25,861 nucleotides of DNA from a virus: positions 1 to 25,861 of IMG/VR virus record IMGVR_UViG_3300035212_002106. One strand, written 5' to 3'. Within the stretch, counting starts at the first letter, position 1. Every line of letters begins with the position of its first letter. Shown in pieces: positions 1 through 25,861 of this stretch. Below the pieces are notes generated by a model that ran no database searches, was not told the origin of the DNA, and saw only the letters and a program-made list of their open reading frames with translations. A program made the position numbers and the translations under genes.

Positions 1-267
1 AAAGAAAAATATAATAAAGCAGTTGATTTAAGATATTCTCTTAATAACTTTTATTGTGAAATGCAGGAACTTTTACACGCTACAAATCATTTAAATAAAG
101 TTAAAACTAAAAAAGAATTTGGAAAAGTGCATAAAGAATATTTTGACTATTTGATGGACTTTACAAACAATATTAAAGCTCAAATTGATATAAATAAAAG
201 CGAAAGTATAAGTCAAGTTTCAGTTGATGATTATTTTAAAGATTTAAAAACACAATTACAAAATTAA
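1..267 (+). CDS. Hypothetical protein, 5'-truncated by the window edge
   Basis: The frame is open from base 1, so the gene starts outside the window; the first internal ATG (61) is preceded by 20 in-frame codons and has no ribosome binding site, so I do not take it as the start. The visible 88 residues are hydrophilic, rich in Lys, Asn and Asp, with no membrane segment, and look largely helical. No family is recognised. The next gene starts 13 bases after its stop, so the two are probably cotranscribed. Confidence 0.6.
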   Translation, partial: KEKYNKAVDLRYSLNNFYCEMQELLHATNHLNKVKTKKEFGKVHKEYFDYLMDFTNNIKAQIDINKSESISQVSVDDYFKDLKTQLQN

Positions 268-280
268 AAAGGAGATTTAG

Positions 281-631
281 TTGGATAAAATTAGTTATTC
301 TGAAATTAAAGAAATATTAAATTCTAGATTGGAAAATTCAGAAAAAGTAAATTTAATTTATAAAGTTCTTATTGAAGTAGAAACTGAAGAACTTTTCTCA
401 TTCCAAAAAACAATGTCGGACAAAGAAGAAAAAGAATTAAAATCAGAAGTAGAAAAATTTATAAAAAGAAAATATAAAAATTTAAGAGATTTTTGTAAAG
501 TAAAAAGATTTGACGATAATGATGAATTAGACGCTTTTAAAAAACATTTAAATATTTTTATTGAAAATAGTACAGACGCCGAACTTATAGAATATTTAAA
601 AGCAAAAGCAAATAAGGATATGTATATCTAA
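281..631 (+). CDS. Hypothetical charged helical protein, TTG start
   Basis: This is a 116-aa, Lys/Glu-rich soluble protein of unknown function. The start is TTG, chosen because AAAGGAGA lies just upstream at good spacing and no in-frame ATG fits better. Its C-terminal part (about residues 90-108) has an N-S-T-D-A-E-L stretch that resembles N-S-T-D-E-E-I in the 72-aa protein at 723-941, so the two may be distantly related or share a small motif; that is an eye comparison only. No catalytic motif or membrane segment is seen. Confidence 0.6.
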   Translation: MDKISYSEIKEILNSRLENSEKVNLIYKVLIEVETEELFSFQKTMSDKEEKELKSEVEKFIKRKYKNLRDFCKVKRFDDNDELDAFKKHLNIFIENSTDAELIEYLKAKANKDMYI

Positions 632-652
632 TTTGTAAAATTTACGGTTATT

Positions 653-681
653 TTGATTTAAAAAATATGTTTTAGTATTAT
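653..681 (+). promoter_or_regulatory. Sigma70-type promoter for the 723-2484 gene group
   Basis: TTGATT (653-658), a 17-base spacer and TATTAT (676-681) match the housekeeping consensus well. The expected transcript start is near 688, about 35 bases before the ATG at 723. The site lies in the 91-base gap between two same-strand genes, where a new transcript would begin. Confidence 0.5.
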
Positions 682-722
682 TTATCATGACAAAATAAAA
701 AGAAAGATTACAGGAGGTTTAA

Positions 723-941
723 ATGATAACTGAATTAGATTATAAAAAGATAAATATATTAAAAAAAATAATTCTATGTCGAAGTACAAAAAGTGATTTA
801 GTTAATAATATAATTGCACATTATGTTGATAATTCAACAGATGAAGAAATTAAAAGTTTTATTGATAATTTAGAAATAGGACTTAATAAAAAAATTGAAG
901 AAATAGCAACTGGAATTTTTGGAGGTGAAGATGTTAATTAA
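723..941 (+). CDS. Small hypothetical protein (72 aa)
   Basis: The ATG follows a near-perfect ribosome binding site (AGGAGG, 6 bases upstream), so strong translation is expected. The product is a small soluble helical protein without a recognised domain. Residues 34-45 (V-D-N-S-T-D-E-E-I) resemble part of the protein at 281-631. It is the first gene after the promoter at 653-681. Its last codons, which read Gly-Gly-Glu-Asp, double as the ribosome binding site of the overlapping membrane gene at 931, so the two are probably translationally coupled. Confidence 0.6.
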   Translation: MITELDYKKINILKKIILCRSTKSDLVNNIIAHYVDNSTDEEIKSFIDNLEIGLNKKIEEIATGIFGGEDVN

Positions 942-1176
942 AATTATTTTATATTTATTATCAATTACAATTTTTCCCTTACTTCTGTGGTTAATTTCTA
1001 TTTTTTTCTTTTCTATTTTATTTGCAATTATTAATAAAAATTATAAAATGATGAATAAAGAAAAAGAGGATAAATATTTTTTAGGAGTTACAAATATAGT
1101 AAATTCTTATTTTAAAAAAATATATCCGTATTTGGTTATAGTAGTATTGATTTTTGCAATTTTAGGTATTTTATAG
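931..1176 (+). CDS. Small membrane protein, two TM segments
   Basis: The product is 81 aa. I choose ATG 931 over the in-frame TTG at 919, because the TTG lies inside the ribosome binding site GGAGGTGAAG that serves this ATG. Residues 2-32 are almost entirely hydrophobic and residues 64-81 form a second membrane segment; between them lies a Lys/Asn-rich loop. It overlaps the end of the 723-941 gene by 11 bases. Holin, antiholin or exclusion roles are possible, but nothing in the sequence decides between them. Confidence 0.55.
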   Translation: MLIKIILYLLSITIFPLLLWLISIFFFSILFAIINKNYKMMNKEKEDKYFLGVTNIVNSYFKKIYPYLVIVVLIFAILGIL

Positions 1177-1217
1177 AATTTAAAAAGAATAATATAAATT
1201 AAAAGGAGATTAAAAAC

Positions 1218-1259
1218 ATGGAAATTTCAATTTCGATTACAGGATTAAACAATGAATAG
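1218..1259 (+). CDS. Putative 13-aa leader peptide (MEISISITGLNNE)
   Basis: An AAAAGGAGAT ribosome binding site sits 7 bases before ATG 1218, giving a 13-codon frame that ends in TAG at 1257-1259. That stop overlaps the ATG of the next gene (1252) by eight bases, the arrangement used for translational coupling. Either it is a real mini-gene or the remnant of a longer gene. The peptide's I-T-G-L pattern resembles the N-terminal ends of many phage proteins, which slightly favours a remnant. Confidence 0.4.
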   Translation: MEISISITGLNNE

Positions 1260-1470
1260 CATAAAATTAATGTTTTATATATCTTTATCAGTCTTATTTA
1301 TTACAGTTTTATTAAGTATTTTAACTCAATTTATTCCAAATTATAATATAGATTTATCTTTATTAAAAGATTTTTTACACTTTATGAAATATGTAAATGC
1401 AATACTTTTAGGATATATATTAGCAGAACCAATTTGTAAATTTATTAAAAATTGTTATGAAAGTTACTAA
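1252..1470 (+). CDS. Small membrane protein, two TM segments
   Basis: This 72-aa product has a long hydrophobic N-terminal segment (residues 5-27) and a second one (about 47-66), separated by a short polar loop. The start ATG overlaps the stop of the 13-codon frame upstream. A weak AGGA lies 7 bases before it, so initiation probably depends partly on ribosomes finishing the leader. It is the second of four consecutive mini membrane proteins. No family is recognised. Confidence 0.5.
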   Translation: MNSIKLMFYISLSVLFITVLLSILTQFIPNYNIDLSLLKDFLHFMKYVNAILLGYILAEPICKFIKNCYESY

Positions 1471-1486
1471 AAAATAAGGGGGAAAA

Positions 1487-1663
1487 ATGAATAAATTTCT
1501 ATTAGATATTTTAATTAAAACTATTTTAGGATTAATAATAATTTTTATTAATTCTACATTGAAAAAAAAAATAAATATGGTTTATATTATATTAATTTAT
1601 ATTATAATTACTATTGCATATGATTTAAAAGTTTGGCATATGATTGGAGCATTAATTAAATGA
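1487..1663 (+). CDS. Tiny membrane protein, 58 aa
   Basis: AAGGGGG five bases before ATG 1487 is a strong ribosome binding site. The frame reads MNKFLLDILIKTILGLIIIF at the N-terminus, then a short K-K-K loop and a second hydrophobic stretch (about residues 31-44). It ends in TGA overlapping the next ATG (ATGA at 1660-1663), so the downstream gene is coupled to it. Function unknown; topology with two short TM helices is the only clear property. Confidence 0.5.
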   Translation: MNKFLLDILIKTILGLIIIFINSTLKKKINMVYIILIYIIITIAYDLKVWHMIGALIK

Positions 1664-1812
1664 TTTATAAACTTCAAAATATATTATACTTTATTTTAAA
1701 TTTAATATACTTTTTAACAAGTTTTTATGTGTTTTTAAATTGGTCGTGGAATTTTAAAATATTTGCAGTTGTTTTGTTAATATTGTGGGTTTGGAGTTTA
1801 AAGGAGGATTAA
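1660..1812 (+). CDS. Tiny membrane protein, 50 aa
   Basis: The start ATG shares bases with the TGA of the preceding gene, a classic reinitiation overlap. Two hydrophobic stretches (about residues 7-25 and 30-45) contain Trp residues placed as at membrane interfaces. The stop TAA lies next to the AAGGAGG ribosome binding site of the gene at 1813, so the run 1487-1663-1812-2484 reads as one coupled operon. No homologue is recognised. Confidence 0.45.
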   Translation: MIYKLQNILYFILNLIYFLTSFYVFLNWSWNFKIFAVVLLILWVWSLKED

Positions 1813-2484
<672 letters not shown>

Positions 2485-2507
2485 AAAATAAACTAAAAGG
2501 AGTTAAT

Positions 2508-3137
2508 ATGATAATTTTAACAGGGATGGTTGGACTAGGTAAAACTAGTTTAACTGAATTAATTTCAAAAGAATTAAATTTAAAAGCTTTTTATGAAGAT
2601 ATTGATAATAATAAATATTTAAAAAATTATAATAGTAAAGATGTTTTTAATAATTATAATAGTCAACATTTTATTTTAGAAAATAGATTTAATAACATTT
2701 TAGAAGCTAGTAAATATGAAAATTCTATAGTTGATGGAAGTCTTGAAGAAATCTTATTATTTACTAATTTACAATTTGATATGAATAAAATTAATTTTCA
2801 CGATAAAGAAGCTTTATTAGTCGACTATAATATAAGAATTGAGCAACTTCAAGAAAAAATAAAAAGTAAAGAAATTTTAATTATTTATTTAAAAGCAAAT
2901 TTTAGTAAAGTTCGTGAAGGAATAAGAAAAAGAAATAGAATTTTTGAACAATCAAGAGAATTAGAAAGTTATTATTATGAAATTTGGGAAAATTATGATA
3001 AATTTGTAGAAAAAGAATTTAATAAAAAGAATTATGAAGTTTTAACTATTAATGTTGACAATAAAGATTTTATTAAAAACAGGAGAGATTTTACAAAAAT
3101 TTTAGATGATATAAATACTTTTATTAAAATCAAATAA
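2508..3137 (+). CDS. Deoxynucleoside kinase
   Basis: This enzyme family uses ATP to phosphorylate deoxynucleosides to 5'-monophosphates in the cytoplasm, feeding phage DNA synthesis by salvage. The 209-aa length is normal. Visible signatures are a P-loop GMVGLGKT (6-13), a Y-E-D motif at 29-31, the substrate-site Q-x-x-x-L-x-x-R pattern at 53-60, V-D-G-S at 75-78 in place of the usual D-R-S, and an Arg-rich lid, R-x-x-x-R-x-R-x-R (136-144). The Gly in D-G-S is a departure at a conserved Arg, so substrate specificity is unclear. The start has AAAGGAG upstream. A thymidylate kinase-like role is the alternative, but the motif order fits dNK better. Confidence 0.75.
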   Translation: MIILTGMVGLGKTSLTELISKELNLKAFYEDIDNNKYLKNYNSKDVFNNYNSQHFILENRFNNILEASKYENSIVDGSLEEILLFTNLQFDMNKINFHDKEALLVDYNIRIEQLQEKIKSKEILIIYLKANFSKVREGIRKRNRIFEQSRELESYYYEIWENYDKFVEKEFNKKNYEVLTINVDNKDFIKNRRDFTKILDDINTFIKIK

Positions 3138-3165
3138 ATGTTATAAAAAAAGAAAAGAGGATATT

Positions 3166-3540
3166 ATGGAAAAAAGAAATGTAAATATAACAAGTCATGA
3201 AGATTTAAAACAAAAAGTATCAGATGTTGAAGTGTACGGAGACCCTGAAAATTGGATATTAATTAGTAAAATTAGTTCTGAAAAACAAGGATTTATGAAA
3301 ACTACAAAAGTTATGAATAAAAAAAATTCTAAAGGTAAGTATATAGGGCATGTATTACAAATGGAAACTTACGAGACAAATATACAGTTAAAAGAAGTAC
3401 CTTATAAAGAGGAAAAAACTCTTTATATAAAAGAAAGTCTTAAATCAATTTCTCAATCTTCAGTTGTTGATAATAATAGTTATTATGATATTAATACTAA
3501 AACATTTGAACTTATTTCTTTTCAGTTGGAAAATAATTAA
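3166..3540 (+). CDS. Hypothetical protein (124 aa)
   Basis: The ATG is preceded by AAGAGGA. The protein is soluble, with a W-I-L-I-S-K-I core at about residues 27-33 followed by beta-rich sequence and a polar C-terminus. I have no firm family assignment. It is the last + strand gene before the convergent terminators. The stretch after its stop and the stretch after the kinase stop share about 15 bases ending in GTTATAA, which may be promoter-like or simply A+T-rich sequence. Confidence 0.6.
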   Translation: MEKRNVNITSHEDLKQKVSDVEVYGDPENWILISKISSEKQGFMKTTKVMNKKNSKGKYIGHVLQMETYETNIQLKEVPYKEEKTLYIKESLKSISQSSVVDNNSYYDINTKTFELISFQLENN

Positions 3541-3570
3541 ATAAATGTTATAATTATAAGTGAATAAAAT

Positions 3571-3596
3571 AAATAGTTTTTAATATACTATTTTTT
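3571..3596 (+). terminator. Weak intrinsic terminator, + strand
   Basis: A 7-bp stem (AAATAGT 3571-3577 with ACTATTT 3587-3593) with a 9-base loop runs into a T tract. It lies just after the last + strand gene. The stem is all A/T except one pair, so it is weaker than the next hairpin. Confidence 0.45.
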
Positions 3597-3633
3597 CAAA
3601 TTTATTATTACCTCCGTGTTATATATTTATTTT

Positions 3634-3660
3634 AAACTCCCCTAAAAAGGAGTTTTTTTT
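3634..3660 (+). terminator. Intrinsic terminator, + strand
   Basis: AAACTCC (3634-3640) pairs with GGAGTTT (3649-3655), followed by an unbroken T run to 3660. This is a standard rho-independent terminator for the + strand early genes. Confidence 0.8.
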
Positions 3661-3661
3661 G

Positions 3662-3675
3662 TTCCAATATTGGAA
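3662..3675. repeat. Perfect 14-bp palindrome TTCCAATATTGGAA
   Basis: A perfect palindrome lies in the convergent intergenic region directly after the + strand terminator. TTGGAATA occurs again at about 3703-3710 and AATATTCC at about 3756-3763, which are partial copies. It could be a protein-binding site, but no promoter is apparent beside it. Confidence 0.4.
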
Positions 3676-3709
3676 TTCTAGCTTCGGCGTTTTTACTAGG
3701 TTTTGGAAT

Positions 3710-3740
3710 AAAAAAAGATTAGTAGAATTTTCTACTAACC
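3710..3740 (-). terminator. Intrinsic terminator, - strand, end of the accessory module
   Basis: TTAGTAGAA (3719-3727) and TTCTACTAA (3730-3738) form a perfect stem, followed on the - strand by TC and a run of T. It sits just after the stop of the last - strand gene (3748) and closes the 9535-3748 transcript. Together with 3634-3660 it insulates two converging operons. Confidence 0.8.
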
Positions 3741-3747
3741 TAAAACT

Positions 3748-3918
3748 TCAAATTCTAATATTCCAGTGGGAAAGTAAGGCGACAAGCCCTAAAACCCATA
3801 GAATTTTTTGAACAGTTTTCTTTTTAAAGCCCCAAATTTTCAAGCTATTAGTTGAAATGTAGGTCGCTAAAATTGTTGCAACCGTGCCTAAAATTGATAA
3901 AAATTGTTTAAAGTCCAT
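3748..3918 (-). CDS. Small membrane protein, 56 aa, last gene of the - strand
   Basis: The frame begins MDFKQFLSILGTVATILATY and has a first hydrophobic segment at about residues 6-22 and a second at about 39-51, with a K-K-K turn between: a two-TM hairpin. No normal ribosome binding site precedes the ATG; instead the pentanucleotide repeat TTAAG lies directly before it, and the upstream gene stops within that repeat. Translation probably depends on coupling to that gene. A holin-like or anchoring role is possible; no homology is claimed. Confidence 0.5.
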   Translation of the reverse strand: MDFKQFLSILGTVATILATYISTNSLKIWGFKKKTVQKILWVLGLVALLSHWNIRI

Positions 3919-3945
3919 TAACTTAACTTAACTTAACTTAACTTA
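3918..3945. repeat. Pentanucleotide tandem repeat (TTAAC, 5.6 copies)
   Basis: Five perfect TTAAC units (3918-3942) plus TTA run from the stop codon of the gene at 3933-4475 to the ATG of the 56-aa gene. On the - strand the unit is GTTAA and supplies both the stop and the base before the ATG. Copy-number change would alter the stop-to-start distance. Confidence 0.9.
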
Positions 3946-4475
3946 GTGATGACTAAATTTGCACTGACTGGATTACTACCACCTGCGAGAGCTGTGATAG
4001 TTAAAGGTGTTAGATTAAAAATAGAATTTTTAACGGATAAAATTGACCCTGGAATATCAACTTCTATTAAAGTTAATTCGGTTAATTGAGAACTACCTGT
4101 AGCACGACCCACTACGGTCGATGCTATTTCGACAGTATTTAAAGTTAAAACGAGTTGTGCCCCTTGGGTTAGGCTGACTTGAAAAAACACTTGGTAAACT
4201 CCAACATCATTTAAAGAAAAAGAGTTTGAGGTTAATCTTGTTATAGAACTACCACCAATTACCCCATCCTGTGGAAAGTCAACATTGCCCCCTACTGGAA
4301 TTGGAGCAGGGTTATCGTTTGGCATAAGTGCATAAAAATTAGCAAAACTATTAAGAACTGGAGGAATTGGAGGAATTGGAGCAGGTATTTGTGCTTGTGA
4401 TGGATAATAGAAAAAATCATTATCGAAGTCTTCTGAAAAATCATTTTTATAGTTTATATATATATCTTTTCCCAT
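3933..4475 (-). CDS. BclA C-terminal-like (TNF/C1q jelly roll) protein
   Basis: The product is 180 aa. Residues 1-40 form a variable acidic/aromatic and Pro-rich leader (P-A-P-I-P-P-I-P-P). From about 45 to 180 the pattern matches the trimerising C-terminal domain of the Bacillus exosporium protein BclA: a start N-F-Y-A-L, V-G-G-N-V-D-F, S-F-S-L-N-D-V-G-V-Y-Q-V-F-F, L-T-L-N-T-V, and an end in S-A-N-L-V-I-T-K-L. No signal peptide is present, so export would need lysis or assembly into the virion. It is the distal member of four such genes. The family assignment is from motif memory, not a search. GGAGG precedes the ATG. Confidence 0.65.
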   Translation of the reverse strand: MGKDIYINYKNDFSEDFDNDFFYYPSQAQIPAPIPPIPPVLNSFANFYALMPNDNPAPIPVGGNVDFPQDGVIGGSSITRLTSNSFSLNDVGVYQVFFQVSLTQGAQLVLTLNTVEIASTVVGRATGSSQLTELTLIEVDIPGSILSVKNSIFNLTPLTITALAGGSNPVSANLVITKLS

Positions 4476-4501
4476 TTTTTAACCTCCATTTTTAAAAATA
4501 A

Positions 4502-6040
4502 TTACAAAGTTGTTATATTTAAACTTGCTGAACCCTCACCAAATAGACCTACTGAACTTTCTATTGAAGCATTAAAAATCGTTATTTTATCTCCAGCAAT
4601 TGCTCGGAAATTTGTTTGTAAACTTGTTTCTCCAACTATTCCAGAAGGAATATATTTAACACCGTTCGAAACAGTTACAAGATTATTTTGTATTTGAATT
4701 GTTAAAGGTCCTGTGGAAATCGTTGTAAAAGAAAAATCTATAGAAATATCACAATCGTCTAAAACTGATATAAAAGTTGAACCAGCGACATATTCAAGTT
4801 GCGTAGCAGTGTTTGTGCTGTTAATTGTGTCAAAAGTAAAGAAGTCTAAAGGTAAAACTGTTAATCCAGCATCGCTATCATTTTGAGCGATATTGAATTG
4901 TCTATTAACTACAGTTTGAGCATTTTGTAGAGCAATAGTTTCATTTAAAAAATTAAATTGATTTGAAGTTGAAGAAACAGTTTCACTTACAAAAATTGAC
5001 TGTGCTATGAATTTAACACCAGAAGGTAGTGCACCTGAATTTGTATTAATAGAAATAGCTATTATTTTTTCAGCTCCATTTAGCGTACCCTTTGAACCAC
5101 CACCTCCAACAACGCTTGGACTTAATGCTACTGCATAATTAGTATGATTAGTAACAATTGGAGCTAATGTGTTTACTTTAGGAACTTGAGCAATAATATT
5201 AATATTAGCACCTAAAAAATTTCCTGCTAAATCTTTTGAAGTAACAACTTGTGTTGCAATTTGTGCTGAATATTGAACTGATGGGTCATATTGAAATCTT
5301 GATTGATACCAAGAACCACCTTTATTAGCAGGATTTTGTCCGCCTGAACCAATCTCGGTATATATATTTATATACGGCAAACTTACAACATTAAATATTT
5401 TTAGTGTTGCATAGAAATTGTCTAAATCATTCACAGTTAAAGGTGTGCCGTTTGGAGACATTGGAGTTGGCATATACCAATTGATGTGATTTCCTGCTAC
5501 AGTGTTTGTAAAATACCATCCATCATAGCCTTGTTGTGCAACTTGGTTTGGGACTGGAGTGTAAGGTTGAACAGCTACAGAATTTGGAACACTATCAGCA
5601 ATGACTGGTGCTTGAGGTTGTAAAACCGTTATATTTGAATAAGGAGAGATAGAAGTACTTAATTCCTTCACAAGTGTCAACTGAACTCCAGCATCTAATG
5701 AAATTTCACGGACTGGCATACTTGCATTATTTTTAATATTTACAATCGTTCCAATTCGAGTTATATCTAATATAACTTGAGTACTTGAATCGATAACAGT
5801 TGAGCTTGCAACGGAATAAATCGGACTAACTCCGTCGTTTAGCCAAACCGACATTCCTTGCTCTAAGTTAGTAACATTTAAAGTATAAATACCTACTTCA
5901 TTTATTATTATGTCCGACGATGGAGGGGTGAAAGATATATTGCCATTTATTTTTGCATAGTCAAAAATTAAATTAGAACCAGTGGGTGTTTTTGAAAAAA
6001 ATAAAGTAGATATAAAAGCTGAAGTTACTTTATAAGCCAT
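4502..6040 (-). CDS. Large multidomain beta protein with two BclA-like jelly rolls
   Basis: At 512 aa this is the largest protein of the module. Residues 1-130 look like one TNF/C1q-type jelly roll (I-I-I-N-E-V-G-I-Y-T-L-N-V). Residues about 140-375 are a distinct beta-rich domain with aromatic signatures G-W-Y-F-T-N, I-N-W-Y-M and G-G-S-W-Y-Q-S. Residues 380-512 form a second jelly roll that opens with F-N-I-A-Q-N, a motif shared with the 6078-6578 product. No signal peptide or TM segment is seen. It may be a fibre, decoration or carbohydrate-binding protein. A strong AGGAGGA precedes the ATG. The middle domain reminds me of proteins in large algal viruses, but I cannot verify that here. Confidence 0.6.
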   Translation of the reverse strand: MAYKVTSAFISTLFFSKTPTGSNLIFDYAKINGNISFTPPSSDIIINEVGIYTLNVTNLEQGMSVWLNDGVSPIYSVASSTVIDSSTQVILDITRIGTIVNIKNNASMPVREISLDAGVQLTLVKELSTSISPYSNITVLQPQAPVIADSVPNSVAVQPYTPVPNQVAQQGYDGWYFTNTVAGNHINWYMPTPMSPNGTPLTVNDLDNFYATLKIFNVVSLPYINIYTEIGSGGQNPANKGGSWYQSRFQYDPSVQYSAQIATQVVTSKDLAGNFLGANINIIAQVPKVNTLAPIVTNHTNYAVALSPSVVGGGGSKGTLNGAEKIIAISINTNSGALPSGVKFIAQSIFVSETVSSTSNQFNFLNETIALQNAQTVVNRQFNIAQNDSDAGLTVLPLDFFTFDTINSTNTATQLEYVAGSTFISVLDDCDISIDFSFTTISTGPLTIQIQNNLVTVSNGVKYIPSGIVGETSLQTNFRAIAGDKITIFNASIESSVGLFGEGSASLNITTL

Positions 6041-6077
6041 AATCTTATTCCTCCTAAAATTATATTAAAATTACTAT

Positions 6078-6578
6078 CTATATTAAAATACTAAAAATAC
6101 TTACACTAGCCGAATTTTTGCCTGTAAGTGCAATGTCACCATCGCTATTATTTTTAATTTGAATTTGCGAACCTGCACTACATAAAACATTGCATGATAA
6201 AGTAATTTGTGCATTGCTTGAGGTTAAAGAATTAATCTCATTATTTGCAAAATTTAATCCATTTTTTAAAATCGTAATTGTAAACCCAAACGATGTTATA
6301 GAATTTACACTAAAAATTATATTTAAAAACATATCTTTTTGTATAGTTATAAAATCATTACTAAAGATATAATTTATATTTTTTGTATTTGTTTCGCCTA
6401 AACTATCAAAAGTGAAAAAAGAATTATCAACTATTACTTTATTTGAATTTTGAGCTATATTGAATAAACCTATATTAGATTTATTAACATTATTATTAAT
6501 ATTATTTAAATAATTATAATTAAATTCTTTTTCTTCGTTTTCACAATAAGCATTTTGTATAATTATATTCCTTTTCAT
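6078..6578 (-). CDS. BclA-like single-domain protein
   Basis: The 166-aa product has a polar Asn-rich leader (1-35) followed by a jelly-roll-like domain that starts G-L-F-N-I-A-Q-N and ends in N-S-A-S-V-S-I-F-S-I-L. It aligns by eye with the last 130 residues of the 512-aa neighbour (F-F-T-F-D in both; I-Q-I-K-N-N here, I-Q-I-Q-N-N there), so the two are paralogues. It follows an intra-operon terminator, so it should be made in smaller amounts than the genes before it. The ribosome binding site is AAAGG. Confidence 0.6.
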   Translation of the reverse strand: MKRNIIIQNAYCENEEKEFNYNYLNNINNNVNKSNIGLFNIAQNSNKVIVDNSFFTFDSLGETNTKNINYIFSNDFITIQKDMFLNIIFSVNSITSFGFTITILKNGLNFANNEINSLTSSNAQITLSCNVLCSAGSQIQIKNNSDGDIALTGKNSASVSIFSILI

Positions 6579-6596
6579 ATTTTAACCTTTAATTAA

Positions 6597-6621
6597 ATAA
6601 AAGGACTTGATAGTCCTTTTA
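6597..6621 (-). terminator. Intra-operon hairpin/terminator
   Basis: AAAAGGACT (6599-6607) and AGTCCTTTT (6612-6620) form a perfect 9-bp stem with a 4-base loop. On the - strand the stem runs into TTTTATTT. It lies directly after the stop of the 6625-7173 gene and before the next start, with no promoter obvious in the short gap, so it probably lowers expression of the three downstream genes rather than ending the transcript entirely. Confidence 0.7.
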
Positions 6622-6624
6622 TTA

Positions 6625-7173
6625 TTAATTTGATTTTTGAATAGTTATTGTTGCATTAGGTGTTCCTAGTAGAAGTGCTGGTAATGTTATTGTAGAAGGA
6701 GTAAGATTTAAGATAGTAATTTGTTCTTCAGCTTGAAGTCTAGTAGTGTAATTAATATTAGCTGAAACCGAACCAATACCAGCAATTACTTTACTTGCTT
6801 CTTGAACTACTCCGTTTATAGCTACTGCAAAAGTTTGAATTCCTAAAGAAATTGGGAAATTAGCCGTAAATTCTATGCTATATATTCCAGTTAATCTAGG
6901 AACAAAAATACCTACCGTGTTAATATCACTACCAGCCATTGGCAATGTTTTAATTATAGATTTTATTCTGCCTCTGTTATTAAAAGTTTGATTTGGTTCA
7001 GTTTGGTTGCTAAACTTTACAAGTGCATTTTGTGCTATATCTTGTGCTGTAATATTAATAGCTTTATATAAATTGTCTATTATATGACAATCTTTTTTAT
7101 CATCAGCAAAATTAATAGCTATGTCTCCACTTCCACTAAAATTGTTGTTTGAAAATAATGCTGGACTAATCAT
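6625..7173 (-). CDS. BclA-like protein with INFADD motif
   Basis: The product is 182 aa. Residues 1-45 form a leader holding D-I-A-I-N-F-A-D-D (17-25), also found in the small protein encoded just upstream. Residues about 45-182 are jelly-roll-like: V-G-I-F-V-P-R-L-T-G-I-Y-S-I-E-F-T-A, then V-A-I-N-G-V-V-Q-E-A, then an end in N-A-T-I-T-I-Q-K. This pattern fits the BclA C-terminal family. AAAAGGAGG precedes the ATG and a hairpin follows the stop. A leader peptide shared by different proteins suggests a docking site on a common partner, which is an inference. Confidence 0.6.
   Translation of the reverse strand: MISPALFSNNNFSGSGDIAINFADDKKDCHIIDNLYKAINITAQDIAQNALVKFSNQTEPNQTFNNRGRIKSIIKTLPMAGSDINTVGIFVPRLTGIYSIEFTANFPISLGIQTFAVAINGVVQEASKVIAGIGSVSANINYTTRLQAEEQITILNLTPSTITLPALLLGTPNATITIQKSN
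7098..7122. repeat. 25-base direct repeat, copy 1 (encodes IAINFADD)
   Basis: These 25 bases are identical to 7256-7280, including synonymous positions. On the - strand they encode I-A-I-N-F-A-D-D near the N-terminus of the 6625-7173 protein. Confidence 0.9.
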
Positions 7174-7193
7174 TTTATACCTCCTTTTTTATT

Positions 7194-7412
7194 TTAAAAT
7201 ATTTCTTCGTCGTACATCATATCATCATATAAAATAGGCTCTGGCATTCTGCATCTATCATCAGCAAAATTAATAGCTATTTCGTTATTATTATTGCAAC
7301 AACCTAAACCATAAAAGCTTAAACCTAAACCAGCTAAAGCTAATCCATTTAAATTGTTTTTTCCACGAATAACTTGTAAATTTCGTCCGCTTTGTTGTAT
7401 AGTATTTCTCAT
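7194..7412 (-). CDS. Gly-rich mini-protein with INFADD motif and acidic tail
   Basis: The product is 72 aa in three parts. Residues 1-20 are basic, residues 21-39 are hydrophobic and glycine-rich (N-G-L-A-L-A-G-L-G-L-S-F-Y-G-L-G-C-C) and could insert in a membrane or pack as a Gly zipper, and the tail (40-72) contains E-I-A-I-N-F-A-D-D followed by Met and acidic residues. A strong GGGAGG site precedes the ATG. It lies between the acidic coiled-coil gene and the first BclA-like gene. Function unknown; an anchor or adaptor would fit. Confidence 0.55.
   Translation of the reverse strand: MRNTIQQSGRNLQVIRGKNNLNGLALAGLGLSFYGLGCCNNNNEIAINFADDRCRMPEPILYDDMMYDEEIF
7256..7280. repeat. 25-base direct repeat, copy 2 (encodes IAINFADD)
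   Basis: This copy is identical to 7098-7122 and encodes the same octapeptide in the 72-aa protein. Copies lie in the same orientation 158 bases apart, so recombination could delete the intervening gene junction. Confidence 0.9.
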
Positions 7413-7436
7413 AAAGACAACCTCCCTTTGATTAAA

Positions 7437-8018
7437 TTAGCTAACTTTAGCTTCTAATTCAAAAACTTTATTTTCTAAAGCATCAAATTTTTCTATTATC
7501 ATGTCCATTTTTTCATCTAAAGCCGTCTTAACTTCTGTTTCCATTTCTTCAGATTTTTCCATTTCTTCAGTTTCCACTTCTGAAGTTTCTTCTTCTTTAG
7601 AAGTTTCTTCTTCCATTTCTTTTTCTTCTTGAATTGGAATATCTACAAAAATGAAAGCTTCTTCTGGTAACTCTTCATCAGCTATTTCATCTGCTAAATT
7701 AACTGCTTGATAAGAAAATATTTTACTATCTTCATTACTTAAATCCATCTCTGTATCCATATTGTTAAAACCATCAGGAATTACATTAATAGTAGCTAAA
7801 GTGTCAATTATTCCATCAAATTTTTTGTTATCACACATACAAGACATTAAAATCAAGTTGTGAGTTTTCATTATTTCTTTTAATTTATCTACAAAAGTTG
7901 CATTTAAAATATTTTTTTCTTCGATTAAATCCTGTCCAAGTAGTAAATGTTTATCAACAAATACATAACCAATTGGTCTACTTGCATTAATTTTAGAATA
8001 ATCTTTCATACTTCCCAT
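7437..8018 (-). CDS. Acidic protein with C-terminal coiled coil
   Basis: I choose the ATG at 8018 because the in-frame GTG at 8027 lies inside its ribosome binding site AGGTGA; the product is 193 aa. Residues 1-90 look globular. Residues about 105-111 read A-V-N-L-A-D-E, close to the I-N-F-A-D-D motif of its two neighbours. Residues about 125-170 are a Glu-rich tract, and the last 25 form heptads (M-I-I-E-K-F-D-A-L-E-N-K-V-F-E-L-E) typical of an oligomerising coiled coil. No family recognised. Confidence 0.6.
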   Translation of the reverse strand: MGSMKDYSKINASRPIGYVFVDKHLLLGQDLIEEKNILNATFVDKLKEIMKTHNLILMSCMCDNKKFDGIIDTLATINVIPDGFNNMDTEMDLSNEDSKIFSYQAVNLADEIADEELPEEAFIFVDIPIQEEKEMEEETSKEEETSEVETEEMEKSEEMETEVKTALDEKMDMIIEKFDALENKVFELEAKVS

Positions 8019-8027
8019 ATTTTTCAC

Positions 8028-8330
8028 CTACTTCTTTTTTAAGGTTTCAATTTCAGACTTTAAATATGCTATTTCTTTATCTCTTTTTAAGTCTTTTTGA
8101 AATAACAAATTAATAATATCTGTTTTTTTATTATATTTACTTAAAACTTTTATTAATATTTTTTCATTTTCAATATTAGAAAAATATTTATTTAAAAATG
8201 ACATTATAGAATTAACTAATTCTTCTTCATTATCAGGGTTATCAAAATAATCACTAAAAATTTTTAATAATTCCGCTTTTTCTTTAGGATTTTTTAAAAC
8301 ACTTTCAATAAAACCAGTCGCTAAACTCAT
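8028..8330 (-). CDS. Small helical protein with coiled-coil C-terminus
   Basis: The 100-aa product begins MSLATGFIESVLKNPKEKAE, is mainly helical, and finishes in a short coiled coil (I-A-Y-L-K-S-E-I-E-T-L-K-K-K). GGAGA precedes the ATG and overlaps the end of the upstream gene, while its own stop abuts the ribosome binding site of the 7437-8018 gene, so the three coiled-coil genes are tightly coupled. No signal peptide, TM segment or known domain. Confidence 0.55.
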   Translation of the reverse strand: MSLATGFIESVLKNPKEKAELLKIFSDYFDNPDNEEELVNSIMSFLNKYFSNIENEKILIKVLSKYNKKTDIINLLFQKDLKRDKEIAYLKSEIETLKKK

Positions 8331-8333
8331 TTT

Positions 8334-9089
8334 TTATCTCCTCTTTTTCTTATTAGATTTTTTATTTTTTTCTAATAAGTTTAAAGGTGGAGAGTTTATA
8401 TTTGTTTCAGCATCTAAAATTATATTGTTTTTTGTAGTTTCTTCTGAATTTATAATATTCTCATCAACTAAAGAATTTTCAACTAATGCAGGTTCTTCCA
8501 TCACTTGCAAATTATCAGGAATATCTATCATTTCAATTTCTAAATTTTCTGGAATATCTATTTTTTCATTAGCTACTTCATTAATTAAATTTGAATTGTT
8601 TTCAATAGATTGAACTTGAATATTATTTTTTTCTACAAAATCCATAAGCAAGTTAAATCGTTCGTTAGATTGATTTAACTTTTCCTCTAAAACATTTATT
8701 TTATTTTCTAAAATCGGATTATATCCATTTTCTTCATTATTAAATAATTCCTCTAATTCTTCAGCTAATTCTTTGTGTGCATTATCTAAAATTCTTTTTT
8801 TCTCTGATAGATGTGGATATTTATTTAAATATCTTTCAAATGCTTTAAGTTTTCTTTTTTGCAAAACTTCCTCTTCTGATACTTGAGGGGTATTGTTTTG
8901 TTGTAAAAGTTGTTGGGGAATTTGATTATTTAAATAATTATTATTTTGATTATTTTGATTATTTTTTTGTATCATACTATTAATAAACATAGGTGCTGCT
9001 TCTTTAACAGTTGAAATAATTGTTGGAACTAATTCGTTAATCGCTTGTTTTGTTATTTCAGATTTTGCTAAAGCACTAAAAACATCCAT
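8334..9089 (-). CDS. Coiled-coil protein with Asn/Gln-rich linker
   Basis: The 251-aa product has an amphipathic helical N-terminus (1-42: alternating hydrophobic and charged, as in membrane-surface helices), an Asn/Gln-rich linker (43-70), helical and coiled-coil segments (78-160), an acidic region containing I-D-I-P-[ED]-N-L twice, and a basic tail K-K-S-N-K-K-K-R-R. An AAGGAAAGG site precedes the ATG. It follows the strong terminator at 9135-9165. A scaffold or linker role is an inference from architecture. Confidence 0.55.
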   Translation of the reverse strand: MDVFSALAKSEITKQAINELVPTIISTVKEAAPMFINSMIQKNNQNNQNNNYLNNQIPQQLLQQNNTPQVSEEEVLQKRKLKAFERYLNKYPHLSEKKRILDNAHKELAEELEELFNNEENGYNPILENKINVLEEKLNQSNERFNLLMDFVEKNNIQVQSIENNSNLINEVANEKIDIPENLEIEMIDIPDNLQVMEEPALVENSLVDENIINSEETTKNNIILDAETNINSPPLNLLEKNKKSNKKKRR

Positions 9090-9134
9090 CTTGCCTTTCC
9101 TTTCTTATATATATTAAGACTTAATAATAATATA

Positions 9135-9165
9135 TTAAAAAAGGTTAGGCAAAATAGCCTAGCCC
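9135..9165 (-). terminator. Strong intrinsic terminator after the 115-aa gene
   Basis: GGTTAGGC (9143-9150) pairs with GCCTAGCC (9157-9164) with one G-U wobble, and on the - strand it runs into six T. It is among the most GC-rich stems in the window. It separates the 9188-9535 gene from the rest of the module, so the 115-aa protein would be overproduced relative to downstream genes. Confidence 0.8.
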
Positions 9166-9187
9166 TTGTTTAAATTAATATTAAGTT

Positions 9188-9535
9188 TTAACCTAAAATT
9201 TGATTATTTCCTCGTGAAGGCATTCCATTAACTGCAATTCCTCCACCTTGATTAGCTAATAATATTGTTAAAACATCATTTTTGCTTTGATTAGCTATAT
9301 TTAAATTAGTTGCTGCGTTTCTTTCAGCGTTGTTTTTATCTCCAACAGTGAAAACCCATCCAAGAATTCCTATAACTGCTGCTCCACCTAATAAATATAA
9401 TCCTGTTTTTCCTGCTGCTGCAGTTGAAGTATGGTCGCTCATTGCAAATGCTGCTGCAAGGTCGCCTTTATCTCCACCTGATTTTAATTCTACTGTACGG
9501 ATGTCTCCGCCTGACGCATATTCACCATAACGCAT
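9188..9535 (-). CDS. Small one-TM protein, probably abundant
   Basis: The 115-aa product is unusual in this gene set: rich in Gly/Ala and low in Lys/Asn. Residues 1-43 are polar with two S-G-G-D repeats; residues about 45-64 (G-L-Y-L-L-G-G-A-A-V-I-G-I-L-G-W-V-F-T-V) form one TM helix; residues 65-115 are polar and end in a Gly-rich tail. There is no cleavable signal. TTGGAGGAAA precedes the ATG, and a strong terminator follows the stop. The size, composition and single TM are reminiscent of virion membrane or coat peptides, but no homologue is recognised. It heads the accessory module. Confidence 0.6.
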   Translation of the reverse strand: MRYGEYASGGDIRTVELKSGGDKGDLAAAFAMSDHTSTAAAGKTGLYLLGGAAVIGILGWVFTVGDKNNAERNAATNLNIANQSKNDVLTILLANQGGGIAVNGMPSRGNNQILG

Positions 9536-9597
9536 GATATTTCCTCCAATTAATTTATATTTTTTTAAAATAATATAACTATATTAAGAGAAATACC

Positions 9598-9626
9598 TTG
9601 CAATATAAAACATTTTTTGTTATAAT
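9598..9626 (+). promoter_or_regulatory. Candidate + strand promoter facing the hairpin
   Basis: TTGCAA (9598-9603), 17 bases, TATAAT (9621-9626). It points away from the 9188-9535 gene and into the hairpin at 9655-9738, so it would make a short RNA of about 105 bases starting near 9633. TTGCAA is its own reverse complement and might also serve a - strand promoter for the gene at 9535, though the matching -10 on that strand is poor. Confidence 0.4.
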
Positions 9627-9654
9627 TAAGTTGTTCAGAACTAAATTAAAAAAC

Positions 9655-9738
9655 AAAAAAAGACTTTTTAAAAGTAATTTTATATATATAAGATATTCTC
9701 TTAATATATATATTATAAACTCTTAAGAAGTCTTTTTT
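9655..9738. terminator. Long inverted repeat, bidirectional terminator
   Basis: AAAAAAGACT (9656-9665) pairs with AGTCTTTTTT (9729-9738). The stem continues inward with one wobble and one mismatch, then an A+T-rich arm closes around 9690-9700. On the - strand it ends in a T run after AAAAAGTC, and ends the long late operon; on the + strand it also ends in six T. With the + promoter at 9598-9626 it could be nearly the whole of a small RNA. Confidence 0.75.
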
Positions 9739-9771
9739 GTCCGTTCATAGTTCGTTTATAGTCCGTTTATT
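9739..9771. repeat. Three 11-bp tandem repeats beside the terminator
   Basis: Units GTCCGTTCATA (9739-9749), GTTCGTTTATA (9750-9760) and GTCCGTTTATT (9761-9771) are direct copies with few changes. They span the last codons and stop of the 9745-10485 gene and touch the hairpin. Chance repetition in coding sequence is less likely because the array crosses the stop codon. Confidence 0.7.
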
Positions 9772-10485
9772 TTCTTCATAAGCGAAACCAATTAGAACTA
9801 ACATTTTATTAATTTTTTCATAAAAACTTGTTTTACAAATATATTTATCTTTATTAACTTGTGCATGATTTTTATTATATTTTAGGTTCTGTACAAGCAA
9901 TTCCATTTCTTCGCCGTATTGTTCACTTAAATTATTAATAATTTCTTTTAAAAGTTCGTTTTTTTCTCCTGCATGATAATATTCTTTAATAATTTTCGAT
10001 ACAGGATGACTAAAATTAATTCCTAGTGGCAAATTTAATAAAATTTCAAAATCTATAGAATTAAAAGCCATCAATATACATATAATTAATAATAAAAAAG
10101 GATTATTTATAAATTTTGCTATTGTCAAGTAAATAATTAAATTAGAAGTAGTAGCTATAAAACACATTAAAGGAAAAGAATGTAGAACTGTCCAATACCT
10201 TTTATTATGCTTTTCTTCTAACTCTTCAGAATATTTTTCTAAACTATCTCTTATAAAAAAAGAAAATATAAATAAAAAAAATGTTAATTTGTAAATTCCG
10301 TTTTTATTGTCAAATAGATAAGATAATAAAAAGAAAAAAGAGTATTGAATTATTGAAATAACAGATTTATCAACAAACCAAATCGTTGCATCTAATTTAA
10401 CCTTAAAAGTTTTTAAAATAAAAAAAATAATTTTATCTAACCTTACTTTAAAAATTTTAAAAATAAAAATTAAAAATTTATTCAT
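9745..10485 (-). CDS. Multi-pass membrane protein, end of late operon
   Basis: The product is 246 aa. Its N-terminus has an internal repeat: F-K-V-R-L-D-K-I-I-F-F then F-K-V-K-L-D-A-T-I-W-F (about 12-37). Hydrophobic segments lie at about 42-62, 67-78, 105-125 and 128-150, so four TM helices with a soluble C-terminal third. GAGGG precedes the ATG and overlaps the 26-aa gene upstream. It lies in a run of membrane genes after the peptidase, which suggests a role in host lysis or membrane modification. No family recognised. Confidence 0.55.
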   Translation of the reverse strand: MNKFLIFIFKIFKVRLDKIIFFILKTFKVKLDATIWFVDKSVISIIQYSFFFLLSYLFDNKNGIYKLTFFLFIFSFFIRDSLEKYSEELEEKHNKRYWTVLHSFPLMCFIATTSNLIIYLTIAKFINNPFLLLIICILMAFNSIDFEILLNLPLGINFSHPVSKIIKEYYHAGEKNELLKEIINNLSEQYGEEMELLVQNLKYNKNHAQVNKDKYICKTSFYEKINKMLVLIGFAYEENKRTINEL

Positions 10486-10489
10486 TATT

Positions 10490-10570
10490 TTAACCCTCTA
10501 ACTTTTTTAATTCTTCTATTCTTTTTGCTTTTTCTAATTCTGATAAATTTCCTAAAACGACTAAACCCAT
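10490..10570 (-). CDS. 26-aa peptide gene with strong ribosome binding site
   Basis: GGGGGTGA lies just before ATG 10570. The peptide begins MGLVVLGNLSELEKAKRIEE and ends K-K-L-E-G. It has a hydrophobic first third and a charged helical remainder. Its stop is 4 bases before the ATG of the membrane gene at 10485, so it may act as a coupled leader or as a small partner of the membrane proteins on each side. Confidence 0.5.
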   Translation of the reverse strand: MGLVVLGNLSELEKAKRIEELKKLEG

Positions 10571-10585
10571 ATTTTCACCCCCTCT

Positions 10586-11149
10586 CTATATTTTAAATCT
10601 GTATTTATAAATCAATAAACAAATATAAATAAGAAAATAAACAACTGCCCATAAAACTTGCAATAATACTTGTAGATTTAAAATATTATAAGATTTTAAT
10701 TTTTCATAAATTTTTTTATAATTCTTAACTTGAGATAATAAATAAAAAATAGGAAAACTTAAAATTATAGAAATTAAATCTTGATATTTTAATTCTAATT
10801 TTATATCATATTTAAATAATATTTTTTGTAATATTAAAAAAACAAATAATTCAGACGCTATTTTTAATACAAATAATCCTGTTATTTTTATTTGCATAAA
10901 AAGAGGTTTATTTTTGTTTATTTCTTTGTTTTTATTACTTCTTTTTACAAAATAGTACATACTAAAATTTAATAAGGTAATTCTTAATAAAATTGATAAT
11001 ACAAAATTAACTGGTGTAATAAAATATAAACTTAAATAACTTAATATTCCTACTAATCCTCCTAGTAATAAGTTTTGTTTATAAAAATTAGTAACTATTC
11101 CAGTTAAAAGCATTCCCTCAAAAAAACTTACAATTAAATATGTTAAAAT
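10586..11149 (-). CDS. Multi-pass membrane protein, possible ATT start
   Basis: From the ATG at 11113 the protein has 175 aa, but GAGGG touches that ATG with only one base between, which is too close. The frame stays open upstream to the TAA of the preceding gene. An ATT at 11149 lies 9 bases after GAGGGG and adds a hydrophobic stretch, M-L-T-Y-L-I-V-S-F-F-E-G, giving 187 aa. Hydrophobic segments follow at about 28-60, 88-108, 124-138 and 160-180. It could be a holin-like or exclusion protein; no family is recognised. The start is uncertain. Confidence 0.5.
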   Translation of the reverse strand: MLTYLIVSFFEGMLLTGIVTNFYKQNLLLGGLVGILSYLSLYFITPVNFVLSILLRITLLNFSMYYFVKRSNKNKEINKNKPLFMQIKITGLFVLKIASELFVFLILQKILFKYDIKLELKYQDLISIILSFPIFYLLSQVKNYKKIYEKLKSYNILNLQVLLQVLWAVVYFLIYICLLIYKYRFKI

Positions 11150-11155
11150 TTTAAA

Positions 11156-11668
11156 TTACCCCTCTTTTTCTTCATATTCTTTTCTTGCTTTTTCATTCTT
11201 TACTTCTGCTATTTTTAATGAAATTAAGCACTTACTACATAAATACAATAAAGCCAAAACATTTATTTGTTTATTGCTTTGTAAAAAAATTTCAAGTCCT
11301 TCAAAATTTAAATATTCTGCTAATTCCTTTATATATTGATAAGGAATAACATTAAACATAAAAATTATAAAACTATAAAAAAGTAAATCAAGTATAGTTG
11401 CTTTAAATTGATATATAATATCATGTTGAGTATTTAAAAAATCTTTATTATTTTTATTATATTTAAAATTTAATTTATTAAAACAAATAAAATTTAAAAT
11501 GTCGTACACTATGCACCAAATATAAATTAAATAATACTTAATTTTAAATGTTTTTACTTTTGTAAAATAAATTAAAGCGTTAAAAATAGATAATGTAAAA
11601 AAATATTTAAAATCCTTTATGGAAGGTAAAATCTCTTTAAGTTCATTTATAAATAAATTTTCAATAAT
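11156..11668 (-). CDS. Membrane protein with apparent ATT start
   Basis: The frame is open well above GTG 11509, the first conventional start, which has no ribosome binding site. Upstream there is no ATG, GTG or TTG in frame. AGGGG lies 7 bases before ATT-ATT (11668/11665), giving 170 aa starting I-I-E-N-L-F-I-N-E-L-K-E-I-L-P-S. Hydrophobic segments are found at about 22-31, 46-58, 97-113 and 142-152. Charged residues crowd the C-terminus. The N-terminal I-N-E-L-K-E-I-L-P form resembles some phage holins, a weak resemblance only. Minus-one frameshifting from the gene at 11692 is the alternative. Confidence 0.55.
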   Translation of the reverse strand: MIENLFINELKEILPSIKDFKYFFTLSIFNALIYFTKVKTFKIKYYLIYIWCIVYDILNFICFNKLNFKYNKNNKDFLNTQHDIIYQFKATILDLLFYSFIIFMFNVIPYQYIKELAEYLNFEGLEIFLQSNKQINVLALLYLCSKCLISLKIAEVKNEKARKEYEEKEG

Positions 11669-11691
11669 ATACCAGCCCCTGTCTGCGGACT

Positions 11692-11856
11692 TTATTTTTT
11701 GTTGCTTTTTGTTTCAATTGTTAATTCAATTTTTTCAATTTTTTCGTTTTCATCTTTTTCTATTTTTATAATTTTGCTTAAAGCAATAATTGAAATTAAT
11801 AAAATCAAAAAAAGTAAAAAGAAAAATGTAATTATAGTTGCAATTTCAAAATAAAT
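11692..11856 (-). CDS. Small one-TM protein with apparent ATT start
   Basis: The frame opens after an in-frame TAA and contains no ATG, GTG or TTG near its beginning. ATT at 11856 lies 6 bases after AGAGG, an ideal position. The 54-aa product has a TM helix at about residues 4-26 and a charged Lys/Glu coiled tail. Size, topology and position resemble small accessory lysis proteins, but no homologue is recognised. It follows a similar 61-aa gene by 12 bases. Confidence 0.5.
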   Translation of the reverse strand: MYFEIATIITFFFLLFLILLISIIALSKIIKIEKDENEKIEKIELTIETKSNKK

Positions 11857-11868
11857 ATTAAACCTCTT

Positions 11869-12054
11869 TTATTTATTCTTATTTGTTTCTTCTTGATTTA
11901 ATCTTACCTCTCTAAAATTCCACAACATCGACTTCTGACTTTCTTTTAAATTATTAATATCATATTTTAAATTATTAATATATTCTTTTAAATCATATAT
12001 AAAAATAATTAAAATTATTAATAAAGTTATATTTATTATACCTAATAAAAACAT
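11869..12054 (-). CDS. Small one-TM protein with coiled tail
   Basis: The 61-aa product has a TM helix at residues 3-22 followed by a helical stretch with heptad spacing (L-K-E-Y-I-N-N-L-K-Y-D-I-N-N-L-K). This is the layout of many small phage holin-partner and haemolysin-like proteins, although usually the TM is at the other end in XhlA. The ATG lies right after the stop of the peptidase gene with no clear ribosome binding site, so it is probably coupled to it. Confidence 0.55.
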   Translation of the reverse strand: MFLLGIINITLLIILIIFIYDLKEYINNLKYDINNLKESQKSMLWNFREVRLNQEETNKNK

Positions 12055-12055
12055 T

Positions 12056-12556
12056 TTATACCACTTTTTCTATTATAAATTTTTTAGTAATTGCTGTAAC
12101 ATCGTTTTCAGCTTTAGCAAATTTCAATAATCCTCCTAGCGTTTTTTGTCCAAAACCACTATCGATTATTTTATAATCTTGAAATTTTGCACCTGCTTCT
12201 GCTTCATTAAATACTACATAATGACTAAAACTATTTTTTTTAACTCTTAATATTGCAGGTATTCCTTTTTGTACACAAGCAAAAGCATCAGGAGCCATAG
12301 TACATTTAAATTTTTGACCTAAAACAACCATCGGCAAATAAGTTACATCTCCGTTTTCATTCGTTCCATTTAAAACTACATCTTTTACAATTTGTCTAAA
12401 TTTATCAGGAGTAGCTTTTAGCATATAAGCAATAATCATTGACATTGACATTACACAACAACCATAAGATTTTAAAGTTGTATTATTTTTAAATTTTATA
12501 TCTTGAAATTTTGTATCATATTGTAATATAGTTGGTATACCTTTTATACTGAACAT
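12056..12556 (-). CDS. C39-like cysteine peptidase, putative endolysin
   Basis: The start is ATG 12556, because GTG 12565 lies in its ribosome binding site AAAGGTGA. The 166-aa protein has a papain-like layout: residues Y-G-C-C (31-34) with Cys33 as probable nucleophile, S-H-Y-V-V-F (111-116) with His112, and I-I-D-S-G (130-134) with Asp132. The phrase G-I-P-A-I-L-R-V before the His is typical of peptidase C39-like domains. There is no signal peptide, TM or wall-binding domain. Beside several holin-like genes, an endolysin that cleaves cell-wall peptide bridges is the best reading; a virion- or host-protein protease is possible. Confidence 0.65.
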   Translation of the reverse strand: MFSIKGIPTILQYDTKFQDIKFKNNTTLKSYGCCVMSMSMIIAYMLKATPDKFRQIVKDVVLNGTNENGDVTYLPMVVLGQKFKCTMAPDAFACVQKGIPAILRVKKNSFSHYVVFNEAEAGAKFQDYKIIDSGFGQKTLGGLLKFAKAENDVTAITKKFIIEKVV

Positions 12557-12567
12557 AAAAATCACCT

Positions 12568-13155
12568 TTATTTAATTATTTTAGTTGTTCCTGTACTTCC
12601 TGTTTCTGCTACTATAACTCCGTTACTATCTTTATACTCAATTATAGTAAATAAATATTTATCACTTACCATATTATAACCTAATATTGCATCTATTAAT
12701 AGTTTTGATGTAGTTTTTGCAACCGTCATTTTTAAATCTTCTCTTGAATTATACCAAATATTGTTTTTTACTATAATCTTTATATATCCAGTATCAGATA
12801 ACTCTGGAGTTACACTTTCTAAAACATCTGCTCCTGTTTCTAAAATTAATGCTACTCTTTCATTAAATAACTCAATATTTTCATCTGTTGGCTTGAATAT
12901 TACCTTTTCTTTTTTTTCTTTTTGGGTTTTAGTAGTTTTTGTAGTCGTCGTTGGTAAGGTACTCTTTGGTGCTTGTTTTGGTTTATCGTTATCTCCTACT
13001 CTTAATAAAAACCATATAGACATCAGACAACCCAACACTGTTAATCCTATTTTTAAATCTTTTCCTATAGTGCTATGTCTCCATAATATATAAATACTAA
13101 CTGGTGGTATAAAAATCAATGTAAATATGAATAAAGCGATTGTTTTTTTACTCAT
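12568..13155 (-). CDS. Two-TM protein with extracytoplasmic or soluble C-domain
   Basis: The product is 195 aa. TM helices lie at about residues 6-24 and 36-51, followed by a Pro/Thr/Lys linker (58-85) and a mixed alpha/beta domain (90-195). The end of that domain, with N-N-I-W-Y-N-S-R-E-D-L and V-S-D-K-Y-L-F-T-I-I-E-Y, is like a small domain found in many low-GC Gram-positive membrane proteins. It overlaps the previous gene by 8 bases and stops just before the peptidase gene. Its phage role is unknown. Confidence 0.55.
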   Translation of the reverse strand: MSKKTIALFIFTLIFIPPVSIYILWRHSTIGKDLKIGLTVLGCLMSIWFLLRVGDNDKPKQAPKSTLPTTTTKTTKTQKEKKEKVIFKPTDENIELFNERVALILETGADVLESVTPELSDTGYIKIIVKNNIWYNSREDLKMTVAKTTSKLLIDAILGYNMVSDKYLFTIIEYKDSNGVIVAETGSTGTTKIIK

Positions 13156-13624
13156 GTTCTATTGTTACCCCTTTCTCTAACTTTATTTCTACTTCTAAAT
13201 TTAAATTAAGTCTTTCCTCTATAGTTAATTCTTTTATTTTGTTAAATAATGCTTTCTCTTTTATTATCTTCTCCTGTGTTTTTCTCTCTAATTCTCTCTC
13301 TAATTCTCTTTTTTGATAGAAAATAGTTATAATTACATTGTTATCTCTATCGTAAAAACTGAAATTATTTATATCATTAGCTTTTTTCTCTAAAGCTGAT
13401 ATAGTTTTTATATTCGGCTCATCCTCTACAATTTCATTATCTATATAATCTACTGATGGGGGCGGTTCTTTTACCATATAATCTATTGATGGTGCATCCT
13501 TTACCATATTAAATTTTTCTTGTATGGTTTTTGATACCTCACCAGCTACATAGTACATAATACCTATCACAAGCCCCCATATATATTTTTTTGCCCTTTC
13601 TTTAATGTTACTTTTACCATCCAT
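13148..13624 (-). CDS. One-TM protein with helical C-terminal region
   Basis: The 158-aa product has a basic N-terminus, a TM helix at about 14-29 (Y-I-W-G-L-V-I-G-I-M-Y-Y-V-A-G), a Pro-rich acidic segment with two near copies of a P-S-[IV]-D-Y unit (45-60), and an Arg/Glu/Lys-rich helical C-terminus. The ATG follows a good GAGGTGA site. It is the first gene after the fibre genes and the first of the membrane-protein run. No family recognised. Confidence 0.5.
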   Translation of the reverse strand: MDGKSNIKERAKKYIWGLVIGIMYYVAGEVSKTIQEKFNMVKDAPSIDYMVKEPPPSVDYIDNEIVEDEPNIKTISALEKKANDINNFSFYDRDNNVIITIFYQKRELERELERKTQEKIIKEKALFNKIKELTIEERLNLNLEVEIKLEKGVTIEHE

Positions 13625-13662
13625 CTATCACCTCACAGGCGACTTTTTCTTATATTCAAATA

Positions 13663-13690
13663 TTTATATTCTATTATTTATATTCTATTA
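13663..13690. repeat. Tandem 14-bp duplication at the end of the fibre gene
   Basis: TTTATATTCTATTA occurs twice in tandem (13663-13676, 13677-13690), covering the last codons and the stop of the gene at 13674. It looks like a small slippage duplication. Confidence 0.7.
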
Positions 13691-14189
13691 TTTCAACTGC
13701 CATAGAATAGTATCGTATATCCCCATCATTTAAATAGAAAACTTTTTCTTCATTTGACCAGCCCAAATCGTTATATTTCGTTACTTTCCATTTATATGTT
13801 TCGCCGTATGGTGAGTGAAGATGTGAGAGGTGGTATCTTTTTCCATTATAAATAATATTCTCACTAAAATTTGGGCTTATAGAAAGTGTTGATGATTTTG
13901 CATAAGAACCATCTGTTTCTAGCTGAAAATTCGTTGCTCCAACTCCCGATACTTTAGCACTCACATTATGATCCGACTGCGTCCCAAAAATATAGGCTGG
14001 TAGCCTTAAAAAATGACCTATTAGTTTTATTTTACATTTGTCCCCATCCACAATAGGTGAGGGCAAGGTAACAGAAAAGATGCCATTCACTCCTACACCG
14101 CTACCTTCAATAACAAAATTCATTTTTATTATTCTTTTTATAGGGTCGTTTAATTTTTGTATCTCATCATAAATTATTATATTATTCAA
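13674..14189 (-). CDS. Putative receptor-binding or lower baseplate protein
   Basis: The 171-aa product starts at TTG 14189, supported by GGGAGGG five bases upstream, and overlaps the previous gene by 8 bases. The sequence is beta-rich, with a His/Tyr-rich section (R-Y-H-L-S-H-L-H-S-P-Y-G-E-T-Y-K-W, about 119-135). Its DNA is visibly less A+T-rich than its neighbours in the middle, as expected for an exchanged host-range gene. Its place after the upper baseplate gene and before the lysis genes fits a receptor-binding protein. No domain is recognised, so function rests on position. Confidence 0.45.
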   Translation of the reverse strand: MNNIIIYDEIQKLNDPIKRIIKMNFVIEGSGVGVNGIFSVTLPSPIVDGDKCKIKLIGHFLRLPAYIFGTQSDHNVSAKVSGVGATNFQLETDGSYAKSSTLSISPNFSENIIYNGKRYHLSHLHSPYGETYKWKVTKYNDLGWSNEEKVFYLNDGDIRYYSMAVEIIEYK

Positions 14190-15087
14190 TTTTACCCTCC
14201 CAATTTCCAGCTATCTTATTATAAGTTTCTGTAGTGTTTATATTTTGACTTGTACAAATAGTTTTTATTATAAATTTATCTGCTAATATATCTGTAGTCC
14301 TTGTTGCATAAACTGAATTATTAATAGTATTTATAATCTGCTCTGTTATTTTAGTAGTTGTTTTAGTATATTTATAAGTAAATCCTTTTCTATAAAGCAT
14401 ATTATCAAAATCAAAATATTTTTTATCTAAAATATCTGCTTGTATAGTATTGAACCATGAATTGTATTTATTCTCAAAACTATTAATATTATTTTGGGCT
14501 AAAGTTAATGCTGATTGATAGCTAGTAAAAATATTAGTAGTATCTATTTGTTGTACAAGTCCAACCACTATACCACATAAGCTACTGTTTAATCTACTGT
14601 CTGTAATATCTGCTTGTAATATTTCTTTAGTGCTTCTCCTTACCAATACCTCGGCTAGTTCTAGTTCCCACACATCGGCATTTCTAGTTATAGTTGGTTT
14701 AATTGGGTTAGAACTTGGTACTCCTGCTTTATATAGTATTTTTATTTCTCTATCTACATTAAAATCACATTGTAAAACTATAATATCTCTTCTATCCATG
14801 CTATCACTTGGATTGTTTATTTTAACAGTTTTATCCTCTGATAGCTGATAACCTCTACCTTTAATAAATCCAGCTCCAACTTTAACAGTTAGATTTAAAT
14901 TGCTGTCTACAGACACAACTTTTAGCTGGTTTGAGGGGTTTGGATAAACGCCATCACTTATAAACTTATTAAAATAATTTGCAAAATCAAAATCTGAATA
15001 AGTTCTGTCTGCTTCCATTAACCCAGTTTCAGTATTTAAAACTTGTTTACTTGCAAATGGAAATGATTTCTCTATTTTAGCTGCCAT
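14182..15087 (-). CDS. Baseplate/upper fibre structural protein
   Basis: The 301-aa product matches a widespread N-terminal pattern of siphophage baseplate proteins: D-R-T-Y-S-D-F-D-F-A-N-Y-F at about 27-39, F-I-S-D-G-V-Y-P-N-P (42-51), V-K-V-G-A-G-F-I-K-G-R-G-Y (69-81) and D-R-R-D-I-I-V-L (about 98-105). The C-terminal third is polar, Thr/Asn-rich and probably holds a helix and a connector to the next protein. It follows the tail hub gene with a 16-base overlap. Residue patterns are from family knowledge; the receptor specificity cannot be read. Confidence 0.7.
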   Translation of the reverse strand: MAAKIEKSFPFASKQVLNTETGLMEADRTYSDFDFANYFNKFISDGVYPNPSNQLKVVSVDSNLNLTVKVGAGFIKGRGYQLSEDKTVKINNPSDSMDRRDIIVLQCDFNVDREIKILYKAGVPSSNPIKPTITRNADVWELELAEVLVRRSTKEILQADITDSRLNSSLCGIVVGLVQQIDTTNIFTSYQSALTLAQNNINSFENKYNSWFNTIQADILDKKYFDFDNMLYRKGFTYKYTKTTTKITEQIINTINNSVYATRTTDILADKFIIKTICTSQNINTTETYNKIAGNWEGKIE

Positions 15088-16073
15088 TGTATTTTTTTCT
15101 CCCCTAATTTTATTTCTAATTCATAAGTACCGTTCGCCCCTAAATACTCTATTATTTGTAAAATAGGCTGTTCTCTAGTAAAATTAAAGTGTGTATCTTC
15201 AAATAAAACAGTATCTCCTAAATCCCAGTCTATTTTATATTCAAATTGTTTAGTTGGTAAGATTAAGGCTTGTACTTTTAGTGTATCATTACTTAGATTT
15301 AATACCCCAGTTACCCTTGTTGCGTCTTCTTCTAATAAAATAATTTCTTTTCTGTTTAGTCCTGTTTCTTCTATTTGATTATAAAACCCTAGTTCTTTTA
15401 TTTTATTTGTTTCCTCATCTATAGCATAAGCTACATTTTTTACATTTCCCTCGTCTACCATTAATTCCGTATCTGCTATATTATTAAATTCATCTGAAAA
15501 TATAACACTATCGACTAAATATCGTCCTTGGTATACCTCAAATTCAAAATAACTATCTTTAAAATTAATTCTATAGCCTAGTCCTGAATAACTACATAAT
15601 AAGGTTATTGCTTCTCTTACGCTCATATTTTGCATGTTATAATTTGATTGACTATATGAATTTATATTTTTAAAAGTTGCATTTTTTATTATTTTAACTT
15701 GTCTTTTGTTATTAGTTGGTTCTATAAGATTATCTTTTACTATTTTATATATAAGTTCCTCGTAACTTGTTCCCTCTTTAACTTTAAATTCATTTAATAT
15801 AACTCTATCCTGCAAAAAGAAATCGATACTAAATCCAGCAACTTTTATAATAGTTTCGTTTTTAAAATTCTTATAGTGGTTAACCGATTTTATTATATAA
15901 GGTATATTATTAAATAATATATAATTATCTATTTGTAATATGTCTGAATACTCAAAACTGTTTAAATCTATATTAAATTTCGATATATTCCTATATGTTT
16001 TTTCAACTGTAACACCAACAAAATTATCTATAAAACCTAAAAATTCAAATCCCCTACCATACACATCTATCAT
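15072..16073 (-). CDS. Tail hub protein, Gp37-like siphovirus family
   Basis: The 333-aa product fits the siphovirus ReqiPepy6 Gp37-like tail family, which forms the central hub beneath the distal tail ring. Visible marks are an N-terminal F-E-F-L-G-F-I-D-N-F segment, a middle I-I-K-V-A-G-F-S-I-D-F-F-L-Q-D-R-V (75-91), then Y-Q-G-R-Y-L-V-D-S-V-I-F-S (about 180-192) and a C-terminal L-G-D-T-V region. No peptidase domain is fused at the C-terminus. The ATG follows AGGTAGG. It sits between the distal tail protein and the baseplate protein, the usual order. Confidence 0.75.
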   Translation of the reverse strand: MIDVYGRGFEFLGFIDNFVGVTVEKTYRNISKFNIDLNSFEYSDILQIDNYILFNNIPYIIKSVNHYKNFKNETIIKVAGFSIDFFLQDRVILNEFKVKEGTSYEELIYKIVKDNLIEPTNNKRQVKIIKNATFKNINSYSQSNYNMQNMSVREAITLLCSYSGLGYRINFKDSYFEFEVYQGRYLVDSVIFSDEFNNIADTELMVDEGNVKNVAYAIDEETNKIKELGFYNQIEETGLNRKEIILLEEDATRVTGVLNLSNDTLKVQALILPTKQFEYKIDWDLGDTVLFEDTHFNFTREQPILQIIEYLGANGTYELEIKLGEKKIQWQLK

Positions 16074-16085
16074 ATAAAACCTACC

Positions 16086-16946
16086 TTACAAGAATAATGG
16101 TGAGTACAAAATACTTACATCTAAATTACTATAATTTATGTCTGCATCGTAACTTAAAGTGTTTTTACCAACATCTAAATAAAAGAAATTACTTATTTTT
16201 CTATCTAATTTGCTAAAAGATTTAATATTGTTTAGCAGTACATTTTTATATGTTGGGGTTGATATTATCTCTAATACATCACCTTTTACCATATCTACAT
16301 TAATTTTTATTAAATCTCCAGTTATTTTATTTTCAATCTGTACATTTTTAACCGTACCATCTCTGCATTTAAATTTCGCCCTAAAACCTGCTGGTACATC
16401 CCCTTTATTTACTATCTCTCCTATTTTCATTGATTTTGAGTTAGCAAATATAACAGGACTTGCAAATTGCATATTAAAATATAATTTTGGGGTTAGTTCT
16501 GCTAACACTTCCACTTGGTCTTTTAAACCCCAATATGGATTAGTAGCTTGTAGCTCTATTTTAAACCATGATACGCCCAATTTTCGGTCAAAATAAACCA
16601 TTGATAAAGGAATTGCTTCTATTTCTTTTTCAAAACCAACCCCACGATAAATTAACTTACCAGAATTAAAACTGTCTTGTTTTGGGTTAAAGCAAATCCT
16701 CATTTTACGCTCTAGTTCTTCGTATTCGTTTCTCATAGATATTAACCCTTTTATAGTAATAAAGCGACTATCTAAACTGCTACTTAAACAAGTTACGCCG
16801 TCTTGACCTATTGCTTTTGTATTGGTTAAATTATTATCTATTTTTTCGCTAAAATCTGTAACTTTGAATAAAGAAAAAGCCCCTAATTCTATTGTATTTT
16901 TTCCATATATATATATAAGTTTATCTGTTTCTTTTAAAGAACCCAT
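16086..16946 (-). CDS. Distal tail protein (Dit), siphovirus tail family
   Basis: The 286-aa product forms the ring at the tail tip that joins tail tube and baseplate. It follows the tape measure gene directly (its ATG overlaps the TAA by one base). The N-terminal half has the expected L-D-S-R-F-I-T-I-K-G pattern (about 58-67), and A-T-N-P-Y-W (134-139) closes the N-terminal ring domain, as in other tail family proteins. The C-terminal half is a jelly-roll-like domain. Length is normal for a short Dit without inserted carbohydrate-binding module. Confidence 0.8.
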   Translation of the reverse strand: MGSLKETDKLIYIYGKNTIELGAFSLFKVTDFSEKIDNNLTNTKAIGQDGVTCLSSSLDSRFITIKGLISMRNEYEELERKMRICFNPKQDSFNSGKLIYRGVGFEKEIEAIPLSMVYFDRKLGVSWFKIELQATNPYWGLKDQVEVLAELTPKLYFNMQFASPVIFANSKSMKIGEIVNKGDVPAGFRAKFKCRDGTVKNVQIENKITGDLIKINVDMVKGDVLEIISTPTYKNVLLNNIKSFSKLDRKISNFFYLDVGKNTLSYDADINYSNLDVSILYSPLFL

Positions 16947-19132
16947 TAGTAAGTCCTCGCTGCCATAATATTATCAAATTGCCTTGCACTTTCTCGTTGC
17001 ATTTGTCTTGTATCTAAATTGTTTGTGTAAAAATTTTGAATAATATTAACTGGTTGTTGTTGCCTTTGTTGTATCATGTCGTTATTTCTGCTATTAAACC
17101 TACTTAGGCTTGAAGTATCTAAAATTGAACGCCCTACCGTGTTAAGTTGTATTTCGCTTTTACTCTTGCCACCACTAAACCATCCAGTGACTGTATCGGC
17201 TATTCCTGATACTTTTTTCTTAAGTGAGTTCCATGTATCTAATATCCCATCAACCCAACCCTGTATAAGGTTTTTACCCCATTCTTTCACATCATCTACT
17301 AAATCTAAAAACCACTTACTTATAGCATTCCATAACACTTTAAAGGCTAATTTGAGAGTATCCCATGCTAAGCTAACAATATTACCGACTTGTTTCCAAA
17401 AAGCATTCCATAATTCAACTAGTCCCTCTTGCATTAATTTCCAATCTGAATTAAATAAGCCTTTAAATATCTTAAATATTGCTTTTATACCGTCGATAAA
17501 ATTATTAAAGCTTTTCTCCATAAATTCCCAAATTCTACTCCAAATTGCTTTTATTTCTTCGCCATGTTCTGCCCAAAATTTTTGGAATTCCTCTTTAAAT
17601 TTATTAAAAGTTTTAATAAGAAAATCAAATGCAATAATAAAAGCTTGTTTTATGTCCTCCCATATCTGGGTTGTTTTCTCAATTATAGCCTCGCCGTTCT
17701 CTGCCCACCACAACTTAAAATCATCAAGCCATTTTTTTATTAAGTCTGAAATTACCTTTATAGTATCTTGATATATTTTTTTTATCTTTAGCCATGTTGC
17801 GTCGACATTTTCCCTAAATTCATCGTTGCTTTTATATAGACTAGCAAAAATTGCTATCAATCCAGCTATCGCTGCGACTACTAAAGTAACTGGTAATAGT
17901 GTGCCATTCATTGCTACATTTAAAGCTTTTATTGAGGTCATAGCACCACCTATACCTGACGATATTTGCCCTATAATTAAAAGCAACGGTGCAAGTCCAG
18001 CCACTACTGCAAGGACTATAAATATAAGTTGTTTTTGCTCTGCTGTTAATCCTTGAAACCAATTTATCACTTTTGCAAGTACCTCGTTTAATTTCTCCAT
18101 CATTGGTAAGAGTAACTGGTTAATCTCCGTACCAACGGCACCAAATAAACCTTTTGAGTTTCTTTTAACCTTATCAAATTGGTCGTTAAGCTCAACATTC
18201 TTTTTTAGCACATCTTCGGACATAATAAGCCCTAAATCTGCCATTTCTTGCCCATAAGCTTCTAAATCTGCCGTTCCATTTTGTAATATAGAACCTAAAT
18301 CTGTATATGTTTTGCCTAGTAGTTCCTGTGCAAGTCCCGCTTTTTCCGTTTCATTTTCTACTTTTGATAGGGCGTTTATAACATCATACATAACCTTTTC
18401 AGAATTTCTATAGCTTCCATCTGCATTTTTTACTTCTACCCCTAGTTTTGCATAGGCAAGTCCTGTACCTTTTGTGCTATCGGTTGCTTTATTCATATTC
18501 TGTCTTGTTTTAAGTAAACTTTTAGATAAACTCTCAACACTAACATCTACAAAATCAGACGCTGAACCCCATCTTTGGAGAGTATCAACTGAAATACTAG
18601 TTTGGTCTGATAAAGTTATTAAATCGTCTGCACTTTGTGCTGCTGCAACCCCTGCTGCAACTATCCCACCAACTGCTCCTGCTGCGATTGCACTAATTGG
18701 AGTTAAAGCTTTTCCTACTTTTGTTGCTCCATCTCCAACCTTATTAAATCCAGCCGTTGCTTTATCCCATCCACTCGTTTTGGTAAGTTGACTGTTTAAC
18801 CCTTTTAATTTATTTTCTGTTGCTACAATTTCAGTTTGTAATTTTCTAAACTGTGCCTCGGTTATTTCCCCTTTTTTAAAAGCCTCTAGGTTTTGCTCTT
18901 CGGCTGTTTTTAATAACTTTAGTTTCTTTTCAGTTTCTGCTACGGCTTCAGTTAGAATTTTCTGTTTATTAGCTAGTAATTGTGGGTTTGCACCGTCAAA
19001 TTTAAGTAATCTTTCTGTTTCTTTAAGTTCTTTTTGTAGGTCTCGCCCTGAACTTTCTATTGTCTTTAAGCTTTGTTGTAAGCCTGTTGTTTTGCCATCT
19101 ATTTCAATGGTTAATCCTTTAATATTTGCTAT
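16946..19132 (-). CDS. Tape measure protein, apparent ATA start
   Basis: The tape measure sets tail length and is threaded in the tail tube. The frame is open from ATA 19132 to TAA 16946, giving 728 aa. Residues 1-20 read (M)-A-N-I-K-G-L-T-I-E-I-D-G-K-T-T-G-L-Q, the standard beginning of this family. A coiled region (22-130) follows, then an Ala/Gly-rich hydrophobic segment near 165-195, two hydrophobic helices near 365-435 and Trp-rich repeats (W-x-x-I-x-x-x-F). The first ATG is at 18496, which would cut off 212 conserved-looking residues. AGGTAGGTGG lies 6 bases before ATA. No lytic domain is seen. Confidence 0.85.
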   Translation of the reverse strand: MANIKGLTIEIDGKTTGLQQSLKTIESSGRDLQKELKETERLLKFDGANPQLLANKQKILTEAVAETEKKLKLLKTAEEQNLEAFKKGEITEAQFRKLQTEIVATENKLKGLNSQLTKTSGWDKATAGFNKVGDGATKVGKALTPISAIAAGAVGGIVAAGVAAAQSADDLITLSDQTSISVDTLQRWGSASDFVDVSVESLSKSLLKTRQNMNKATDSTKGTGLAYAKLGVEVKNADGSYRNSEKVMYDVINALSKVENETEKAGLAQELLGKTYTDLGSILQNGTADLEAYGQEMADLGLIMSEDVLKKNVELNDQFDKVKRNSKGLFGAVGTEINQLLLPMMEKLNEVLAKVINWFQGLTAEQKQLIFIVLAVVAGLAPLLLIIGQISSGIGGAMTSIKALNVAMNGTLLPVTLVVAAIAGLIAIFASLYKSNDEFRENVDATWLKIKKIYQDTIKVISDLIKKWLDDFKLWWAENGEAIIEKTTQIWEDIKQAFIIAFDFLIKTFNKFKEEFQKFWAEHGEEIKAIWSRIWEFMEKSFNNFIDGIKAIFKIFKGLFNSDWKLMQEGLVELWNAFWKQVGNIVSLAWDTLKLAFKVLWNAISKWFLDLVDDVKEWGKNLIQGWVDGILDTWNSLKKKVSGIADTVTGWFSGGKSKSEIQLNTVGRSILDTSSLSRFNSRNNDMIQQRQQQPVNIIQNFYTNNLDTRQMQRESARQFDNIMAARTY

Positions 19133-19148
19133 GTCTTACCACCTACCT
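19132..19148 (-). promoter_or_regulatory. Ribosome binding site that decides the ATA start
   Basis: AGGTAGGTGG (19139-19148) is followed by 6 bases and ATA (19130-19132). The only codon between the in-frame TAA (19136-19138) and ATA is GAC, and no ATG, GTG or TTG occurs in frame until 18496. Confidence 0.75.
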
Positions 19149-19687
19149 TTAAAAATTATCAAAATCATTTTGAGTAAATTTCTTTGCTTTAGGTTCTTCT
19201 GTTTCTTGCTCACTGTTTATTTTTTCTATGCACAAGTCAATAACAAATCCCATTTCTAGGTCTTCATCTTGAAATATAGGTATACCTAGTTGTAAAGCCA
19301 CAAAACACAGATAACTATATGTTAAGGGCTCATCACTGGTACTATTTACTTTTTTGTTCTTACTACCGTTGTTGCTGTATTCATATTCCACAACTCAGCA
19401 AGTGCCGACATTAAAATGCTCATATCTGCAAAACTGAGATAATCACAGAAATTGTCTATATCCCCAATCTCATCTCCCATGCCATGTTTAGCCATGATGT
19501 AGCATACTTGTTCTAGTATCTGAAAATCAAAATCGGAAGTATCTTTTTTGCTTGTCTGTACTGCCAATCTTTGCATATCTGCTAACATATCTTTTTTAAA
19601 TACTTCCCTATACATTCTCGCCGTTCTAAAAGTATTTTTTAATTTTATTTCTTTACCACTTGATAATAATATAGTCTTATCTGCCAT
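19149..19687 (-). CDS. Tail chaperone gpGT-type frameshift product
   Basis: This is the fused product made by -1 slippage in the gene at 19346-19687. After the Lys-Lys at the slip site, reading enters the frame that continues V-N-S-T-S-D-E-P-L and runs 66 codons to the TAA at 19149, giving about 179 aa. In lambda-like phages the longer form guides the tape measure and the major tail protein during tail assembly and is absent from virions. The C-terminal frame has no plausible start of its own, and it lies directly before the tape measure gene, as expected. Confidence 0.85.
19346..19687 (-). CDS. Tail assembly chaperone gpG-type protein
   Basis: The 113-aa product starts at an ATG with AGGAGG upstream and is mainly helical with conserved-looking I-K-L-K-N-T-F-R-T-A-R-M-Y-R-E-V-F-K (14-31), typical of siphophage tail chaperones. 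It ends in K-K followed by TAA, immediately after an A AAA AAG slippery heptamer. It lies between the major tail protein and the tape measure, the normal place. The short form coats the tape measure during assembly and is not expected in the mature particle. Confidence 0.85.
   Translation of the reverse strand: MADKTILLSSGKEIKLKNTFRTARMYREVFKKDMLADMQRLAVQTSKKDTSDFDFQILEQVCYIMAKHGMGDEIGDIDNFCDYLSFADMSILMSALAELWNMNTATTVVRTKK
19349..19355 (-). other. A AAA AAG programmed -1 frameshift site
   Basis: The heptamer is in phase as A-AAA-AAG directly before the zero-frame TAA. Moving back one base gives AAA-AAA-GTA and continues open for 66 codons. Confidence 0.9.
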
Positions 19688-19697
19688 ATAATACCTC

Positions 19698-20369
19698 CTA
19701 CTCTTCTATCGGTTCTGTTACTGGTTCTGGTTCTGTTACTGGTTCTTCAATCACTCTTTCTATTGACTGAATTTCTGCTTGTTTTACTTGCGACTGTTCG
19801 CTCAATCGTGGAGTATATACTTCGTTAAACCAATTATCATATATAGCTTTATTTTCTTGTGTACTTGATACATTTGATTTTACTATAGTAGATGCTACTG
19901 TTGGTAAGACGCTCAAATTTAAGGTTGCGTTTTGGAATTCTAAAGTTTTTGTATTAGTTTTGCCTGTTACATCTACTCTTGAACAACTACACCTAAAAAA
20001 TAAATGTCTTTTTGCGTTTTTGTCTCCCTCAAATTGGAACATTAAAGCAAATTCCTTACTAATTGAGTTAGCATATTCTGATATTACTCCGTTGTCTATT
20101 TGTTCGCCTAAAACATTTATTCTAAAGTCATCTTGTAAATTAGTTAGCTCAAGCGTTCCTTTATACCCTAAATTACCAAATTGGCTAAAAACGACTGTAT
20201 TATTGCCATATGCTAGAACTTCCTCGCCCTCTGGAGTTAATGTTACTGATACCCCATATAATAAAGGTATAGGCTTCTCGTATATTTCTTGCCCTTGCGT
20301 GTCGTATCCACTTATAACTGCATAGTGTGGGTTTGTAAGTCCAAATTGTACTACTGAATTATCACTCAT
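19698..20369 (-). CDS. Major tail protein, phi13 family
   Basis: The 223-aa product polymerises to form the tail tube. Family-like signatures are P-L-L-Y-G-V-S-V-T-L-T-P-E-G-E-E (35-50), L-G-Y-K-G-T-L-E-L (72-80), R-I-N-V-L-G (88-93), F-A-L-M-F-Q-F-E-G-D (112-121), R-H-L-F-F-R-C-S-C-S-R-V (126-137) and L-S-V-L-P-T near the core end. After residue 165 comes an unusual Glu/Pro/Thr-rich tail with repeated E-P-V-T-E-P; similar Thr-Glu-Pro repeats occur in the connector protein. That tail would lie on the tube surface. GGAGG precedes the ATG. Confidence 0.85.
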   Translation of the reverse strand: MSDNSVVQFGLTNPHYAVISGYDTQGQEIYEKPIPLLYGVSVTLTPEGEEVLAYGNNTVVFSQFGNLGYKGTLELTNLQDDFRINVLGEQIDNGVISEYANSISKEFALMFQFEGDKNAKRHLFFRCSCSRVDVTGKTNTKTLEFQNATLNLSVLPTVASTIVKSNVSSTQENKAIYDNWFNEVYTPRLSEQSQVKQAEIQSIERVIEEPVTEPEPVTEPIEE

Positions 20370-20723
20370 CTATACCTCCGATTTTATGGCGTTAATGTAC
20401 GCCGATACTATATTATTTTTATTTTCTTCAAATGTAGATTTTATAAAAGGTTGTTGATGTTTACCGTACTCAATTATATTAATTAAAGGTATACCTTCAT
20501 CTGTTAAAGTTGTATTCCCAATATATCTACGACCTTTATATTTCTTATTTTGTGTCCACCCATTCTTAAACTTACCAGAACTAACAGGGCTTTTTCTTTT
20601 TAAGGCGTCTATTAAGACTTTAGCTCCTGCTTCTAGTCCTTTTATGTTACTTGCACGATAAATATCATTTCCATATTGTTTTAAGGCTTCGTTTAATGCG
20701 TCCGATAAACTGGATGATTTCAT
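20370..20723 (-). CDS. HK97 gp10-like tail completion protein
   Basis: The 117-aa product fits the HK97 gp10 family of neck/tail joining proteins: a helical N-terminus, K-R-K-S-P-V-S-S-G-K-F-K-N-G-W (43-57), Y-I-G-N-T (67-71), I-N-I-I-E-Y-G-K-H (81-89) and a Q-P-F-I-K-S-T (91-97) end. The start codon overlaps the previous stop (ATGA). In related phages this gene lies near the tail terminator and before the major tail protein, as here. Confidence 0.75.
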   Translation of the reverse strand: MKSSSLSDALNEALKQYGNDIYRASNIKGLEAGAKVLIDALKRKSPVSSGKFKNGWTQNKKYKGRRYIGNTTLTDEGIPLINIIEYGKHQQPFIKSTFEENKNNIVSAYINAIKSEV

Positions 20724-21085
20724 TTCGTAAACTCCTCGTATATAAACTCAAATACCTTGCATTTAAAATAAGGGTCATTAGCAAATCCTATGTCAATATC
20801 ACCTATTATTAAACTAAATCCAGCATTTTTAAAAGCATTTTTTAATTTATTTATTAACTCATAATTATTGTCTTGTTTTCTATAATAGAAATTAATTCTA
20901 ATAGTTGTTTGTTCTAAAAAGTTTGTATTATCGGCGTATAATTCGTTAGTTGTCCCCTCTAAACTATAAACAAAATATTTATCAACTTTCGTTTCTACTT
21001 CATTATATTCCAAATAATAACTAAAAACTTTGTCATCTTTAAAAGTTTGATATAAAAGCTTTCCTATAATTTTTACTAATTCCAT
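20720..21085 (-). CDS. Putative tail terminator/minor neck protein
   Basis: The 121-aa product is a small alpha/beta protein: a helical start, then beta strands F-L-E-Q-T-T-I-R-I-N-F-Y-Y (55-67), a helix Y-E-L-I-N-K-L-K-N-A-F-K-N-A-G-F (73-88) and a final strand pair. This order matches tail terminator proteins that cap the tail tube. It overlaps the previous gene (TAATG) and the following one (ATGA). The usual order in related phages puts it after gp10, so the exact neck role is assigned with moderate confidence. Confidence 0.5.
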   Translation of the reverse strand: MELVKIIGKLLYQTFKDDKVFSYYLEYNEVETKVDKYFVYSLEGTTNELYADNTNFLEQTTIRINFYYRKQDNNYELINKLKNAFKNAGFSLIIGDIDIGFANDPYFKCKVFEFIYEEFTK

Positions 21086-21480
21086 TACTTAAGCTCCTTG
21101 CGTGTTACTTTAAATTCCATATATCGATTTTCACCTTTTATATTAGTAACAGAACCTGCCAATTGATATAGTTTTTCTATATCACCATCAAAAATTATAT
21201 TACCTTTCGTTATAAAAATTTGCTCTTCTTCCATAAGGTTATATAGGCTAGGGTTATAATACATTCTAATAGTTGCCGATATATTAAGATTGTTGGCTTG
21301 ATTTAAAATCTGTTGGTATCCGTATAAATCAATCCAATCACAAAACCAAATATCAGATATTTTACCTAAAATTTTATTTTTTATTATAAAATAATTGCTT
21401 TCTATTTCTCCTGTCTCTTCGTTTCTATTATTTATTTTTTTATAAATTATTATAGGAAAATTATTTTTTAAGCGATTCAT
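21085..21480 (-). CDS. Head closure/head-tail joining protein
   Basis: The 131-aa, mainly beta product resembles head-closure proteins that plug the connector after packaging. Its N-terminal strand I-I-I-Y-K-K-I-N-N-R-N and later D-I-W-F-C-D-W-I-D and I-S-A-T-I-R-M-Y-Y-N-P (67-77) fit a small barrel, and its place directly after the connector gene and before the tail completion gene is standard. The ribosome binding site is weak. The assignment rests more on position than on motifs. Confidence 0.55.
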   Translation of the reverse strand: MNRLKNNFPIIIYKKINNRNEETGEIESNYFIIKNKILGKISDIWFCDWIDLYGYQQILNQANNLNISATIRMYYNPSLYNLMEEEQIFITKGNIIFDGDIEKLYQLAGSVTNIKGENRYMEFKVTRKELK

Positions 21481-21483
21481 TTG

Positions 21484-23001
21484 TTAATACCTATTTTGAT
21501 TAATTAAGTTTAATAGCATTCCTTGAAAAGAATTATTATAATTTTCCGATATATTATTTTTTATAATAATTGATACCGCTTGTACACTTGAATTATTTTC
21601 GATATTATCTCGTTTCCATCCAGCGTTTAGTAATATTTCCTTTGCATTTTCTATATGTTGGTTTATCTCCATATCTTTAATAGGGTCATCATAAAAAACC
21701 CCTAACATAATTTTAACTTTGTTTAAAAAATAACATTCAATATCACTTGTACATTCTGGTTCTGGTTCTGGTTCTGGTTCTGGCTCTGGTTCTGGTTCTG
21801 GTATTTGTTCTGGTTCTGGTATTTGTTCTGGTTCTGGTTCTGGTATTTGTTCTGGTATTTGTTCTGGTTCTGGTATTTGTTCTGGTTCTGGTATTTGTTC
21901 TGGTTCTGGTATTTGTTCTGGTTCTGGTATTTGTTCTGGTTCTGGTATTGGTTCTAGTTCTGGTATTGGTTCTGTTTCAGGTTCTGTTATTTCTTCAACT
22001 TCAGGTTCTGTTATTTCTTCTACTAAATTAATTGATTGTCTTAAATTAGAAATAGGTATAAAATTAATGCCGTGTGGATTATCAGCTCCATATTCTGAAT
22101 TATCTTCTCCAATAATTTCACCGTTTACTAAAACACTTTCTAAAGCTTTATTATTTTCTAATTTTGTTTTTGAAAAATAATCTTTAGATATTCTATACGC
22201 CGTTTCAGGTTCTACAGTTGCATTTATTATATTAGTTAATACTATACAATTTTTAACCGTACCTGTTGTTTTTTGTGTTCCAGCAACCCCTCCAGCGTAT
22301 CGATTAGATATTATGCTTTCGCCTCTTACTTCACAATTACTAATCATAGGACTAGAAGTACCTAAAATTCCTACTAATCCTCCAGCACCACCACTCCCTA
22401 CTGAATTTATAGTTGAGGTTATAGCGTTTATATCTGATATACTATTATTTAATATACTTTTATTTGATAAATTACCTAAAATTCCTCCAACACTTTCCGT
22501 CCCTGTTATTTTGTTACCTTGTACATAAATATTATTTAAATTTACGCCATCTTGTGCATCAGCAATTAACCCTCCAACTCTTGCAGTTCCTTTAAGGTTA
22601 ATTTTTTCAGCGTTAATATTTACAAAATCTATATTTTTTGTAGCTAATCCAACAAGCGACGCTGTATAAGAATCACCTAAAATTAAAATATTGTTTAAAT
22701 TTAAATCTTTTATTACTATTTTTTTATCTAAATTACCAGTGATTTTACTAAAAATAGCTACATAATTTATTTTAGTATTAATTATTTTTATATTACTTAA
22801 AATCTTATTATTTCCGTCAAAATTACTTTTAAATTCTGTTATTGGTAAATCAGGATTATCTTCTTCAAAATCAATATCATTTTCTAATTTAAAATATAAA
22901 TTAGGTTCACTATATTCAATATCATTTAATAAATAAAAATCTTCTTTGTTTTCAATTAAATATGGTTCTAATTCTATTCCTAAACCTTTTAATTCTTTCA
23001 T
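21484..23001 (-). CDS. Head-tail connector fused to a GLUG-type beta-helix
   Basis: ATG 23001 is chosen because GTG 23010 lies inside its ribosome binding site AAAGGTGA; the product has 505 aa. Residues about 20-325 are a beta-helix with the typical opening [11 protein letters not shown] and repeats V-G-G-L-I-A (142-147), V-G-G-I-L-G (171-176), A-G-G-L-V-G (206-211) and A-G-G-V-A-G (236-241), as in GLUG-repeat surface proteins. Residues 328-415 are a P-E-P-E-Q-I repeat linker. Residues 416-505 are a gp6-like connector ([22 protein letters not shown], ending L-L-N-L-I-N-Q). Usual connectors have about 100 aa; the extra domains would decorate the neck. Confidence 0.8.
21750..22030. repeat. Imperfect tandem repeat encoding P-E-P-E-Q-I linker
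   Basis: Multiple copies of an 18-base unit containing GGTTCTGGTATTTGTTCT, with shorter 6-base GGTTCT runs, encode the Pro/Glu linker of the connector. Unit number is likely to vary among relatives. It is coding, in frame, and not a CRISPR array. Confidence 0.9.
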
Positions 23002-23019
23002 TTTTATCACCTTTTAAAT

Positions 23020-23053
23020 AAATAAAATAAGTTAGTAAAACTAACTAACTTAT
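23020..23053 (-). terminator. Intra-operon terminator after the capsid gene
   Basis: ATAAGTTAGT (23027-23036) and ACTAACTTAT (23044-23053) form a perfect 10-bp stem, followed on the - strand by TTTATTTATTT. It begins directly after the capsid stop. Partial termination would make more capsid protein than connector protein. Confidence 0.7.
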
Positions 23054-23054
23054 C

Positions 23055-24278
23055 TTATTTAGAAATTTCTCCTGCTACTTTTTTTCCACCATTTCCAGAT
23101 TTTAAAATTATTAAAGAATTAATATCTAAACATTTTCCATCTAAATTTTGTACTGCTTTTATTCTTCTATCTTCAGTTTCCCAATCAAATCCTCCACCAT
23201 CATCTTTAGCCATAATTCCTAAATCATAAATTTTATTTAAGGAATAGTCGCTAAATTTATATAAAAAAGCTTTTACATCTGGTGTATCTTGTAAATAATC
23301 TCCACCTAAAATTACTTTTCTTCCTAGCAAAATTGCCTCTTCTTTCCCGTCTAAACCTTTATTAACACGTGCAATAGGTTGTCCATTTGCATCTACCATT
23401 CCCACCATTTCATCATAAAAAAACTTACGTGAAGTAAACCATACCGTTCCGTCTGAATAAGCATCAGGAAGAGCACCCTCTGCCAACATTAAAGTTTTAT
23501 AATCAAATGTTGTAAAATTTATAATTTTATCATTTTCAGGCGTTTCAACTAAAATTCCTTTAGGTGAATTATCCCCTTTTCCAGAAATTATAGATTTTTC
23601 AATAGCTTTAACCATACCTACACTTACAGTTTCTATAAAGTAGCGTTCAAACGCATCAATAGACATTTTATAAGCTTCTGCTGACATACTTATTTCTATT
23701 CTTAATTTATGCTGTGTAAAAACAATTTCCGTTGTTGTTAATTTATTTACTTTGCTTTTTTCTCCCTCTCCAACCCATTGAGCAATTGGTCTAATTCCAG
23801 CAACAGGATAACTTATACCAAAACTAAAAGCTGTCCTTGTAACCATCGGTAATATAAATCCTATCATTTCCATTTTTTCTATAATTTTATTAACAATATT
23901 TTTAGGAATAACCGATTGAATATCCCCAGTTAAGGTATTATCTCTCAATTCTTTAGGAATTTGTTTTCCTTTCGTAAGATATTCTTTAAAAGCAAGTCTA
24001 TATTCCATATTTTCATCATTTTGTAATGACTTTTTATTAAAACTTTTTATTTCTTTAAAATTATCATCCGAACTTCCTCTAAATTGAAAACCTTGACTTT
24101 GTGCAAACGCTTCTCCGTTTTCATCTTCCGTTTGTAAGCTTTTAGTTTGCGTATTATTTTTGTGAATGTCTAATTTTTTTAATTCTAAGCCTATTGAATT
24201 TACAGTTTCCTCATCTTCTGCTAATTCCATTTTTGAAAATAATTCTGTTTTTCTTTTTTCATATTCTTTTATATCCAT
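23055..24278 (-). CDS. HK97-type major capsid protein
   Basis: The 407-aa product forms the icosahedral shell. Residues 1-100 are a charged, helical delta domain that the prohead protease would remove. The core then shows expected patterns: P-K-N-I-V-N-K-I-I-E-K-M (125-136), S-Y-P-V-A-G and A-Q-W-V-G-E-G (150s-170), I-S-M-S-A-E-A-Y (196-203), G-D-N-S-P-K-G-I-L (235-243), V-W-F-T-S-R-K (280-286) and a final D-L-G-I-M-A-K-D-D. GGAGG precedes the ATG. It follows the protease, the standard order, and a terminator hairpin follows its stop. Confidence 0.9.
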   Translation of the reverse strand: MDIKEYEKRKTELFSKMELAEDEETVNSIGLELKKLDIHKNNTQTKSLQTEDENGEAFAQSQGFQFRGSSDDNFKEIKSFNKKSLQNDENMEYRLAFKEYLTKGKQIPKELRDNTLTGDIQSVIPKNIVNKIIEKMEMIGFILPMVTRTAFSFGISYPVAGIRPIAQWVGEGEKSKVNKLTTTEIVFTQHKLRIEISMSAEAYKMSIDAFERYFIETVSVGMVKAIEKSIISGKGDNSPKGILVETPENDKIINFTTFDYKTLMLAEGALPDAYSDGTVWFTSRKFFYDEMVGMVDANGQPIARVNKGLDGKEEAILLGRKVILGGDYLQDTPDVKAFLYKFSDYSLNKIYDLGIMAKDDGGGFDWETEDRRIKAVQNLDGKCLDINSLIILKSGNGGKKVAGEISK

Positions 24279-24280
24279 AA

Positions 24281-24886
24281 TTAAAAACCTCCATATTTTA
24301 ACTTTAATTTTATTTTTTTCTTTTTTAGTTCTAATAATTCATTTTTACTTTTTTTAAACTTACTTAGACATCTCTCTTCAAGTGCATCAATTTCCGTTGT
24401 TTCATAATAAGGCGTATCTACCAAACTAACATCGTAAAGCTTGTCTATTTTAGCGATAGTTCTTAAAACGAACCCCTCTTTTTCTTCCCATAATTCGCCA
24501 TCTCTGTCAATCGTAAAAGCAAATGACATTTTAGTAATTAATTTATCTTGCACCATTCTAAACCAATCTTTATTCATGTTTGTATTACTTAAAGTTGCAA
24601 TTATTTTTAAACCTATTTCGTCTATAACTAATTTTAAAGACCCATTTCGTGTACTTGCTAAAACTGGTATATTATCCGTATGATTATAACGAAGTGGTAC
24701 ATTGTCCATATTTGTATTTTCTAATGCTTTTTCTGAAATTATTTCAGAAATGGTTGTGCTTCCAAAACGATGCACCGCTGGAGAGTTAAATTTTAAAGCG
24801 TACCCCTCTAAAACCATTTCCCTTTTTTTATTATTCCTAAAATTAATTTCTGCAAATCTTTTTTCTTTATTTTCCGATAATGTCAT
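24281..24886 (-). CDS. HK97-type prohead protease (family U35)
   Basis: This serine protease cuts scaffold segments from capsid subunits during maturation. The start is ATG 24886, spaced properly after GGAGGTGA; the in-frame TTG at 24904 lies upstream of that site. The 201-aa protein shows L-E-G-Y-A-L-K-F (27-34), catalytic-type His in R-Y-N-H-T-D (67-71), Ser in K-M-S-F-A-F (119-124) and D-V-S-L-V-D-T-P-Y-Y (152-161), the family order. The C-terminal part is Lys-rich and basic, K-K-K-K-I-K-L-K-L-K. It overlaps the portal gene by 20 bases. Confidence 0.85.
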   Translation of the reverse strand: MTLSENKEKRFAEINFRNNKKREMVLEGYALKFNSPAVHRFGSTTISEIISEKALENTNMDNVPLRYNHTDNIPVLASTRNGSLKLVIDEIGLKIIATLSNTNMNKDWFRMVQDKLITKMSFAFTIDRDGELWEEKEGFVLRTIAKIDKLYDVSLVDTPYYETTEIDALEERCLSKFKKSKNELLELKKKKIKLKLKYGGF

Positions 24887-25861
24887 TTTTTTTATCACCT
24901 CCAACTTTTAATTTTTGATATTCATCAACTAAATCAGAATTTATAAAATTTAAAGATTGCAACCTTATATCTCCATCTTCGACTGGTGGGTATCCGTGGA
25001 GTTCTCTAATCTCATTTAATGTTAATAAACCTGTATTTGTAGCTAGATTAGACAATTCTATTTTATTTGTATTAGACATTAAATTCGCTTTATCAAAATA
25101 CACTTTTATTTTGTGACCAAAATCTACTTGTCTTTGAGTAAACAAATTTTTAGAAAAAGCTTGTTCAAATTCAGTAAAAAAATCTTCAACAACTAGTTCA
25201 TGAAAAGCTGAATATTCATCAGTGGTATAATTTCCTTGCAAAATAGCATCTGAAACTCCATATCGTTCATAAATTATGCTTTTTAAAAACTTTATGGTTT
25301 CTTGTGGTAGTGTTGCTGGATTTTTTTGAATTGGAGTATATTTACCAGCTAAATCAGTTGCAAATATACCTAGTTCACTTGTAAAAATATGCGATTCAAA
25401 ATTATCTCGTGATTGTTTTAATTTACTTGCTTCTGCTACTGTTTCAGCAGTAAATATTCCCGATATACCTAAACTACTTTTTAAGTTTTTAGGAATAAAA
25501 CTTAATGTATCATTTAAAATATTGATAGTTTGTTTTATTTCTTTTGTATTTATATTCCCGTTATCATCTCCACCAAAAATTGAATTACAACCTCTTCTAT
25601 TTTTTAAATGAATTATATCGACACTTGGAAATATATATTTTTTGCCATTTTTAAATAAAAACTCAAAAAATAATTTTCCATCGTCATCATATATTGCTTG
25701 ATAACTAGACGGATTAAGAACATAGAAAGATTTATATTTTCTATAAATTAACTCTTTTATTTCTATTTCTTCAAATTGTGGATATATAAAACAATTACCT
25801 TGTTTTTGTCTTATCCATTCTGCCGTTTTTAAAAAGTCACTAGTCGTTTGATATTCATTTG
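24867..25861 (-). CDS. Portal protein, 5' end missing at the window edge
   Basis: The frame is open from the right edge for 330 codons and ends at 24867. The portal dodecamer forms the DNA entry channel. Signatures include G-N-C-F-I-Y-P (20-26), Y-X-L-N-P-S-type segments, I-I-H-L-K-N-R (about 75), R-Y-G-V-S-D-A-I-L-Q-G-N (about 198-209) and the typical C-terminal G-L-L-T-L-N-E-I-R-E-L-H-G-Y-P-P-V (about 292-308). A TTG at 25241 in the middle is an ordinary Leu codon, not a start. Terminase genes are expected just outside. Confidence 0.9.
   Translation of the reverse strand, partial: NEYQTTSDFLKTAEWIRQKQGNCFIYPQFEEIEIKELIYRKYKSFYVLNPSSYQAIYDDDGKLFFEFLFKNGKKYIFPSVDIIHLKNRRGCNSIFGGDDNGNINTKEIKQTINILNDTLSFIPKNLKSSLGISGIFTAETVAEASKLKQSRDNFESHIFTSELGIFATDLAGKYTPIQKNPATLPQETIKFLKSIIYERYGVSDAILQGNYTTDEYSAFHELVVEDFFTEFEQAFSKNLFTQRQVDFGHKIKVYFDKANLMSNTNKIELSNLATNTGLLTLNEIRELHGYPPVEDGDIRLQSLNFINSDLVDEYQKLKVGGDKKNDIIGK

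Follow-up and report, generated by a model that had tools for sequence, protein, structure and literature searches.

Locus and transcription signals

The window analysed here, IMG/VR record IMGVR_UViG_3300035212_002106, is a linear viral contig of 25,861 bases and 26.9% GC. Between positions 3748 and 9535 it carries a module of ten minus-strand ORFs, most of them with good Shine-Dalgarno sequences (Table 1). The initial annotation described this module as a separate minus-strand transcript past the late-operon terminator and after the lysis genes. Strand, coordinates and the upstream hairpin were all recovered, but instead of a single transcript the module probably comprises three transcription units (TM115; cc251-p100-cc196-gly72-JR182; and JR166-JR512-BclA180-g56), because the terminators at 9136-9172 and 6588-6628 split it. 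Its placement after lysis genes was supported in part: a C39-like protein (E = 0.056) and a 61-aa TM protein without a family are encoded upstream, and these do not establish a lysis gene. Several further multi-TM proteins are encoded just upstream of the module. GC3 of the module is as low as in the remaining phage genes, and codon use therefore shows no sign of recent foreign insertion.

Two smaller sequence features were noted within the module. A perfect 5-nt array, (TTAAC)5.6 at 3918-3945, spans the BclA180 stop codon and ends at the start codon of g56, and a change in its copy number could alter the spacing before g56. The string TCTTAATATA, present upstream of both TM115 and cc251, was weighed as a candidate promoter element and set aside, having been picked post hoc and being ill-placed for cc251.

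Table 1. Genes, domains, motifs and terminators of the module and its borders, in order of minus-strand transcription
Feature	Position	Strand	Basis
Hairpin with T-run (terminator closing the upstream late genes)	9648-9745	-	Fold -28 kcal/mol, z -6.6; inverted repeat
TM115, single-TM protein, first gene of the module	9188-9535	-	Hydropathy 2.04 over residues 46-64
Intrinsic terminator 3' of TM115	9136-9172	-	
cc251, 251 aa, predicted coiled coil and basic C-terminus	8334-9089	-	Heptad score
p100, small, charged, helical-looking	8028-8330	-	Heptad signal not significant
cc196, acidic, predicted C-terminal coiled coil, DIPIQ at residue 129	7437-8027	-	Heptad score; motif
gly72, headless, 72 aa, carries EIAINFADD	7194-7412	-	ORF; shared motif
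Motif DNA within gly72	7256-7283	-	27/28 nt identical to JR182 copy
JR182, DIAINFADD N-terminal tail and predicted BclA/C1q-type head	6625-7173	-	HMM, identity, predicted model
Hook-like motif DNA within JR182	7098-7125	-	Direct repeat with gly72
Terminator 3' of JR182	6588-6628	-	z -5.5
JR166, NIIIQNAY tail and predicted BclA/C1q-type head	6078-6578	-	HMM; paralogy to JR512 C-terminal domain
JR512, predicted BclA-type head, Pro-rich linker, middle domain, second predicted BclA-type head	4502-6040	-	
JR512 middle domain (GWYY...NKINWY)	4970-5584	-	Homology to Synechococcus phage S-CRES protein
BclA180, DIYINYKND tail, Pro-rich stretch, predicted head	3933-4475	-	PF18573; Bacillales matches
g56, short hydrophobic ORF behind (AAGTT)n array	3748-3918	-	ORF
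Terminator at the module end	3708-3746	-	z -5.0

Phage and host

The contig belongs to a tailed phage of spore-forming-type bacteria (Bacillota). Its minus strand carries the genes for the head, connector and tail of a siphophage of Bacillota, including a protease, MCP, connectors, a major tail protein, a tape measure, Dit, a minor tail protein and a conserved protein of the baseplate or receptor-binding type. The MCP is 37-43% identical to the MCPs of a Butyrivibrio phage, a Terrisporobacter phage and prophages, and its top genome matches are from Bacillales (Paludifilum, Metabacillus, Paraliobacillus and Bacillus). Clostridium, the first idea for the host, was weakened by these matches and by the closest relatives of BclA180, which are also from Bacillales. 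A code 4 host was rejected: the genetic code of the contig is standard, with TGA serving as the stop codon in three genes and table 4 bringing no gain. Butyrivibrio phage Arawn, Terrisporobacter phage TPDSL_ph2 and Bacillales prophages have a structural gene order similar to that of the phage here, but neither the module nor a BclA-like ORF is present in any of their loci that were read.

Several features outside the module were also recorded. The left 3.5 kb of the contig holds plus-strand genes, among them a deoxynucleoside kinase gene (2508-3137; PF01712, E = 5e-17) on the strand opposite to the structural genes and a 223-aa ORF containing an AAT microsatellite of 22 copies (2275-2341; poly-Asn). 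On the minus strand, an acidic 508-aa protein (21484-23010) lies between the MCP and connector genes. Its C-terminus matches the phage connector PF24829 (E = 2.5e-4), about 420 aa precede this match, a GLUG-like motif among them, and an 18-nt repeat in 12.7 copies (21754-21982) encodes a Pro/Glu-rich linker; the protein is predicted to be a connector with a large N-terminal extension. Upstream of the ORF start as listed, the tape-measure frame stays open for another ~215 codons (18496-19145, minus strand), and ATG, GTG and TTG are absent near the likely true start.

Four proteins with BclA-type heads

To score the jelly-roll candidates we used a BclA-like HMM built from proteins of Clostridium-order genomes and iterated to 59 sequences. 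It gave 59.3 bits for BclA180, 24.2 for JR182, 20.6 for JR166 and 20.3 for the N-terminal domain of JR512, compared to at most 13.6 bits for shuffled copies and at most 16.8 bits for anything outside the family among 20,466 ORFs. BclA180 alone has a direct library match (PF18573, E = 5e-9, 36.5 bits, just below the 38-bit cut-off), and it also matches PHROG 30509, 'collagen like minor tail' (4.5e-10). The head of JR182 is 34% identical to the collagen-like C-terminus of a clostridial protein. Its single-sequence AlphaFold (AF2) model, though a low-confidence one (pLDDT 49), finds most of its matches in the C1q/TNF superfamily, with hits to BclA (1wck, Z 7.2) and BxpB/ExsFA, and also resembles viral collagen/C1q and tail-fibre proteins; the model of JR512 failed (pLDDT 37). 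JR512 appears to carry two BclA/C1q-type domains, on either side of an unrelated middle domain, and the C-terminal one is a paralog of JR166 (31% identity, E = 2.6e-16). The five head domains of the module are strongly divergent from each other.

These comparisons point to BclA/C1q-TNF-type jelly-roll domains in BclA180, JR512, JR166 and JR182, in agreement with the initial annotation. The jelly-roll proteins had also been described as being without signal peptides, and hydropathy (rather than a dedicated predictor) likewise places no hydrophobic segment at their N-termini.

The middle domain of JR512 has a different affinity. It is homologous to a protein of Synechococcus phage S-CRES1-3 (E = 2e-5, about 24-32% identity; gp92/gp102 in S-CRES1/3), and relatives occur in 10 further viral contigs. 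In S-CRES1/3 the domain lies within proteins of 973-1924 aa that are encoded beside the major capsid gene and are probably structural, whereas in JR512 it is located between two BclA-type heads. The GWYY...NKINWY domain, found in Synechococcus phages and other viral contigs (L003 7968-8492; L064-L073), has no Pfam model and is best described as a putative unnamed viral structural domain.

A tail motif shared with gly72

BclA180, JR182, JR166 and the headless gly72 share a short tail motif (Table 1). In its strict form the motif has four cases in the module and none among the other proteins of the window; the pattern was written after the sequences were seen, and the shuffle figure of 0/20,000 is therefore no fair probability. 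The identity of 27 of 28 nucleotides between the motif DNA of gly72 and JR182 points to a recent duplication between the two genes. In short chromosomal BclA-like relatives, Cys-rich tails stand where the phage proteins bear the motif. As for gly72 itself, a mini-protein of this size exists as annotated, but it is only moderately Gly-rich and is better called Asn/Gly-rich.

The motif bears on whether the module is a unit at all. The jelly-roll genes might be ordinary adhesin cargo, that is, unlinked C1q/TNF-type proteins gained singly and without joint assembly, as could be argued from the many phages and giant viruses in which C1q/TNF-like folds were matched, from the great divergence of the five head domains and from the three separate transcription units. 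We regard this as improbable: that four such proteins are clustered, that four products have a motif in common and that gly72 and JR182 share a recent 28-nt duplication all speak for a common context.

Coiled-coil, membrane and orphan proteins

Of the three coiled-coil proteins proposed in the initial annotation, two stood up when heptad scores were compared with 300 shuffles: the score of cc251 was reached by one shuffle and that of cc196 by none, but that of p100 was reached by 41. The single TM protein is TM115, which has one TM segment by hydropathy and no family match in Pfam, PHROGs or NCBIfam.

Relatives of the module were sought at several levels. Scans of viral contigs with JR512, JR182, TM115, cc196 and an alignment of BclA-like heads, which reach only close relatives, found none. 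Among 50,697 phage records there was no relative of JR182, and JR512 was matched by its middle domain only. Whole-genome searches with the joined module proteins, in which few candidates were scored per genome, returned matches to BclA-type heads only, and no BclA-like ORF was present in the loci that were fetched from viruses and prophages for their related structural genes. The sole near-identical contig, IMGVR_UViG_3300034105_003061, stops at window position ~10,660, short of the module. The remaining module proteins are thus orphans within a limited search and not proven unique, and the earlier remark that no described phage system has this gene order holds across the phage records and the fetched loci.

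Relation to spore-surface proteins

BclA-type heads are the outermost adhesive parts of spores. Over 137 aa, the head of BclA180 (aa 43-180) shares 51-58% identity (E = 1e-39 to 1e-34) with the C-terminal parts of plasmid-borne collagen-like proteins from Priestia megaterium, Sporosarcina, Pseudalkalibacillus and Peribacillus; in 11 of 328 Bacillales-order genomes there are proteins to which it is 50-58% identical. In these Bacillales relatives the head is mostly preceded by Cys-rich N-termini and GXY repeats. Because relatives are found in Bacillales genomes and plasmids and none in the 50,697 phage records, the simplest reading of the sequence matches suggests that the head was transferred from Bacillales to the phage. 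With one head more than half identical to Bacillus-group spore-type heads, the data further suggest that a spore-surface adhesin was taken over by the phage to serve its own purposes. Two of the genomes (L194, L197) have an Enas gene (PF13157, endospore appendages) within 1.5 kb of the BclA180 relative, a layout resembling the bclA-ena3A arrangement of the L-ENA tip protein L-BclA (PMC12921279).

We compared the module with the BclA, L-BclA and F-BclA heads of the Bacillales exosporium nap and endospore-appendage tips (PF18573; PDB 1WCK, 9H38). The BclA180 head is alike, and the module heads similarly have short N-terminal tails and no signal peptide. Unlike these systems, the module lies in a phage late region and has several divergent heads per cluster, and parts of the spore architecture are missing from it. 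The collagen GXY stalk of the Bacillales relatives is absent from every module protein, as is the Cys-rich connector, BclA180 having no Cys where its relatives are Cys-rich. An NCBIfam search of the module tails gave no match to the exosporium leader (TIGR03720), and none of the ten module proteins has a Pfam match to Enas (PF13157) or to the F-ENA subunit DUF4183.

The promoters differ as well. Exact sigma-K-like promoters lie upstream of 10 of 56 clostridial BclA-like genes compared to 1 of 280 shuffles (23/56 versus 39/280 when one mismatch is allowed), and several Bacillales relatives are preceded by a sigma-K-like promoter with 0-1 mismatch. Upstream of the module genes the best site has two to three mismatches, the same as in shuffles. 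Sigma-K control of the module is therefore unsupported, and the missing promoter argues moderately against expression in sporulation.

A rival reading is lysogenic conversion, in which a temperate phage would put its own heads on the host spore (exosporium or endospore appendages) during sporulation. Such a role would fit the closest relatives of BclA180, which are Bacillales collagen-like proteins, two of them near Enas genes; it would also fit the lack of signal peptides, a property of exosporium proteins, the known plasmid-borne exosporium genes (PMC4674009), and the clostridial chromosomes in which short BclA-like proteins adjoin small Cys-rich helical proteins. We nonetheless consider conversion unlikely. 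Sigma-K-like promoters are enriched before the chromosomal relatives but no better than chance in the module, the stalk, connector and leader match of the relatives are missing, JR512 contains a cyanophage domain, and no lysogeny genes (integrase, repressor) were seen on the contig, an incomplete fragment.

A candidate late-made appendage

Our preferred reading, to which we give close to an even chance, is that the module specifies an adhesive appendage with several heads, made late and either carried on particles or released with them. A virion or lysis-released surface structure had been proposed in the initial annotation and is something that we, too, infer; such a structure fits the strand and late position of the module, the cytosolic character of its products, the phage-type domain within JR512 and the lack of sigma-K promoters. 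Of these, the late location and strand, together with the cyanophage domain, argue for a role borne by particles or lysate. Counting against an appendage on the particle, the module has no known tail- or head-attachment domain (Pfam and PHROGs found no tail-attachment N-terminus of the tail-fibre or receptor-binding type), it lies beyond a terminator and about 4 kb from the tail genes, and a TM protein would be odd in a tailed virion.

In the proposed appendage, each head would trimerise, as BclA heads do, and the short tails may dock hook-like onto a common acceptor, by analogy with exosporium and F-ENA leader or hook peptides. In Bacillus, the leader peptides of BclA and F-Anchor dock into clefts of the ExsF trimer, and F-ENA trimers are linked via N-terminal hooks into fibres that assemble in the cytoplasm of E. 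coli (PMC11952670). The likeness to the F-ENA system (F-ENA, F-Anchor and F-BclA) is one of idea, comprising all-beta trimers, short N-terminal hook or leader peptides and cytoplasmic assembly; the module differs in having no DUF4183 subunit or collagen-like anchor and in its hook sequence, and docking within it would be an analogy. The coiled-coil proteins could form a stalk or scaffold, gly72 a cap or adaptor, and TM115 a membrane-side anchor or assembly site. Assembly would take place in the cytosol without secretion, because lysis would free the product, much as mother-cell lysis does for spores, and its likely use would be attachment to surfaces, cells or spores. It is also conceivable, if doubtful, that the phage rebuilt a spore-appendage system by mounting stalkless heads on hook peptides and adding a phage-type domain, coiled-coil scaffolds and a membrane anchor, giving a virion or lysate appendage that shares the binding partners of the host spore.

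The membrane protein leads to another account, in which a membrane-anchored or cytosolic assembly, freed at lysis and not part of the virion, would serve in surface remodelling, superinfection exclusion or as a sticky lysate matrix. TM115 comes first and has its own terminator, as would befit a membrane component made in quantity; there are also coiled-coil partners, and several more multi-TM proteins are encoded just upstream. The probability of this account is low in our view: the heads have no signal or sorting sequence that would take them out of the cell before lysis, and no related exclusion system appeared in Pfam, PHROGs or NCBIfam searches.

With a near relative of spore heads, three more such proteins and a shared docking-like motif all in a phage late region, the module connects phages with the evolution of the spore surface and is a concrete example of a stalkless BclA system that can be put to the test. 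Should the heads be on particles, as in the appendage that we prefer, the phage may use host-spore ligands, perhaps in order to locate spores or be carried by them; should they instead go to spores, this would be spore-surface conversion by a phage.

Finally, a repeated cluster was observed in Clostridium-order chromosomes, in which a BclA-like protein of ~165-180 aa with a Cys-rich tail is accompanied by two to three Cys-rich, helical-looking proteins of ~100-145 aa (L153 4182-6031, L155 5042-6634, L156 6170-7870, L158 5875-7582, L159 6057-7708 and L165 5625-7141). The one cluster searched against NCBIfam gave no match, and the arrangement is possibly an undescribed spore-surface operon.
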